The notes under the pieces are model-generated. The model was not told the origin of the DNA and ran no database searches. It was given only the letters and a program-made list of their open reading frames with translations. Shown piece by piece: positions 1-64,000 of a stretch of DNA of 64,000 nucleotides. The position numbers were made by a program, and so were the translations under genes. Each line of letters opens with the position of its first letter. Positions within the stretch are counted from its first letter, which is position 1. Source of the stretch: Bacteroides sp. AN502(2024) (lineage in GTDB: Bacteria; Bacteroidota; Bacteroidia; Bacteroidales; Bacteroidaceae); assembly GCF_041227145.1 (NCBI RefSeq), contig NZ_JBGFSP010000012.1:1-64000 (forward strand), written 5' to 3'.

Positions 1-176
1 ATGCCTAAATAATTCATGTAGGTGCGATAGCAGATTTTGAACGTCGGGAAAATATGCTGCCGCCATACGGCCTTGTAACATCGTGCCTGATTGCCGCTTT
101 CATAGTAACGCTCGGTAATGGCTCGAACCATCCTTATGCGCTCTATGGTACTTTCGTGGTGTTTTCGTTTCTCCAT
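1..176 (-). CDS. Small basic phage protein, C-terminus outside the window
   Basis: An open frame begins at the ATG at 176-174 with MEKRKHHEST and stays open to the window edge (58 codons visible). It is preceded on the coding strand by a purine-rich AAAGGAAGCAG. The protein is rich in Arg, Lys, Tyr and His (for example RMVRAITERYYESGN). I do not recognise the family. It lies downstream of the DUF3164 gene in the early operon of the Mu-like phage and is probably cotranscribed with it. Confidence 0.6.
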   Translation of the reverse strand, partial: MEKRKHHESTIERIRMVRAITERYYESGNQARCYKAVWRQHIFPTFKICYRTYMNYLG

Positions 177-267
177 CTGCTTCCTTTTTATTACCTTTGC
201 AAATGTCCTTTTGCAAAGGCTTTGCGCCGGTTCGCTGTATTTTAGCAGATGGAGCCGGCGCGGCTTT

Positions 268-921
268 TTATTCCACGTCGGTCATGCCGAGCGGAATATT
301 CACCCACGCACCCTTTTCGTTTTTGTATTCGGCACGAATGTATTTCTTGGTTTCGGTGGGCTGGTAGCTTTCCTCGATGATTTGCACACCCTCGATAAAA
401 CGCTCGTTGCCCGTTTCCTCGGCCATCTTACGGAGCTGGAGCACGCGGCTGGCCTTGATGTTCCCGCTTTGGTCACGGGAAAGCAGACGCAGCACGGCAT
501 TCACAAGGGCTTTGCTCGTTTCATCTTTGGCAAGGCTTTCAATATATGCCTTGACCATTGCGATGCCGTCCTCCACCGTGTCACGGTAGCCATCGATGGT
601 GTTCACGCCGAGGGTAAGACGGAGTTTGCTGTCGCCGGAGGTAAACGTGTGGCTACGCTGGTCGTCTTTCGTCAGCCCCAGCACCTCCGACTTCATTTTC
701 AGAATGGCGTCGAAGTTGCCGAAAACGGTGTTCTTGACCGTCTTAATCTGTTCGCTCAACTCTTGGAGGACGGGCAGCGTGGTACGCAGTTCGTCATCCA
801 CCATAGCGGCGTAGTTCTCGCGCTGCCGCTTGCGCTGTGCCGAAGCTTCTTTCTTTTGTTTCTCCGCGCGGTACGCCTCAAATTCTTGGCGTTCTTCCGC
901 TGTCATTGTTACATTTTCCAT
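268..921 (-). CDS. DUF3164 family phage protein
   Basis: This 217-residue protein belongs to DUF3164, a family of unknown function found in the early region of Mu-like phages. The first 45 residues are charged and coiled-coil-like (EERQEFEAYRAEKQKKEASA). The family core follows, with segments typical of it: HTFTSGDSKLRL, ALVNAVLRLLSRDQSGNI, SRVLQLRKMAEE and the terminal KYIRAEYKNEKGAWVNIPL. No catalytic motif is visible. Its place after the small early genes and before the late region fits a role in phage DNA metabolism, but that is inference. Confidence 0.8.
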   Translation of the reverse strand: MENVTMTAEERQEFEAYRAEKQKKEASAQRKRQRENYAAMVDDELRTTLPVLQELSEQIKTVKNTVFGNFDAILKMKSEVLGLTKDDQRSHTFTSGDSKLRLTLGVNTIDGYRDTVEDGIAMVKAYIESLAKDETSKALVNAVLRLLSRDQSGNIKASRVLQLRKMAEETGNERFIEGVQIIEESYQPTETKKYIRAEYKNEKGAWVNIPLGMTDVE

Positions 922-964
922 ATTAAACGGATTTTGAAGTTATTAAAAAGGGATTAAATGCTGT

Positions 965-1135
965 TTAATCGTTGTCGAAGTGCCGGTATATATCATCGGC
1001 GTATTCGGCCATGTCGGCCTGCGTCTGCGCCCATTCGGCAAGTTCCCTCATGAATGCCGCGTATTCCTCGCTTTCCATTTCGACGGTACGCTCCCTGATG
1101 GTGCGCTGCACGTCTTTCATTACTACATTGCTCAT
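965..1135 (-). CDS. Small acidic phage protein (56 aa)
   Basis: The frame starting MSNVVMKDVQRT and ending at TAA at 967-965 encodes 56 residues, rich in Glu, Asp and Ala (MESEEYAAFMRELAEWAQTQ), predicted helical. Its start overlaps the end of the upstream zinc-ribbon gene by 4 bases (ATGA overlap), which indicates translational coupling and supports this frame over the basic ORF in another frame of the same stretch. No function is recognised. Confidence 0.65.
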   Translation of the reverse strand: MSNVVMKDVQRTIRERTVEMESEEYAAFMRELAEWAQTQADMAEYADDIYRHFDND

Positions 1136-1314
1136 ATCTTAAAAACTTTTCCAAGTGTTGCCAAACGCGACAAAGCAATCATTTCCTCCTTTTTCTTCTC
1201 TTGTTTGGGCTTACGTTCCCAACAGTCAGGGCAATAAACGCCACTCGGTGTGTTATACATACCGCCTTTTATCTCTTTGCCGCAAAGACAACACGTTATT
1301 GATTTCTTTTTCAT
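1132..1314 (-). CDS. Small zinc-ribbon phage protein (60 aa)
   Basis: Sixty residues with two CxxC knuckles, CCLCGKEI near residue 8 and YCPDCWERK near residue 28, followed by a Lys/Glu-rich helix. The spacing suits binding of one zinc ion. The gene sits one base from the upstream DnaJ-type zinc-finger gene and overlaps the downstream acidic gene. A DNA- or protein-binding role in the phage early phase is possible; nothing more specific can be read. Confidence 0.7.
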   Translation of the reverse strand: MKKKSITCCLCGKEIKGGMYNTPSGVYCPDCWERKPKQEKKKEEMIALSRLATLGKVFKI

Positions 1315-1315
1315 A

Positions 1316-1546
1316 TTATTGTTTTGATGGTTTCCACTCGATTGTTATCACGGCATCGAGTTTACCGCTACCGTTACACACGGGGCAGTCTTTTTTCACA
1401 CGCTCCCGCAGTTCTTCACTCCAAAAGAAGCCGTTACCGTGACAATACCCGCACGAATGACCGCTGCTGATGATGTCTTCTTTCAGATTGCCACCCCCGA
1501 CAAATGCAGGAGGTGTTACTTTGATGATGTCGCTTTTTACACTCAT
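1316..1546 (-). CDS. Small DnaJ-type zinc-finger phage protein (76 aa)
   Basis: Seventy-six residues with two CxxCxGxG-like repeats of the DnaJ cysteine-rich type: CGYCHGNGFF near residue 32 and CPVCNGSGKL near residue 54. Such a pair binds one zinc ion. The protein has no J domain. The start is preceded by an AATAACAAATCAGGT leader that recurs, slightly changed, before the next upstream gene, so both are probably expressed as real early genes. The partner or target is unknown. Confidence 0.7.
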   Translation of the reverse strand: MSVKSDIIKVTPPAFVGGGNLKEDIISSGHSCGYCHGNGFFWSEELRERVKKDCPVCNGSGKLDAVITIEWKPSKQ

Positions 1547-1567
1547 ACCTGATTTGTTATTAGTTTA

Positions 1568-1750
1568 TTAAAATGGCATCGTATTCCAATAGTTACGCCA
1601 ATGCCCGAAACAATCACATCGGTTTCCGTCATTTTCTCTACGGACAAAAGCGAGATTGTTTCTATCAATCAATAGCTCATTGTAAGGGTATTGTTTAACT
1701 CTGATTTTATAGGCTCGTAGAGCAAGCCAGCGATTCTTTATTTTATTCAT
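1568..1750 (-). CDS. Hypothetical basic phage protein (60 aa)
   Basis: Starts MNKIKNRWLALRAYKIRVKQ at 1750. A longer frame reaches 1777, but the 1750 ATG is preceded by AATAACAAAACAGGC, nearly identical to the leader of the neighbouring gene at 1546, so the shorter form is preferred. The protein is rich in Arg, Asn and aromatic residues. No domain is recognised. It belongs to the run of short early phage genes between the GemA-like gene and DUF3164. Confidence 0.55.
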   Translation of the reverse strand: MNKIKNRWLALRAYKIRVKQYPYNELLIDRNNLAFVRRENDGNRCDCFGHWRNYWNTMPF

Positions 1751-1767
1751 GCCTGTTTTGTTATTAG

Positions 1768-2019
1768 TTATACACAAATACTTTTAAACTCCGATTGAGA
1801 AATCTTTCCCTTCTCTTCGATTACTCTAAAGAAAGCAGTAGCCGGACAAACATCTGCATCTGTCGTTGTAAGACAAACGCCATCAGAAGGGAAGTATTCA
1901 CAACCTATATCATTGTCCCAATCTATATACTTTTGAGCTTCTATCGCTACTTTATCGCAATATTGCCTATATGAGATGTACGAACTTCCGACTTCGTTTA
2001 TCAATCTCTTTATATTCAT
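1768..2019 (-). CDS. Hypothetical phage protein (83 aa)
   Basis: Eighty-three residues beginning MNIKRLINEVGSSYISYRQY, with an acidic middle (YIDWDNDIGCEYFPSDGV). It contains several cysteines but no paired CxxC motif. The start overlaps the stop of the upstream gene (TAATG), a sign of coupled translation in the early phage operon. Family not recognised. Confidence 0.6.
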   Translation of the reverse strand: MNIKRLINEVGSSYISYRQYCDKVAIEAQKYIDWDNDIGCEYFPSDGVCLTTTDADVCPATAFFRVIEEKGKISQSEFKSICV

Positions 2020-2216
2020 TACTGATTTGTTTGAAACATATTATACTGAAAATCATATCCCAATGTCCGCAGCCGTTTTTCCTGTACCGCACTGCGGTTC
2101 TTGCTGTCCTCCGGAAGTATGACCACCCGTTGTTCACGGTTGAACAGGTAGCCTTTCTTCCGCATCCAGTAGCGCAGATTGCGCTCCTTACGCATTTGCC
2201 TGTCTTTTGTTCCCAT
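2019..2216 (-). CDS. Hypothetical basic phage protein (65 aa)
   Basis: Sixty-five residues rich in Arg and Lys, beginning MGTKDRQMRKERNLRYWMRK. It overlaps the end of the GemA-like gene upstream by 29 bases and is coupled to the next gene by TAATG. The N-terminal half looks like a nucleic-acid-binding basic helix, but no family is recognised. Confidence 0.55.
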   Translation of the reverse strand: MGTKDRQMRKERNLRYWMRKKGYLFNREQRVVILPEDSKNRSAVQEKRLRTLGYDFQYNMFQTNQ

Positions 2217-2670
2217 GACCTAACAGTGTTTGCATAAACAGGGTGTCGGCAATGTCATTTACCGCCTGTATGTCTTTTACCTTGTTGTTGAACGCGGCCA
2301 CCAGATTGCGCAACCTTTCACGCGGTATCTTGTTAAAGTCCGTGTGTCCCGTGGCACGGCAGGCAATACCTTTAATCACCGTGGCGTTACTCTCTTTGCC
2401 CGTGGCTTTCAGATAGCCGCCGATGGCGGCCATTACACGCTTGCGCAGTTTGTCCATTTCACCCGCGCCCGTCTTTTCATTCACCTGTGCCGAAAGCTGA
2501 CCGCACACGTTTATCAAATCGTGGGTATCCATGTCGCGGCTGCTTTCCACACCGTAGCTTTCCACAATGGCGCGTTTCTCCGCGTCAGTCAGCCCCAACA
2601 CGCTGCAAAGGGTGTGGAACTTCTTCAAAATATCCCTGTGGATTTCATCCATCGTTTTGTTTTCTGTCAT
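2188..2670 (-). CDS. GemA-like (Mu gp16 / DUF1018-type) phage regulator
   Basis: A 160-residue protein resembling the Mu GemA/gp16 (DUF1018) group. It has an N-terminal helical part (FHTLCSVLGLTDAEKRAIVE) with the short, Ser-rich turn typical of the group, then a basic second half with KRVMAAIGGYLKATGKES and HTDFNKIPRERLRNLVAAFN. In Mu this protein modulates host gene expression and DNA topology. Position fits: downstream of the A and B transposition genes in the early operon. The assignment rests on overall pattern and context, not on a diagnostic motif. Confidence 0.55.
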   Translation of the reverse strand: MTENKTMDEIHRDILKKFHTLCSVLGLTDAEKRAIVESYGVESSRDMDTHDLINVCGQLSAQVNEKTGAGEMDKLRKRVMAAIGGYLKATGKESNATVIKGIACRATGHTDFNKIPRERLRNLVAAFNNKVKDIQAVNDIADTLFMQTLLGHGNKRQANA

Positions 2671-2676
2671 ATCATT

Positions 2677-3315
2677 TTACATTTTATCAATCCAATACTC
2701 CTGTGCGCCTGCTTCCCATATCACGAAGTCCGCGCCGCCCTCACCGAGGTCGGCAACCTCGTAACGGGTAGTGACGAATGCCTTGTAACCCTCCACACGT
2801 ATTTTTATCTCACTGTCATAGCGGATGTTCTGTGCCATCGTGCCTTTGGGCTGGCCTGCCTTTTCATGGCTAATGAAAATAAACAGTTTGCCGGGGAACT
2901 CGTCACGCAAAGTCTGGTACTGATCCATATTGAAGCGTCTTAAATAATGTACGCTGTCAATCACAATCACGTCAGGGCTTTGTTTCTTCTTCAAACGGGT
3001 GCGCAATTCTTTCAGCTGTTCTTTATTCAGCAGTATAATGCGGTTGCCGACTTCCGCCATGCCCACGCGCTCCCATGCTTTTTGCAATGACAGGCTTAAA
3101 CCCTGCTCCAGACTATTATATGCCACGCGACGAAAGCGGGTAAGGTACTTGCAGACCTGCATCACAAAGGTGGTTTTACCTGAGCCGCTGCCGCCGTAGA
3201 TTATCCATGCGCCACGCAGTTCCGGTCGTCCGAAGCTGGCAAGAAATGCCCCGTCAAAGTCGGCCACCTCAAATTTTGCCGTCAGTACGTTTTTATTGCT
3301 TATCGCCCGTCCCAT
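2677..3315 (-). CDS. RecA/DnaB-type P-loop ATPase of the Mu-like phage
   Basis: A 212-residue RecA-fold ATPase. Walker A is GGSGSGKT at about residues 41-48 and Walker B is VIVIDS at about 116-121. A conserved HEK segment (FIFISHEKAGQPKG) follows at about 150, as in RadA- and DnaB-like ATPases. It lacks the DNA-binding and lid extensions of full RecA. It follows the MuB-like ATPase by 6 bases and is almost certainly cotranscribed. A role in phage DNA replication or target handling is likely but inferred. Confidence 0.72.
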   Translation of the reverse strand: MGRAISNKNVLTAKFEVADFDGAFLASFGRPELRGAWIIYGGSGSGKTTFVMQVCKYLTRFRRVAYNSLEQGLSLSLQKAWERVGMAEVGNRIILLNKEQLKELRTRLKKKQSPDVIVIDSVHYLRRFNMDQYQTLRDEFPGKLFIFISHEKAGQPKGTMAQNIRYDSEIKIRVEGYKAFVTTRYEVADLGEGGADFVIWEAGAQEYWIDKM

Positions 3316-3321
3316 AGCTAT

Positions 3322-4170
3322 TTATTTACCCTCCTTTTGCAAAGCCCAAATAGCGCGTTTTACACGACGCAAATCACATTCGCAGTCCTCCACTATGCGG
3401 TTGATGGCGTTCGTGGCTGTAATGCCGTTTGCTACGCAAATGGCGGCTACATCCTCGCTGTTCACCACCTGCAACTCCACGAACTTGCGTCCCATGCGGC
3501 TGTAAATTTCCTCGTACCCCTTGCGTTTGGTGCGCAGCCCTTTTTTAATGCGCTTCTCCAGAAAATTGGTGGCGCAAAGGATGATTCCACAGTGTCCCTC
3601 CAGCTGGTTGTAAAGGCTGATAAAGAAATAAAGCACCTGATCCGAAAGTTTGTCGGCCTCGTCAAGCACCACAAGCGGATTTTCCTTGCGTTTGAGCGTG
3701 TCGATGATGTCGTCCATCATATCCGACACCGTGCTGCCCGTGAAGTCCACACCCATACATTGCAGCAGCTTGCCCATGAACGTGCGGCGGTTCCAATACT
3801 CGGAGCAGCAGAGGTGGTAAACGTGGCGGTGCGCGGCGGCGTAGTTCTTTATGGCTTCCGTCTTACCGCATCCGGCATCACCCGTAACGGCCAATACAAG
3901 GCTGTCCTCGCGGGCATTGTCAAGCAGGAAGCCCATGCGGCTGTACGCGCGTGTTTCAGCAATGCGCCATGCTTTTGCCTCGTGTCCCGTCTGGGCGGCT
4001 ATCGTGCGCCACATTTCCTCGCTGATGGTGTCCCAATCTCCTGCCAGCACCTTGCTGACAGTGGCCGCGCTTACGCCGTTCATGCTGTTGGCCGCCTTGT
4101 TTTGGCTGCCTTTCTGCGCGCAGTAGTCTTTAAGACGTGCGGCAATCTGTTGTTTTTCGTCCTTTTGCAT
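3322..4170 (-). CDS. MuB-like transposition ATPase
   Basis: A 282-residue AAA+ protein of the Mu B type. MuB binds target DNA in an ATP-dependent way, delivers it to the MuA transpososome and stimulates strand transfer. Residues 15-45 form a helix-turn-helix (ANSMNGVSAATVSKVLAGDW), as at the N-terminus of MuB. Walker A is GDAGCGKT at 97-104 and Walker B is LVVLDE at 166-171. A small helical C-terminal domain follows (ITATNAINRIVEDCECDLRR). It is 11 bases downstream of the MuA-like gene, matching the A-B order of Mu. Confidence 0.88.
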   Translation of the reverse strand: MQKDEKQQIAARLKDYCAQKGSQNKAANSMNGVSAATVSKVLAGDWDTISEEMWRTIAAQTGHEAKAWRIAETRAYSRMGFLLDNAREDSLVLAVTGDAGCGKTEAIKNYAAAHRHVYHLCCSEYWNRRTFMGKLLQCMGVDFTGSTVSDMMDDIIDTLKRKENPLVVLDEADKLSDQVLYFFISLYNQLEGHCGIILCATNFLEKRIKKGLRTKRKGYEEIYSRMGRKFVELQVVNSEDVAAICVANGITATNAINRIVEDCECDLRRVKRAIWALQKEGK

Positions 4171-4181
4171 CTTATTTCGTT

Positions 4182-6185
4182 TTAGAAAATTGAATAATCG
4201 TCTTTATCTGTCGAGGGTGCGCCCTGCGGTATAATGGGAACTTCCACCGTCTTAACTTCTATCGCCTCCACATCAACAGCTTTCAGACGTTTCTGCGCTT
4301 TCGGCAGTTTATGCTGTCCGCGGCTGTCACATAACAGTAGGCGGTTTAACGTATTATCCTCACGCATGTACGTATCGGCCTTTTCATAAGCGGCATTCAG
4401 GTTCTCCAGAACGTACCCCTCCAGCCGTTCGTTAAAATCAAACACCTTTTGAAGTTCCGCGGCATCACCCGTCTTTCGGTCGGCAAGTGCCATCGGCTGC
4501 ACGTATTTTTCTGTCAGCATGAAACGCAGCGTGCCGTCTTCATTCACAGCCAGAACCTCATGCAGGTTGTCAGGATCGTACTTGACCGTCCAGCGTGTTC
4601 CCGTGTGTTCCCTGAAACGGATGTCAAAACAGTCATAGTCGCGCTTCATACCCAGAAGCGTGGGGCGCAGGCCGCTGCCCTCGATGGCGTTCTTGAAGCC
4701 TGTCGCCGCGCCGAAGCTGTACAGATACGCCTCACGGTTCAAAGGCAGGCGGCGTTCCGTCGGCAGGTTCTCCATCAATGCGCGGAACTGCGCTATTTTT
4801 AAGGCGCGTTCAGCCTGTATCATTTCCTCTATCTGGCGGCGGACGCCTGCCTCGTCGGGGAAACTGTGCCGAAGCCTGTTCAGGGCTTCCGCATTGGGCT
4901 GGCGTTTCGGGTTCGTCGTCACGCCGTAGCCGCTCCAGTTGTTCCACTTGTTACAGTAGGTTTCATTCAGGTAGTCGAAATACGGTTCTATTACCTTTGA
5001 CTTGGCGTTCTTCACGCGGGCGGGGGTCAGCAATTTGCCCATCACGCCATAAACAGGCGTCATGGCCTTAATGGCATAGTGGTCGCATTGTATCTGGTTT
5101 GCCCGAAGCATGACCCCGAAAAGCTCCTCGCTGTGCTTGGCTGCATTGCGTAGTGCTTCGGCTATCAAATCGGGGGTCTCGTGCGTGCCGATGGCATACC
5201 CTATCGGGTAATTTACACACGGGTCAAGCACCACCTCCAACGTCAGACGGTTGTCGTAATTGGCGACGTTGTGTCCCTTGCTGTTCGTCTTGGTCTTTTG
5301 ATAGAGCAGTTCCACATCCCAACCGTCAAGCGTCCACATCAGGAACGGAGCGGTCGGACGGCTGCGCTTCACTTGCATACTCTTTTCGTTGCGGAAATTC
5401 GTAAGACCGCGGCGGCCGACTGAAATTATAAGGTCTTTTTTCTTTCTCCACACACCGACGGCGGAGGGGGTGATCTCTTTCCAGCCGTTCTTGCGGGCTT
5501 CACGGTTATAATACCCCGCGATTGTTACGTCGTCAAGGTTGTTATGGTGCGCAAGTATGACCGTTAAAACGCTTTCCTTGTCTTCGTCATCAACCTTTGC
5601 GGCGTTGATATTCTGGAATTTCTTGCTGATGAAGCACGCATAACCCTCGTGCAGGTACTCGTTGAACTTGCGTTGCAGGCGGCGATCGCTTTCGGGTAAC
5701 GAGTGCGGGAAGCGGTCAGTCAGGCGAGGCAGGGCTGCCGCGGCCTTGCGCCAGAACTCCGTCTTATTCAGGCGCGGTTTGCTCTGACGCATGCGGTGAC
5801 TGTTGCTGGTTTCGATACACTGCCGAAAAGCATTCATGATGGCACAGTTGTTTGAGTATTCCGCCTGCTTCTCGGGGGAGAGATGGCGACCATCGGGCAG
5901 CACGTAGGCCTCATAAAACCGCATGGCCTGTCCGTCCGGGGTGATTGTATCCATGAAAGGCTTGCTGTCGGCTTTTTCCTGTAAGTCGGGGTTGCGGCGG
6001 TAAACCTCCGTGCGGTATTTTAATGGCAGGCTTTCAACGGCAAACAGCGCGGGTGTACCATAACAGGCACGTTGCACCTGCTTAATCTTCCCCTCTCTTA
6101 CATAGTAGTTAAGGTTAGATTTCGACATGATGCCTGCCGTTAATTCTGCATGGCTTATACAAAGCGTGTTACCGTAATATTCCAT
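4182..6185 (-). CDS. MuA-like DDE transposase
   Basis: The transposase cuts and joins phage ends to target DNA for integration and replicative transposition. With the start at 6185 (MEYYGNTLCISHAELTAGIM) it has 667 residues, close to MuA (663). The N-terminus is a winged-helix Mu-type DNA-binding domain. The RNase H-like core shows D287 (WTLDGWDVE), D368 (IQCDHYAI) and E400 (KVIEPYFDYLN), comparable in order and spacing to D269, D336 and E392 of MuA. An upstream extension to 6275 is possible in frame but would overlap the opposite-strand gene and is rejected. Its C-terminus should contact the B ATPase encoded next. Confidence 0.92.
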   Translation of the reverse strand: MEYYGNTLCISHAELTAGIMSKSNLNYYVREGKIKQVQRACYGTPALFAVESLPLKYRTEVYRRNPDLQEKADSKPFMDTITPDGQAMRFYEAYVLPDGRHLSPEKQAEYSNNCAIMNAFRQCIETSNSHRMRQSKPRLNKTEFWRKAAAALPRLTDRFPHSLPESDRRLQRKFNEYLHEGYACFISKKFQNINAAKVDDEDKESVLTVILAHHNNLDDVTIAGYYNREARKNGWKEITPSAVGVWRKKKDLIISVGRRGLTNFRNEKSMQVKRSRPTAPFLMWTLDGWDVELLYQKTKTNSKGHNVANYDNRLTLEVVLDPCVNYPIGYAIGTHETPDLIAEALRNAAKHSEELFGVMLRANQIQCDHYAIKAMTPVYGVMGKLLTPARVKNAKSKVIEPYFDYLNETYCNKWNNWSGYGVTTNPKRQPNAEALNRLRHSFPDEAGVRRQIEEMIQAERALKIAQFRALMENLPTERRLPLNREAYLYSFGAATGFKNAIEGSGLRPTLLGMKRDYDCFDIRFREHTGTRWTVKYDPDNLHEVLAVNEDGTLRFMLTEKYVQPMALADRKTGDAAELQKVFDFNERLEGYVLENLNAAYEKADTYMREDNTLNRLLLCDSRGQHKLPKAQKRLKAVDVEAIEVKTVEVPIIPQGAPSTDKDDYSIF

Positions 6186-6224
6186 AATTTGCGTATATTT
6201 GTAGCGGTTGTTAAAATTACATTT

Positions 6225-6560
6225 ATGGAAGTCAATATTTACTGTCACTTGTCCGCTCCAGCTGTGGAAGAACATAACGTTCGAGAATATTTAGAAGAGT
6301 TTCTGTCTGATATATCAGGCATTCTACAAGTTGTGGCTCGGGCTTTCTTGATTGTATGGGAAAAGTCCGATCTTGCACCCGAACCAAACTATTTACAACA
6401 TTCATTTGATGAAGAAGGCACCCTGACGCTGCCTTTATCCTTTCAATATTCCTGTCTGGAACAGGCATATTTAAGGGTTGAACTAATGAAATCTCTATTC
6501 TCAAATCTGGCCTACAAGAAAGGGGTTGAGATTGTTTTCGAGTACCACCTTGACGATTGA
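6225..6560 (+). CDS. Hypothetical protein on the opposite strand within the phage early region
   Basis: A 111-residue protein starting MEVNIYCHLSAPAVEEHNVR. It is acidic, with a mix of helix and strand and no motif I recognise. It lies between the Ner-like gene and the transposase gene but is transcribed against both. A TATATTTG box at 6194-6201 lies 24 bases before the ATG and could serve as its own -7 element. The alternative minus-strand ORF over the same stretch is low-complexity and overlaps no start signal. Its position resembles an accessory cargo gene (moron) carried by the phage. Confidence 0.6.
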   Translation: MEVNIYCHLSAPAVEEHNVREYLEEFLSDISGILQVVARAFLIVWEKSDLAPEPNYLQHSFDEEGTLTLPLSFQYSCLEQAYLRVELMKSLFSNLAYKKGVEIVFEYHLDD

Positions 6561-6579
6561 TCCTGTTTTTGCTCATGGC

Positions 6580-6939
6580 TTAAAGGTTTTGTGCTTCCGC
6601 CTGTATGGCAGGAAACTGGTTTAACATTACGTTTTTGTAGTTCTTCACCGGCTTGCCGTCCTTGATGATGTCCACACGCCCCGTGTTCTTGTCGCATTCC
6701 AGCATCACACCATTGGGGAAATACTGACGCATATAGCCGTCAGCATCGTGCATTGTTTCCATTGCGGGGGAAACAATCATTAGAATACCACCACGTTGAA
6801 GCGCGTGAAACTGAATTTTCCGAATGGTGCTCGTGTCCTGCTCATATTTGAGCGCTTTCCATACCGTAACGTCCGACACTCCGAATGCTTGTGCCAAAAA
6901 ATGACGATCTTCCTTAGTCACATGAATGTACTTTTTCAT
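6580..6939 (-). CDS. Ner-like helix-turn-helix early regulator of the phage
   Basis: A 119-residue protein whose first 45 residues form a helix-turn-helix (ITHVTKEDR-type start, then FLAQAFGVSDVTVWKALKYE). The rest has short strands (GVMLECDKNTGRVDIIKDGK). It is the first gene transcribed leftward from the immunity region, the position of ner in Mu, where the product represses the early and repressor promoters. It is longer than Mu Ner (about 75 residues), so the assignment rests on position and the HTH. The early promoter proposed at 7027-7056 would drive it. Confidence 0.65.
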   Translation of the reverse strand: MKKYIHVTKEDRHFLAQAFGVSDVTVWKALKYEQDTSTIRKIQFHALQRGGILMIVSPAMETMHDADGYMRQYFPNGVMLECDKNTGRVDIIKDGKPVKNYKNVMLNQFPAIQAEAQNL

Positions 6940-7026
6940 TGTTGCTTGTTTATGTTTTACACCTTAAATTCACCATATCACCTTTTTTTCGTATATTTGG
7001 GCGCTGGTTAATTTTTTAATCCGTTG

Positions 7027-7068
7027 CAAATATCGTAATTTCTCACGAATAATCAAATAAAATCGTGA
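7027..7068 (-). promoter_or_regulatory. Phage early promoter overlapped by a candidate repressor operator
   Basis: On the minus strand a TTG (7056-7054) lies 19 bases before GATATTTG (7034-7027), one mismatch from the Bacteroides -33/-7 consensus. It points at the Ner-like gene. A perfect 6-bp inverted repeat, TCACGA at 7043-7048 and TCGTGA at 7063-7068 with 14 bases between, covers the -33 element. A repressor bound there would block early transcription. A TATATTTG on the plus strand at 6992-6999 might serve the repressor gene, but no -33 is visible there. Confidence 0.5.
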
Positions 7069-7084
7069 TAAATTTAATTTTATA

Positions 7085-7534
7085 ATGAAATATGCATGTA
7101 TGAACGAAACAATTCACGATAGAATCGGGGCGTTAGTCCAAGAATATGGCAATGGGAAGAATACCGTATTCGCCAATAAAATAGGTGTAAGTGAAGGAAA
7201 TATACGCGGTTATATCAAAGGTATCATGCCTAAAGCAGATGTCCTTGAGAAAATCGTGAGAATACTCGATGTTAATGCTATGTGGCTACTCACAGGCATT
7301 GGACACATGCGTGTGAGTAATTTAGATATAAATGCACCTGTACTTGTTTCAGATAATGATAAACTTGCTCCCGTTCTACAACAGTTTGATGTGTTTATCC
7401 AAAAAAAAGACGCTCAAATTGTACAGCAAGCAGAAGAAATTGGTCGGTTACGTGAGCGCATAGCCCAAATGCAACAGCGTTTTGAAAAAAATGCAACCAA
7501 TGCGAACACCGATACTATTGCCAATGTCGGCTAA
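7085..7534 (+). CDS. Phage immunity repressor, XRE-type
   Basis: A 149-residue protein with an N-terminal Cro/C1-type helix-turn-helix (residues about 10-60: KNTVFANKIGVSEGNIRGYI). A linker and a C-terminal coiled coil follow (KKDAQIVQQAEEIGRLRERI), suited to oligomerisation. No LexA-type peptidase motif is present, so induction by self-cleavage is not expected. It is transcribed away from the early genes and next to the phage terminus, the position of the c repressor in Mu. Translation may start at the second Met (7100); both have similar leaders. Confidence 0.78.
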   Translation: MKYACMNETIHDRIGALVQEYGNGKNTVFANKIGVSEGNIRGYIKGIMPKADVLEKIVRILDVNAMWLLTGIGHMRVSNLDINAPVLVSDNDKLAPVLQQFDVFIQKKDAQIVQQAEEIGRLRERIAQMQQRFEKNATNANTDTIANVG

Positions 7535-8282
7535 TTCGGTACACCAACACACTGTCTACATTCATACTGCCGACATCCCTAAAATGGGGCAAAAAGGATG
7601 ATGATTAGCTATCTTCTTCATTTTTGGAGAGTAAACCATGTGTTAAACATTTATAATCAATTACTTATACAGATTATAGCCGTTATTTTTCCTATATTCA
7701 AAAAGGAATTAAAGGGGTAGATTTTCACGAAAAAGCCGCTTTTTTATAGTCATTTTTGCCATTTGGGGGGAGTATTCCCCTACCGATAACTATACCCAAC
7801 ACTATACCCAACACCTATTTTTTTAAACGAAACGTACCATTTTACCTCCTACCTACACGAACATTTACTACCTTAATTCTATCATTTCCGAAGGCTCATT
7901 TAACAGGCGGTTAAATACCCATTAAACAGTGTTTGTGTTCCATTTGCAACCTCACCTTTCCAATACCGACTCCATGTTAGGAAACGAACAGACATACGGG
8001 CAAAAGCCCCATTTAACGCAGTTCTTGCCCATTTGTAAGCATTGCCGCCAAACAAAAGGAAGCGGTCAGAAAGCCTCTAAAAAGCCACCTGACCGCCCAT
8101 GCGATTAAAGCAAATTAAACCTGAAGCAAAGCCGCATTAAACACCTGCTTAAACACTTTGCTTTCGTCTTAAACCAAAACTAAACCAACTTAAACCTTTT
8201 GTACGTTTCGTTTTATAGTACTCTATCCTATTATTTTTACTTATATATTTAATTATCAAATCCTTATATCCTCAAACGAGTA
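7535..8282. other. Long non-coding left-end region of the phage
   Basis: About 750 bases without a convincing gene on either strand, between the repressor and the terminus. It holds an inverted copy of the end motif (7825-7837) and the second direct copy (8196-8214). From about 7895 to 8196 there is a cluster of about ten TTAAAC-like hexamers in both orientations (for example at 7921, 8113, 8135, 8148, 8168 and 8189). These may be protein-binding sites for end synapsis or silencing; that is inference. Confidence 0.6.
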
Positions 8283-8308
8283 TTATGCTTTTGTACGTTT
8301 CGTTTTCA
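8196..8308 (-). repeat. Phage end repeats, candidate MuA-binding sites
   Basis: Two identical 19-bp copies lie at 8288-8306 and 8196-8214 in the same orientation, 92 bp apart; on the minus strand they contain AAAACGAAACGTACAAAAG. A 13-bp core of the motif (AAACGAAACGTAC) recurs in inverted orientation at 7825-7837. Mu ends also carry three transposase sites each, built around a CGAAA motif, and begin with TG. The outermost copy here begins with TG at 8308-8307, which marks the terminus. Confidence 0.7.
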
Positions 8309-8395
8309 CGCCCATATGATTCCAAGTTCTCGAATTTTAGAAAACCCCAATAATATGGCATTAAGAAACAGTTCTTTAAAATGGCTGTTTTTTTC
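8309..8395 (-). pseudogene. SIR2-family gene, internal fragment between phage end and IS66
   Basis: Reading leftward from the IS66 target duplication, the frame of the SIR2 gene continues (HFKELFLNAILLGFSKIREL) until it meets the phage terminus, whose TGA supplies a stop codon. If IS66 and one target-site copy are removed, 12183 to 8309 is a single frame of 444 codons, apart from one internal TAA. This proves the fragment belongs to the gene at 10931-12183. The missing 3' part should lie beyond the other phage end. Confidence 0.82.
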
Positions 8396-8467
8396 GTAAG
8401 CATTCGGTAAACCACGTATTTTCGTCTCCACCTTCCATCATTAACTTTACGTCCAAAAAGCCAAGTT

Positions 8468-8845
8468 ATGATGACACGAGAAGAAGTAGTAGAAATAATG
8501 AACTACTGCAAAGAGCACAAAGTGACTTATAAGTCAAGATTAGAGGAACTCAATATCCCTGTATGGCGGTTTTATGACAGCAAATCCCGTTATGCCGCCG
8601 AGCAATCATCTGGTAAAACGGCTCAAGGTGAGTTTATCGAGCTTCCGCATAGCGGATTTTTTGTTCCGGTTCCTTCATTTGCCGGTACAACCGGACGGAA
8701 ACAGAAAAGTACACCGACCACGCCAAGCGGATTGAAAGAGATAGAAATACGTACACCGGCCGGTAGTGCCATACGCATTTGTGGTGAGCTAAATGAAAAG
8801 GAACTGTTTTCAATCATCCGGGCCTGCAGCCATGTTCAGCCTTAA
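8468..8845 (+). CDS. tnpA: IS66 accessory protein TnpA
   Basis: A 125-residue IS66 TnpA-type protein. The N-terminus has a helical DNA-binding pattern (EEVVEIMNYCKEHKVTYKSR), and the C-terminus ends with the conserved stretch (EIRTPAGSAIRICGELNEKE) seen in this family. The biochemical role of TnpA in IS66 is not well defined. Its 3' end overlaps the start of tnpB by 14 bases, the usual coupled arrangement. Confidence 0.85.
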   Translation: MMTREEVVEIMNYCKEHKVTYKSRLEELNIPVWRFYDSKSRYAAEQSSGKTAQGEFIELPHSGFFVPVPSFAGTTGRKQKSTPTTPSGLKEIEIRTPAGSAIRICGELNEKELFSIIRACSHVQP

Positions 8846-9200
8846 TGACAGTATGCGCTATCTGTTGTATAACCGCCCAACTGATATGCGCAAAAGCTTC
8901 CATACCCTCAGCGGTATCATCACCGACGCCATGGGTCAGGACCCCTGTAACGGCAACGTGTATATCTTCATAAACCGTGCCCGTGACCGTATAAAACTCC
9001 TGCATTGGGAGCCTGGCGGCATGGTGTTATATTCCAAACTTCTGGAAGCCGGTACCTTAGGTAAACCTGATTCTGCCAACGACAATGAGGTCTGTACAAA
9101 TATAGAATGGCGGGAACTTGTCATGATAGTGGAGGGTATCATGGAAGCCCGTGACTCCCGTCGCACGAGACTTGAAAACCTGCAGAAACTTCGAAAATAG
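8832..9200 (+). CDS. tnpB: IS66 accessory protein TnpB (Orf2)
   Basis: A 122-residue protein starting MFSLNDSMRYLLYNRPTDMR. It has the hallmark core of IS66 Orf2: DMRKSFHTLSGII, NVYIFINRARDRIKLLHWEP and GGMVLYSKLLEAG. The start at 8832 was chosen over the in-frame 8793 because the family begins with this motif and the start then overlaps tnpA only slightly. It is needed with TnpA and TnpC for transposition in studied IS66 members. Confidence 0.88.
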   Translation: MFSLNDSMRYLLYNRPTDMRKSFHTLSGIITDAMGQDPCNGNVYIFINRARDRIKLLHWEPGGMVLYSKLLEAGTLGKPDSANDNEVCTNIEWRELVMIVEGIMEARDSRRTRLENLQKLRK

Positions 9201-9272
9201 TATCGGATTTTTTACTCTGTTTGCTTTTGTATGTCATTGGATTTTAGTATATTTACATTGTGAAAAAATGAG

Positions 9273-10844
9273 ATGCAGATGCTTACAGAGGAACAGGAAA
9301 AAGCCTTATTGGAAGAATTAGAGCAGCTCCGTCAGGATAAAGCGGCGCTTATCAGCAGGGTTTCCTCACTGGAACAGTCGCTGTACTGGCTTCGGAAAAA
9401 AGTCTTTGGCCGGATGAGCGAGAAGAATCTTCCGCTTGATCCCAACCAACTGTTCCTGTTCTCAAAAGCTGAAATGTCCTCCATGGAAATATCCCGGATG
9501 GAGGAGGAAGTCCGCAAAAGCGATGAAGAAATCACCAGAACCATAAAAGTCAAGGAGAAGCCGGCCCGCAAGCCCTTGGATACATCTTCTCTTGCGGTAG
9601 AGGTTGTTGATCTTTACCCCGAAGGGACAACAGACGGGGAAGGCAGGCTTAAGGATGATTTCATTGAAATCGGAAAGGAAGAGAGTTCACGCCTGGAACG
9701 TGTTCCGGCAAAATTGTATATCCTGAAGACTGTCCGTCACAAAGTGATAAGTAAGTCCGATATGGAGAAATACCCCGAGGAAAGACAGATCCTGATTCAC
9801 CCTCTACCTCTTGTTCCGGTCAGTAAATGTATGGCAGGCGCCTCGGTCCTGACAGACATTATCATCGGCAAGTTCATGTATCATCTCCCGTTCTATCGTC
9901 TGATACAGCAGTATCGCGAATCAGGAATCAGCATAAGCGAATCTACCATGTGCGGATGGTATGAAATGGCGGTGGAGAAACTCAGGTTGCTGTACAACCT
10001 GCTCAAACAGAAGATACTCTCCAGTGAGTATATACAAGTGGACGAGAGTGTCATTCCTGTGCTGGACAATGAGAAACATAAGGCGAAAAAGGGGTATGAG
10101 TGGTGCGTACGCGACGGCATCACGGGGGACGTCATGTTCCATTATGACCGTGGCAGCCGTTCGGGGACTGTAGCCCGTGAACTGCTGGGATGTTACCATG
10201 GCATTGTGCAATGTGACGGCTATGCAGCTTACGAACAGTTTGAGCAGGTGAAAGGAATCACTATGGTCGGCTGTTGGGCACATGTCAGAAGGAAGTACGT
10301 GGATGCCCTGGAAGAGAACAGGCCCCTGGCCACACAGGCAATACACTACATCGGCAAGTTGTACAAGATAGAATCTGAAGCCAATGATGCAGGGCTCACA
10401 GCTGAAGAGCGTAAGGAAAAACGTATCAGTGAGGCCTATCCGCTGATACTTGAATTTGAAAAGTGGCTGCAGGACACCTATCTTAGAGTGCTTCCTAAAA
10501 GCCGTATGGGTAAAGCCATCGAATATACGTACACGCTCCTTCCAAGACTTTCCAGATACGTAAACGACGGAAGAATCGAAATTGATGACAACCGTATAGA
10601 AAATGCCATAAGACCTTTGGCTTTGGGAAGAAAGAACTATCTGTTCTGCGGAAACGATGCATCAGCATACAGGGCTGCCATCGTATACTCACTGATTTCA
10701 ACCTGCAAATCAGCAGAAGTAGACCCCAGAATCTGGATGGAAGATGTCCTGAGCAAAATTCCATATTATGAAAGGGATGAGAAGAATATGGAAGAACTTC
10801 TACCACGTAATTGGGTAAAATCCAATCAAACTTGTTCCGAATAG
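9273..10844 (+). CDS. tnpC: IS66 transposase TnpC
   Basis: A 523-residue DDE transposase. The N-terminal leucine-zipper-like coiled coil (residues 5-45) is followed by the IS66 marker LRKKVFGRMSEK. The zinc-finger region is degenerate here. The catalytic core shows YIQVDESVIPV, IVQCDGYAAYEQF and RIEIDDNRIENAIRPLALGR, containing the acidic residues of the DDE triad. The last segment matches the IS66 C-terminal domain. No frameshift is seen, so the element is probably active. Confidence 0.92.
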   Translation: MQMLTEEQEKALLEELEQLRQDKAALISRVSSLEQSLYWLRKKVFGRMSEKNLPLDPNQLFLFSKAEMSSMEISRMEEEVRKSDEEITRTIKVKEKPARKPLDTSSLAVEVVDLYPEGTTDGEGRLKDDFIEIGKEESSRLERVPAKLYILKTVRHKVISKSDMEKYPEERQILIHPLPLVPVSKCMAGASVLTDIIIGKFMYHLPFYRLIQQYRESGISISESTMCGWYEMAVEKLRLLYNLLKQKILSSEYIQVDESVIPVLDNEKHKAKKGYEWCVRDGITGDVMFHYDRGSRSGTVARELLGCYHGIVQCDGYAAYEQFEQVKGITMVGCWAHVRRKYVDALEENRPLATQAIHYIGKLYKIESEANDAGLTAEERKEKRISEAYPLILEFEKWLQDTYLRVLPKSRMGKAIEYTYTLLPRLSRYVNDGRIEIDDNRIENAIRPLALGRKNYLFCGNDASAYRAAIVYSLISTCKSAEVDPRIWMEDVLSKIPYYERDEKNMEELLPRNWVKSNQTCSE

Positions 10845-10930
10845 ATACTATTAGTTCCGAATCGACTACGAATAGCACCGATTCGGAACTAATTTCACAA
10901 AAATTGCAACGTGGTTTACCGAATGCTTAC

Positions 10931-12183
10931 TTTTTTTCTATTTCATCAATAGTTATTGGAATACGTTCTATTTCGCTAATTAAATCACAGCTAAATATAT
11001 CGTTAATTGTGGAAATTGTTGATATAGCGTAGATTTTATCTTGGAATGGTACGGCAACTATGTCTTTATTAGTAATTTTATCCCTTAGATATTTCCATCT
11101 ATTGTTTTCTTCTCCATATGATACTTGGAATTACAATATTTCTTTTGGAAAAGTGACAGGAAACAAATTGCTCTTTAAATATTTTTTTGTAATACCATTT
11201 TTAATGTGGAATGGTAAAATGGGTTGATCTGTATTTATTATTTTTAGAATTTCATTGATCTCCTTTTGTTTGGCTACGTCTTCATTAAAACAAAACTTCA
11301 TAAGAGATAGCATAACATTATCAAAACCGTTAGTATCAATATAATAAGCTATTCGACCTGTATTTCTAATGTTTTGTATCAAATTTTGAACTTCGAGAGC
11401 TGCATTTTTGCCATATCCACACCAATATAATCTTCCGGCTCCTTTATCTGTGAATGCTTGATTTATTGCGTCCATAAGAGAACGATCTCTACCGCTATAT
11501 CCAAGCACAATTAAACTCTTATCAATGAAATAACGACGCATTGCAACAACAAACTCTTCATGTTGCGAATCTAGTTCTTTGGCTGTATTCTTTAGTGTAC
11601 TATATTTATAATCGCCATGTAAAGCTATATATAGCAATTCATTAGAACTTTCTGTCCTGTATATACGATCTACACAATCAAGATTGATTGTTATTGGAGT
11701 TATATTTGCTTGTTGAGCAGCTCTTTCCACAAGCCCATCAAAATTTGTACTCCAGACAGATTTGACAATCCCATATTTATTTAATAAACATAAAAGTTTG
11801 TACCCTACATAGGGGATTTTCCCTTGGCATAGGTTTTGAAAATATTTTATTCTATCTGCCTCAATTTTATATGTTCTTTCTGCATAAAAAGAATACTCAT
11901 TAGGTGAGCCTGCTTGTGGAAAATCATTTTGAGCATCTAACCATTGTTGAATAATCATTCTACTTCTTTCGGATTTCTTAGGGTCTACAAGTTTTTGCTG
12001 GTTTCCTGAAAGTGTTTGATATATAGATTCTTTCCAGTCCCAAATGCAATCATTTGCAGATTGAATACCTGATGAAATTGAAGCTCCAGCTCCAAGGAGA
12101 ACTCCAAATGACCCATCAAGATTTTGTTTGATGGATCGCAAAAATGAATCAAATTCTAAATAGATACTAGTATGATTTGTCAT
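10931..12183 (-). pseudogene. SIR2-family defence gene, disrupted 5' part
   Basis: The first 350 codons encode a SIR2-like (PF13289-type) domain. NAD-binding and catalytic signatures are GAGAS at 31-35, TNFD at 146-149, HG at 189-190 and GYSGRD at 228-233. Proteins of this type deplete NAD during phage infection. Codon 351 is TAA (11133-11131), but the same frame continues for 66 more sensible codons (SYGEENNRWKYLRDK, DIVAVPFQDKIYAIS) up to IS66, and beyond it to the phage end. The gene is thus broken by a nonsense codon, IS66 and the prophage. A 350-residue SIR2 product could still be made, but without the C-terminal part. It is the last gene of the first hsd operon, 48 bases after the GIY-YIG gene. 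Confidence 0.82.
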
Positions 12184-12231
12184 AGAGCTATTCTTATATG
12201 TGTGTTTGACAGAAGAATTTCTACAAGAACA

Positions 12232-13059
12232 TCAGTCTAATTGCTTTCTGTAAACTGAATCCAAAGTATTACCGTCTTTGTCTTTCCAAACTAACCAGCC
12301 ATTATTACTACTGCCAATACAGAAATCAACAGCAGTGCTGGGACTTGAAAATGTTTTGTCTGATGTCAATGTCAATATGCCGTTTTCATTGACGGTGTAG
12401 TCTTGAAGCATCTTTTCCCGCTTTTCTTTCCAATTGAAAGATGGTACAATTGTTCGGGCTATAATACTTCCTTTTAGGACGGTAAAACCATCGGAGCTAT
12501 AAAAGCCTTTTGCATTGCATCCTCTACCTTTGGTGTAGAACAAATGCTCGCTCTTTGGCTGTGAGATTTCGAAGATATTGCAACCGATAAATGACGCCAA
12601 AAACTTCACATCCTCAAAGAATTCATCCATCGAATCCTGTTGGTGTTCAGGTAAATTGGGAGCTTTAGGAATTTGTTTGTTATCGTTTAGGATAAAAGTA
12701 TTCGCTTCCTTGGCTTCGGCTATCGCTTTATGCTCTAAGTATTGCACATCAACTTTAGTCATATCGGCATCTTTCGATACAAAGATGAGTGCTTTTTGCC
12801 AAAATGCCTTTTTGCTGTCATGGCCTTTCACACGTTCTTTGAAATTCTCCGTTTCGCCAATATATGCTTTCGGCTTGGTTGATTCATCTTCACCCAGCAA
12901 TATATAAAACGCAGGTTTCTGCAACTTCTCTTGGGTATTCAGATAAGAGAGGTTGGAACGTGGCACGACAAACATTTGGCAAATCTTATTGCTGATGAAT
13001 GCGTATTGAGTTCCTTTCGGATCTCCGTCTATTAAATATGTTGTTACTGTCTTGCCCAT
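12232..13059 (-). CDS. GIY-YIG nuclease-domain protein with DUF4357
   Basis: A 275-residue protein. Residues about 48-135 form a GIY-YIG domain (FYILLGEDES, then AYIGETENFKERVKGHDSKKAFW); the Arg of the motif and the YLEHKAIAEA Glu/His region are present. The C-terminal about 55 residues are DUF4357 (SPSTAVDFCIGSSNNGWLVW, ending DSVYRKQLD). Such proteins are common next to type I restriction genes, but their role is not established. It follows hsdM by 98 bases on the same strand. A 3' remnant of a close relative lies at 26841-26889. Confidence 0.85.
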   Translation of the reverse strand: MGKTVTTYLIDGDPKGTQYAFISNKICQMFVVPRSNLSYLNTQEKLQKPAFYILLGEDESTKPKAYIGETENFKERVKGHDSKKAFWQKALIFVSKDADMTKVDVQYLEHKAIAEAKEANTFILNDNKQIPKAPNLPEHQQDSMDEFFEDVKFLASFIGCNIFEISQPKSEHLFYTKGRGCNAKGFYSSDGFTVLKGSIIARTIVPSFNWKEKREKMLQDYTVNENGILTLTSDKTFSSPSTAVDFCIGSSNNGWLVWKDKDGNTLDSVYRKQLD

Positions 13060-13157
13060 AATTATTTCGACCAGATTTTTTTACTATATCAAATATAGTC
13101 GATAAATCACTAAAATATTTGTTGTTAAATGAGTGGCTGCTATAATTTATTCACAAA

Positions 13158-14783
13158 TTAAATTTCCGGCAATCCCAATTCTCGTAAGAACTCATTATGT
13201 CGGTTGCGGGCATTTTTTATCTGCTCGTCTATTTTTTTCAGTTCTTTATTCACTGCCAGCAAGTCTATTCGTTCTTCCTCTTTTGAAAGATTTACATAAC
13301 GGGTAATGTTAAGATTGTATTCATTTTCTTTGATTTCCTGCAACGAGACTTGACGTGAATAACGTGTCTCCTCCTTGCAGTACTGGTAAGTAGAAACAAT
13401 TTTATCCACATCCTCCTTGCGAAGATAGTTCTGCCGCTTGCCTTTCTTGTAATGTTCATCCGAACTGGCATTAATAAAAAGCACCTTGTCATTCTTACGA
13501 CATTTTTTCAATACTATCAGACAGACAGGTATGCCGGTTGAATAGAAAAGATTGGCAGGCAGCCCTATTACAGCATCAATGTTGTCATCTTCAATCAATT
13601 TCTTTCTTATTGCAAGTTCCTTACCACCACGGAACAACACACCATGCGGCAAAATAATAGCCATTGTTCCTTCTTCGCTTAGGAAATGAAAGCCATGCAA
13701 CAGGAAGGCAAAGTCTGCTGCTGACTTTGGTGCCACTCCATATCTATTGAAACGGAAATCTTTTGCTGTCTCTTCTGTCGGTTCCCAGCGCAATGAGAAT
13801 GGCGGATTTGCCACAACTGCATCAAATGTTATCTTTTTCGACGGATTTTGTTCATTCAAGATGTTCCAATCATTGATAAGCGAATCACCGTGGAAAATCT
13901 CAAACTCTGCATCTTTCACTCCGTGCAAAAGCATGTTCATGCGAGCAAGGTTGTAAGTGGTTATATTCTTTTCTTGCCCGTAGATTTTGCCTATACCATT
14001 GTCGCCCATCTCATGGCGTACATTCAGCAGCAGTGACCCCGAACCGCAGGCAAAGTCCAAGACCCTGTTTATCCTATTCTTCTTCCCCATTGCAGGGTCT
14101 TGACAATCCAAAGTCACAATGCGTGATAATATTGTAGAAATCATCTGTGGCGTATAAAACTCTCCGGCTTTCTGGCCTCCACCTGCCGCAAATTGTCCGA
14201 TAAGATATTCGTACGCATCACCGAGTGAGTCCGAATCGGAGGTGAATTCCGTTAGTCCGTCAGCTATGGTCTTAATGACTTTGGAAAGAAGATTGTTCCT
14301 TTCCATATAATTCTTGCCTAACTTCTCGGAATCAAGATTGATTTCAGAGAACAATCCTTTGAAAGAACTTTCAAAAGATTCGTTTTCTATATATTTGAAA
14401 CCATCCTGCAATGTATGTAGTAATTCGTCACTCTGTATTCTTGCCAGTTCTACAATATTGTCCCATAAATATTGTGGCTCAATTACATAATGAATTTTAC
14501 GACGTATCTGTTTCTCAAAAAGAAATGTGTCGTTCGCATTTTCTTTATACCAGATGTGCAATGATGTCGTAACATCCCATTTCTTCAGTTTTTCTTCTGT
14601 AGGGACAGGATAATCAGAACCGAGTTCTTTCTGTGCAGCCTTTATATAGTTGTCTGAAAGATATTTCCAAAAAAGGAACGACAACATATAGTCACGGAAA
14701 TCATCCGCCATCATTGCGCCACGCAGGTTGTTGGCTATACTCCAAAGGGTCTTGCCCAATTCACTTTGCTTGCTTGTTGTCAT
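13158..14783 (-). CDS. hsdM: Type I restriction-modification methyltransferase HsdM (system 1)
   Basis: A 541-residue N6-adenine methyltransferase. The N-terminal HsdM helical domain (residues 1-180) is followed by the AdoMet-binding core: GEFYTPQ at 207-213, DFACGSG at 243-249, and catalytic NPPF at 326-329. Together with HsdS it methylates the recognition site, and with HsdR it cleaves unmodified DNA. It begins 3 bases after the PrrC-like gene. The order R-S-(PrrC-like)-M is unusual, since M usually precedes S and R. Confidence 0.95.
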   Translation of the reverse strand: MTTSKQSELGKTLWSIANNLRGAMMADDFRDYMLSFLFWKYLSDNYIKAAQKELGSDYPVPTEEKLKKWDVTTSLHIWYKENANDTFLFEKQIRRKIHYVIEPQYLWDNIVELARIQSDELLHTLQDGFKYIENESFESSFKGLFSEINLDSEKLGKNYMERNNLLSKVIKTIADGLTEFTSDSDSLGDAYEYLIGQFAAGGGQKAGEFYTPQMISTILSRIVTLDCQDPAMGKKNRINRVLDFACGSGSLLLNVRHEMGDNGIGKIYGQEKNITTYNLARMNMLLHGVKDAEFEIFHGDSLINDWNILNEQNPSKKITFDAVVANPPFSLRWEPTEETAKDFRFNRYGVAPKSAADFAFLLHGFHFLSEEGTMAIILPHGVLFRGGKELAIRKKLIEDDNIDAVIGLPANLFYSTGIPVCLIVLKKCRKNDKVLFINASSDEHYKKGKRQNYLRKEDVDKIVSTYQYCKEETRYSRQVSLQEIKENEYNLNITRYVNLSKEEERIDLLAVNKELKKIDEQIKNARNRHNEFLRELGLPEI

Positions 14784-14786
14784 AAC

Positions 14787-15863
14787 TTAATTGTTAGAAT
14801 GAATTATGAATTTGTATTTTGACATAAGGGCATGATAAACTTCCCTGACAATCTGTTTGTTGTCATCAACCATTGCTTCCATTTGCGGATAATATACTTT
14901 CTGATGCGTCAGAGTATTGACAATGGTAGATACTCGGTCTGCATTTGTAATGCCAATCTGTTCAATGACATATTTTAATTGTCCTGTACCTAAAAACGAT
15001 GCGATGTTCTCTAATACTTGCCTTAAAAGAGCAATATGATAAATCTCCAGTTCGTCTTTTATAACGGCATCGTCTAAAATCTGGAGAAGCCGCAGATGAT
15101 ATAACAGCACATCGTTTTTAGGATTAGCCAACGCATATCCGTCATCCGTTCGCTCCAATAACTGAATCTTGGATTTCTTTTTATATCTATCCGATTTTTT
15201 TCCTTTAAACAGACAATCGCTTAATATTGTCGCAAACCCGATGTGGTGGGTTGTTATTATTATCTTCTTTTTGTTACAATATTTGTCTATCAACTCCAAT
15301 AGGGTAAATATCGTGACGAATATATTATGGTCATCAAGGCTTGAAACTGGGTCATCAATAAATATATATTCATTTTGTTCATCTTGCCATCCCTCTGTAT
15401 CAAACATCGCAAGGAAAAAGCACCAGATGAAAATACGTTCCTCGCCTCTGGAAATCTTGATAGGATTTTTATCCTCATCATCTCTCAGATAGAAAATTAT
15501 TTCTTCAATGCCGTCTTCAGGGTGTTCTTCGTTTGTGTGAAAATCAAAGTCATACTTTACATAATATGGCTTTAGCTTTTCCCTTACTTTCGTTTCATCT
15601 ATATAAGAATGTAAGTCGTTTAGACTGCTTTTGACAATCCGCATACTGATGTTTTCTTCAGCATTCTCTATATCGTTATTCCACACGAAAAGGTCTTCGC
15701 TGAAAGCATTGTAGTAAACACCTGTTTGCTTATGCTGCTCATTTCTCGCCAACTCCTTATACTCTACAGAAAGTCTTGTCTTTCCTGTAGCATTGAATGC
15801 GTACAAGAGAAATATTTGCTCTTTGGCATTTTTAATTTCTTGGGCTATATCGTGTAATTCCAT
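14787..15863 (-). CDS. PrrC-like ABC-ATPase, candidate anticodon nuclease
   Basis: A 358-residue protein with an ABC-type ATPase N-domain: Walker A FNATGKT at about 23-29, signature SRGEE at 138-142, Walker B IFIDD at 167-171 and an H-loop TTHH at 204-207. The C-domain shows R281-x3-E285 (LLRQVLENIASFL) and H320 (NTLTHQK). This matches the spacing of the catalytic Arg320-Glu324-His356 triad of E. coli PrrC, a tRNA-Lys anticodon nuclease kept latent by a type I restriction complex and released when phage disables restriction. PrrC is also encoded inside an hsd operon and has 396 residues. The Zn-hook coiled coil of RloC is absent. Family placement is strong; nuclease activity is inferred. Confidence 0.75.
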   Translation of the reverse strand: MELHDIAQEIKNAKEQIFLLYAFNATGKTRLSVEYKELARNEQHKQTGVYYNAFSEDLFVWNNDIENAEENISMRIVKSSLNDLHSYIDETKVREKLKPYYVKYDFDFHTNEEHPEDGIEEIIFYLRDDEDKNPIKISRGEERIFIWCFFLAMFDTEGWQDEQNEYIFIDDPVSSLDDHNIFVTIFTLLELIDKYCNKKKIIITTHHIGFATILSDCLFKGKKSDRYKKKSKIQLLERTDDGYALANPKNDVLLYHLRLLQILDDAVIKDELEIYHIALLRQVLENIASFLGTGQLKYVIEQIGITNADRVSTIVNTLTHQKVYYPQMEAMVDDNKQIVREVYHALMSKYKFIIHSNN

Positions 15864-15875
15864 ATTTCTTCTTTT

Positions 15876-17132
15876 TTATAATTTAGGAAATAGTTGTTGC
15901 ATCAAACCTTTTTTATGCCGCTCCAATAAACTCACTTTGCTCTCATATAGGCTTATCAGTTTTTCTGCATATGAGAAACATTCTGCTATTTTTTGCCGCT
16001 CGTCAGGGGAAGGACACTGTATTGGTAAACTAAAGAAATCATCTATTGATATATTAATTCTATCGAATCTTGCTCCATAATTTGCTTTCTTCTTTATAGA
16101 TTCATGCCATACATCAGTTCCAAAATAGTATTCAAAATAATCAACATTTTTCTCTTTAAATCTAAAGATTGTGTAAAGCGGTGACATTATACCCATACAT
16201 ATTTTATTCCTTGAAATAGGCCCGACAGGAGATTCTGTAGAAACTCTCGGGTTATATACAAAATCATTATATTCTACAATTTGATAATTATTTAAATTAT
16301 CATTAGTTACAATTTTCCGGTCAAAGTAATCCTGTTGGGGTACAATACCATAAATAGCAGAGTTTGTTAGAACAGGGTATTTGCAATTCTCTTTATTCTT
16401 GGCTGTTTCATGTTTAGCTATTTCGTGCAGTTCCTTTTCTTCCCATTCACCATCATTCCTAAATTCTGGAAAACGAACTTCAGGTACATACTTTCCTTCA
16501 ACAGGAAAAAGTTTCTGCATAAGCCCTTTCTTATGTGTCTTCAATTGTTCTACCTTTTCTTTCATAGCACTTATCTCTTCATCTATTGACGAGAGACATG
16601 CTGCGATTTTTTGCTGTTCTTCAGGAAAAGGAAATGGAAGTTTAATATTAGAAAATTGAAGATAACTAATCATCTTACCATCTCTGATTCCCTCTATGTT
16701 TCTATTGAGTTCCAATATATAATTGGCAGATTTTAGATAATGTCGATAAAAATCATTATAGACAGTATCAGAAATTTTTCTCAACACAATATACGCAGGG
16801 CTACACAAGCCTTTATAGTTAGAATATTCTATTCCACCTTGGAAGGATCTTAGACTAATAATGAAATCACCTACTTCTACAATCTTATAGCTTTTAATAC
16901 TATTATCGCTAACAATAACATTATAATCAATTAAATTTCTTGGTACAGCACCTTTATCTTGAGTTATTGCCAATATTGGTAAATCAGAATTATGATTTTT
17001 ATTTACTATAGGCGCAAACAAGTTATTACCATTGACAAAATCCCAACTTGCACTCTCCCTAAATTCTGGAAAACGAAGAGCAGGAACAAGATGCTTTTCT
17101 CCTGTCCTTTTTATCTCACATCCTTTAGACAT
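15876..17132 (-). CDS. hsdS: Type I specificity subunit HsdS (system 1)
   Basis: A 418-residue HsdS with two target-recognition domains, each preceded by an alike entry (LVPALRFPEF near residue 15; YVPEVRFPEFR near 220). Each is followed by a conserved helix (EEQQKIAACLSSIDEEISAM; DERQKIAECFSYAEKLIS) and a KKGLMQ(K/Q)LFP tail. The two domains set the two halves of a bipartite recognition site. Translation may start at 17144 inside hsdR or at 17132; the latter has GAGGAG just upstream. No inverted copy or invertase is seen beside it, so unlike system 2 it appears locked. Confidence 0.9.
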   Translation of the reverse strand: MSKGCEIKRTGEKHLVPALRFPEFRESASWDFVNGNNLFAPIVNKNHNSDLPILAITQDKGAVPRNLIDYNVIVSDNSIKSYKIVEVGDFIISLRSFQGGIEYSNYKGLCSPAYIVLRKISDTVYNDFYRHYLKSANYILELNRNIEGIRDGKMISYLQFSNIKLPFPFPEEQQKIAACLSSIDEEISAMKEKVEQLKTHKKGLMQKLFPVEGKYVPEVRFPEFRNDGEWEEKELHEIAKHETAKNKENCKYPVLTNSAIYGIVPQQDYFDRKIVTNDNLNNYQIVEYNDFVYNPRVSTESPVGPISRNKICMGIMSPLYTIFRFKEKNVDYFEYYFGTDVWHESIKKKANYGARFDRINISIDDFFSLPIQCPSPDERQKIAECFSYAEKLISLYESKVSLLERHKKGLMQQLFPKL

Positions 17133-17133
17133 A

Positions 17134-20133
17134 TCACTCCTCATATGCTGACAATCCCGATATTTCCTGATCTGTTGCCATTTTCTTCAATAATGGTATC
17201 AAGTCATTCATTAATGCCGTTTCTTCTTTTGCCCGTGCTTTCCAGTCCAGCTCCAGTGGTTCAAGCAGTTCGTTAAGTTTCTCCCCATCAAATATTTTCC
17301 GCTCCACAATATCATTGACAAACTGTTGCAGCGAAACGATATTCAGCCTATGCGTATCTGCTATCACAGAAAGTTCTGCGGCATATTTCTCTGTCTTGAA
17401 CACTTCATATTCCTCCTTGATTTCCTGCACGGTCTTTCCGTTCAAACTATCAGAGTCGTGACTATTTATAAAGGCTATAATATCGTCGCGTTCGTCAAGC
17501 ATATTTGAACTTGAACAAATCAGACTTATCAGTTGGGTTTTAGTCATCTTAGCCATGGACGGAACACCGCTGTAATAGCGTGCTATAAGTTCCATGATAT
17601 AATCGTAATCGATGATGGCAGATGCAAACAGGACAAACTCGAAATCCAAATCATCTATCGTATCGGATACTTCATCACTCTTTTTCTGTCGTTTATCTCG
17701 AAGTTCCTTTGCCAAATCCAGATATGCACCACGGAACGCTACTAAATCATTATCGGTAAAGCCATAAGGTACACTTGGCTCACTGACTATACCCGGTTCA
17801 TTGCTTCTCGTATCAATAATATCTGTATATTGGTCCAATTGGGTCTTATATCTCTGTATTTCCTTAAAATGATTGATAAAACCGGCTTTGGCATTATCCC
17901 CTCTAAGATTTGCCACTTCTTCCGCTTTAAATTCCAAATCGTGCAGATTCATAAATTCACGCAGACTCCTGACTGCATCCTTATACTTCTTCATAATGGC
18001 AGACGCAGGTTCAACCAGCCAGACTTGCCGCGCTCTTTCATCTTTTTCTCCGGAAAACAGTACTATTGCCTCATCCACAGCGGCTTGTTGTCCACGAAAA
18101 TCAAGAATGTTTCCGTAGGGCTTTGTATCGTTCAGAATACGGTTTGTACGTGAAAAAGCTTGTACCAATACATGCCACTTCAAATTCTTATCGACATACA
18201 GTGTGTTCAAGAATTTGGAGTCAAAACCGGTAAGTAACATATCCACCACGATGGTAATGTCTATCTTGTTGTGATGTGGATAGTCCTTATTGGTATATTT
18301 TTGGTCTTTTATACGTTGTTGTACATCCTGATAGTAGGTGTCAAACTCTGTAATAGAATGGGTCGTACCATATTGTCCATTATAATCATCTATAATTTCT
18401 TCCAGAGCTTTTTTCTTTTGGTCCAGCTCTTTTTCGTTATCCAAACGCTCCTGCTGTAAATCCTCCTGAATCTGTATTATATCCTTGTTCCCTTCTGCCG
18501 GAGGTGAGAATACACAGGCGATATTCAGTTTAACGTAATTCTCATCTTCCTCTGTCCGCTTTTTTTGTTCTGTTTTGAAAAGATTGTAATATTCAATCGC
18601 CTCATTGATTGAGCCGGTGGCAAACAGAGCATTAAATCGCATATCGTTGGTGGCTGCCCGATGTTTGTTTAGAATGGCATCGACAACGGCTTGTTTCTTC
18701 ATCTCTCCGTCAACTATCTGCATGATATTCTCGTCAGGTTTGAAATAGTCAATATGGAAACGTAATACGTTCTTGTCATCAATTGCATTCGTTATTGTGT
18801 ATGAATGCAATTCCTTCTGAAATATATCCACCGTCGTTTTGTAGTGCCCTTCTTCTCCTGTTGCTTGCACATATGTCGCATTTTTGTCAAATATGGGGGT
18901 ACCGGTAAAGCCAAATAATTGTGCTTTAGGGAAGAAATCCTTTATGGCTTTATGATTATCGCCAAATTGTGAACGATGGCACTCATCGAATATGAAGACA
19001 ATCCTTTCGTCCCTTAAATCCTCCAGTTCTTCCTGATAATTCTTTCGGTTTTCTGGATCCAATGCTATTCCCAATTTCTGAATGGTAGTGACAATGATCT
19101 TGTCTTTATAGTCTTCTGACAACATCCTGCGTACAAGAGAATCCGTATTGGTGTTCTCCTCCACACAGTTTTCCTGAAACTTGTTGAATTCTTCGCGTGT
19201 CTGTCGGTCAAGATCTTTTCGGTCCACAACGAACAAGCACTTCGCAATATCAGGATTGTCTTTCAATAATGTGGCAGCCTTAAAAGAAGTGAGTGTCTTG
19301 CCGCTTCCCGTTGTATGCCATATATAACCGTTTCCACGATTTTCCTCAATGCATTTGACTATTGCCTTTACAGCATAAATCTGATAGGGACGCATCATCA
19401 GTACTTTCTGTTCACTGGCAACAAGCACCATATAACGGCTGATTATTTCTCCCAATCTGCATTTGGGAAGAAAAGCATCTGCAAAGGCATCCAATCCGTT
19501 TATTTTCCTATTGTCTTCATCCGCCCACCTATATACCGGCAGGAAATTTTCATCGGCATTGAAGTTGAAATGCAGGTTATTGTTGTTGGCAAAGTAATAT
19601 GTATTTGTCTGATTGCTTACAATAAACATCTGAATGAAGCAAAGCAATGAATTCGTATATCCATTACCCATATCATTTTTATAGTCAACAATTTGCTGCA
19701 TAGCCCGTCGTGGGCTAACCTCAAGTGCTTTAAGTTCTATCTGCACAAGCGGTAAGCCATTAATCAGCAACATAACATCATATCGCTGGAAACTATTACG
19801 TGTATTGATGCGTAACTGGTGTACAACCTCATAATCATTCTTACACCAGTCTTTTATATTCACTAATGTATATTGCAACGGTGTGCCGTCTTCACGAAAA
19901 AACGTATTGCGTTCACGCAATCTTTTGGAAGAATAATATACATCAGAATCAGTTATTTCTTCCAGTAATCGTGTAAATTCAGAATCAGAGATATGAACAT
20001 GATTCAAATGTTCAAATTTCTCACGGAAATTCTGCTCCAAAGAGTTTCTGTCGCAAATATCCGGTCGATATGTATATTTTAACTCTATCAATTTGTGGAT
20101 AAAGTTTTCTTCTATTTGCTTTTCTCTAATCAT
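17134..20133 (-). CDS. hsdR: Type I restriction endonuclease HsdR (system 1)
   Basis: A 999-residue motor nuclease. The N-terminal PD-(D/E)XK nuclease shows D119 and the QIELK motif at 131-135. Superfamily 2 helicase motifs follow: TTGSGKT at 274-280, DECHRS at 383-388 and GFTGTPIF near 412. The C-terminal 300 residues are helical and hold the complex together. It translocates DNA and cuts it away from the unmodified site. It is the first large gene of the operon, 2 bases after the XRE gene, and its stop overlaps the hsdS start region. Confidence 0.95.
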   Translation of the reverse strand: MIREKQIEENFIHKLIELKYTYRPDICDRNSLEQNFREKFEHLNHVHISDSEFTRLLEEITDSDVYYSSKRLRERNTFFREDGTPLQYTLVNIKDWCKNDYEVVHQLRINTRNSFQRYDVMLLINGLPLVQIELKALEVSPRRAMQQIVDYKNDMGNGYTNSLLCFIQMFIVSNQTNTYYFANNNNLHFNFNADENFLPVYRWADEDNRKINGLDAFADAFLPKCRLGEIISRYMVLVASEQKVLMMRPYQIYAVKAIVKCIEENRGNGYIWHTTGSGKTLTSFKAATLLKDNPDIAKCLFVVDRKDLDRQTREEFNKFQENCVEENTNTDSLVRRMLSEDYKDKIIVTTIQKLGIALDPENRKNYQEELEDLRDERIVFIFDECHRSQFGDNHKAIKDFFPKAQLFGFTGTPIFDKNATYVQATGEEGHYKTTVDIFQKELHSYTITNAIDDKNVLRFHIDYFKPDENIMQIVDGEMKKQAVVDAILNKHRAATNDMRFNALFATGSINEAIEYYNLFKTEQKKRTEEDENYVKLNIACVFSPPAEGNKDIIQIQEDLQQERLDNEKELDQKKKALEEIIDDYNGQYGTTHSITEFDTYYQDVQQRIKDQKYTNKDYPHHNKIDITIVVDMLLTGFDSKFLNTLYVDKNLKWHVLVQAFSRTNRILNDTKPYGNILDFRGQQAAVDEAIVLFSGEKDERARQVWLVEPASAIMKKYKDAVRSLREFMNLHDLEFKAEEVANLRGDNAKAGFINHFKEIQRYKTQLDQYTDIIDTRSNEPGIVSEPSVPYGFTDNDLVAFRGAYLDLAKELRDKRQKKSDEVSDTIDDLDFEFVLFASAIIDYDYIMELIARYYSGVPSMAKMTKTQLISLICSSSNMLDERDDIIAFINSHDSDSLNGKTVQEIKEEYEVFKTEKYAAELSVIADTHRLNIVSLQQFVNDIVERKIFDGEKLNELLEPLELDWKARAKEETALMNDLIPLLKKMATDQEISGLSAYEE

Positions 20134-20135
20134 AT

Positions 20136-20345
20136 TTAGTTGGATATTTGATTCTTTATTAGGTCTTTGGGGGCAACCTGAAGAATCTCAGCAATTTCAA
20201 ATAGCACTTCCAAACTTGGTTGACGTCTGTTACATACATACGCATTGACTATACAGAAACTCTTGCCTAGTTTTTCTGCCAGCCAAGTTTGTTTGATACC
20301 TCTTTCTTCAAGTACCTCTTTTATCCGATTCATGGGTTTATCCAT
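20136..20345 (-). CDS. XRE-type regulator leading the first hsd operon
   Basis: A 69-residue Cro/C1-type helix-turn-helix protein (IKQTWLAEKLGKSFCIVNAY, then RRQPSLEVLFEIAEILQVAP). It is the first gene of the operon, 2 bases before hsdR, as for controller proteins of restriction systems. It is a clear paralogue of the regulator at 30196-30402, which leads the second hsd operon. It probably tunes expression of the system by autoregulation; this is inferred from size and position. Confidence 0.85.
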   Translation of the reverse strand: MDKPMNRIKEVLEERGIKQTWLAEKLGKSFCIVNAYVCNRRQPSLEVLFEIAEILQVAPKDLIKNQISN

Positions 20346-20375
20346 CGCTTTATTTTTATATCATCAATATGTTTG

Positions 20376-20383
20376 CAAAGATA
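20376..20383 (-). promoter_or_regulatory. Candidate -7 box of the first hsd operon
   Basis: TATCTTTG on the minus strand matches the Bacteroides -7 consensus TAnnTTTG. It lies about 30 bases upstream of the XRE start. No clear -33 TTTG is seen at the expected spacing, so confidence is moderate. Confidence 0.45.
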
Positions 20384-20449
20384 TAAAATTTTGTGCTATA
20401 TAAAAGGAAAAGGAGAGGGAAAATCCCCTACTTAAGCTTAAACCAAATA

Positions 20450-20477
20450 TCAGACATTCAAATTTTCCATTGCCAAT
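20450..20477 (-). pseudogene. 3' remnant of a relative of the 134-aa gene, cut by IS21
   Basis: The last codons read L-P-M-E-N-L-N-V-stop, matching the end of the gene at 39859-40263 (LPMKDLNV). Homology with the second copy continues downstream of the stop for about 20 bases (compare 20420-20450 with 39828-39858). The IS21 end adjoins directly at 20478. The rest of this gene is not on the other side of IS21. Confidence 0.75.
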
Positions 20478-20589
20478 TGGAAAATCCAGTGTAAGATGCC
20501 CCCTAAAACCAAAGCGCTTGTCCCCCCCTGAAAATATTCAATAATACCCCCTTAAAAGTCTTGACCGATGGGGTCATTATTATAGTTTA

Positions 20590-21368
20590 TTACCCTCTGT
20601 ATGCCGCCATCTTCCGAACGCTTTCCCCGGTTAACTCAATCCGGTGAGCCGTATGTATGATACGGTTCATGATGGCATCTGCCACGGTAGGATCACCGAT
20701 TGCGTCATACCAATTGTCGGTTGGCAGTTGCGAGGTGATGATGATGGACTTGCATCCATGCCGGTCCTCTATTATATCGAGCAGGATGGGACGTTCCTTG
20801 GCATCAAGGTTTACAAGGAAGAGGTCATCCAGTATGAGCAGTGTGCCCCGTTCGATTCTCTTGAGTTCTGATTACAGTGTGCCTTTTACTTTTGCCACCT
20901 TGGGCGTGCCCATAAGTTTCGGGGCATTCGCATAGTATGTCCGTATGCCTTTCTTCAGACTTCATAACCCATGGCTGTGGCAAGGAAGCTCTTTCCGGTT
21001 CCGGAGGAGCCTGTAATGAAGAGGTTCTGTCCCTGCTGGATGAACTCCAACGATGCAAGCCGCTCCACCTGGTTACAGTCAAGGCCACGCGGGATTGTAT
21101 AGTCTATCTGCTCGAGGCAGGCCTTGTAGCGGAACGAAGCTCTGCGTATAAGACGTTGGATGGCTGCATTAGCGCGGTAGTCCCATTTCCTGGCAAGTAA
21201 CATGTGCAGGAAAGAGTCGATTGTCATTGTTTCAGCCATGGTGGAAGCCAGGCTTTCAGTGAAAGCGGCGGCCATTCCGTGTAGCTTCATACGGCTCATC
21301 AGTTCGATTGTCAACGTGTTGCGGTCTTTTTCGACTGCTATCGGGGCGGTAAGATTATTTGTCTCCAT
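20590..21368 (-). pseudogene. istB: IS21 helper ATPase IstB, frameshifted
   Basis: IstB is the AAA+ helper that selects target DNA for the IstA transposase. The first 137 codons are normal (GSSGTGKSFLATAMGYE Walker A). A 1-base deletion near 20957 then shifts the frame. Restoring it gives the rest of the family sequence: RTYYANAPKLMGTPKVAKVK, LLILDDLF (Walker B), SIIITSQLP, and HRIELTGES near the end. A second lesion is a TAA codon near 20875 between GTL and SELKR. The element is therefore not autonomous. Confidence 0.88.
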
Positions 21369-22935
21369 TGTTATTCTTATTTAAATGTTTTGATTTTGCG
21401 AAGTAGGCTGCTCCGCGGATATTCTTGTGGGTGGATGTTACGGGGGCTTCATCGTCGATGTCGTCTTTTGACAGGAAGCCCGCATCATCGCCACGCTCAA
21501 GGATTTGTCTTATTTCCTGATAGCCGTATTGGCGCTGTTGCGTGGCGCATGCGCTTGCCACCACCAACCGTTTCAGTCCGAAGGTCTTTTCCTGTGCCAT
21601 GATTCCTTTGCATGAACGGAACGCTGCGGGAGGATACTTCTTGAGTTCTGCCACCTTGCGTAGATACAGCAACAGGACGTTATCCGCCTGGCCGGCCCGT
21701 TCGTAAATCTGTTCCAGATCCTTTTCGTAACTTTCATGACGTCCGGGCAGTCCGTGGGTATCCTTGGTCGTATAGATATAGGGCGTGTCATCACGCCGGT
21801 GTGTGGTTACCAAACGCAGGCCATGATATATTTCCAGCCTGTCGGCATCATAGACAATTTCGACACGTTTGCCTATATACTCTTTCGGCACGCTATAATG
21901 GTGGAGCCTGAAGGTGACATAGCTGTTCCGCATTACCGTCGCGGAGCGTCGTTCCTTCATCTGATGGCGTATGGCGAGAAGCGGGCGGAGGCAGTCGGAT
22001 TCAACCTGTTCAAATTGTTCCCGTCTTGATAGGGGACGTCCGCTCATCCTGCGCCCGTTGAAGGCCGAGAGCGATTCGGCGACAGCTGCATTCAGGGTTT
22101 CCAGCGAGTTGAACACAAGCCCCTCGATGTCGGTGTAGACAGAGCGGTAAAGCAGCTTCACGGTATTTTCCACCAAGGCCTTATCCTTTGGATGACGTAC
22201 ACGTGCGGGGTATACGGCACATCCGTAGTGTTCGGCAAATGCCGCAAACTCCTCGTTGATTACAGGCTCGTTACGGTCGCTGCGGGCTACGGCATCCTTG
22301 AGGTTGTCGGGTACTATCGCCATCGGAACCCCACCGTAAAAATGCAGGGCGTTCTCACACGCTTTGATCAGATCCTGCTTTGATTGGGACCAGACCGCCT
22401 CGCAGTAGGTATAGTGGCTGCATGGAAATATGGCCACGAACACTTCAACACTGCGGCATTCGCCACTTTCACTGTCAACCACCTCAAGTTTATCGCCGGC
22501 GAAGTCGATGTACATCTGGTCTCTGGCATAATGCTCGACATGACCTACAACATGCGTCACCATACGGTAGCTCATGAGATAGTTGCCGAAACTGGCATGC
22601 CTGCATCCGTCAGGGTGCGTCTCGCGGTACTCCTCGTACAGAGCTTTCACTGTCACGTCCCGGCGGCTGAACCGGGCGGCATACTTGGGCAGAAGCGCTT
22701 CAAGCTCAAGCTGACGTTGTGACGGAACCCTGTTACGGCCAACACCTTCCGAGAATATTTCCTGGATACGGGCGGAAGGCATGGCTGCTAGTTCCTTTAT
22801 CAGTATGCCACACTCTTGAAACAGGCGCACATATTTGCGTACCGTGCTGCGGGACAGCTCAAAGCTCCTGCTTATCTGCTTTATCCTCATCCCCAATGCG
22901 TAACATTGGAGAATGTTTGCTATCTTTGTTGTCAT
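21355..22935 (-). CDS. istA: IS21 transposase IstA
   Basis: A 526-residue IS21 transposase starting MTTKIANILQCYALGMRIKQ. The N-terminal helix-turn-helix (residues 8-40) is followed by the DDE integrase core: MYIDFAGDKLEV, VPDNLKDAV and the acidic stretch before KALVENTVKLLYR. The C-terminus matches the family. The longer in-frame start at 23004 lies in the terminal region and is rejected. Its 3' end overlaps istB by 14 bases, the normal coupling. Confidence 0.9.
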   Translation of the reverse strand: MTTKIANILQCYALGMRIKQISRSFELSRSTVRKYVRLFQECGILIKELAAMPSARIQEIFSEGVGRNRVPSQRQLELEALLPKYAARFSRRDVTVKALYEEYRETHPDGCRHASFGNYLMSYRMVTHVVGHVEHYARDQMYIDFAGDKLEVVDSESGECRSVEVFVAIFPCSHYTYCEAVWSQSKQDLIKACENALHFYGGVPMAIVPDNLKDAVARSDRNEPVINEEFAAFAEHYGCAVYPARVRHPKDKALVENTVKLLYRSVYTDIEGLVFNSLETLNAAVAESLSAFNGRRMSGRPLSRREQFEQVESDCLRPLLAIRHQMKERRSATVMRNSYVTFRLHHYSVPKEYIGKRVEIVYDADRLEIYHGLRLVTTHRRDDTPYIYTTKDTHGLPGRHESYEKDLEQIYERAGQADNVLLLYLRKVAELKKYPPAAFRSCKGIMAQEKTFGLKRLVVASACATQQRQYGYQEIRQILERGDDAGFLSKDDIDDEAPVTSTHKNIRGAAYFAKSKHLNKNNNGDK

Positions 22936-23105
22936 AGTAGAAATGATTTTATCCCACCGGTCAAGACGGGTATCAAATCTACAAAAAAATCCTCTGCCGG
23001 ACATTCTTTGACAGGGGTATTTTTATATTGGAATCAAAAGGCAGGATTATTTTGGAACAGGGGGCAAGCGATTGGTTTTAGGGGCATCTTACACTGGATT
23101 TTCCA

Positions 23106-23458
23106 GGTGGTGGAGGCACGAATTCCAGTTGCCCCAGTTTTCCCTGCTTTCCTCGCCAAGGCGTTTTTCGCACAGGAATTTGTAGTAGTCAAAAAAACAG
23201 GGTGTCGGTGGCGAACCCGTTTTTGAAACCGAACTCGCCGTTGCGAAGCTCGACAACCCTTTTCGATTTGATAGCCTCCGCAAGTTGTAGTGTCTCTCGG
23301 TTCTTTTCCTTGTCAGCCCGATTCCTTTCAGGTATCAAGTATAATTTCAGGTACTCGTATGACCGCTCCCTGTTCAGGTAAATGTCGAGGTAGAGCGATG
23401 TATTTCCCGACTTGGTCTTGCGCTTCCGAAGTCGGATAGGCTCTTTTGAATTTCCCAT
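23106..23458 (-). pseudogene. Truncated arm-binding tyrosine integrase
   Basis: Starting MGNSKEPIRLRKRKTKSGNT at 23458, the product has the N-terminal arm DNA-binding domain of Bacteroidota tyrosine integrases (SLYLDIYLNRERSYEYLKLY), like the intact integrase at 46737-47843. A run of seven Ts where six would keep the frame causes a +1 shift near 23190. The next frame continues correctly (DYYKFLCEKRLGEES) until IS21 cuts it at 23105. The catalytic domain is lost. Confidence 0.8.
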
Positions 23459-23515
23459 ATATTTGTTGCTTTTGTTGTTTGAATTTTTCGAACAACAAAA
23501 GTACAACAAAATTAC

Positions 23516-23617
23516 AGTAAATCGGGAGTAACTAAAGACAAATAACCTTAAAATTTTAATCAGCTTAAATCGTTGAATAAAAGCGAGATATTTATTCCTT
23601 TTTACTCCCGATTTACT
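23516..23617. repeat. Perfect 16-bp inverted repeat upstream of the truncated integrase
   Basis: AGTAAATCGGGAGTAA at 23516-23531 is repeated in perfect inverted orientation at 23602-23617, with 70 bases between. It lies 58-160 bases upstream of the integrase start, between the gene and the att-like site at 23648. Such spaced inverted sites could be integrase or excisionase arm sites; a long hairpin is the alternative. Confidence 0.6.
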
Positions 23618-23647
23618 TTGAGTTACTTTGCTGGTTTTGTTGTCTAT

Positions 23648-23658
23648 TTTCCGATGCA
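23648..23658. other. att-like site matching the mnmE 3' end
   Basis: TTTCCGATGCA occurs here and, in the same orientation, at 49122-49132 inside the last codons of mnmE (FCIGK). As a direct repeat that could bound the 25.5-kb region between, it is a candidate attachment core. Eleven bases alone could recur by chance (a few per cent in this window), so support comes from location beside an integrase 5' region. Confidence 0.5.
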
Positions 23659-24133
23659 GCATATTTACATCACTGATTATCAGTGACCATTCATTTTAAT
23701 CGGTACAACCTCTGTTTTTACAAGTACACAGAATGTGGGGACAAATGCAAACCGTTGTATTTCATTGTTTTGCATATACGTGTTGTATCGCTTTCTTTCA
23801 GCCTTTTTGCGAAATATCCGCTATCAGATACAATGTGTTGAACGATAGGGTATTTCCGCATATAAGTTACAGAACGCTTGTTGATTACAAAGGTAGTGCT
23901 TTTCTTGAAATTTCTGTGATTTGTGGTGAAATTTTTATTAGTCTGGTGCAATGACATATTTGATTCGCTTGAAAAAGTGTGGCAGAATGAGTGATATTCG
24001 TTGGGAAAATGTAGTAAGGCTAATTTATTTGCTTGAAAATGTGTTTATACACCATAAATGGTACACTTCTTATTATATCCTATCGGGTATAATTCTGTGT
24101 CTAATATTAATATTATACCAGAAAGGGTATAAA
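23659..24133. other. AT-rich stretch without a supported gene
   Basis: About 475 bases. Short ORFs exist on both strands (for example 23718-23957 minus and 23951-24178 plus), but they have no recognisable motif, overlap each other or the phosphoesterase end, and lack clear start signals. A few imperfect GGGTATAA repeats occur near 24090-24130. Confidence 0.5.
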
Positions 24134-24940
24134 TCAATAAACTTGACTGAACTCCATAATGTCGAGCATCTGATATAATATTCCGTCAATGGAGGAATGC
24201 CAACTTTGATGAAAATGACCATAGTACCAATGTTTCACCGGATGGTTATCTGTTTTGAGATGGTGAAGAAGCATATCCATTGCTTCTCTTTCAAGTTGTA
24301 CATCCTTAAGAAGTAGTGGATCGTTCTCTGCCCATTGATTGAGGTTACTTTTTAAGAATAGCTCACAATATGATGGTGCAGTATGTGTGACAACAGTATC
24401 AATCAAGAAGTTTGGACGGATAGTATTCATCTTATCAGCGTTGTAAACAGGAGCTTCGTTCTTCCAATATAAATTGCGGGAAATATCGTTTTCTTGTGAA
24501 TCATTGGGATGGAGTCTGTGTTTTCGTTTATTCCATTCATTTATCCGATAGACTCTGTCAATAGAGACAGCTCCACCTATACAAAGGATGGTATGATTAC
24601 AGGCTTGGAGAATAGTATAATTATGAATAGCAATGAAACGTTTGTAATTGAATGTTGCTCCATCGAAATAAGCAGGATTATCGTGATTGCCACGTACAAA
24701 TACAATCCAATTGTTGGCTTGGTTCATTCGCTTGGTATTTCGTCTAACCATCTGCTTATAGTACTCTTTCTTTTCGAAGCCAAAGCCACAATCCCCAGCT
24801 ACAATTAATAGGGTGTTCGTCAACTTATATTGAATACAGAGTTTGAACACCAACTGATTAAAGTCGCCATGAATATCACCAGAAACAATAATTGTCTTGG
24901 CTTCGGGAAAAGATAGTGAGAATGTGTTGCTATGATTCAT
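24134..24940 (-). CDS. Calcineurin-like metallophosphoesterase
   Basis: A 268-residue phosphoesterase with the metal-binding signatures of the family: GDIHGD at 21-26, GDCGFG near 49-54, RGNHDNPAYF near 85 and a C-terminal YGHFHQSWH. It is expected to hydrolyse a phosphoester with two bound metal ions; the substrate cannot be told. It has no signal peptide. It follows the broken RhuM gene by 13 bases on the same strand at the left edge of the proposed mobile element, a usual place for cargo. Confidence 0.85.
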   Translation of the reverse strand: MNHSNTFSLSFPEAKTIIVSGDIHGDFNQLVFKLCIQYKLTNTLLIVAGDCGFGFEKKEYYKQMVRRNTKRMNQANNWIVFVRGNHDNPAYFDGATFNYKRFIAIHNYTILQACNHTILCIGGAVSIDRVYRINEWNKRKHRLHPNDSQENDISRNLYWKNEAPVYNADKMNTIRPNFLIDTVVTHTAPSYCELFLKSNLNQWAENDPLLLKDVQLEREAMDMLLHHLKTDNHPVKHWYYGHFHQSWHSSIDGILYQMLDIMEFSQVY

Positions 24941-24953
24941 TTGTATTTACTGA

Positions 24954-26356
24954 TTAAAACTGTGTATCCTTGTCAAACAATCCTTTATCTTTCCACAACT
25001 TGATTTCCTTGTCAAAGTCCGAAAGATATTCTTTGTCTTGAATCAAGCGGAATTTGTCATATTCTGCGTATGCTTTTTCTTTTGCTTGTTCTGCGGAAAT
25101 AGTTCCAGCATCATTCAATGTATCATATTTGTATAAAGTCAAAAAATCATCTAATTGTTTTTTCCAATCTGCCATTGTGGTAATAATCTGCCGTTCTGCA
25201 CGAAGTTCTGCAAAATCAAGGAATGCAGTTGAAGACGATTTAAGGCAGAGACTTCCTTATCGGACAAATAGTTCTTAGCAACTATTGTGTCTGACTTTTG
25301 AACTCTGCCATCAGGTGCGTTTCTCCAAGTGGTAAGTCCCATGTGAGGCATTTCGGCATCTGCTCTTGAATATACAATTTCAGCTGCCGTTTGATGGGTT
25401 ACAGCCCAATGCATCATATTCTGTACCATCTTGAAGAACAGTTGGGTAGTTTCAGATTTGGGGTCATAATCGGCACTACATTCGGCATATACATCAGTGA
25501 TTTTCTGATAATATCGGCGTTCAGAAGCCCGTATCTCCCGGATGCGTTCTAATAAGTCATCAAAATAATCTTTACCAAAATGTTTTCCCTGTTTCAAACG
25601 TTCATCATCCAATACGAATCCTTTGACTATCATTTCTTTCAGAACAGATGTCGCCCAAATTCTGAATTGAGTGGCTTGATAACTGTTCACACGATATCCT
25701 ACGGCAATGATAGCATCCAAATTATAGAACAATGGTGTACGTTCTACATCTCGTTCTCCTTCCGATTGAACTATCCTAATTTTTCGGATAGTTGCCTCTT
25801 TAGTAAGCTCTCCTGATTCGTAAATCTGACCAAGATGATAGTTGATAGTTCGTACATCCACTCCAAATAAATCGGCCATTCGCTTTTGTGACATCCAGAA
25901 TGTTTCATTGTTGAAGATGACCTCAATCCGCGTTTCTCCTTGCCTAGTTTTATAGAGTAAAATGTTGGATGACAAACTGTTGTTGGTTAATTCAGGAGAA
26001 GGAAGTTCTTGTTTGAAATATTCTCTTGCCATTTGTACTTGTGGTTTCTTGCCATCGGCATTTTCCGCAATTATCAGACAAGCTATGCGTGATAAATGTA
26101 TGTTTTCTACTTTACGAAAAGAGCTGGAACCTAATTTGACCATTTCAACCGTATGGTTAAAATGCTCTGCTGCATTAAGTCCTTTATGGTTGGCTATCGC
26201 AATGGCTTTGTTTATGATACGTGTGAATTTTTGATAGGTACTATAACTTAATGCAACGCATAGATCACGAGAAGTCCAATACTCTGAACCGTTTTCGTCT
26301 GTTTTTTTAATCTGTTCAAAGTCTGATTGAATAGGGGATATATTGTTTTCTTCCAT
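24954..26356 (-). pseudogene. RhuM-family protein with DinD/BRO-like N-domain, frameshifted
   Basis: The first part (from MEENNISPIQ) carries a DinD-like domain (SEYWTSRDLCVALSYSTYQK, residues 10-120). A RhuM domain follows (VIFNNETFWMSQKRMADLFG, PLFYNLDAIIAVGYRVNSYQ). Near 25215 a 1-base loss shifts the frame after SALNRL. The proper frame resumes (FLDFAELRAERQ, then MADWKKQLDDFLTLYKYD) and ends at 24954. RhuM proteins are of uncertain function and often sit in defence islands. The fusion of the two domains is notable. A sequencing error cannot be excluded. Confidence 0.75.
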
Positions 26357-26386
26357 TGTCTTGATACTTTTTAGAATAGTGTGCAA

Positions 26387-26812
26387 TTATTTATATAATC
26401 CCGATCTCAATTCTGTATTATGCTTCTTTATTTTTTCTTCCACAAGAAAGCCTTTCGAGACTATTTCGTAGGAATAGGATTTTTCAAATGCTTGTCGTCC
26501 GGCATCTGTCATAAGTCCTCGGTCTTCAAGATTTATACATTGTTCTTTGTTTAACTCAGTCCAATGACTGCCTTTGCGACGAGGTGAAAGCCGCTGTGCA
26601 AGGCGTCCATCAGGCAATTTTTTTAGAGTCGAATCAATCCATCCGAAGCATAATACTTCCTCAACGACCTCAATGTATGGAATACATTCGTATGTGGGCT
26701 GTTTAAAACGTGAAGTTACAACCCAACATGATTTTGCTTGGTTGTGGTTAGCCTTCAGCCAATTTCTCAGTTCAATGCGGTCTGTGAAGTCCAGTAGATT
26801 GATAATTTCCAT
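26387..26812 (-). CDS. YdeI/OmpD-associated family protein, short form
   Basis: A 141-residue protein with the core of the YdeI (OmdA, bacteriocin-protection) family: SCWVVTSRFKQPTYECIPYI, VLCFGWIDSTLKKLPDGR, then AQRLSPRRKGSHWTELNKEQ and GLMTDAGRQAFEKS. Family members usually have about 190 residues; the C-terminal domain is missing or replaced by KKHNTELRSGLYK, so it may be a natural short form or truncated. The stop is directly followed by the RhuM gene. Function is unknown. Confidence 0.72.
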   Translation of the reverse strand: MEIINLLDFTDRIELRNWLKANHNQAKSCWVVTSRFKQPTYECIPYIEVVEEVLCFGWIDSTLKKLPDGRLAQRLSPRRKGSHWTELNKEQCINLEDRGLMTDAGRQAFEKSYSYEIVSKGFLVEEKIKKHNTELRSGLYK

Positions 26813-26840
26813 ATTTGTCCGTAATTCAATTGATATATGA

Positions 26841-26889
26841 TTACTCTAATTGCTTTCTGTAAACAGAATCCAAAGTATTTCCATCCTTG
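26841..26889 (-). pseudogene. 3' remnant of a DUF4357 / GIY-YIG gene
   Basis: The minus strand encodes DGNTLDSVYRKQLE then a stop, almost identical to the end of the gene at 12232-13059 (DGNTLDSVYRKQLD). About 45 bases align with 12236-12281 with four to five differences. Nothing upstream (26890-27089) continues the gene. It is a relic of a second copy that once lay beside the second defence block. Confidence 0.75.
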
Positions 26890-27089
26890 AACCGAAACAG
26901 GTTGTATATAAACCTGATACTCAAATCAAGTATGATGTTTTATCTGCAAATTGATACCATAATGTTTCCGTTGTTGTCAATGTTTAAATACAATTAAGGT
27001 TGTTCATAGGAATAATCATAGTCTAAGAATAGGAGTAATAAAACTCCGGTTTTTTATTGCTTAGTAAAAAATGATTTTATTCTGCAACA

Positions 27090-27764
27090 TTAAACATTAA
27101 TGTGAATATCGTATTCGTTTTTTTTGTCTTGAATCTTTTTAACCTCATTAATCCAAAAGCTAATATTGTTAATGAAACTATCCCATCTAACCATATGTAT
27201 ATAACTGACATAACCACGGTAAACATTATCACCAATATTACAAATTGAATTTGTTTTCTCTATTTGATTAAACATATTCGCACGTAAGACTTTGAATAGT
27301 TTATTTGTATGCCATAACGTACATCCTGACTGACAACACATCTTCGGTTCGAGTATATAATCATATCTACCATTAATATCAGGAAGAACAACTGCCAGTA
27401 TACCATTTCTTCTGCTAGTTCTGTCATTTCGAGTTGTCTCTCTTAGAGAATAAGACACTTCCCAAGGAATCCATTGTTCATCTTCGCTTTTATTTAACTC
27501 TTTCATATTAGGAGAGATGAGTACAATGGTAATGCTACTATCAAAAATTTTGTTTCTTAATTTTGACTCCACAGTGGAGTCTTTAAAATTGGATAGATCT
27601 TCACCATCTAGTTCTCCTTTATTAATATGATCATCATCTTCAAGCTTATCCTGTAGTTCATCAACATAGTGACGAACTTTAGTTGATTCGTACCAAGGTG
27701 TTCTTTCAAGATGCTTCACAGAAGTATCACCATATTTATATGATATAAAAATCTTATGTCCCAT
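27090..27764 (-). CDS. DUF1863-type TIR-like protein (fourth gene of the TIR/SLOG cassette)
   Basis: A 224-residue protein starting MGHKIFISYKYGDTSVKHLE. Residues 1-150 form a MTH538-type TIR-like domain (DUF1863), the class to which Thoeris ThsB belongs. It includes DGEDLSNFKDSTVESKLRNK, a beta strand TIVLISPNM and WIPWEVSYSL with the possible catalytic Glu102. The C-terminal 70 residues are unrecognised. By analogy it could make an NAD-derived signal after sensing infection. It begins 6 bases after the SLOG gene, so it is in the same operon. Confidence 0.82.
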   Translation of the reverse strand: MGHKIFISYKYGDTSVKHLERTPWYESTKVRHYVDELQDKLEDDDHINKGELDGEDLSNFKDSTVESKLRNKIFDSSITIVLISPNMKELNKSEDEQWIPWEVSYSLRETTRNDRTSRRNGILAVVLPDINGRYDYILEPKMCCQSGCTLWHTNKLFKVLRANMFNQIEKTNSICNIGDNVYRGYVSYIHMVRWDSFINNISFWINEVKKIQDKKNEYDIHINV

Positions 27765-27770
27765 AACTAT

Positions 27771-28352
27771 TTATAAATTAAGTAAATCTTTAAACAATGA
27801 AGAATATGCCAAGTTAATACATAATTCAGGTTCTTTACCATCAAAATATTTGTCATAAATGATTTTGGCGGCACCTCCAGTGCTAGCCAAAGGAAATACT
27901 TTTGCTTCTGGATGTAACTGAGTAAACATTGTATATTCATCTTCTACACCTTCCATACCTCCAATAAAGATTCCTGCGTAAAATTCATTATCGCCAAGCA
28001 TATGTTTTCTCATCTCTTCTATACTCAAATCTTTATCTCCCATATCGTTGGTCTTTATAATATGAGCAACACTTTCATTCTCTAAAGGAAAGAACTGTTC
28101 AAAATACGTAGATTGATACAAAATTACGCTGCTCTGTATATCTAATCCCGAATGCTGCAAAATACTAGCTATAAGTGGCGTTATTGAAGGATGACCTCCC
28201 CAAATCAGTTTATACTTAGGCAATGCCACACTAGCTAAAGCTAATACGGAATCACGTATTGCGATTGTATCCGCTGTTTTGAAATATCTTTCATCTCTTC
28301 CTAACATAGGAATACTTGCTGACAAGAATATATTTAATTGTTTTTGAGCCAT
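27771..28352 (-). CDS. SLOG-domain protein, candidate signal sensor of the cassette
   Basis: A 193-residue protein with a Rossmann-like SLOG fold. It starts with IFLSASIP and has LIWGGHPSITPLIASIL at about 49-65, IFIGGMEGVEDEYTMF near 128-143 and the loop PLASTGGAAKII near 157. SLOG domains bind nucleotide-derived ligands; in Thoeris ThsA such a domain receives the TIR-made signal. The gene overlaps the upstream TIR gene by 19 bases and precedes the DUF1863 gene by 6. No effector domain (SIR2, membrane segment or nuclease) is fused to it, so it may regulate its TIR partners or process the signal. Confidence 0.72.
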   Translation of the reverse strand: MAQKQLNIFLSASIPMLGRDERYFKTADTIAIRDSVLALASVALPKYKLIWGGHPSITPLIASILQHSGLDIQSSVILYQSTYFEQFFPLENESVAHIIKTNDMGDKDLSIEEMRKHMLGDNEFYAGIFIGGMEGVEDEYTMFTQLHPEAKVFPLASTGGAAKIIYDKYFDGKEPELCINLAYSSLFKDLLNL

Positions 28353-29497
28353 AATTCAAAATCTTTTTTCTTGATAGTTTTAACCTCTAATGATTCATTT
28401 AACCATTCTAGATGTTCTATCCATTTCTTACGAATACGCAAGTCATCATATATAAGGAATAATTCGATTTTCTCGTTATTAAGCAATTTTCTAAAACGTA
28501 GAGAATCGAAACAGTCATAAGATTGTGGAATTCCTACTGCCGGGATAAACAATCTAATTCTGTCATCTTTCAAAGTCTCTACAAGATAGCGATACTCTTG
28601 TATAAGTTGTCTCCCTTGTTTGCGGGCTTCTTTAACAAATTCTCCCACAAGATTATCTTGTCTTGCGGCGAGGTTTCTAACTCTAACAGACTCTACCGTA
28701 TGAACAATGTTCTCAATACATTCTTCAGTAATGCGACAAGATTCGCTATTGGAATCTTCATCCATAAACATTTGTTGTGTTAATTGGATAGGTTCGCATA
28801 ATAAGTTGTGTATGTCTGGAGTACAATCAGGCCAGATAATTTCAACTACTCCAATTTGTTTTTGGTTCGCTGATACAATTTCCTCATTGCACCACTTGCT
28901 ATTTTTAAAATCATTGGTGTATAGTTGGATTAATACATCGCAATCTGTCATCCGGTGATGTAGCTCTTCTTGAAAGTTTTTAGCGGGGTTGATAGAATAT
29001 GTATCAAGAAATACATCGTAATTATTCCGGACAAAAGCATCAAATAATTGGTTGGCTACAGTAGAAGAATCCGTACGGCGATAACTAATGAATAGCTTTC
29101 GGTTTTCTCTCAATAGCCTCATTGATTCAAATGCATAGTTAATATACTTTTCAACATGATCAGCAATATATTGTCTTCCATTCATTATATGAATGATTTC
29201 AGGAATTTCAGCTTCAAAATTTTCACCAAAATATATTGGTAAGATAGCATCCCCATTATCAAGAAGAACTTTTAATATATCGTTCTCTTTTTCGGAATGA
29301 TTTATATTGCCAAAATAGAATACAAAAGATGGCTGTTTATTCGAATATTTTTCACGAAAAGTTTCATCATAGATTACCTCAAACATATTGTTCTTCAAAC
29401 CTATACTATGAATCTTTTCAAAAAAGCGAGCTTTTATTGTATTGCAAGCATTATTCTTAATATCTCCTAGAAAGATAAGTTGGTATTTATATGTCAT
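28334..29497 (-). CDS. TIR-domain protein with degenerate TIR-like N-domain
   Basis: A 387-residue protein. The central TIR domain (about residues 132-265) starts KLFISYRRTDSSTVANQLFD and has the WCNEEI motif with catalytic Glu206. The N-terminal 130 residues (YQLIFLGDIKNNACNTIKAR, then FVFYFGN and LPIYFGENFEAEIPEI) have a TIR-like strand pattern but no catalytic Glu. The C-terminal 120 residues are a separate domain (RLFIPAVGIPQSYDCFDSLR) of unknown type. No membrane segment is seen. It is the second gene of the cassette, 26 bases after the first TIR gene. Confidence 0.82.
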   Translation of the reverse strand: MTYKYQLIFLGDIKNNACNTIKARFFEKIHSIGLKNNMFEVIYDETFREKYSNKQPSFVFYFGNINHSEKENDILKVLLDNGDAILPIYFGENFEAEIPEIIHIMNGRQYIADHVEKYINYAFESMRLLRENRKLFISYRRTDSSTVANQLFDAFVRNNYDVFLDTYSINPAKNFQEELHHRMTDCDVLIQLYTNDFKNSKWCNEEIVSANQKQIGVVEIIWPDCTPDIHNLLCEPIQLTQQMFMDEDSNSESCRITEECIENIVHTVESVRVRNLAARQDNLVGEFVKEARKQGRQLIQEYRYLVETLKDDRIRLFIPAVGIPQSYDCFDSLRFRKLLNNEKIELFLIYDDLRIRKKWIEHLEWLNESLEVKTIKKKDFELWLKNN

Positions 29498-29522
29498 GAT
29501 AATTGTTGTTCGTTATAAGTGG

Positions 29523-30092
29523 CTATGATACAATCCAATCGTATAAATTTTTGATATAATAATTCCCACCTTTATCCTTGTAGCAATAGTAGTATCCTCT
29601 AGGTATTAAATTCTCGTTTGAATATCTTTCTGTTCCAGAATAATATTGAATAGTCGGATATATTTGCATATATTCAGAACCTTTCCAGCCACCATCGTTC
29701 TGAGCTATCGGGAATAAAGCTATTTTCCCTAAATCTAATTTTTGCGCATCTCCGTAACCTAACTCCCAATTACACCATTTTGAATCAATAGCACCGTCTG
29801 TGGCAACTAGTATAAATTTATCGTATTTTTGGATTTGCTGTTTGATTATGGTTGCTGTGGTTCCAGATGTTTTTTTAGGCATAGAATTATCAAGCCAATC
29901 AACATAGATACTGGCATGTAATTCTTCTAAAATGTAGGCAACTCGTTTGAGTTGGCTAATTTCATCGTGTTTATGGGAAAGAAATACGGATGCATGTTGA
30001 CCGGCTGAAAAAAATCTAGTTTGCTGATGAGCTTCGGAGAGGACATCGGCAGCAAGAGTAAGTTCCTTTAGCTTATTTTCTGTTAGAATCAT
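29523..30092 (-). CDS. Short TIR-domain protein (first gene of the TIR/SLOG cassette)
   Basis: A 189-residue protein with a 30-residue helical leader, then a TIR domain: ASVFLSHKHDEISQLKRVAY, SIYVDWLDNSM, KFILVATDGAIDSKWCNWEL with catalytic Glu110. The family cleaves NAD to deplete it or to make signalling nucleotides. The C-terminus (RGYYYCYKDKGGNYYIKNLY) is rich in Tyr. It is first in the operon, downstream of a candidate TACTTTTG -7 box, and divergent from the XRE-hsd operon. Confidence 0.85.
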   Translation of the reverse strand: MILTENKLKELTLAADVLSEAHQQTRFFSAGQHASVFLSHKHDEISQLKRVAYILEELHASIYVDWLDNSMPKKTSGTTATIIKQQIQKYDKFILVATDGAIDSKWCNWELGYGDAQKLDLGKIALFPIAQNDGGWKGSEYMQIYPTIQYYSGTERYSNENLIPRGYYYCYKDKGGNYYIKNLYDWIVS

Positions 30093-30122
30093 GGCTCTTT
30101 TTAATGTTTGTCATATAATAGC

Positions 30123-30173
30123 ACAAAAGTACAAAAAATAATCTTGACTATCGAATATAATTCGCTATATTTG
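30123..30173. promoter_or_regulatory. Divergent promoters of the TIR/SLOG and second hsd operons
   Basis: Plus strand: TTG at 30144-30146, 19 bases, then TATATTTG at 30166-30173, a full match to the Bacteroides pattern, 22 bases before the XRE gene. Minus strand: TACTTTTG (30134-30127) fits TAnnTTTG and points at the TIR operon. Because both promoters share about 50 bases, the XRE protein could influence both operons. Confidence 0.65.
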
Positions 30174-30195
30174 CACAATTAAATCGCATCTAAGA

Positions 30196-30402
30196 ATGAA
30201 ATTGAACAGAATAAAGGCAGTCTTGTCGGACAAAGGCATTTCTCAGACATGGTTGGCTAAACAACTTGATAAGAGTTTCAGTATGGTCAATGCTTATGCT
30301 TGCAATAGGATTCAGCCTAATTTGGAGACGCTCCAAAAGATAGCTGAAATACTGCAAGTTGATTTGAAGGACTTGATAACAGACAAGAATGAGCGCCAAT
30401 AG
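30196..30402 (+). CDS. XRE-type regulator leading the second hsd operon
   Basis: A 68-residue helix-turn-helix protein (ISQTWLAKQLDKSFSMVNAY, then IQPNLETLQKIAEILQVDLK). It is about 60 per cent identical by eye to the regulator at 20136-20345 and holds the same position before hsdR. It is transcribed from the strong promoter at 30144-30173 and is likely an autoregulator of the restriction operon, perhaps also of the divergent TIR genes. Confidence 0.87.
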   Translation: MKLNRIKAVLSDKGISQTWLAKQLDKSFSMVNAYACNRIQPNLETLQKIAEILQVDLKDLITDKNERQ

Positions 30403-30465
30403 CGTTTATGAATGTCTATTGTTTTTTAGTGTACAACTTCCGATAATATAAAAATATAGGAATAT

Positions 30466-34594
<4,129 letters not shown>

Positions 34595-34598
34595 GCGT

Positions 34599-35750
34599 AT
34601 GGAAAACAAAAAGATAGTCCTGTCAATGGAGCAACAGTTTGGGGAAGTCATAGATATTATTCTCCAACATAAAAGCCGTGCCTCAAGAGCCGTAAACGAA
34701 GAACTGCTGCTTACTGCATGGCATGTAGGCGGATATGTATCAGCCAAGCTGAAAAGCGAAGAATGGGGAAGCAAAGTCGTATCGCAGCTATCCGAATATA
34801 TCCGTTCCCAACGACCCGATATCAAGGGCTATAGCCGAAGCAGCATTTATAATATGGTGCTGTTCTATGATGAATATTCATCGGAAGCATTTTCTGCAAC
34901 AGTAGAGAAATATCTGAACGCAGAGTTTATCCAGCCAAGAATTGGACAAATAGGAACGGATCGACCTGTACAAGAAATGGCTGTAATTGTGCAGTCAACA
35001 CCTGCACAAATTGTCCAACCAAGAACTGGACAAATGCCTAAAATTCTGGAATTAACCACTTTGACCAACCATATAGAGATATTGTGCCGATGTAAAAGCA
35101 ACGAAGAACGAATGTTCTACATACTCTATGCCAATAAAGAGCATTTGGCAAAACGAGAACTTCAGCGTTGTATCTCCAACCAAACATATACAGCTTTATT
35201 AGGCAGCAAGGACAATATGTCAAAAGGATTGCTTGAAGCATACCCCAATGCTCCTGTTATGTTCAAAGACACGCTGTTTGTGGATTTCCTTAATTTGCCG
35301 AAGAAGCATAGTGAATCAAAGCTGAGAAACGGTTTGCTGGGACACATGAAGCAGTTTATTCTTGAACTTGGCAAGGACTTTATCTTTATGGATCAAGAGT
35401 ATCGTCTGAATATTGGCGCATCTACATTCAAGGCAGACTTGTTGTTCTTCCATCGTGGATTGCAGGCGTTGGTGGCGGTGGAATTGAAAAAGACAAAATT
35501 CCATCCGCGCGACCTCGGGCAACTGGAGTTTTATTTGGAAGCACTCGACCGAGACGTGAAGCGTTCCAACGAAAACCCCTCTATCGGTATCATTCTCTGT
35601 CCGGAAGCAAACCGTGTAGTGGTGGAATATGCCATGAGCAGAAGCATGAGTCCTACGATGATAGCCGAATACAAGCGCATCCTTATTCCGCAGGAACGTA
35701 TGCAACAGCAACTGAATGAATTCTGCAACCTGTTCTTAAACAAAGACTAA
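34599..35750 (+). CDS. DUF1016 (YhcG-type) PD-(D/E)XK nuclease in the hsd operon
   Basis: A 383-residue protein. The N-terminal helical domain (residues 1-110: ELLLTAWHVGGYVSAKLKSE, YSRSSIYNMVLFYDEY) and the C-terminal nuclease-like domain are those of DUF1016/YhcG. The C-domain shows RLNIGASTFKADLLFFHRGL, with Asp, then VAVELKKTKFHPRDLGQLEF, containing E-x-K and a Gln, the PD-(D/E)XK pattern. Its position between hsdM and hsdS is frequent in Bacteroides systems, but its role is unknown. Translation may also start 15 bases upstream inside hsdM. Confidence 0.85.
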   Translation: MENKKIVLSMEQQFGEVIDIILQHKSRASRAVNEELLLTAWHVGGYVSAKLKSEEWGSKVVSQLSEYIRSQRPDIKGYSRSSIYNMVLFYDEYSSEAFSATVEKYLNAEFIQPRIGQIGTDRPVQEMAVIVQSTPAQIVQPRTGQMPKILELTTLTNHIEILCRCKSNEERMFYILYANKEHLAKRELQRCISNQTYTALLGSKDNMSKGLLEAYPNAPVMFKDTLFVDFLNLPKKHSESKLRNGLLGHMKQFILELGKDFIFMDQEYRLNIGASTFKADLLFFHRGLQALVAVELKKTKFHPRDLGQLEFYLEALDRDVKRSNENPSIGIILCPEANRVVVEYAMSRSMSPTMIAEYKRILIPQERMQQQLNEFCNLFLNKD

Positions 35751-35755
35751 CCGGT

Positions 35756-37186
35756 ATGGACACCAAGAAATTACGTCAAAAGATACTCGACCTTGCCATT
35801 CGTGGCAAACTTGTTCCGCAAGACCCGAACGATGAGCCTGCATCCGTTTTGCTTGAACGTATCAAAGCGGAGAAAGAACGGCTGATAAAAGAAGGGAAGA
35901 TAAAGCGTAGTAAAAAAGCCGCAAAGACTTCCGATACGCCCCATTATGAGAACGTGCCATTTGAAGTGCCGAGTTCGTGGGATTTTGCTCCTGTTTCAGA
36001 TTTGTTTTGTCTCAATCCCAAATCGGAATTAGCTGCAAACCTGAAAGTCGGATTTATCCCAATGGCTCTTGTAGAGGATGGATTCTCAGGAAATCATTTG
36101 TTTGAAGAACGTATATGGAATGACGTTAAAAAGGGGTATTGCCATTTTGCAAATGGGGATATTGGTATTGCAAAAATATCGCCATGTTTTGAAAATCGTA
36201 AATCAACAATATTTCAAAATCTGCCCAACAACTATGGGGCAGGAACGACCGAATTAGTAATTCTTCGACCAATTATGGTTTATGCAAGATTCTATCTTTA
36301 TCTTTTCAAATCAGATTGGTATATTCAAGAAGGTACTAAATACTTCAAAGGAGTTGTTGGGCAACAAAGAGTTCACAAAGAAATATTCACAGATTTACCT
36401 ATACCTCTTCCTCCTTTTGCAGAACAACAGCGCATAGTGACAGAGATTGAACATTGGTTTGCTTTGATTGACCAAATAGAACAAGGGAAAGCTGACTTAC
36501 AAGCAGCCATTAAGCAAGCCAAGAGCAAAATCCTTGACCTCGCCATTCACGGTAAACTTGTGCCGCAAGACCCGAATGATGAGCCTGCTATTGAATTGTT
36601 GAAACGCATAAATCCCGACTTCACACCTTGTGATAACGGGCATTATCAGAACTTGCCTTTTGCTATCCCTCAAAATTGGATATGGGCAACACTAAATGAA
36701 ATTGGTAAATGGCAGTCTGGCGGGACTCCAAACAGATTAAATAAAGAGTATTATGGTGGTGATATTCCTTGGCTAAAGACAGGGGACTTAAATGATGGAT
36801 TGATTACATATATTCCGGAAAACATAACAGAAAAAGCTCTGAATGAGACATCTGTAAAGTTGAATCCTACAGGAAGTGTGTTAATCGCCATGTATGGTGC
36901 AACGATAGGTAAAATTGGGATATTGACATTTCCTGCTACTACAAATCAGGCTTGTTGTGCTTGTAATGTTTTTCAAGGAATAGAAAAAGAGTATCTTTCC
37001 TATTTTTTACTCTCTCATAAAGAAGATTTTATAAGGTTAGGAGGTGGTGGAGCACAACCTAATATATCAAAGGAGAAAATTATCAATACATATATACCTG
37101 TACCTCCATATGCAGAACAAAGGCGTATTATAGATGCTATTCGTAAAGCATTCGCTAAAATAGATACAATCATGGAGAATCTATAA
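35756..37186 (+). CDS. hsdS: Expressed type I specificity subunit HsdS (system 2)
   Basis: A 476-residue complete HsdS. The start (MDTKKLRQKILDLAIRGKLV) and the middle (SKILDLAIHGKLVPQDPNDE) are conserved helices bracketing two variable target-recognition domains (about residues 60-220 and 310-470). It lies 5 bases after the DUF1016 gene. Both conserved boundaries carry inverted repeats shared with the silent cassettes downstream. Inversion would swap recognition domains and change the sequence specificity of the whole system. Confidence 0.93.
   Translation: MDTKKLRQKILDLAIRGKLVPQDPNDEPASVLLERIKAEKERLIKEGKIKRSKKAAKTSDTPHYENVPFEVPSSWDFAPVSDLFCLNPKSELAANLKVGFIPMALVEDGFSGNHLFEERIWNDVKKGYCHFANGDIGIAKISPCFENRKSTIFQNLPNNYGAGTTELVILRPIMVYARFYLYLFKSDWYIQEGTKYFKGVVGQQRVHKEIFTDLPIPLPPFAEQQRIVTEIEHWFALIDQIEQGKADLQAAIKQAKSKILDLAIHGKLVPQDPNDEPAIELLKRINPDFTPCDNGHYQNLPFAIPQNWIWATLNEIGKWQSGGTPNRLNKEYYGGDIPWLKTGDLNDGLITYIPENITEKALNETSVKLNPTGSVLIAMYGATIGKIGILTFPATTNQACCACNVFQGIEKEYLSYFLLSHKEDFIRLGGGGAQPNISKEKIINTYIPVPPYAEQRRIIDAIRKAFAKIDTIMENL
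35929..35952 (+). repeat. Inversion site 1, arm in hsdS
   Basis: A 24-bp sequence at the start of the first recognition domain (encoding DTPHYEN). It is repeated perfectly in inverted orientation at 39790-39813 in the third hsdS copy, with further similarity on its inner side. Confidence 0.85.
36575..36636 (+). repeat. Inversion site 2, arm in hsdS
   Basis: A 62-bp sequence in the central conserved region (encoding NDEPAIELLKRINPDF and following). It is repeated perfectly in inverted orientation at 39088-39149. It is followed by CGGGCATTAT (36637-36646), which recurs inverted at 37658-37667 at the start of the second silent cassette. Confidence 0.9.
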
Positions 37187-37670
37187 ACTACCCATGATTG
37201 CATCAAGATGCTTAAATGCAATATTTATGGCATTAACAATCCTTTGTTGCTCATTATAAGGCGGTAGCGGCACATCTATTGCTTTGAATAACTTTTTGTT
37301 CAAGTGAGGAATGGCTGAACCGACTTTATTTTCTCGCAATGTCTTACGATGCAAATTGATAACTTGCAGAATATAATCGGTATTCACATTGCTGTTTATA
37401 GACAGCTGTTTGAATGTGCTACCTTGATAGCCTTCTATCGGCGTTCGGAACACTTCACCGGAGTTTTCGCCATCTACCAGTATTAAAAGTGAATTTGCGG
37501 AAGTATATTTCCCATAGGTTATCATCTTAGCATCACGCTCTCCACGCAAATATTTGACATCAAGATTTATTCTTTCTATACCACTTTGCTTTTCTCCATC
37601 GATTAAAGAACATATCATCTGCATAGGTATGACGCACCACGAATCAGGCAACTGCGTATAATGCCCGATA
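37181..37670 (-). pseudogene. hsdS: Silent half-hsdS cassette (one recognition domain)
   Basis: An open frame without a start of its own encodes one HsdS recognition domain and the C-terminal helix, from GHYTQLPDSWCVIPMQMICS to PPYNEQQRIVNAINIAFKHL. It is oriented tail-to-tail with the expressed hsdS, whose last codons it meets at 37181-37186. The shared CGGGCATTAT at its beginning would allow exchange with the second domain of the expressed gene. Confidence 0.82.
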
Positions 37671-37714
37671 CATTCTGTTATATTGTTGCTGTATTCATTA
37701 TAAATCAATGTAAT

Positions 37715-38518
37715 ATGGTAACAAAATTCAAAAGCTATCTCGCCAAGACGAACTTGGCAAAGAACACCGTTACATCGTATGTGTGGACGGTACAGTATTT
37801 CCTCGGTCATTATGGGGAAGTGAACAAAAAGAACCTCTTGGCATACAAAGGGTATCTGGTGGAGAACTTCAAGCCACAAACGGTAAATCTACGATTGCAG
37901 GGCATCAACAAGTATCTGGAGTTTACGAAACAGGAGAAACTGAAGGTAAAGTTCGTCAAAGTGCAACAAAAGAACTTTTTGGAGAACGTAATCAGCGATG
38001 CCGATTATAAATTTCTGAAAACTCGATTAAAAGCTGACGGTTACGATGAATGGTACTTTGTCGTATGGTTTATGGCTGCTACCGGATCACGTGTCAGCGA
38101 ACTGCTCCATATCAAAGCGGAGCATGTGCAGGTCGGACATCTTGACCTTTATAGCAAAGGTGGGAAAATACGTCGCTTATACATTCCAAAGAACTTGCGT
38201 ATAGAAGCTGCGAAGTGGCTCAAAGAAAAAGGTATTGTTTCAGGCTATATATTCCTAAATCGATTCGGGCAGCGTATCACCACGCGTGGTATAGCTCAAC
38301 AACTGAAACATTTTGCCGTAAAATACGGAATGAATAAGGAGGTGGTTTATCCTCATTCATTCCGTCATCGTTTCGCCAAGAACTTTCTTGACCGTTTCAA
38401 CGACCTTGCCCTACTTGCCGACCTTATGGGGCACGAGAGCATCGAAACCACTCGTATCTATCTCCGCAGAACTGCCAGCGAGCAGCAGAAAATCGTGGAT
38501 AAAGTCGTGAATTGGTAA
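37715..38518 (+). CDS. Tyrosine recombinase, probable hsdS invertase
   Basis: A 267-residue tyrosine recombinase without an arm-binding domain. Residues 1-85 form the SAM-like core-binding domain, and the catalytic domain has R126 (TGSRVSEL), HSFRH with H214 and R217, H240 (MGHESIETT) and nucleophile Y249. It sits between the two silent hsdS cassettes. In Bacteroides such single recombinases catalyse hsdS shuffling at local inverted repeats. The ATG at 37715 is preferred to the in-frame start at 37661, which lies in the inverted repeat. Confidence 0.88.
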   Translation: MVTKFKSYLAKTNLAKNTVTSYVWTVQYFLGHYGEVNKKNLLAYKGYLVENFKPQTVNLRLQGINKYLEFTKQEKLKVKFVKVQQKNFLENVISDADYKFLKTRLKADGYDEWYFVVWFMAATGSRVSELLHIKAEHVQVGHLDLYSKGGKIRRLYIPKNLRIEAAKWLKEKGIVSGYIFLNRFGQRITTRGIAQQLKHFAVKYGMNKEVVYPHSFRHRFAKNFLDRFNDLALLADLMGHESIETTRIYLRRTASEQQKIVDKVVNW

Positions 38519-39087
38519 AGTCGCATCAGCAACTTAGAAGTGTATTCGTTTACACTTCTAAGGCTTTTTGAATGTCATCAAGGGAAGAGAAAAGCTCCTC
38601 TATCTTTTGAACGATGTGTTGTTGTTCAGTAAGAGGTGGTAAAGGAAAGAGCCAATCGTCAATATTCCCTTTATTTATAGATGGAGAATTGTCCCCTTTC
38701 ATAAACATATTTAGCCCGTTTACAACATAATCAGAAATCATGAGGTAGTAGCAATAATTGGGCTGCAACACTTCTTTTATAGGACTGCACACGTAAAAAC
38801 CGGTTGATGCTATACAGCCATCAATCTCTATTTTAGCAATGTTTCGCAAATAAGGACGCACCATAGAGAATACAATATCTCCTTTCTGTGTATAACGACT
38901 TGCCCGACTTGGAGCATTGGCAGTCTTTATATTTTTTAATTCTTTGATGATTTGATGTTTATTATCAATAGAATCAATGTCAACATACAAAAACTCTTCA
39001 TTGCTTGGCTTTACTGATTTCATTGGCAAAAAGATATATTTACCTTTTATCCAACACCAATTGTGTGGTAACTTCCTACTATGCCCA

Positions 39088-39149
39088 TTATCACAAGGTG
39101 TGAAGTCGGGATTTATGCGTTTCAACAATTCAATAGCAGGCTCATCATT
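39088..39149 (-). repeat. Inversion site 2, arm in silent hsdS
   Basis: Perfect 62-bp inverted partner of 36575-36636. Recombination between the two arms would invert about 2.5 kb, including the invertase gene. Confidence 0.9.
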
Positions 39150-39789
39150 TGGGTCTTGGGGTACGAGTTTGCCATGAATAGCGAGGTCAAGGATTTTACT
39201 TTTGATGTGAATGATTAGGGTTTGCAGATTTGCGATATTATTTTCCATCGTATCGACAAATTCAAACCATTTATCAACCTCTTGAACGATTCTTACCTGT
39301 TCAGCTAATGGAGGGATGGGTATGTAAAAATTCTTAAGAACATCAAATGGTGGGATATTTTTGATAGCAGTACCTTTACTTTCTTTATAAGCTTCTTCTT
39401 TTAGGATATAATCAAAATAAAGTAAATAGAAACTTTCAATATTACGATTGAATAATCTAATGAGCATTAAGGCTTGATTGATAATACCCTTATCTGGATT
39501 ATCCGATAGAACTAAGGATTCACCAATAGTACCAGCGCAACTTACTATAATGTCATTCGGTTGAACAGCAAAACCAATAAGCGACTGATACTTTTCTTCA
39601 GTTATATAATATGATCCTAAATGTTCCTCCTTTTGAATAGCGTTTTTTTGTTCATAAACTTTATATGTATCATTACCTTTAGGGACAAACATTGCTTTGG
39701 TCAAGCTGCTTCCAAATGGTCCTTTTTTGTAAAAGGCTAAATCATCCAGTTTACACCATTCCCACCCATTCGGCACCTCAAACGGCACA

Positions 39790-39813
39790 TTCTCATAATG
39801 GGGCGTATCGGAA
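39790..39813 (-). repeat. Inversion site 1, arm in silent hsdS
   Basis: Perfect 24-bp inverted partner of 35929-35952. Recombination here would invert about 3.9 kb and place both silent domains behind the hsdS start. Confidence 0.85.
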
Positions 39814-39858
39814 AGAATAAGGAGAGGAATAATCCCCTCCTTAGCTTTAAACTAGGTA

Positions 39859-40263
39859 TTAGACATTCAAATCTTTCATCGGCAATCCATAATTGTTTTG
39901 GTCGAAAAGTCCTTTATGGATAAGTTTCAAACCGAGTGTCTGATAATACTTGTAGTCATCGCTTTCAGTGCAGAGGTGTTTGTAACCGTAGCGTGGCATG
40001 TACTCCTTGAAGAAACGAGCCAAGTCTTTCAGGCTTTCGGCTTGGTTTTTCTTGAAGTTGCAGCGAACGATGATGATAGACCAGTCGGGGAAGTTGCCCA
40101 CGCCATTGCTGTATTCCCAGAAGCGAATGTAGCAGTCTAAATCACGCTCATGGATATCCACGCAAAAGCCGTTGGCGTTTTGCATCACGCTACAACTGTT
40201 TTTGTAGCCGAACTTCTCACACAAGTAGAGATTGAAATCAAGAATTAAATCGTTTTGTAACAT
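39859..40263 (-). CDS. Hypothetical protein of the mobile element (134 aa)
   Basis: A 134-residue protein starting MLQNDLILDFNLYLCEKFGY. It is rich in aromatic and charged residues and has a mixed alpha/beta pattern that faintly recalls acetyltransferase-like folds, but no acetyl-CoA motif is clear. The C-terminus LPMKDLNV is shared with the remnant at 20450-20477, so the family travels with these elements. It lies between the hsdS locus and the relaxase gene. Function is unknown. Confidence 0.65.
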   Translation of the reverse strand: MLQNDLILDFNLYLCEKFGYKNSCSVMQNANGFCVDIHERDLDCYIRFWEYSNGVGNFPDWSIIIVRCNFKKNQAESLKDLARFFKEYMPRYGYKHLCTESDDYKYYQTLGLKLIHKGLFDQNNYGLPMKDLNV

Positions 40264-40298
40264 AAATAATTGAATTTAAAAAGTTAATAAATAGTGAA

Positions 40299-41240
40299 TT
40301 ATAAACGAAAGCCTCGCATGCGCTTAGCCTTTTTCTTTTTCATTAAGCGATTGAACTCTGCTTCTTCTGCGGCAGTGGCATCGTAGGATGGGTTGCCGTT
40401 TAGCAAACCAAGACTGATGCTTGAACCATTATCGGAATGGGATACGCTTTGCTGCACTTCTTCATCTTTATGCGTGAATCCTTGTTTGGGGTATTCAAAT
40501 GAAGACTCACAAGCATTCTGTTCCAATCGGTTGTCGATATTCAAGTAGCTGAACTCCCGGCTGACTTTTGAACCAGAGAAGGAAAATCCGTTGTACTCAA
40601 ACTTGACTCCCTGTATTTCTCGTGTAGTCCGACTGACCTTGAATTTCATATAAATGTCTCGGTCGGCAAGCGCATCCTTCAAGTCAGTCCAATTTTGTAC
40701 TTTGGGCAGTTCCTCTTTCAATGCTTTGTATATCTCATGTTTTGCCCGGTCGTATGGGCGCAAGCGTTCCTCCTTGATATGGTCTTTCCCGTTGGCAAAG
40801 TGCAATCGGTATTTTGCCGTTAGCATCTTACATGCTTTCTCATTCCTGCGGAAGTCGTTCTTATCGCTAATCGTCTTACCGTCATTATCCACCCGATTGA
40901 AAACGATGTGGCAATGCGGATGCTCACGGTCGATATGTCGGGCGATGATGTATTGCGTGTTTTGAATACCCATCAATCTCATGTAGTCGTGGGCGATTTG
41001 CAACATCAACGCATCATCAGCCTTCAAGCGTTCACAATCTTCCGGTGAGAAGTTGAGCGAAGTGTGCCCGACAATATTCTTTACCTTATCATTGAGCAAC
41101 GATTGTAATTCAAATTGCTCTGCCATTTGTTCTGGTGTGCCTTCCACTCCAATAGCTTCCAACAGTTTGGATTTCTCCTCTTTGAGGACATATCGGACAC
41201 AGCCACCGAACGATGTTCCTTTAGTCTGCTTACCTATCAT
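40299..41240 (-). CDS. Relaxase / mobilization nuclease
   Basis: A 313-residue relaxase of the MobA/VirD2-like type. It nicks the transfer origin and pilots the strand during mobilization. The N-terminus has GTSFGGCVRYVLKEEKSKLL. The metal-binding three-histidine region is IIARHIDREHPHCHIVFNRV near residues 98-117, followed by the typical DNDGKTISDKNDFRR. It overlaps the MobC-like gene by 11 bases. No coupling protein or pore genes are present, so transfer needs a helper element. Confidence 0.88.
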   Translation of the reverse strand: MIGKQTKGTSFGGCVRYVLKEEKSKLLEAIGVEGTPEQMAEQFELQSLLNDKVKNIVGHTSLNFSPEDCERLKADDALMLQIAHDYMRLMGIQNTQYIIARHIDREHPHCHIVFNRVDNDGKTISDKNDFRRNEKACKMLTAKYRLHFANGKDHIKEERLRPYDRAKHEIYKALKEELPKVQNWTDLKDALADRDIYMKFKVSRTTREIQGVKFEYNGFSFSGSKVSREFSYLNIDNRLEQNACESSFEYPKQGFTHKDEEVQQSVSHSDNGSSISLGLLNGNPSYDATAAEEAEFNRLMKKKKAKRMRGFRL

Positions 41241-41538
41241 CTTTCAGTTGCTTTATGAGTTGGCTAATACGCTGCGCTATGTCCTCGCATCTTTTGGCAA
41301 CGGCAAAAAATCCGTAGGTGTTTGCCTGCTTCGCCAACTGGTTGAGGTTGGTACTTTCTCCTATCAATTGACGGATGATGTGGATATGCTCTTGTGTGAT
41401 TCGTTCACATACCGTCCCATTCTCAATGAGGGAACGGATGACTGCGCTTTGTGTCTGCTTACTCCGTCTGCAAAGCGCACCGAGCCATGCGAATTGGCTG
41501 TGTGACAGCCGAAGTGTTATCGTATGATTCTTTTCCAT
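41230..41538 (-). CDS. MobC-like relaxosome accessory protein
   Basis: From the ATG at 41538 (MEKNHTITLRLSHSQFAWLG) this is a 102-residue ribbon-helix-helix type protein with the MobC ending STNLNQLAKQANTYGFFAVA. It helps the relaxase at the transfer origin. A longer in-frame start at 41634 exists, but the extra 32 codons run through a perfect hairpin sequence proposed as part of oriT, so the shorter form is preferred. Confidence 0.75.
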   Translation of the reverse strand: MEKNHTITLRLSHSQFAWLGALCRRSKQTQSAVIRSLIENGTVCERITQEHIHIIRQLIGESTNLNQLAKQANTYGFFAVAKRCEDIAQRISQLIKQLKDDR

Positions 41539-41583
41539 TTTTGGATTGTTTTTAGTGAATAATTTGTGACCATCGGGAGCCGC

Positions 41584-41642
41584 CTCCTCAGACTTTTTGA
41601 GGAGCAAGTGGTCGGGAATGTAATACACCGACATTAACTTGC
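41584..41642. other. Candidate transfer origin (oriT)
   Basis: Upstream of the MobC-like gene lie two nested inverted repeats: CTCCTCA at 41584-41590 with TGAGGAG at 41598-41604, and GCAAGT at 41604-41609 with ACTTGC at 41637-41642. Transfer origins of Bacteroides mobilizable elements usually lie just upstream of the mob genes and contain inverted repeats. No nick site can be named. Confidence 0.35.
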
Positions 41643-41676
41643 TACAGTAAAAAAGTCTCGATTCCTCTCCCTTTGT

Positions 41677-42756
41677 TCAAAGTCTGAATCCTCTTTTCTT
41701 TGGTGGTGAAACCTTCGGTTGAGGGATGCCTCGTTGTATGCTGACGAGTCTCAAATCGAATGTTTCTATCAGTGTTTTCAAGTTTGGATTCCTCTTGACC
41801 ATTTGCTGGAGTACGGCTTCATCGGGGCGCATCTTCAACAGATAATCGGCTATATCGTACCCCTCTTTCCGTTCGCTTTCGGTTGCTTTGGCTTCCAGAT
41901 AATCGAACAGTTGCACATCAATTCCGTAGCTTTTCATTAATCCAATTTTGCTTCGCCAATAGTCGGTCGCTCCCAAATCGGGGAATAACACAACGCTTCT
42001 TCCTGCCAGAACGGATAGGCTGTTGGCATTGAAGCAACCGTTCTTTCCACCAGACGCAATCCATAAAAATTGAGGTAGGTAGTAGGATGCGATGATAGCG
42101 GTTTTCTCGCTTTCGACCAGTGCAACAGGACGGCTTTTGTCTTCTGGAATCAGATGTTCACCGAAGAAGCATTGCTTCAAATTATAATCGCCCTTGTGCA
42201 GTACGGAGTGTACCCATGTAACATGATTGTACGGTTCTTTTACTCGTTTGCCCGTTTCTGGATTGTAAAGCATTATCTTGCCTGTACGGGCTCTATTCTG
42301 ATAATCCATTTGCCAAAATACAGTTGCACCATCCCAATGCCTGGAAGTACCGACTTTGTATTTCTCCATCAGCTTCAATGTCTCCGCATCTCCGAATTGA
42401 GTCGATAGAAATTGAAAAAGTTTGTTGGATGGATAACCACGTAATGATTGATTGATTATTTCCAAATCAATGTAGGAAGTAGCTTTCGGCTGGGGGGCAT
42501 TAACAGGCATATAGCTCCGAAAGTTATCCTCAGACAACTTTTCTTTCTCAGATGGGTTTTGCTCAAAGTATTCACGAGGCGTGAAATGATAACCACATTT
42601 TTGCTCGTGGTCGCAACGACCAACGTAATCAGGGAACTGGATTTGTTTTTCCGTGTCGATGTACTTGGAAAAACATCTTTTACGGTGACAGTTCGGGCAA
42701 GTATGCCGTGTGCTGACACCTTTGTAGGGCTCTAATATGAATCTATGTGTACTCAT
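41677..42756 (-). CDS. Primase-like zinc-finger/Toprim protein (DUF6371 type)
   Basis: From the ATG at 42756 (MSTHRFILEPYKGVSTRHTC) the product has 359 residues. It begins with a zinc finger (CPNCHRKRCF, later CDHEQKC), as in DNA primases. A Toprim-like part follows, with VALVESEKTAIIAS holding the conserved Glu and SVVLFPDLGATDYW with Asp. Such proteins are found in the mobilization modules of Bacteroides elements. They may prime the transferred strand. The upstream in-frame extension lacks the zinc-finger context and is rejected. Confidence 0.75.
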   Translation of the reverse strand: MSTHRFILEPYKGVSTRHTCPNCHRKRCFSKYIDTEKQIQFPDYVGRCDHEQKCGYHFTPREYFEQNPSEKEKLSEDNFRSYMPVNAPQPKATSYIDLEIINQSLRGYPSNKLFQFLSTQFGDAETLKLMEKYKVGTSRHWDGATVFWQMDYQNRARTGKIMLYNPETGKRVKEPYNHVTWVHSVLHKGDYNLKQCFFGEHLIPEDKSRPVALVESEKTAIIASYYLPQFLWIASGGKNGCFNANSLSVLAGRSVVLFPDLGATDYWRSKIGLMKSYGIDVQLFDYLEAKATESERKEGYDIADYLLKMRPDEAVLQQMVKRNPNLKTLIETFDLRLVSIQRGIPQPKVSPPKKRGFRL

Positions 42757-42835
42757 TGTATATATCTTTTTTATATGTGTCACTTTTGTCGTTATTGTCG
42801 TTTTCGCTTGGAAAGTGTCAAAACCGACAAAAATG

Positions 42836-44224
42836 TCACGGGTTAATCTTTGTATATTCTCCATGCTTCTCTTTGCGGAACAATGTCCCGATGTTGTCAT
42901 TGAGAAAGCGTTGAAATGTTCGCTCCTTCATTCCGTTATGCTCAGCTATCTGTAAAGCTTGGGCGGTGGTAAAGGATGGAGGCAGCAGATTGACTATCGC
43001 CTGTTGTTGGCTGTTGAGGGCATTCTCATTCAGAATATTTTGTACGCTCAATGCGGATTCTTTGAAATATTCCGTCAGTTTGATGGCTCTCTCCACAGTC
43101 AGGAGGTCGATATATGCCTTGTCGCACTCTCCGCAAGTCCATCGTGCCAATTGAATAATCAGACAAAAGCGGATGATGTATATCTCCAATTTGCAATAGA
43201 TACTTACGATGGTGTCGTTCATTTCCCGGTCGCACAACTCTGAGAAATGGTGTTGCCACTCATAAAGCCGTTTCTTTGCATCCTCTGAGAAGAGAAGAAT
43301 TTGCGGTTCAATCTCGCCATGTTCATTGAGCTTGCACTCCGATTGTATCAGCCTATCAATGATGGTATTCCATTCTTGCTCTATATCTTCCGGCAACTCT
43401 TTGTCATTCCATCGTGCCTTCTGTTGCAGATTGGGCATTACAAACAGGATGCGGTCGATAAACCCGTTGCTGGAGCGTTCGCCTTTAGCCAACTCGTTCA
43501 AGATTTTCTTTTGGATAGTACCAATGACCGATATATACGGTCGCTTGATGAAGATGGAACTCTTCGCATTTTTACAGTCGGATATGGTTGTCTTGGCACT
43601 GAATACAGAGAGCCAGAACTGTTCTTCCGAACCGTTGTTGTAGCGATTGAAGTTCTTGAACCAAGCGGATAATTCATCAGCCCACAAGCATAATCCACGT
43701 TTGTTTTGCGCATGAATAAGGCTTAATCCTTCGGGCGTTACGTCAGAAACCAAGAAGCGTTTGCGGATAGGCTCTTGAGGAAAATGTTCTCCACCGCTTT
43801 CCGCACGTTCCTTGCGGCTCATGCTCATTAACTCATCGTACTTTGCAAGGGCTTTTTCAAATTCCTGATTTTGTCGGTAGTCATAATCAAGAAACGGCTT
43901 CATCGCAAAACTGAGCGGATGGCTTTTGTTCGCTCCCGGTCGTCCGATTAATGCCATATACAGGATAGGGCTTTCCTGCCAACCTTGTTTGATTTGGGCA
44001 AGGTGCGTGTTACCTATACCGACTGCTATTGCCGTCAGGATGGCTGCGGCAATGTAGTCGGTGGGGTAGTTATGGCATTCGTGTACCTCACGGATGATGC
44101 GTTGGATTTTCGTTGGGAATATGCTGATAGGGAATGTTGTACCAGACAATCTTGTGCTTAAATCAATTGCTTCATCAATGATGGATGCCGGATTAATAGA
44201 ATATGTATCCATAGCCCAATCCAT
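42836..44224 (-). CDS. DUF3987 family protein of the mobile element
   Basis: A 462-residue protein of DUF3987, common in Bacteroides mobile elements next to primase-like genes. It has a P-loop-like stretch ALIGRPGANKSHPLSFAMKP and an acidic LCLWADELSAWFKNFNRYNN, consistent with a helicase-like ATPase fold. It probably acts in element replication with the primase-like protein. Its start overlaps the stop of the HTH gene (44224). Confidence 0.82.
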   Translation of the reverse strand: MDWAMDTYSINPASIIDEAIDLSTRLSGTTFPISIFPTKIQRIIREVHECHNYPTDYIAAAILTAIAVGIGNTHLAQIKQGWQESPILYMALIGRPGANKSHPLSFAMKPFLDYDYRQNQEFEKALAKYDELMSMSRKERAESGGEHFPQEPIRKRFLVSDVTPEGLSLIHAQNKRGLCLWADELSAWFKNFNRYNNGSEEQFWLSVFSAKTTISDCKNAKSSIFIKRPYISVIGTIQKKILNELAKGERSSNGFIDRILFVMPNLQQKARWNDKELPEDIEQEWNTIIDRLIQSECKLNEHGEIEPQILLFSEDAKKRLYEWQHHFSELCDREMNDTIVSIYCKLEIYIIRFCLIIQLARWTCGECDKAYIDLLTVERAIKLTEYFKESALSVQNILNENALNSQQQAIVNLLPPSFTTAQALQIAEHNGMKERTFQRFLNDNIGTLFRKEKHGEYTKINP

Positions 44225-44589
44225 TAAAATTGCACTGATGATTTGGGCTTATGACGTACACCACTTTGCATATTGGCAAGCATCTCCTCGTATGTCTGCT
44301 CGGAAGTCTTTCTCCGTCCGTTCTCAATCCAAGCAAGAAGTTCGTCTTCATAGAAATAGAGTTTCTTGCCTTTCTTGTAAGCTGGGAGTAGTCCTTTGCG
44401 CACCAATGTATAAATAGTAGGCTTGGCTTTTCTGATGATACGGCAAGCATCTTCAATTTCTACCAACACATGTTTGTCAGATGGCTGTGGCTGGAGTCCC
44501 TCTACCATCTTTTTCAACTCGATGACCTGTTCGGTCAGATAACCTACCGCTTCAGGCAGCTTATCAAATGTTACTGTTTCTTTGTTCAT
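44224..44589 (-). CDS. Excisionase-type helix-turn-helix protein
   Basis: A 121-residue protein. The N-terminal 35 residues form a coiled-coil-like helix (AVGYLTEQVIELKKMVEGLQ). An HTH_17/excisionase-like domain follows (LVEIEDACRIIRKAKPTIYT, then LPAYKKGKKLYFYEDELLAW). It heads the primase/mobilization operon and is coupled to the DUF3987 gene. It may regulate transfer or act as a directionality factor. A conserved 30-bp block lies upstream at 44638-44667. Confidence 0.8.
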   Translation of the reverse strand: MNKETVTFDKLPEAVGYLTEQVIELKKMVEGLQPQPSDKHVLVEIEDACRIIRKAKPTIYTLVRKGLLPAYKKGKKLYFYEDELLAWIENGRRKTSEQTYEEMLANMQSGVRHKPKSSVQF

Positions 44590-44637
44590 ACGTCGCTTGT
44601 TTTTAATTGTTCGATGGCAAAGGAAACAGGTGTTTCA

Positions 44638-44667
44638 ATGGTGGAATCATTCACCAAAAGATAACTG
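44638..44667 (-). promoter_or_regulatory. Element-wide regulatory block, copy 1
   Basis: A 30-bp block with three conserved parts, ATGGTGG, CATTCACC and ATAACTG, matching 23 of 30 positions without gaps in 47900-47929. Both copies lie about 50-60 bases upstream of a minus-strand start (HTH gene; integrase) and just before a candidate CCTTTG -7 element. The GGTG...CACC symmetry suggests a dimeric regulator. Confidence 0.55.
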
Positions 44668-44737
44668 ATGAATAACTTTTTGGTGGTAATCTGTGGTGAT
44701 TACAAGCATTTTAAGTACCTTTGCGTAAAATTTGAGC

Positions 44738-45298
44738 ATGGAAAATATTGATAAAGTATATCTTATTAAATGGGTTGGACCATTTTCTTCATATGAGAAT
44801 TTATATGAATGGGAAAAGAATTCGTTAGATAATAATGCCGATAGCTTCAATTTATACTTACTACAAGGTAAGAGAAAGTACGCACGGAGATATACTTATT
44901 ATTGTGGACAAACAACACGATGTGTTTATAAAAGGTTGAGAGACAGGAATCATCATTTTCATGAAATTATCCATAGTGATTATTCTATATGGATAGGTAA
45001 ATTTTCAAACATAATACCTGATAAATCGGATATTAATGTAGCAGAGAAGATTATCACCTCTGAATTAGCGGAGCTTGAACTGGGATATGAAAATATGATG
45101 AATGAAACAAATTTTCGTCCTCCTGTTTTCGATGTGTATATTATAAATCAATGGTTCCATCCCAGCAAGAATAAAGAATGGAAGAAAGTCAAAGTTAATT
45201 CTCCTGCAAATTATATCCCTGACTTGATGATTTATGATTCTGTTTCAAAGGAGATAAGAGGTACTCGTAGGATTAGAAAGATTGGAATTTTAGATTGA
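44738..45298 (+). CDS. GIY-YIG-like protein of unknown role
   Basis: A 186-residue protein starting MENIDKVYLIKWVGPFSSYE. A divergent GIY-YIG-like core is visible: NLYLLQGKRK, then YTYYCGQTTRCVYKRLRDRN, and a Glu in NVAEKIITSELAEL. It is one of few plus-strand genes in the element and is transcribed away from the HTH gene. A TACCTTTG box at 44718-44725 is close upstream. It may be a cargo nuclease. The nuclease assignment is tentative. Confidence 0.62.
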   Translation: MENIDKVYLIKWVGPFSSYENLYEWEKNSLDNNADSFNLYLLQGKRKYARRYTYYCGQTTRCVYKRLRDRNHHFHEIIHSDYSIWIGKFSNIIPDKSDINVAEKIITSELAELELGYENMMNETNFRPPVFDVYIINQWFHPSKNKEWKKVKVNSPANYIPDLMIYDSVSKEIRGTRRIRKIGILD

Positions 45299-45305
45299 TT
45301 ATTAA

Positions 45306-46190
45306 TCATGCGATTTTTTTATTCAATTTAATCTTGCATTCTGATTCCGTGTGCGACATTTTGCGCTCGATAGTAGATATTTCCGAATCACGGAGAGTAT
45401 GGGCAAATACCCTTTTTATAAATGTCGCAGTCTGCAAACGTGGTTTACCGAAAGCTTTACCGATATTCCAGCCAAAGTGCATGATGTCAATAGTCCTTAA
45501 TTGAGAATCAACCTTTATTGGTTCGGTTTTAGGCAGAGAGTCTGATAGGTAATACTCTGTCACATATCTGCATAAGCGATTAAGTCCTGTTTCGTCAAGA
45601 TAGGAAACTAAAGTTCGTTTCGTGTATGCAATAACCTTATCAAGTTTTTCTTGTGAGGCACGCTCTTTTTCAGCCATTGCATTGGCACGAAGTATCTCGT
45701 ATTCTGATGGTTGATTGGATTCTTCAATAGGGGTATTATTAATAGTGGAAGGTGGGGCTTCTTCCTTTGGAAGCTCCGCCTTGTCTTCTTCATTGGATTC
45801 AGGAAGCGGAGGCATTGAAACTTCTTCTGTTGTGTCAGATGTAGTGTCGCTTCCTATTTCAGGTTCAGAAACGATAAGTTCTGTATTTATGATACTTTCA
45901 ATAAGTGCGTGGTGCTCTATTGGAGTTTCAACCAACACTGCCTTATTGCGGTAGCACTCAAATTTCATAAAATACTTTTCTATTGTAGGTGAAAGAATTT
46001 GACAGAACACCATTTGCAGATTGAAGTAGATAGCTCCCATAATAATGGAGCATATCACGAAAATAAGGTAGCCGCTAAATTCGTCCCAACCATAGTGTAA
46101 TACGGTTTGACGGGCTAAAGCCCCAATGATGAAGATTGTACTGAAAACAATCAGATGTAAGGTAATATGTTCTATCTTATTCTGCTCCAT
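45306..46190 (-). CDS. Membrane-anchored hypothetical protein of the mobile element
   Basis: A 294-residue protein. Two transmembrane segments lie at about 10-30 (LIVFSTIFIIGALARQT) and 38-62 (GYLIFVICSIIMGAIYFNLQ). An acidic, Pro-rich linker follows (EEVSMPPLPESNEEDKAELP). The C-terminal domain is soluble and helical (GLNRLCRYVTEYYLSDSLPK, FGKPRLQTATFIKRVF). Family not recognised. Its place between the integrase and mobilization genes is typical of Bacteroides mobilizable elements. Confidence 0.65.
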   Translation of the reverse strand: MEQNKIEHITLHLIVFSTIFIIGALARQTVLHYGWDEFSGYLIFVICSIIMGAIYFNLQMVFCQILSPTIEKYFMKFECYRNKAVLVETPIEHHALIESIINTELIVSEPEIGSDTTSDTTEEVSMPPLPESNEEDKAELPKEEAPPSTINNTPIEESNQPSEYEILRANAMAEKERASQEKLDKVIAYTKRTLVSYLDETGLNRLCRYVTEYYLSDSLPKTEPIKVDSQLRTIDIMHFGWNIGKAFGKPRLQTATFIKRVFAHTLRDSEISTIERKMSHTESECKIKLNKKIA

Positions 46191-46316
46191 ATTGATATAT
46201 ATTAATCGTTTGTGTGCAAATATATATCATTCGGTGAATAGTAGATGCGTTTTTGGGAAAGTGGCAGCATGATGCGTCGATACCTCGGACAACCTATGCC
46301 ACTTTTAATGGATTGA

Positions 46317-46349
46317 AGCCCGAATTTGGTGTGATTTCAAATTCGGGCT
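46317..46349. terminator. Strong hairpin terminator
   Basis: A perfect 12-bp stem (AGCCCGAATTTG at 46317-46328, complement at 46338-46349) with a 9-base loop and a short T run. It lies between the genes at 45306-46190 and 46368-46727, and probably ends transcripts of the integrase/119-aa unit. Confidence 0.75.
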
Positions 46350-46367
46350 TTTGCTATCTGCTTCGGA

Positions 46368-46727
46368 TTAACAATAGAACTTACCTCCTAAATGGACAAA
46401 GAATGATACGTTATCCTTTTGTGAGGATTGGACTTTATTTGCTACCAATTTCCTGAATGCTGCGGAATGTCCGGTGTCTATCTGATAAGATAGGGCTATA
46501 ACCATATCGAGATTATACACATCGGCACTGTTCCCATTTCCCAATTTGATGTACTGACACACTTTATAGTTCCTCAAAATATTGGTTTTCAGGATTCTAT
46601 TGATAGCTGCGTGGATAGCTCCAGCCGTTGTATAAAACAAGTCGGCAATTTCCCAAGCGGTCATCCATATTTCACCATCGGAGATATGGATGCCTTGTCC
46701 ATCGTTGGTTATGATTCCTCGTTTCAT
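46368..46727 (-). CDS. Short RhuM-like helix-turn-helix protein
   Basis: A 119-residue protein (MKRGIITNDGQGIHISDGEI start) with a winged-helix-like pattern, MTAWEIADLFYTTAGAIHAA, then VYNLDMVIALSYQIDTGHSA, which resembles the N-terminal region of RhuM proteins. It lies 9 bases downstream of the integrase gene, is likely cotranscribed, and may act as a regulator or excision factor. Function is not established. Confidence 0.65.
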   Translation of the reverse strand: MKRGIITNDGQGIHISDGEIWMTAWEIADLFYTTAGAIHAAINRILKTNILRNYKVCQYIKLGNGNSADVYNLDMVIALSYQIDTGHSAAFRKLVANKVQSSQKDNVSFFVHLGGKFYC

Positions 46728-46736
46728 AGCTATAAT

Positions 46737-47843
46737 TTATTTGAGTGATATTTTATTGGCTGTTTCTCGTTTCTTGGAATTAACCAAATCAGCATATATT
46801 TGAGTGGTGGACACGTTCTTATGCGTCAGCATCTTTGATACTGTGTAAATGTCTGTACCTAAGGAAATTTGAATAACTGCGTAGGAGTGCCTAAAGCAAT
46901 GGAAGGTTATCGACTTCGTTATTCCGGCTTTTTTGAGCCAGTTTTTAAGTGGGTAGTTAATCATGCTCCGCTTCAACCCTTTGAATACTTTGCCTGTGTC
47001 GGGCGTACCGCATAGTTCGTAGGCTTCGTAACTGATAGGGAGGGTTGCTTCCGTTTGGGTTTTCTGTGTTCTGATACGCAAGCAATAGCCTTGGTCGGGG
47101 GCGATAGTAAAATCTTCCCATTGTAGGTTGAGAATGTCGCTGATGCGTAAGCCTGTCAAACAAGCGAATAAAGAGGCTGCTTTCAGAACGGGAATGTCGC
47201 AAGGCGTAGCGGCAAGTTGTTTCACTTCGTCCAGTGTCAGATACTCTTTCTTTACATTTTGCGGTTCAATCTTATCAAGGTAATCATTGATATTCTCTCG
47301 AAGCCATTTGTCTCGATAGGCAATCTTTAATAATCCTCTGAAAGTAGAATAGTAGCCGGATGCCGAATTGAGGGATACAGGGCGGTTGCTGTGTTTGAGT
47401 TGCTTGGCATTTAGCAAGTATTCACGGAACTTCTTACATAAATCTACATTCACTTCGCCAAAAGTGCATTGACCTTTGACGAAGTTGTAGAAATGCTGAT
47501 AGACGAATTGCCATTTTTGGTCTTTGTTTCGGCACATTTTTTTGAAGTAGGCAAGGAAGTCGGCTTTCTGTTTGGTTTTATCCAAGAAGCCAAACTCTTC
47601 ATTGATGAGCGATTGCACTCTGATACAACGGATAGCCTCTGCCTTGTTTAACATGTCGTTGTTGAACTCCCGTTCCATCTCGTTCTTCGGATGGGCATAG
47701 ATGTAAATGCCAAGGTATTCCCTGCGGCTCATCTGCATCGTTTCGGGGTTACGGACTGCCGGATAATAATCCAGATACAAGGAGATACGATTGTTCCGAA
47801 TCGCTCTCTGACGAACTGTTACTTTTGTACATGTGTGTGACAT
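46737..47843 (-). CDS. Tyrosine integrase of the mnmE-inserted element
   Basis: A 368-residue integrase. The N-terminal arm-binding domain (NNRISLYLDYYPAVRNPETM) and core-binding domain (about 95-190) precede the catalytic domain with R233 (TGLRISD), HCFRH with H315 and R318, H341 (LTHKNVSTTQ) and nucleophile Y350. It catalyses integration into and excision from the mnmE 3' end if the att assignment is right. It is about 1.3 kb from the junction. The conserved 30-bp block at 47900-47929 lies upstream. Confidence 0.92.
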   Translation of the reverse strand: MSHTCTKVTVRQRAIRNNRISLYLDYYPAVRNPETMQMSRREYLGIYIYAHPKNEMEREFNNDMLNKAEAIRCIRVQSLINEEFGFLDKTKQKADFLAYFKKMCRNKDQKWQFVYQHFYNFVKGQCTFGEVNVDLCKKFREYLLNAKQLKHSNRPVSLNSASGYYSTFRGLLKIAYRDKWLRENINDYLDKIEPQNVKKEYLTLDEVKQLAATPCDIPVLKAASLFACLTGLRISDILNLQWEDFTIAPDQGYCLRIRTQKTQTEATLPISYEAYELCGTPDTGKVFKGLKRSMINYPLKNWLKKAGITKSITFHCFRHSYAVIQISLGTDIYTVSKMLTHKNVSTTQIYADLVNSKKRETANKISLK

Positions 47844-47899
47844 ACTGTTTAATATTTAGAGTTTTACATTTGTTTGGTGCAAAGGAATATAGTGATTCG

Positions 47900-47929
47900 A
47901 TGGTGGGTACATTCACCGCTAAATAACTG
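47900..47929 (-). promoter_or_regulatory. Element-wide regulatory block, copy 2
   Basis: Second copy of the three-part motif described at 44638-44667, here upstream of the integrase. A TTCCTTTG sequence on the minus strand closely follows and may be the -7 element. Shared control of integration and mobilization genes is the simplest reading. Confidence 0.55.
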
Positions 47930-47938
47930 TCAATCGAA

Positions 47939-48850
47939 TTATTCTATCTTGGGAGCTTCAAGTAATCTGTCCAATTCGGGTTTGGAGATAAGCGTGTATT
48001 TGCCTTTCTTCACCTTGGGGATGTTATGATACTTCGTATAGTGATAGAGTTGGTCACGGGTGAGATTGAATTTCTCCATTGCTTCGGCTACCGTATAATA
48101 TTGCGGTTCTTCGGGTGCGGCTACACCTTTGGCTATATCAACATGCTTCTTGGAATAGTACACCATGATGCCTTCTTTCTTCTTAGGAATGGCATTCTTG
48201 GAAACGAAACAGTAGATAGCGGATAAGGTCATACCGAATTTATCCTGCATTTCTTGTGTGCTATACCATTCGGTAATATCAGGATTCGGGGCTTTCTTGG
48301 CAAAGTAAGCGTCTATATGTTTTTTGCTCCAGTAGGTCTTGCCACGATTGAAAGTACGGGGGATGTTGTTTTTCTTGGCTACCGCAAATATCCATGACTC
48401 ATTTATATGATATTTCTCTTTGACTTCAGCGGTGGTGTAGAAGTCGGTGATAGGAATGGTGTCTTTAGGCTGTCGCTGTTCATAAGGACGAGCTTCTAAC
48501 ATTCGGTCAATATCTTCTTTGCGGATAAATGACAATCTGCTACTAATGCGGAATGCTTGCAGCTTTCTAGCATACACCATTTTATAGATAGCTTGTTTAC
48601 TTAGCCCTAATAAAATTGCAGTCTCTTTGAATGACAGATATTCTTTGTCCTTAAAATCAGATATTGGTTGTTCACTGATGACCGATTGGACTTTGGTTTC
48701 TACTTCTTGTATTCTCTTTTGCCGAACAGCTTCCTTGTATGCAAGATTACTACATCGATGAGAACAAGAACGTGTCGTTAGTTTCTGAGCATAGAATGTT
48801 GTGCCACACCATTCACATACCTTTTTGATTTTCATTTTACTCGTTGCCAT
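47939..48850 (-). CDS. Zinc-finger and multi-HTH regulator of the mobile element
   Basis: A 303-residue protein. An N-terminal zinc finger (CEWCGTTFYAQKLTTRSCSH, then C) is followed by four helix-turn-helix modules of the HTH_17 type: YLSFKETAILLGLSKQAIYK, YTTAEVKEKYHINESWIFAV, YSTQEMQDKFGMTLSAIYCF and YTVAEAMEKFNLTRDQLYHY. Each is followed by a basic wing. It lies closest to the mnmE junction and probably binds repeated sites, perhaps controlling integrase and transfer genes or bending att DNA. Confidence 0.82.
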   Translation of the reverse strand: MATSKMKIKKVCEWCGTTFYAQKLTTRSCSHRCSNLAYKEAVRQKRIQEVETKVQSVISEQPISDFKDKEYLSFKETAILLGLSKQAIYKMVYARKLQAFRISSRLSFIRKEDIDRMLEARPYEQRQPKDTIPITDFYTTAEVKEKYHINESWIFAVAKKNNIPRTFNRGKTYWSKKHIDAYFAKKAPNPDITEWYSTQEMQDKFGMTLSAIYCFVSKNAIPKKKEGIMVYYSKKHVDIAKGVAAPEEPQYYTVAEAMEKFNLTRDQLYHYTKYHNIPKVKKGKYTLISKPELDRLLEAPKIE

Positions 48851-49117
48851 ATTCGTTACTTTTAGAGGTTTTATTTCTCTTGTTATTTCTCCATTTTGTT
48901 TAACTATCGTAAATCATAGTCAACCATAGTCAACTTTCTCCACAACCTTTCCGACCTAAAATCGGATAGTAGCAAGCGAGCAACAAATGCGGTACAAAAA
49001 TGAACTGAAAAAGCCCTATAAACGATAACTATCGCTTATAAGGCTAAAAAGAAAGGCGCTCAAAATGAACGCCTTAATAATCGTTGATGAGATATGCTAA
49101 TCGTTGGTAATCACCAC
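48851..49117. other. Element end between the HTH gene and mnmE
   Basis: Non-coding. It contains a tandem 10-bp repeat CATAGTCAAC at 48915-48934, a long imperfect hairpin at 49012-49045 (AGCC...GGCT) followed by TAAAAAG, and a hairpin AAGGCG/CGCCTT at 49053-49075. The hairpins may terminate mnmE transcription; the tandem repeat could be an integrase arm site. Confidence 0.55.
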
Positions 49118-50515
49118 TTACTTTCCGATGCAAAAATGTTGAAAAATATTATGAAGTACCATATCATTCGTAACCTCACCCGCTATGTCCGAAATGAAGA
49201 AGATACACTCTCGTATGTCTTGTGAAAGGAAATCTCCAGAAATCTGCGAATCAAGTCCGTTTTGTACTCGATGAATAGCTTCTAAAGCTTTGTTTAAAGC
49301 TTCGTAATGTCTTACATTTGTCACAATAATATCATTCTGTGTCACTGTGGGTAAGTGTGCAGCATTAATAAGCATTTTTTGCAGCTCATTTATATTCTCC
49401 CGTTGTTTGGCCGAAATGAAAATAGATTCCGTAGATTCTTGGGGGAAGTCTTTTAATAAAGATAATAAATCCTCTTTCTGTTTGCCTTCAATCAAATCAG
49501 CTTTATTGAATACAACAATCAAATGTTTTCCTTCACAGCGTGGAATTATCTTTCTGGATAACTGTTCAATTTGAGAGGCGGCATTCACAGCATCTACCAT
49601 CCAAAGAACAATCTCTGCCTGACCCAACTTCTGAAAAGTACGCTCAATGCCCAAGCTTTCAATCGTGTCATTGGTTTCCCGGATTCCGGCAGTATCGATG
49701 AACCGGAAAGTGATTCCTCCGATGTTGACAGTATCTTCGATCACATCACGCGTTGTCCCGTGGATATCACTGACAATGGCTTTATCCTCATTCAATAATA
49801 CATTCAGTAAAGTTGATTTTCCAGCATTCGTTTCACCGATGATAGCTACGGGAACACCATTTTTAATGGCATTGCCGACACTGAATGAATGAGCCAACCG
49901 AGAAATGACCTGTTCAATTTCTTCTGCCAACTTCCTTAATGCCGAACGATCGGCAAATTCAACATCCTCTTCGCTGAAATCCAATTCCAGCTCAATCATG
50001 GAGGTGAAGTTCAACAACTTGTTGCGTAGATCTGTCAGCTCTTTACTGAACCCGCCCCGCATCTGGCTCATTGCCAATCGGTGGGTAGCGGCAGACGAGG
50101 AAGCAATCAAGTCCGCCACAGCTTCTGCCTGGCTTAAATCCATCTTTCCATTGAGGAAAGCACGTTGCGTATATTCTCCCGGTCGGGCCATGCGGCAACC
50201 ATTTTTAATAAGCAACTGCATCACCTGTTGAAGAATATAAGCAGAACCATGACACGTGATTTCCGTACTGTCTTCTCCCGTATATGAATGAGGAGCGCGA
50301 AAAAGGCTGACGAGTACTTCGTCAATAATCTCGTCTCCGTCATAAATACGTCCGAATATCAAAGTATATGGCTTCTGTTCGCTCAATAATTTGCCCGCCT
50401 TGGCAGGCTTGAAGATGCTGCCGGTGATAGAAATAGCTTCCGGACCGGAAACGCGGATGCTTCCGATAGCACCGCCTTGAGCGGTAGCGATAGCGCAGAT
50501 AGTGTCTTGATTCAT
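49118..50515 (-). CDS. mnmE: tRNA modification GTPase MnmE (TrmE)
   Basis: A 465-residue protein starting MNQDTICAIATAQGGAIGSI. With MnmG it makes 5-carboxymethylaminomethyl-uridine at the wobble position of certain tRNAs. The N-terminal folate-binding domain (1-120), helical domain and inserted G domain (GETNAGKST, DIHGTTRD, DTAGIRET, NKAD) are all present. The last residues are the conserved FCIGK, with the functional cysteine. The element insertion preserved this end exactly. The 50515 start is preferred to 50590 by family length. Confidence 0.97.
   Translation of the reverse strand: MNQDTICAIATAQGGAIGSIRVSGPEAISITGSIFKPAKAGKLLSEQKPYTLIFGRIYDGDEIIDEVLVSLFRAPHSYTGEDSTEITCHGSAYILQQVMQLLIKNGCRMARPGEYTQRAFLNGKMDLSQAEAVADLIASSSAATHRLAMSQMRGGFSKELTDLRNKLLNFTSMIELELDFSEEDVEFADRSALRKLAEEIEQVISRLAHSFSVGNAIKNGVPVAIIGETNAGKSTLLNVLLNEDKAIVSDIHGTTRDVIEDTVNIGGITFRFIDTAGIRETNDTIESLGIERTFQKLGQAEIVLWMVDAVNAASQIEQLSRKIIPRCEGKHLIVVFNKADLIEGKQKEDLLSLLKDFPQESTESIFISAKQRENINELQKMLINAAHLPTVTQNDIIVTNVRHYEALNKALEAIHRVQNGLDSQISGDFLSQDIRECIFFISDIAGEVTNDMVLHNIFQHFCIGK
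49122..49132. other. att site in the mnmE 3' end
   Basis: TTTCCGATGCA covers the codons of the terminal CIGK on the minus strand and is directly repeated at 23648-23658. The last codons of mnmE (thdF) are also the attB of SGI1-type elements, a known case of the same choice of target. Confidence 0.6.
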
Positions 50516-50576
50516 TATTTTTCTTTTTTGGATGAGCAAAGATAATAATTGCAATTTAATTCTTCTGAATGTAGAG

Positions 50577-51455
50577 TTATATTCTATCAAGTACTGTCTT
50601 AATCAGCGTATCGATTGTATTCTTATATCCGGTATTGGCTTCTTTGATAAGTCGGTTGGCTATTACCATGCAGACGGTCATAGCTTTATGTCCCATCAAC
50701 CGGCTAAGTCCTGCTAAAGCCGAACTTTCCATTTCGAAGTTGGTAATTTTGTACCCTTTATATTCGAATGTTTCAATCTTATCATTCTGTTTCGGATCTG
50801 CTAGCGGGATACGGAGTTCACGTCCTTGAGGGCCGAAGAAACCTCCGGCGGCGATTGTCACTCCGCGTACCATGTCATCTTTGGCGATCCGGTCAATCAA
50901 GTCTTCATTGGCATCGATGACGTAAGGAGCAGGGGCGCACATATTTCCCGACCAACCCATGTGATGGAGGAAAGCACGTTCGAATGGTAAATCGCATACG
51001 GCATTACGTCCGGCATAGAAATTCAGTAACCCGTCAAAACCGATGGACTTTTGTGAACAGACAAAAGTGCCGACAGGGGTATTGGGCTGCAGACCGCCAC
51101 ATGTGCCGATACGTACTAATTCCAGTTGGCGGGGCTGCTCCTTTTCTTCACGGGTGGTAAAGTCGATATTGGCAAGTGCGTCCAATTCATTCATTACGAT
51201 GTCGATGTTATCGCAACCGATTCCGGTGGAGACTACCGTAATCCGTTTACCTTTATAAGTACCCGTGACGGTCTTGAATTCGCGGCTTTCCACTTCACAT
51301 TCTTTGTTTTCGAAATGAGAAGCTACGAGTGCTACACGTCCGGGGTCACCTACCAGAATTACTTTGTCTGCCAGCCATTCGGGCTTTACGTGAAGATGGA
51401 ATACTGAACCGTCTTCATTGATTATCAATTCAGAGGATGGAAAGTACTTTTTCAT
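50577..51455 (-). CDS. udp: Nucleoside phosphorylase, uridine-phosphorylase type
   Basis: A 292-residue enzyme of the PNP/UDP family that splits nucleosides with phosphate. It has VILVGDPGRVALVASHFENK at the phosphate site, ELVRIGTCGGLQPNTPVGTF and the ribose-binding stretch TNFEMESSALAGLSRLMGHK. The longer length and bulky loop fit the uridine phosphorylase branch, but substrate preference cannot be fixed. It is upstream of mnmE in the same direction with 61 bases between. Confidence 0.85.
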   Translation of the reverse strand: MKKYFPSSELIINEDGSVFHLHVKPEWLADKVILVGDPGRVALVASHFENKECEVESREFKTVTGTYKGKRITVVSTGIGCDNIDIVMNELDALANIDFTTREEKEQPRQLELVRIGTCGGLQPNTPVGTFVCSQKSIGFDGLLNFYAGRNAVCDLPFERAFLHHMGWSGNMCAPAPYVIDANEDLIDRIAKDDMVRGVTIAAGGFFGPQGRELRIPLADPKQNDKIETFEYKGYKITNFEMESSALAGLSRLMGHKAMTVCMVIANRLIKEANTGYKNTIDTLIKTVLDRI

Positions 51456-51527
51456 GTTATTGAAGGGTTTTAGTTTTATAATTGGGGTTGCATCTATAAT
51501 TTATAATAGGGCTATATTTATAAATAA

Positions 51528-51629
51528 AAACGCCGGAACCGGATTTAAGTTCAGGAGAGGCCTCTATCTTTTTCTTTTGGAAAAGTGGAGTACATCTTGC
51601 AACTGAAATGAAATCGGATTCCGGTGTTT
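51528..51629. terminator. Long imperfect inverted repeat between floA and the phosphorylase gene
   Basis: Arms of 19 bases at 51528-51546 and 51611-51629 match at 16 positions, enclosing 64 bases. On the minus strand the second arm is followed by TTTTTATTTA. It could be a terminator of the floA operon or a structured RNA element. Confidence 0.45.
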
Positions 51630-51637
51630 GTGACCGA

Positions 51638-52636
51638 TTATTTGCTCAACGGTTGATTACCTGCATTACCTGTTGTAGGCTTGGCGATATTCTCACGCAT
51701 TGAAGTATCAGCTTCGATATTTTTCATGCGATAATAATCCATGATGCCTAAGTTTCCGCTGCGGAAAGCTTCAGCCATTGCTTTCGGAACTTCAGCTTCT
51801 GCTTCGATCACTTTGGCACGAGCTTCCTGTGCTTTTGCTTTCATTTCCTGTTCGGAAGCTACTGCCATGGCACGACGCTCTTCAGCTTTTGCCTGTGCAA
51901 TATTCTTATCTGCATTAGCCTGATCGATTTGCAGAGCCGCACCGATGTTCTTACCTATGTCGATGTCCGCAATATCAATAGACAGGATTTCGAAAGCTGT
52001 TCCTGCATCCAATCCTTTGCGAAGTACCAGTTTGGAGATAGAATCCGGATTCTCGAGTACCGACTTGTGATTTTCGGAAGAACCGATGGATGAAACGATA
52101 CCTTCACCTACACGGGCGAGAATCGTATCTTCACCTGCACCACCGACCAACTGGCGAATGTTGGCGCGTACTGTAACACGAGCCTTGGCAATCAGCTGGA
52201 TACCATCTTTGGCAACAGCCGTTACGGGAGGAGTATCAATCACTTTCGGGTTAACAGACATCTGTACGGCTTCGAATACATCACGTCCTGCCAGGTCGAT
52301 AGCAGTAGCCATCTGGAAAGGCAATTCGATGTTGGCTTTCGATGCGGATACCAAGGCATGAACAACCTTTTCTACGTGTCCGCCAGCCAGATAATGGGCT
52401 TCCAGTTCATCGCGGGTGATGTTTTTCAGACCGGCTTTGTGAGCTTCGATCATTCCCGGAACGATGATATACGGCGGAACGTTACGTATACGCATTAAGA
52501 ACAGTTGTATCAGCGAGATGTTAACTCCCGAGACTTTAGCCGACAACCAAAGGAAGAACGGCACGTAATGGAAAAATATTATCAAGAAGATAATACCTCC
52601 GGCTATCAGAAAGATAGGTAAGTAGAAAGATGGTTC
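51638..52636 (-). CDS. floA: Flotillin-like membrane protein FloA
   Basis: A 332-residue protein starting [20 protein letters not shown] with one or two N-terminal membrane segments. The FloA (UPF0365) domain follows, with [20 protein letters not shown] and a long Glu/Ala coiled-coil ([20 protein letters not shown]). Flotillins organise membrane microdomains. The gene lies directly after the NfeD-type gene, the conserved bacterial NfeD-flotillin pairing. Confidence 0.95.
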
Positions 52637-52661
52637 CATTGATGTTTTTATTAAGTGAATA

Positions 52662-53132
52662 TTATTCTTTATATTTCTCAACCATGATTGTACCGTCGGT
52701 GATACGGTTTACGATTATCGGAGTCTTCTCATTGAGGAACCCGTCTATTGACTTTACTTCCACAATTTTTCCGTTTATCTCGGCATAACCGATTTGTGCC
52801 AGACGTGTAGTACTGATTCCTGTATCCCCTGCCTTGATACTATCTTCTGCGCTACGGTCTACTTTTGAATCAATATTCTTTTTCAGCGCCAAATTGTCCA
52901 GCATTTTCGATTTCATAAACCAGACCAATGATCCGATGCAGGCAATTGCTGATATGCCAAGAGTGACAAATCCGCCTGCCATACCTAATTTAGCGAACGC
53001 GTAATAGTTGGCATACAGGATGCAAACCAATGCAGAAATTCCTGCCAGGCTAATGCCCGGGATGACGAACAGTTCTACCAGAAACAGTATGACTGCGGCA
53101 ATAATGAGGACGGCGATAATGAGTATATCCAT
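52662..53132 (-). CDS. NfeD-like membrane protein
   Basis: A 156-residue protein with about three transmembrane segments ([54 protein letters not shown]). A C-terminal OB-fold domain follows ([20 protein letters not shown]), typical of short NfeD proteins. It is the usual partner of FloA and is 25 bases upstream of it. No protease domain is fused. Confidence 0.9.
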
Positions 53133-53148
53133 AGTTCAGAGTGATTAG

Positions 53149-54570
53149 TTATTTTGTTTTTTCTGCATTGCGTACATTCACTTCAAGAGTATTCAGCTCT
53201 TCGTACATTTGCAGTACCCGCTTTTCTAGGTCAAGAATGGCAGGAGCCATTTGTTTTTTTCCCTGTTGGTTGGCACCGGCATATTGTTGGCGAAGACTGT
53301 TCAGCTTTCTTTCCTGTTGATAATAGTCTTTTTCCATCTGCTGATAGCGTTGGAAAAGCGTTTTTGCTTTGGCGGATTTAAAGTCGCTCATCAGATAGTA
53401 AGTGGTATGGTCATCAATAACAAACTCAAAGTCCATGGCACGGCGTTTTTGCGGTTTATGACTGATAGCCGTTTTCAGGCGTTGCAATGCTTCGGTGACT
53501 GCTTGTTTGTCTTTCCAGGTTTCTTTCAGCGAATGGATCTGTGCCAGACGAATGATCTGTTGCTGCTCCATTGCTTCATAATTATAAGTCTGTTTGGAAG
53601 CGTTAGGAATGAACACATAAACACATACCTTTCCTTCCGGTTGGAAACGGTCGGAAGCAAACCATCCGAGGTTATTATATTCATCAATGACATACATATA
53701 ATCATTGTATGGTGAATTGAATGGCATTCCCACATTTTCCGGAACAAGATAAGTGTCGGTATTCGTATTGTAGCGAGTGACAAAGATGTCGTATCCACCC
53801 ACTCCTTCGCCATCACTGGCATAGTAAACGGTCACTCCGTCCGAAAGGACAAACGGATAGTTGGCGTTTCCGGAAGCATTGATACTACCCGGTAATGGGC
53901 GTCCGTCACTCCATTCATTCAACAATTTGTTCTTTGAGAAGATGTCGAGGTTACCTTTTTCACCCATTTCGCTATAATAAATCTTACTTCCGATTTCTGT
54001 TTTATAAACAGTTCCCGGATGATCTCCTTCTGTCTGAAAGAACTCATTGTAAGTGAATAATTTACCCGATTCTTCGCTCATCTTGTATGCATGGAGGAAC
54101 GTAGCCTTGTCCACAACGAAGCTGTCGATGATGCACACATCCTCAACCCCCTTCAACATACGGAGGTCGGATTTACTTTTCTCCAGAAGCTTTTCCGCTT
54201 CTTCCGTCGATTTTTTACGTTTACTTAAATCTGCTATATACTCCTCAAAGCAGTTCACGGCATCTTCGAAGCGATACGTCTCGTTATAGGCTTGTCCCAA
54301 ATAGAGTTTCCCACTGGTCACACGTCTCTTTGCCGCTATTTCAAGAGGTTTCACCGCCTTTTCTGCCTCTCCGGTTTTCAGGCAGCATACACCATACCAA
54401 TAATTATAATTCCCGTTCGACGGTTGTGATTGGGCATACTTCTGAAAAACAGGTTTGGCTTGTTCGTACTCACCTTTGGCAAATAAGGTGCGTGCCTGTT
54501 CCAACGTTTGTGCAGATACTTCGCAAAGGAAGAGACTGCCAATTAAAAATAGAATATATTTTCCTTTCAT
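53149..54570 (-). CDS. TPR and PD40 beta-propeller protein, secreted
   Basis: A 473-residue protein with a signal peptide (MKGKYILFLIGSLFLCEVSA, cut near residue 20). TPR repeats follow (residues 22-130: LFAKGEYEQAKPVFQKYAQS). Next is a PD40/WD40-like propeller region with repeats such as KIYYSEMGEKGNLDIF and TVYYASDGEGVGGYDIF, then a C-terminal coiled coil. It resembles the N-terminal part of Bacteroidota TPR-PD40-OmpA proteins, but lacks the OmpA domain. It is 16 bases upstream of the nfeD gene. Role in the envelope is inferred. Confidence 0.82.
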   Translation of the reverse strand: MKGKYILFLIGSLFLCEVSAQTLEQARTLFAKGEYEQAKPVFQKYAQSQPSNGNYNYWYGVCCLKTGEAEKAVKPLEIAAKRRVTSGKLYLGQAYNETYRFEDAVNCFEEYIADLSKRKKSTEEAEKLLEKSKSDLRMLKGVEDVCIIDSFVVDKATFLHAYKMSEESGKLFTYNEFFQTEGDHPGTVYKTEIGSKIYYSEMGEKGNLDIFSKNKLLNEWSDGRPLPGSINASGNANYPFVLSDGVTVYYASDGEGVGGYDIFVTRYNTNTDTYLVPENVGMPFNSPYNDYMYVIDEYNNLGWFASDRFQPEGKVCVYVFIPNASKQTYNYEAMEQQQIIRLAQIHSLKETWKDKQAVTEALQRLKTAISHKPQKRRAMDFEFVIDDHTTYYLMSDFKSAKAKTLFQRYQQMEKDYYQQERKLNSLRQQYAGANQQGKKQMAPAILDLEKRVLQMYEELNTLEVNVRNAEKTK

Positions 54571-54753
54571 TGTTTTGAGCGTTAATGAGTGACGGGTAGA
54601 TTGAAAACATGGCTGCTTTCGGGCACCGGTCCATTTATCAATTGTTCAAAAGTACAAATTTATTAGAAATAAACCCTTTTTCAGTGATTCTATTATGTTA
54701 ATTCTTCTTTAAATCATTCTTTTCGCTTACTTTTGCAGCCGATTTTTAAAGAT

Positions 54754-55500
54754 ATGGCACAATTTACGGAAGAAGAGAAAACCATTCGCCGCATTGAACG
54801 GCGGTTTAGCAAAGGAGTGGTGCAATATGGATTGATAGAAGAAGGAGACAACATCCTTATCGGACTGTCGGGAGGAAAAGATTCGTTGGCGCTTGTTGAA
54901 CTGTTGGGTAGACGCGCACGTATCTATAAGCCTCGTTTTTCTGTTGTAGCCGTTCATGTGGTGATGAAGAATATTCCTTATCAGAGCGATACGGAATATT
55001 TGAAAGCGCATTGTGAAGCGTATGGAGTTCCCTTTGTGCAGTATGAGACAGCTTTTGATCCTGCTACCGACACACGCAAATCTCCCTGTTTCCTTTGTTC
55101 ATGGAATCGCCGGAAAACCCTGTTCACTGTTGCCAAGGAGCACGGATGCAATAAAATCGCTCTCGGTCACCACATGGATGATATTCTGGAAACTTTGTTG
55201 ATGAATATCACATATCAGGGAGCCTTCAGTACAATGCCGCCCCGGTTGGTGATGAAGAAGTTTGATATGACAATTATCCGTCCGATGTGTCTGGTTCACG
55301 AAGCCGATCTGGTAGAGTGGGCAGCGTTGCGCCATTATCAGAAACAAGTGAAGAATTGCCCTTACGAATCGCAGTCCAGCCGGAGTGATATGAAAGGAAT
55401 TTTACGTCAGCTGGAAGCGATGAATCCGGAGGCACGTTACAGCCTTTGGGGGAGCATGACTAATGTACAGGAAGATTTATTACCGGATAAAATAGATTAG
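54754..55500 (+). CDS. ttcA: TtcA/TilS-type tRNA thiolation or lysidine-like PP-loop protein
   Basis: A 248-residue PP-loop ATPase starting MAQFTEEEKTIRRIERRFSK. The PP-loop SGGKDS is near residue 45. A CxxC (PCFLCSWNRR) and GHHMDDILETLLMNITYQG follow, as in TtcA, which makes 2-thiocytidine in tRNA using an iron-sulfur cluster. A third conserved Cys is in VKNCPYESQSS. The ATG at 54754 is preferred to the in-frame start at 54733. It is divergent from the TPR gene. Confidence 0.88.
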   Translation: MAQFTEEEKTIRRIERRFSKGVVQYGLIEEGDNILIGLSGGKDSLALVELLGRRARIYKPRFSVVAVHVVMKNIPYQSDTEYLKAHCEAYGVPFVQYETAFDPATDTRKSPCFLCSWNRRKTLFTVAKEHGCNKIALGHHMDDILETLLMNITYQGAFSTMPPRLVMKKFDMTIIRPMCLVHEADLVEWAALRHYQKQVKNCPYESQSSRSDMKGILRQLEAMNPEARYSLWGSMTNVQEDLLPDKID

Positions 55501-55515
55501 TTAGAATAGATTGTT

Positions 55516-55887
55516 ATGAAAGGATTCTATACCATTTTGTTGCTGATTGTTTCCAATGTCTTTATGACATTCGCCTGGTACGGACATTTAAAGATGAGAC
55601 AGGAGTACGGTTGGTTCGCAACTCTTCCGCTGATTGGTGTGATTACGTTTAGCTGGGCAATCGCTTTTTTTGAATATTCCTGCCAGATACCCGCCAATCG
55701 TATTGGCTTTATAGGCAATGGAGGTCCGTTTTCATTGATGCAGTTGAAAGTCATCCAAGAGGTGATAACACTTATTATTTTTACAGTGTTCACTACCATC
55801 TTCTTTAAAGGTGAAGCGTTACATTGGAATCATTTGGCTGCATTTGTCTGCCTGATTGCGGCGGTGTATTTCGTGTTTATGAAATAA
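55516..55887 (+). CDS. DMT-type small membrane protein (DUF486)
   Basis: A 123-residue protein with four hydrophobic helices (ILLLIVSNVFMTFAWYG, LPLIGVITFSWAIAFFEY, EVITLIIFTVFTTIFF, LAAFVCLIAAVYFVFM). The motif PANRIGFIGNGGPFSLMQLK marks DUF486, a half-size relative of drug/metabolite transporters. It is 15 bases after the ttcA-like gene. The substrate is unknown. Confidence 0.92.
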   Translation: MKGFYTILLLIVSNVFMTFAWYGHLKMRQEYGWFATLPLIGVITFSWAIAFFEYSCQIPANRIGFIGNGGPFSLMQLKVIQEVITLIIFTVFTTIFFKGEALHWNHLAAFVCLIAAVYFVFMK

Positions 55888-55915
55888 CGGCCTGAAACCA
55901 TTCCATATCCTCACT

Positions 55916-56926
55916 TTATTTCGCCACGTATTTTTTCATCCCTTCCGTGTAGAAAGTATGGAACCCTCCGTTTTCTTCGCTATAAATAAAGTAGGCGTCG
56001 ATTTCCGGGTTCGCTTTGCAGAAAGCTTCCGCCTCTTCCAGTCCCATCACCATGAAGGCGGTGGCCAATGCGTCGGCAGTCATACAGTCTTTAGCGATTA
56101 CGGTGGACGATAAGATACTGTGCTGTACCGGATAACCCGTTCTCGGGTCGATGGTATGAGCATATTTCTTTCCGTCCTTGTAATAATAGTTGCGGTAGTT
56201 TCCGGAAGTTGCTAAACCTGCATCCGTTATTTCAAGTATTGTTTGTAAGTCCTGATTTACAGCCAGTGAATCGTCGATGGGCTTATTGATTCCGATGCGC
56301 CATAAGCCTTTGGAAGGGTTTTTGCCTTTCACTACTACCTCTCCACCGATGTCTACCATATAATTCTTTATACCTTTCCGGTCGAGCAGGCGAGCTATGA
56401 CATCTACCGAATACCCTTTGGCTACTGCGCTACAACTCAACATGATACGCGGGTCTTGTTTGCTCACTTTGCCATTTTCCATGTTCACCTTTTCATATCC
56501 GGTGATTTGCAACAGGCTGTCTATCATTAATGAATCAGGGAAAGCGCCTTTTTTGAAGCCGAATCCCCAGGCATTGGCGAGGGGAGCTACCGTGATGTCG
56601 AAAGCACCTTTCGTCTTGCGGGAAATTTCCATCGAGCGGTTGAAGCATTTCTGAAAGAAGCTATCGGTAACCACCTCCTCGTTGCGGTTGACACGGCTGA
56701 TAACAGAACTGTCGTTGAACGGAGACAGAGATTGATCGAAGCGTTTCAGTTCAGCTTCTATTTCCGGTTTTAAGTCACCGTCATGTTGATAAGTAATCTT
56801 GTATACCGTTCCGAATACCAAGCCCTTGATGCTATAATAGCCGGCTTGTTGATTATGTCTGACTAATATCCAGATGGTTGCCAGAATCAGGAAAGCTAGC
56901 CAAAGGAAATTTTTTTTTGTTTTCAT
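55916..56926 (-). CDS. apbE: FAD:protein FMN transferase (ApbE)
   Basis: A 336-residue enzyme with an N-terminal membrane/signal segment (FLWLAFLILATIWILVRH). ApbE attaches FMN to Thr residues of proteins such as NqrB, NqrC and RnfG. Family motifs are visible: FDITVAPLANAWGFGFKKGA, YMVDIGGEVVVKGKNPSKGL, then HTIDPRTGYPV and DCMTADALATAFMVMGLEEA with metal-binding residues. It faces the ttcA-DUF486 pair convergently and starts its own leftward unit with the genes upstream. Confidence 0.95.
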   Translation of the reverse strand: MKTKKNFLWLAFLILATIWILVRHNQQAGYYSIKGLVFGTVYKITYQHDGDLKPEIEAELKRFDQSLSPFNDSSVISRVNRNEEVVTDSFFQKCFNRSMEISRKTKGAFDITVAPLANAWGFGFKKGAFPDSLMIDSLLQITGYEKVNMENGKVSKQDPRIMLSCSAVAKGYSVDVIARLLDRKGIKNYMVDIGGEVVVKGKNPSKGLWRIGINKPIDDSLAVNQDLQTILEITDAGLATSGNYRNYYYKDGKKYAHTIDPRTGYPVQHSILSSTVIAKDCMTADALATAFMVMGLEEAEAFCKANPEIDAYFIYSEENGGFHTFYTEGMKKYVAK

Positions 56927-56953
56927 ACGCTCTTCTATTTAATAAAGAATAGG

Positions 56954-57757
56954 CTAAAGAGGCAATTGGTAAATCAGGGAATAAGTAATTCCCATATTGT
57001 TTGATTTAAACTTTCCGTAGCCGGGCACGTACCATGGATTCCCATATTCTGCGGTAGATGCTTTGGTTTTGTATTTCATACGTACCGACCACCCCATGTT
57101 AAAGTTTTTGTAGATACGTACTTTAACGCCTAAAACGATTTCCAGCCATTGCATGGAGCCTTTCATACCCGGGTGGTTGAAAGATATGTTTTCTCCCCAG
57201 TAATCATCTCCTAAACTGGGGTTACCTATTGCATCTCCCCAGATGGGATCGTCCACCGGCATCGTGGAGACGTCATATTTAAATGTACTGAATGCATAGC
57301 GGAGTCCTGCATATAAGTAGCTGTTCTTCTCTTTCTTCTTAGCCATAGTGTTGTAATCCACCCCGATGCGGAAGAATGGAGCCGGTTTGCTCTTATAGTG
57401 TATACCTGTTTCGTTCCAGGTATCTGTTCCTCCCATGCCAAACTCAAAGGTAGGGATGAATTTGTTTTTAAGGTTGACCGCCACGCTGACCTCGGAACTC
57501 ATAAAGTCGCCTCCCAGGAGCTTGCTTCCTATACCATATACATCCACACCGATATACGTACCATTGTAAAACGGAATGGTATCTATCTCGGCAACCTCTT
57601 TCTTTTTCTGATCTCTTTGGGTCGTTTGCATAGGCCGCCGTTGTTGGGCCGGCAACGGAAGTCCAATGCAAAAGAGCAGGAGCAGGCTAATGAGTCGTTT
57701 CGTCAGGTGTACGTTCCGGCCGATAATTAAAGAATATCTGCAAGTTCTGAATTTCAT
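56954..57757 (-). CDS. DUF6048 family outer-membrane-type protein
   Basis: A 267-residue protein with a hydrophobic signal (LISLLLLFCIGLPLPAQQ) after a basic leader. The rest has alternating beta strands: YNGTYIGVDVYGIGSKLLGG, FIPTFEFGMGGTDTWNETGI, SYLYAGLRYAFSTFKYDVST, ending in an aromatic-rich strand. This fits a small beta-barrel and matches the DUF6048 pattern I recall next to DUF6452. The start overlaps the upstream gene by 71 bases; no later ATG precedes the signal peptide. Confidence 0.75.
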   Translation of the reverse strand: MKFRTCRYSLIIGRNVHLTKRLISLLLLFCIGLPLPAQQRRPMQTTQRDQKKKEVAEIDTIPFYNGTYIGVDVYGIGSKLLGGDFMSSEVSVAVNLKNKFIPTFEFGMGGTDTWNETGIHYKSKPAPFFRIGVDYNTMAKKKEKNSYLYAGLRYAFSTFKYDVSTMPVDDPIWGDAIGNPSLGDDYWGENISFNHPGMKGSMQWLEIVLGVKVRIYKNFNMGWSVRMKYKTKASTAEYGNPWYVPGYGKFKSNNMGITYSLIYQLPL

Positions 57758-58271
57758 TTGTATTGGCTTCTTTATTTTGTATATGAAGAGAATCTATCCG
57801 GTCCGGTTGTCCGTTACCGTACGGAGGAGGAGTGCCGGGTCGTCCCGGTTTGCCGAATGTCGCACTGATGATGTTCTGTTTCATCATGTATCCACATTCC
57901 ATGGATTGGAAATAGGGCGTGTTCTGTTGTACGATGTATAATGTGTCAACATCCTCTTTTTTACGTTTGGGGTCATATCTGAATATGAGTACGGTAGAGT
58001 CGCTTGTATATCGCAATGGAAGCATCAACGTATGCACGTTCTTTTCATTGTTCAGGATGATGGAGTCGGTGCCCAGTGCGGTGATTGTCAGCGAGTCTAG
58101 CGTGTCTTTTCGTGCAACGTTGGGGTTGTCCGGATCGATGGTATATATCGTGCAATACATCATCGGACGTCCTGCCAATGAGCAATCGTTCTCGTCCGAG
58201 CACGAGCTGGGAATGCCGACAGCACCGCCAACGATTATCAATAAGAGAAAGATGCGAATTAAATTCTTCAT
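57687..58271 (-). CDS. DUF6452 family lipoprotein
   Basis: A 194-residue protein starting MKNLIRIFLLLIIVGGAVGI. A lipobox-like SSCSDEND follows, so it is probably a lipoprotein. The body has beta-rich segments (MMYCTIYTIDPDN, LPLRYTSDSTVLIFRYD), conserved ECGYMMKQNII and a Pro/Gly-rich tail. Such proteins pair with DUF6048 in Bacteroidota. The pair may form an envelope complex, which is inferred from gene order only. Confidence 0.75.
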   Translation of the reverse strand: MKNLIRIFLLLIIVGGAVGIPSSCSDENDCSLAGRPMMYCTIYTIDPDNPNVARKDTLDSLTITALGTDSIILNNEKNVHTLMLPLRYTSDSTVLIFRYDPKRKKEDVDTLYIVQQNTPYFQSMECGYMMKQNIISATFGKPGRPGTPPPYGNGQPDRIDSLHIQNKEANTNEIQNLQIFFNYRPERTPDETTH

Positions 58272-58292
58272 AGTCAATCTGTTGAATGTGAA

Positions 58293-59243
58293 TCAAATTT
58301 TCTTTTCTATCTGATAGTTATTCCGTTCGGGTGCATTGCGCGAGATTAGTTCGCCCAAGAATCCGGCCAGGAATAATTGCGTACCTATCACCATTGCCGT
58401 AAGTGACAGATAGAAATAAGGAGAGTCGGTTACCAGTCGATAGGGGAGACCGTTGGACATGGCGTATAGTTTGCTGGCACCTACGATGATGACTGAAATC
58501 ACACCGAGCAGGAACATCAATGATCCCAGCAGTCCGAAGAAATGCATCGGCTTAACTCCGAATTTGGAAAGGAACCACAGGGAAATCAAATCCAGATATC
58601 CATTCACAAAACGGTTTAGACCGAATTTGCTGGTGCCGTATTTACGCGCCTGGTGGTGTACCACCTTTTCACCGATTTTCTTGAATCCGGCGTTCTTTGC
58701 CAGATAAGGGATATAACGGTGCATTTCGCCATAGACCTCGATATGCTTTACAACCTCTTTTCGATACGCTTTTAAGCCACAGTTGAAATCGTGCAGGTTT
58801 TTGATGCCCGACACTTTTCGGGCGGTCGCATTAAACAACTTGGTCGGCAGTGTCTTCGAAATAGGATCGTATCTCTTTTGCTTCCAGCCGGACACCAGGT
58901 CGTAGCCATCCTTGGTAATCATCCGGTACAGCTCGGGGATTTCATCCGGGCTGTCTTGCAGGTCAGCATCCATGGTGATGACTACGTCTCCTTCCGCTTC
59001 AGCGAATCCGCAGTAGAGTGCCGGTGATTTACCATAATTGCGGCGGAATTTGATCCCTTTTACATGTTCCGATTGTGCTTTAAGCTTTTCAATCACTTCC
59101 CATGAATGGTCGGTACTTCCATCGTTGACGAAAATCACTTCGAATGAGAATCCGTTGGCTTGCATGACCCGTTCTATCCAAGCATAGAGTTCGGGTAGCG
59201 ACTCTTCTTCATTGAATAATGGGATTACAACTGATATATCCAT
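58293..59243 (-). CDS. Family 2 glycosyltransferase with C-terminal membrane anchors
   Basis: A 316-residue GT-A glycosyltransferase of the DPM1/ArnC type. It has VVIPLFNEEESLPELYAWIE at the start, FVNDGSTDHSW, the metal-binding MDADLQDSP, and acceptor-region segments (FNCGLKAYRKEVVKHIEVYG). Two transmembrane helices close the protein (FFGLLGSLMFLLGVISVIIV; YFYLSLTAMVIGTQLFLAGF). It probably transfers a sugar to a polyprenyl phosphate. It shares the strand with the flanking genes. Confidence 0.92.
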   Translation of the reverse strand: MDISVVIPLFNEEESLPELYAWIERVMQANGFSFEVIFVNDGSTDHSWEVIEKLKAQSEHVKGIKFRRNYGKSPALYCGFAEAEGDVVITMDADLQDSPDEIPELYRMITKDGYDLVSGWKQKRYDPISKTLPTKLFNATARKVSGIKNLHDFNCGLKAYRKEVVKHIEVYGEMHRYIPYLAKNAGFKKIGEKVVHHQARKYGTSKFGLNRFVNGYLDLISLWFLSKFGVKPMHFFGLLGSLMFLLGVISVIIVGASKLYAMSNGLPYRLVTDSPYFYLSLTAMVIGTQLFLAGFLGELISRNAPERNNYQIEKKI

Positions 59244-59274
59244 TTTTAATTACTAATTACTTACGAATTACAAG

Positions 59275-59832
59275 TTACGATAGCGACAGTCCGTCATGTT
59301 CCGGTTTGGCTTTTTTCATCACCATCAATGCGGTAGGGATGGCCAGGATACTTCCCCAGAATACATCCCATGACAATAGCTGCATGGTGATATTGATCGA
59401 AGTAAGCGAACGGGCGGTATCTATCGTTTCTTTTATAATTTCTTTGTTTTCTATCAGAGCCGGGGTGTTGGCCATCAACTCGTCCCACAGCTGGATATAG
59501 GAGTCGATGATAAATCCATGATCGATGAATTGGAAATAGACATAGTGGGCCGTAGCTACCAATAGAGAAGCAAACATATACATGAATACGGTGAAAAGTA
59601 TGGCATGCGAAAATTGGATACTTCCCCCGCAAATCTTATCCCGATACGTTTTCGCATAGTGATATCCGATGAAAGGTACGGATAATGTCAGGATTACAAA
59701 TAAAAGCGAAAGGAAAGGTATGCGGAATCCCAGCGGAAATAGAATGAACTTCAGTATCCAGTAGATTCCCATACACGTGCCAAAATGCATGGCATATTTT
59801 TGTAAATAGCTTCTGTTCTCTGTCATCTTCAT
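59275..59832 (-). CDS. DUF4199 membrane protein
   Basis: A 185-residue protein with four transmembrane segments (MGIYWILKFILFPLGFRIPF, LLFVILTLSVPFIGYHYA, AILFTVFMYMFASLLVATAH and a C-terminal WGSILAIPTALMVM). The order and the EIIKETIDTARSLTSINITM stretch fit DUF4199, a Bacteroidota family of unknown role. It often precedes a family 2 glycosyltransferase gene, as here, 31 bases apart. Confidence 0.88.
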   Translation of the reverse strand: MKMTENRSYLQKYAMHFGTCMGIYWILKFILFPLGFRIPFLSLLFVILTLSVPFIGYHYAKTYRDKICGGSIQFSHAILFTVFMYMFASLLVATAHYVYFQFIDHGFIIDSYIQLWDELMANTPALIENKEIIKETIDTARSLTSINITMQLLSWDVFWGSILAIPTALMVMKKAKPEHDGLSLS

Positions 59833-60001
59833 TTATAAATTGTGCACAAAGGTACAAATAATATCGGTTGGTAGGGAAAATCTGGCTGTTAAAGTTAATA
59901 AAGCAGAGGAAGTTGCTGTCTGACTATTTTTTTTTGCAAGTTTAATTGCTTGAAATGTAGCTTATTAGTCTTTTGCGTGCAAAAAAAGTTGTCTGTAGCT
60001 A

Positions 60002-60031
60002 TTGCAGAATACATAAAAATGTCTACCTTTG
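60002..60031 (+). promoter_or_regulatory. Promoter of the SRP RNA/tRNA unit
   Basis: TTG at 60002-60004, 19 bases, then TACCTTTG at 60024-60031: an exact fit to the Bacteroides housekeeping promoter. Transcription should start near 60036-60042, at the 5' end of the RNA gene. Confidence 0.75.
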
Positions 60032-60039
60032 CAATCGCA

Positions 60040-60142
60040 AAACGGGTAAGTCCTATACGGCCAGCTCCCTTCGAATCCTCCAGGGCTTGATCGCAGCAAA
60101 GGTAGTTGGTTGTAGCGGCGCGATATAGATAGCTTGCCCACC
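60040..60142 (+). ncRNA. ffs: Signal recognition particle RNA (4.5S type)
   Basis: About 100 nt closed by GGGTAAG (60044-60050) pairing with CTTGCCC (60133-60139). The inner part CGAATCCTCCAGGGC, then AGCAAAGGTAG, follows the pattern of the SRP domain IV region (CGAACC..CAGG...AGCA..GGTA) of small bacterial SRP RNAs. It would bind Ffh and target nascent membrane proteins. The apical loop departs from the GGAA of E. coli, as far as I can judge, so the call rests on overall pattern, promoter and size. Confidence 0.65.
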
Positions 60143-60143
60143 C

Positions 60144-60217
60144 GCCTCTTTAGCTCAGTTGGCCAGAGCACGTGATTTGTAATCTCGGGGTCGTTGGTTC
60201 GAATCCGACAAGAGGCT
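60144..60217 (+). tRNA. tRNA-Thr (anticodon TGT)
   Basis: A 74-nt cloverleaf: acceptor GCCTCTT pairs with AAGAGGC, the D arm is GCTC...GAGC, the anticodon loop TTTGTAA carries TGT, and the T arm is GTTGG/CCGAC around TTCGAAT. The anticodon stem has one T-T mismatch. The CCA is not encoded. It directly follows the SRP RNA and shares its promoter. Confidence 0.93.
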
Positions 60218-60244
60218 CGAAAGATTCACAGTCTATTTAGGTGA

Positions 60245-60281
60245 AAAAGCATTCAGGTAATTGCCCGAATGCTTTTTTTTG
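60245..60281 (+). terminator. Rho-independent terminator of the SRP/tRNA unit
   Basis: The stem AAGCATTC...GAATGCTT, extended by GG/CC pairs, is followed by eight Ts, about 30 bases after the tRNA. Confidence 0.85.
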
Positions 60282-60499
60282 TATATATTTGCATATTCCG
60301 GCTATACTTTGCAAAACAGACATATATTCAGCTTTTACCACTCCAAACAGTCCTTTCCGATGTTGCGATATGTGCGTGTCTGCATGTCGTAATGGGATAG
60401 TAGTAGCGTATGATTCGGAATGATATTTTTGTAAATGCCATAATCTAAGGCAATGTTTTACTATTTTTTATGCTGTATAATCTAAAAATACGAAGTATT

Positions 60500-61708
60500 A
60501 TGACTACAGTGAAAGTAAAATTCCGCGCATCTTCCACAGAATCGAAGGAAGGTGTGCTTTATTACAGGGTGATTCACAATCGCATGGCAAGACAGATCAG
60601 TACAGGTAGCAAATTGTATGACCGTGAGTGGGATGATGTTGCGCAAGATGTGACACTGCATTCCGGTGTTGAGAGCAGTCGTCAGGAGTATCTGCTTTCC
60701 GTGCGGGGAAAATTGGAGGAAGACACAGCCAAATTGCGAAGCATTGTCTCCCGGCTTGAACGTAACGGGAGGACCTATACGGCCGACAAGGTAGTGGAGA
60801 TTTTCCGCTCAAATTCGGAATGTGGGAGTTTTATCTCGTTTGCCCGGCATATCATCGAGGATTTGAAACGCATAGGTAAGGTGCGTACATCGGAAACCTA
60901 TGCATCGGCATTGCAGAGCTTTCTCCGTTTTAGAAAGAGACGTGATATCTTCTTCGACGAGATGGATTCTTCCCTGATGGTTGAATACGAATCCGAACTT
61001 AGAAGGATGGGGGTATGTCCCAATTCCACCTCTTTCTATATGCGCAATCTCCGTGCCATCTACAACCGTGCGGTTGAAAAAGAGCTGACTCCTCAGAACT
61101 ATCCGTTTCGTCATGTCTATACCGGCATCGATAAAACCGTCAAACGGGCTGTGCCCTTGAAGGTCATACGGCAGTTGCGCGACTTGGAGCTGAAAGCAAA
61201 CTCGGTCGATGGGCTGGCCAGAGATCTGTTCTTATTCTCGTTCTACACCCGTGGGATGTCATTTATTGACATGGCTTACTTGAAAAAGTCAGACCTGAGG
61301 AATGGCATACTTACTTACCGCAGGCAGAAGACCGGACAGCAGCTCTTCATCAAGTGGGAAAAGCCCATGCAGGATATAGTCGCCAAGTATGACACGTCGG
61401 CAACTCCCTATCTGCTGCCGATTATCCGGGACATGAAGACGGACGGCAGACGACAGTATCTGAATGCCTCGCATGTTGTAAATGCACGGTTGAAGAAGCT
61501 CGGAGAGCTGCTCAAGCTGCCTATACCGCTGACAAGCTATGTGGCTCGGCATGCCTGGGCTTCCATAGCGAAGAGTAAGAATATACCCGTCTCTATCATC
61601 AGTGAGGCTATGGGGCACGACTCGGAGAACACAACACGCATTTATCTCGCCTCTTTGGATACTTCTGTGGTGGACAAGGCGAATCTTGTCATACTTAAAT
61701 CCCTTTGA
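60500..61708 (+). CDS. Arm-binding tyrosine integrase (third integrase)
   Basis: A 402-residue integrase starting MTTVKVKFRASSTESKEGVL. It has the N-terminal arm-binding domain of Bacteroides conjugative and mobilizable elements. A core-binding domain follows (about 100-200), then a catalytic domain with FYTRGMSFIDMAYLKKSD (Arg), ARHAWASIAKSK (His) and MGHDSENTTRIYLASL (His, Tyr). It lies 280 bases after tRNA-Thr. No repeat of the tRNA 3' end was found in the window, so whether the tRNA is its target is open. A TATATTTG box at 60283-60290 may be its promoter. Confidence 0.9.
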   Translation: MTTVKVKFRASSTESKEGVLYYRVIHNRMARQISTGSKLYDREWDDVAQDVTLHSGVESSRQEYLLSVRGKLEEDTAKLRSIVSRLERNGRTYTADKVVEIFRSNSECGSFISFARHIIEDLKRIGKVRTSETYASALQSFLRFRKRRDIFFDEMDSSLMVEYESELRRMGVCPNSTSFYMRNLRAIYNRAVEKELTPQNYPFRHVYTGIDKTVKRAVPLKVIRQLRDLELKANSVDGLARDLFLFSFYTRGMSFIDMAYLKKSDLRNGILTYRRQKTGQQLFIKWEKPMQDIVAKYDTSATPYLLPIIRDMKTDGRRQYLNASHVVNARLKKLGELLKLPIPLTSYVARHAWASIAKSKNIPVSIISEAMGHDSENTTRIYLASLDTSVVDKANLVILKSL

Positions 61709-61837
61709 TGTTTCTGCCGCAAGGCGTCAGGCACGTTCTGCCGGTATAATCGTAGTGGGGCACTGTTGATCGAAAAGATGGCGGGCTGTGGAGCCTGCTA
61801 TCTCTTCTTGCATAAACCGGTTACTTTTGTAACGCAT

Positions 61838-61871
61838 ATCAAGAGGCCTGTTAGGCAGCCTCTTGATTTTT
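61838..61871 (+). terminator. Hairpin terminator after the third integrase
   Basis: A perfect 10-bp stem (ATCAAGAGGC at 61838-61847, complement at 61858-61867) with a 10-base loop, followed by TTTTTG. The 290 bases between the integrase and the next gene hold nothing else recognisable. Confidence 0.8.
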
Positions 61872-61996
61872 GTATTTCAATTTATAAATGTCGTTCTTTA
61901 TGACAACAATAGTAATATCCAATCGTCTCGATTCCTGAGATGAGCATAGCGGGTGAATCTGTTTGGAAGGTGAAAGTAATCGAGTGTTTCTTATTA

Positions 61997-62828
61997 TCAG
62001 ATTCTTTCAATTTCGTCTATGGAAAGTCCGGAAGCCTGTGAGATAGTGGTAAGGGGAATACCTAGTTTTTTTAGATTACGGGCAATTTCCAAACTCTTTT
62101 CTTTCATACCTTCTTTTTTACCTTCCTCTTTCGCAAATGAAATCGTAACCAGCTGGTCACGAAACACTTTGATGCTCTCATCGTATTTCATGCGTTCTTC
62201 TTTGCTCAGGGAAGCGATATCGACAATCTTTTCCAACTTCTCGAAGACTGATTTCCGTGCCTTGAAAGGCATTCTTTTCAATGTTTCCATGTGCTTCAAT
62301 ACATAAATCCAACGTTCAAAATCCGTATCACATTCCGACTCCTCCTTGTTGAAAGACGGGAGTTCGATAAAGATAAAGCGCAACTTGTCTGAGAATGTCT
62401 CATGCGTGTCCCGGTCGGCCAATACCACATCCGTACGCAGTTTGTGGGAACCGTTGGGCAGGCTGAAGTTCAAGAAAAACACGCCGTACACCGCTTTCAA
62501 GTCAAACTTCCAGAAAATACCCCGCTCTCCCTGACGGGCAATGGTATGGGAGAGGTAAAAAAGGGCACGCTCCTTAAAGTTCGTCTGCTGCTTGTTCTGC
62601 ATCTCGACCACCAGTTGTTCACCGTTTTCCGTCGTACAATAAATGTCATAGATAACCCCTCTGTCTCCCATGTATTCCGGAAGCAATTCCTTGTCCGGTT
62701 ATATCGGTGATACACTTCTCGTTCACAAGTAATCCGTTTAAGAAATCGATCAACAAGTCTTTCGTTATCTCCTGCCCGAATATCTTTTTAAATCCTACAT
62801 CCGTAAACGGATTGATAAAGTTTCCCAT
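61997..62828 (-). pseudogene. Rpn-type PD-(D/E)XK nuclease/transposase gene, frameshifted
   Basis: The 5' frame begins MGNFINPFTDVGFKKIFGQE, the hallmark of the Rpn / PDDEXK transposase family. After NEKCITDIT the frame is lost near 62690. A second frame resumes with KELLPEYMGDRGVIYDIYC and contains EQLVVEMQNKQQTNFKERAL (E-x-Q/K catalytic region), ending in SLEIARNLKKLGIPLTTISQ. Comparing the two suggests a loss of about five bases. Intact members have about 300 residues. The gene is probably dead. Confidence 0.85.
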
Positions 62829-63366
62829 TCTGTTTTTTTTAGTTTATCCGAGACAATGTGTATCCGATTGGAACAAAGATAGTCTATTTTTCGAAACATC
62901 TGGTTATGATACGGTCCTGTTTCTCTTTTTTAACTAAAACAGTTCTTTAATTCAGGGATATATTTATTCAATTATATCGAATTCGCATTAAAAACGATTT
63001 CGCACGCCTGCAAAACGTCCGCAGACTTTTAGAAACCACGGCTCTTTCCATTGAAGGTAAAAATATAGCCATACTGCCCCTTATCCGGTCCAATGCGAGC
63101 CGGGTAATCCGGAGTATCCTACATCCGATTCCTACACAAAAGAATATATTTATGATAATTATCTGCCATCTGCAACAATTTCGTTGTATCTAATTGAAAT
63201 ATAATGGTTTATGGCGTTGCAGATACCTGTTGCAGATATGTTGCAGGTCAAGTATCTGCAACACTTCTGTTTTAGCTCATGATGGTCTGACAACATGATA
63301 AACTACTCTTTCAATCTCACAAGTAAACTCGTATGCTTTGCTATTTTGTATTTGTTACTTCAGCGA
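62829..63366. other. Intergenic stretch without a supported gene
   Basis: About 540 bases with only short, motif-free ORFs. A GTTGCAGATA-type motif recurs loosely between 63165 and 63260 (CTGCAACA, TTGCAGATAC, TTGCAGATAT, TTGCAGGT). Nothing else stands out. Confidence 0.5.
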
Positions 63367-63491
63367 ACCACTTTGTTTCAATACGGTGGAACACTTTGTT
63401 TCAATACGGTGAACACTTTGTTTCAATATGGTGGAACACTTTGTTTCAAGGCGCTGAACACTTTGTTTCAAGGCGCTGAACACTTTATTTT
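63367..63491. repeat. Degenerate tandem repeat, 22-23 bp unit
   Basis: Five full copies and one partial copy of a unit reading AACACTTTGTTTCAA plus a variable 7-8 bases (TACGGTGG, TACGGTG, TATGGTGG, GGCGCTG, GGCGCTG). The unit length alternates between 22 and 23. There are no unique spacers, so it is not a CRISPR array. It may be a protein-binding array or replication slippage product. Confidence 0.85.
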
Positions 63492-63658
63492 GACTTATAC
63501 TAGAAATGGTTGTCACTTTTAGAGGCTAGTTACTAAATAAGTTGTCACATTCTGTTATTCATAACTAAAACAGTTGTTAGTTTCTTCCCTTTGCTCCTAA
63601 GATAGTTGTCATACGTAAAAACAATGGACAAATCTGAGTGTGCTCGGGCTCTCGGTAA

Positions 63659-63689
63659 AAGTCAATAGGGTTCGACACCCTATTGGCTT
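63659..63689. terminator. Hairpin near the IS3 end
   Basis: A 12-bp stem AAGTCAATAGGG/CCCTATTGGCTT with a 7-base loop and a short T run. It lies 80 bases downstream of the IS3 transposase stop and may be its terminator or part of the IS end. Confidence 0.6.
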
Positions 63690-63767
63690 TTGTGAGACAA
63701 TGGCTTAAACCGTCATGTCCCGGGTTCTCGGTATCGCAAATATAGTATTTATTTATCATATGGAACC

Positions 63768-64000
63768 TTATTTTTTCCACAATGATTTTCCCGGCACCTC
63801 TCCATGATATACGTCCATGGGTTTTTTCATACCTATGCTCATATGCGGTCGTCCATTATTATAGAAGTCAATCATTCGCGTAATCTGCTCCCGTGCCATC
63901 TCTTTATCCCTGAACAGCGACATGCCGTATATCCATTCCGTTTTCAGGATGCCATTCATCCTTTCTGCTACCGCATTGTCCGTCGGGTTGTAATCTTCAG
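63768..64000 (-). CDS. IS3-family transposase (OrfB), C-terminal part; N-terminus outside the window
   Basis: The visible 77 codons encode the end of an IS3 OrfB integrase core: NPTDNAVAERMNGILKTEWI carries the last catalytic Glu region, followed by QITRMIDFYNNGRPHMSIGM and KKPMDVYHGEVPGKSLWKK. The frame is open to the window edge at 64000. Confidence 0.9.
   Translation of the reverse strand, partial: EDYNPTDNAVAERMNGILKTEWIYGMSLFRDKEMAREQITRMIDFYNNGRPHMSIGMKKPMDVYHGEVPGKSLWKK

Follow-up and report, generated by a model that had tools for sequence, protein, structure and literature searches.

The four genes packed on the minus strand at 27090-30092 of the window (by which we mean the whole 64-kb stretch of DNA analysed) are, as judged from their sequences, near certain to form a type III Thoeris system of four genes, and because that system is already named the locus itself is no discovery. 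Comparison with its relatives points to ThcB4 as the probable effector among its TIR proteins and to the other two as probable sensors. We put at a little under 60% the probability of the whole mechanism, in which front-end TIR proteins would signal, the SLOG protein ThcA would receive and ThcB4 would be the NADase effector; identity, conservation, predicted fold and pairing are matters of observation, from which we infer the biochemistry. The features of the operon are as follows.

29523-30092, minus strand: TIR189, accessory TIR protein, 189 aa (open reading frame; TIR_2; PADLOC ThsB model PDLC00423; putative catalytic Glu110)
28334-29497, minus strand: ThcB4, core TIR protein, 387 aa (open reading frame; TIR_2; NCBIfam NF058526; Glu206)
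27771-28352, minus strand: ThcA, stand-alone SLOG protein, 193 aa (open reading frame; LD_cluster3; NCBIfam NF058525)
27090-27764, minus strand: TIR224, accessory TIR protein, 224 aa (open reading frame; ThsB_TIR; PADLOC PDLC00428; putative catalytic Glu102)
28334-28352, minus strand: overlap of 19 bases between the end of ThcB4 and the start of ThcA (from the reading-frame coordinates)
30093-30195, no strand: divergent intergenic region with one TAnnTTTG site, TACTTTTG

The reading frames, gaps and overlap of this minus-strand TIR/TIR/SLOG/TIR operon are as the original prediction had them: 25 bases lie between TIR189 and ThcB4 and 6 bases between ThcA and TIR224, and the 19 bases shared by ThcB4 and ThcA suggest translational coupling of the two. 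Pfam detects TIR_2 in the 189-aa protein (3.4e-7) and in the 387-aa protein (7.7e-15), the LD_cluster3 SLOG domain in the 193-aa ThcA (2.6e-56) and ThsB_TIR, that is DUF1863, in the 224-aa TIR224 (1.2e-5), the last of which bears out the predicted DUF1863 TIR-like nature of the fourth protein. Pfam gave no match to SIR2 in the four operon proteins, and no other fused effector hidden in them. The TAnnTTTG site TACTTTTG, which we take to resemble a Bacteroidetes -7 box, ends 31 bases upstream of the first minus-strand ATG; the motif occurs 67 times on the two strands of the window and is therefore weak evidence for a promoter, and no convincing -33 box was seen in the intergenic region.

ThcA scores 234.8 bits, against a cut-off of 110, with the equivalog model 'Thoeris type III anti-phage system protein ThcA' of NCBIfam release 20.0, and ThcB4 scores 378.8 bits, against a cut-off of 220, with a Thoeris type III equivalog of the same release. 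These matches rule out a new, unnamed system, so that the earlier claim that no named system has this gene set fails; the Thoeris-like character of the operon stands, and the set largely corresponds to a Thoeris type already described. In addition, all three TIR proteins are covered nearly end to end by PADLOC ThsB models, and the Thoeris type III features present are ThcA, ThcB4 adjoining it, further ThsB-like TIR genes and conserved TIR glutamates. A literature search found no primary paper describing Thoeris type III, and the word 'Thoeris' does not occur in the main text of PMC10889362. The type was named in a single sentence of PMC12390725, which cites Costa et al. 2025 in the same paragraph and says that a phage gene, TadIII, gives protection against Thoeris type III; the gene set meant there may differ. 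The name ThcB4 would itself imply that ThcB1-3 are to be sought among TIR224, TIR189 and a third class, TIR165.

In order to compare the operon with its relatives, we assembled 86 loci, comprising 80 of the 84 confirmed ThcA relatives from a scan of species genomes, five from 395 evenly drawn Bacteroidota genomes, and the window. Because the loci were found by ThcA patterns they are silent on ThcB4 without ThcA, on which only the 395-genome draw speaks. Neighbourhood counts cover the 70 loci, window included, that have 2.5 kb or more on each side, those with shorter flanks being omitted together with L086, whose ThcA appears as two pieces that overlap; a TIR protein was placed in a class when it scored more than 80 bits with a profile built for this analysis. 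ThcB4 lies near ThcA in 70 of the 70 loci, whereas TIR224 was found in 48, TIR189 in 39, a further class with proteins of about 165 aa (TIR165) also in 39, and one with proteins of about 260 aa (TIR260) in eight; TIR165 and TIR260 are neighbour clusters, one representative of each being matched by PADLOC ThsB models. At least one accessory TIR is present in 67 of the 70, and the number of TIR genes per locus, ThcB4 included, runs from one to six. The three TIR proteins are thus not equivalent, ThcB4 being constantly paired with the SLOG protein and the TIR189 and TIR224 classes often absent in relatives. All 83 ThcB4/ThcA pairs lie on one strand, and 50 of them, like that of the window, overlap by exactly 19 bases. 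The four families are neighbours elsewhere too, in the identical order TIR189-ThcB4-ThcA-TIR224 in six other loci (L029, L031, L043, L050, L053 and L057); the order ThcB4-ThcA-TIR224-TIR189 is found in 14. Three of the 86 loci (L004, L083 and L088) have no ThcB4 above 200 bits, and in these ThcA lies about 170 bases or less from the locus edge on that side.

Within the 395-genome draw, ThcA was above its cut-off in six genomes, the window's own included, and ThcB4 in the same six, which together with the frequency of the exact overlap rules out a chance neighbourhood. In one of the six (G011) the two genes are on different contigs, and in another (G254) the ThcB4 match starts at model position 102. 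The ThcB4 model matched 94 of the 395 genomes at E 0.001 or better, six of them above the cut-off, and the remainder, among the matches listed, are mostly confined to the TIR domain. Among 149 genomes from the genus, 89 of which have at least 90% completeness and at most 5% contamination, only the window's own carries ThcA, and this fits a recent acquisition. More widely, the tree of 82 loci includes 60 with the label Bacteroidota and 11 with the label Pseudomonadota, and 29 of 72,556 plasmid records hold a relative, including an E. coli plasmid with a ThcA of 42% identity; E. coli genomes gave no nucleotide match, none of 50,697 phage records held a relative, and of 17 ThcA pattern matches in viral contigs none was confirmed.

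The conserved glutamates singled out in the original prediction are all present: Glu206 of ThcB4 is kept in 83 of 83 proteins, Glu110 of TIR189 in 49 of 49 and Glu102 of TIR224 in 54 of 55, the window proteins being counted in each case, and by analogy all three would be catalytic. The proteins aligned were 32 from among the matches listed (120 of 3093; set A1), 33 of the 83 ThcB4 (A2) and 24 of the 86 ThcA (A3), and 62 of 98 neighbour proteins plus two plasmid proteins were scanned (A4). ThcB4 consists of an N-terminal alpha/beta domain (about residues 1-127), the TIR domain (about 131-250) containing Glu206, a long helix (258-293) and a C-terminal domain (about 300-387). Profile comparison of its N- and C-terminal domains with TIR, with SLOG and with each other gave probabilities of 0.0-0.2, and the top Foldseek matches of the whole chain had TM-scores of about 0.2. 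TIR189 is weakly similar to the TIR-domain protein of PDB 8btn_B (2.1e-13), and residues 1-223 of TIR224 match PDB 9vyl_A, 'Putative cyclic ADP-D-ribose synthase TIR1' (1.4e-67). In ThcA, Gly131-Gly132, Arg115 and Glu139 are nearly invariant; the predicted fold is a SLOG fold like that of ThsA, the model is closest to ThsA SLOG domains and the pocket residues align with those of ThsA, and it is probable that ThcA is the signal receiver.

The mechanism that we favour has a fixed core encoded by overlapping genes, the putative TIR effector ThcB4 and the putative SLOG receiver ThcA, and a front end of the TIR189 and TIR224 enzymes, whose classes appear to be gained and lost among relatives. On phage infection one or both front-end proteins would sense the phage and convert NAD+ to a cyclic ADP-ribose isomer, which ThcA would bind in its ThsA-like pocket, so that ThcB4 would be released or assembled and its TIR domain would destroy NAD+, stopping the infected cell before phage is made. 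This is a mechanism of the kind set out in the original prediction, and a plausible one. The TIR proteins are probably divided into signal makers and an NADase effector, and the residues that the comparison singles out are Glu206 of ThcB4 and Arg115 and Glu139 of ThcA.

It is unlikely that ThcA is itself enzymatic, a LOG-like nucleotide N-glycosidase that would be fed by ThcB4 as signal maker and would either finish off the cell or process the signal. Like the LOG phosphoribohydrolases, ThcA has a SLOG fold and a similar glycine-rich motif with a glutamate. The active-site motif of those enzymes is PGGxGTxxE, whereas the glycine-rich stretch of ThcA, ending in Glu139, has a different spacing, and its pocket residues align with those of ThsA. 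Also unlikely is a ThcA that acts as a brake, holding ThcB4 inactive in the manner of an antitoxin or soaking up stray signal until phage or signal removes it. It would account for the way in which ThcA accompanies ThcB4 from an overlapping gene, and a SLOG domain can restrain its effector, as the ThsA SLOG mutants R371, K388 and E403 show increased NADase activity in planta without signal in the account of them given in PMC10022894. However, the conserved ligand residues favour signal-dependent control; a brake, which predicts that ThcB4 alone is toxic, is also partly compatible with a receiver.

The constancy of the core can be followed in protein distances. Those of ThcA and ThcB4 are correlated at 0.857 (82 loci), those of TIR189 with ThcA at 0.696 (47 loci) and with ThcB4 at 0.603, those of TIR224 with ThcA at 0.378 (55 loci) and those of TIR165 with ThcA at 0.287 (44 loci); none of 999 permutations reached 0.857, 0.696, 0.378 or 0.287. 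In the 32 loci that have ThcA, ThcB4, TIR224 and TIR189 together, the correlations with ThcA are 0.79 for ThcB4, 0.72 for TIR189 and 0.285 for TIR224, the last being reached by two of 999 permutations. The contrast between core and accessory proteins is smaller among close relatives: in the 39 loci with a ThcA at least 50% identical to that of the window, the values against ThcA are 0.748 for ThcB4 (37 loci), 0.669 for TIR189 (18), 0.611 for TIR165 (16) and 0.548 for TIR224 (28), and these correlations weaken the argument for exchange of accessory TIR genes. When presence is mapped on a tree built from the concatenated core proteins by a 'quick' method, which gave warnings and left several long branches, at least 12 changes are required for TIR224, 17 for TIR189, 17 for TIR165 and eight for TIR260. 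Correlations and tree changes together indicate a constant ThcA/ThcB4 pair with an accessory set that turns over; whether accessory genes are swapped between lineages or lost and retained is less clear, because TIR189 diverges with the core and the other classes do so moderately among close relatives. It is unlikely that no diffusible signal exists and that the accessory TIR proteins, on binding phage proteins, associate with ThcB4 in a mixed TIR assembly with ThcA as scaffold: according to PMC12847820, TIR NADases can be direct effectors and structural components of phage can cause TIR proteins to self-associate, and TIR189 co-diverges with ThcA (0.696) and ThcB4 (0.603), with the other classes following moderately among close relatives, but the accessory TIR proteins keep their catalytic glutamate, TIR224 and TIR165 track the core poorly across all loci, and a scaffold needs no SLOG fold with conserved pocket residues.

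In a few relatives, other SLOG-linked effectors are found in the same gene runs as the favoured ThcB4/ThcA effector and receiver. Three loci (L010, L065 and L068) contain a SIR2-STALD ThsA, the type I effector, the order in L068 being ThsA, TIR224, TIR189, ThcB4, ThcA. Since STALD was above cut-off in only three of the 395 Bacteroidota genomes, co-location by chance is unlikely, with the caveat that defence genes cluster. On plasmids of E. coli and Pantoea, a protein with an N-terminal LD_cluster2 SLOG domain and a patatin domain lies among TIR genes beside ThcB4 and ThcA.

L122:1967-3583, E. coli plasmid NZ_CP034659.1: SLOG-patatin protein, annotated 'CBASS cGAMP-activated phospholipase'
L124:1294-2910, Pantoea plasmid: SLOG-patatin protein, annotated 'CBASS cGAMP-activated phospholipase'

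No other annotated CBASS gene occurs in the L122 and L124 stretches shown, and the protein may be activated by a TIR-made signal rather than by cGAMP. The other two plasmid loci examined, of Roseovarius (L123) and Rhizobium (L125), have ThcB4, ThcA and TIR165 with no such extra reader. These arrangements suggest that one TIR product may be read by more than one SLOG protein. We consider it possible, at somewhat less than even odds, that type III Thoeris is a two-layer TIR circuit in which exchangeable TIR sensors would write one message of the cyclic ADP-ribose type and interchangeable SLOG-linked killers would read it, ThcA and ThcB4 together forming a split killer and the SIR2-SLOG ThsA or the SLOG-patatin phospholipase serving as alternative readers in relatives. 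If so, TIR would be both writer and, through ThcA, killer within one system. The natural loci L068 and L010, where readers of both types I and III lie among one set of TIR genes, make the question of one signal with several effectors a testable one. Two further arrangements were seen. In L065 (2802-4784), a 660-aa protein with an N-terminal TIR domain and C-terminal hexapeptide repeats is encoded between the SIR2-SLOG ThsA and ThcB4/ThcA; in G033 (C1, 2983913-2988067), some 3 kb separate a weak STALD match from a ThcB4-like protein that is divergent and scores below the cut-off (122.9 bits), possibly a further variant.

The module is also found with restriction genes, here named from one representative per cluster. 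Among the 66 loci with 5 kb upstream, 23 have HsdM and HsdS within three genes on that side; downstream, HsdR lies within three genes in 12 of 71 loci. In the 11 loci that have both, the module therefore sits inside a type I restriction operon; such nesting in relatives bears on how layered defences travel. In the window, the Thoeris genes do not interrupt the type I restriction operon, which is divergent to them and runs from 30466.

30196-37186, plus strand: divergent type I restriction operon (small HTH-like gene, by eye; HsdR, HsdM, PDC-S02, HsdS)
34584-35750, plus strand: PDC-S02 candidate defence gene, within the type I restriction operon

Beyond it, a tyrosine recombinase gene (37661-38518) adjoins a reversed HsdS-like fragment (37181-37879, by eye), and 37181-38518 looks like a switchable HsdS locus. 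A second HsdR gene (17134-20345, minus strand) likewise follows a small HTH-like gene, similar by eye to that at 30196-30402. A RhuM-family gene (24954-26386, minus strand) is probably interrupted, as it reads as two overlapping frames (25151-26386 and 24954-25175), and an IS21-like transposase (21355-23004) with a partial IstB-like partner (20955-21368, by eye) occupies 20955-23004 of the minus strand within the defence island.

When the operon is set against the known systems, it agrees with Thoeris type III in that ThcA and ThcB4 exceed curated cut-offs, the two genes are adjacent and the four-gene order recurs in six other loci; no difference was shown, and only two of the four genes matched a type III model. 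Thoeris type II, a ThsB TIR protein with a TM-macro ThsA, shares the TIR signal makers, but its receiver is a macro domain, which the window operon lacks. The same genome carries a type II Thoeris pair separate from the operon (G000:C3, about 1671226; L119:630-1463 and 1465-1989), in which a ThsA macro protein (PF20016, 1.8e-45) is followed by a ThsB TIR protein. STALD was not matched in the window genome by a search that found it in other genomes. Thoeris type I, a ThsB TIR protein with a SIR2-SLOG ThsA, likewise combines TIR proteins with a SLOG receiver, and its ThsA SLOG domains are those nearest to the ThcA model; in the window operon, by contrast, the SLOG protein stands alone and its partner enzyme is a TIR protein rather than SIR2, so that ThcA and ThcB4 would correspond to a ThsA in two pieces, with TIR in the place of SIR2.
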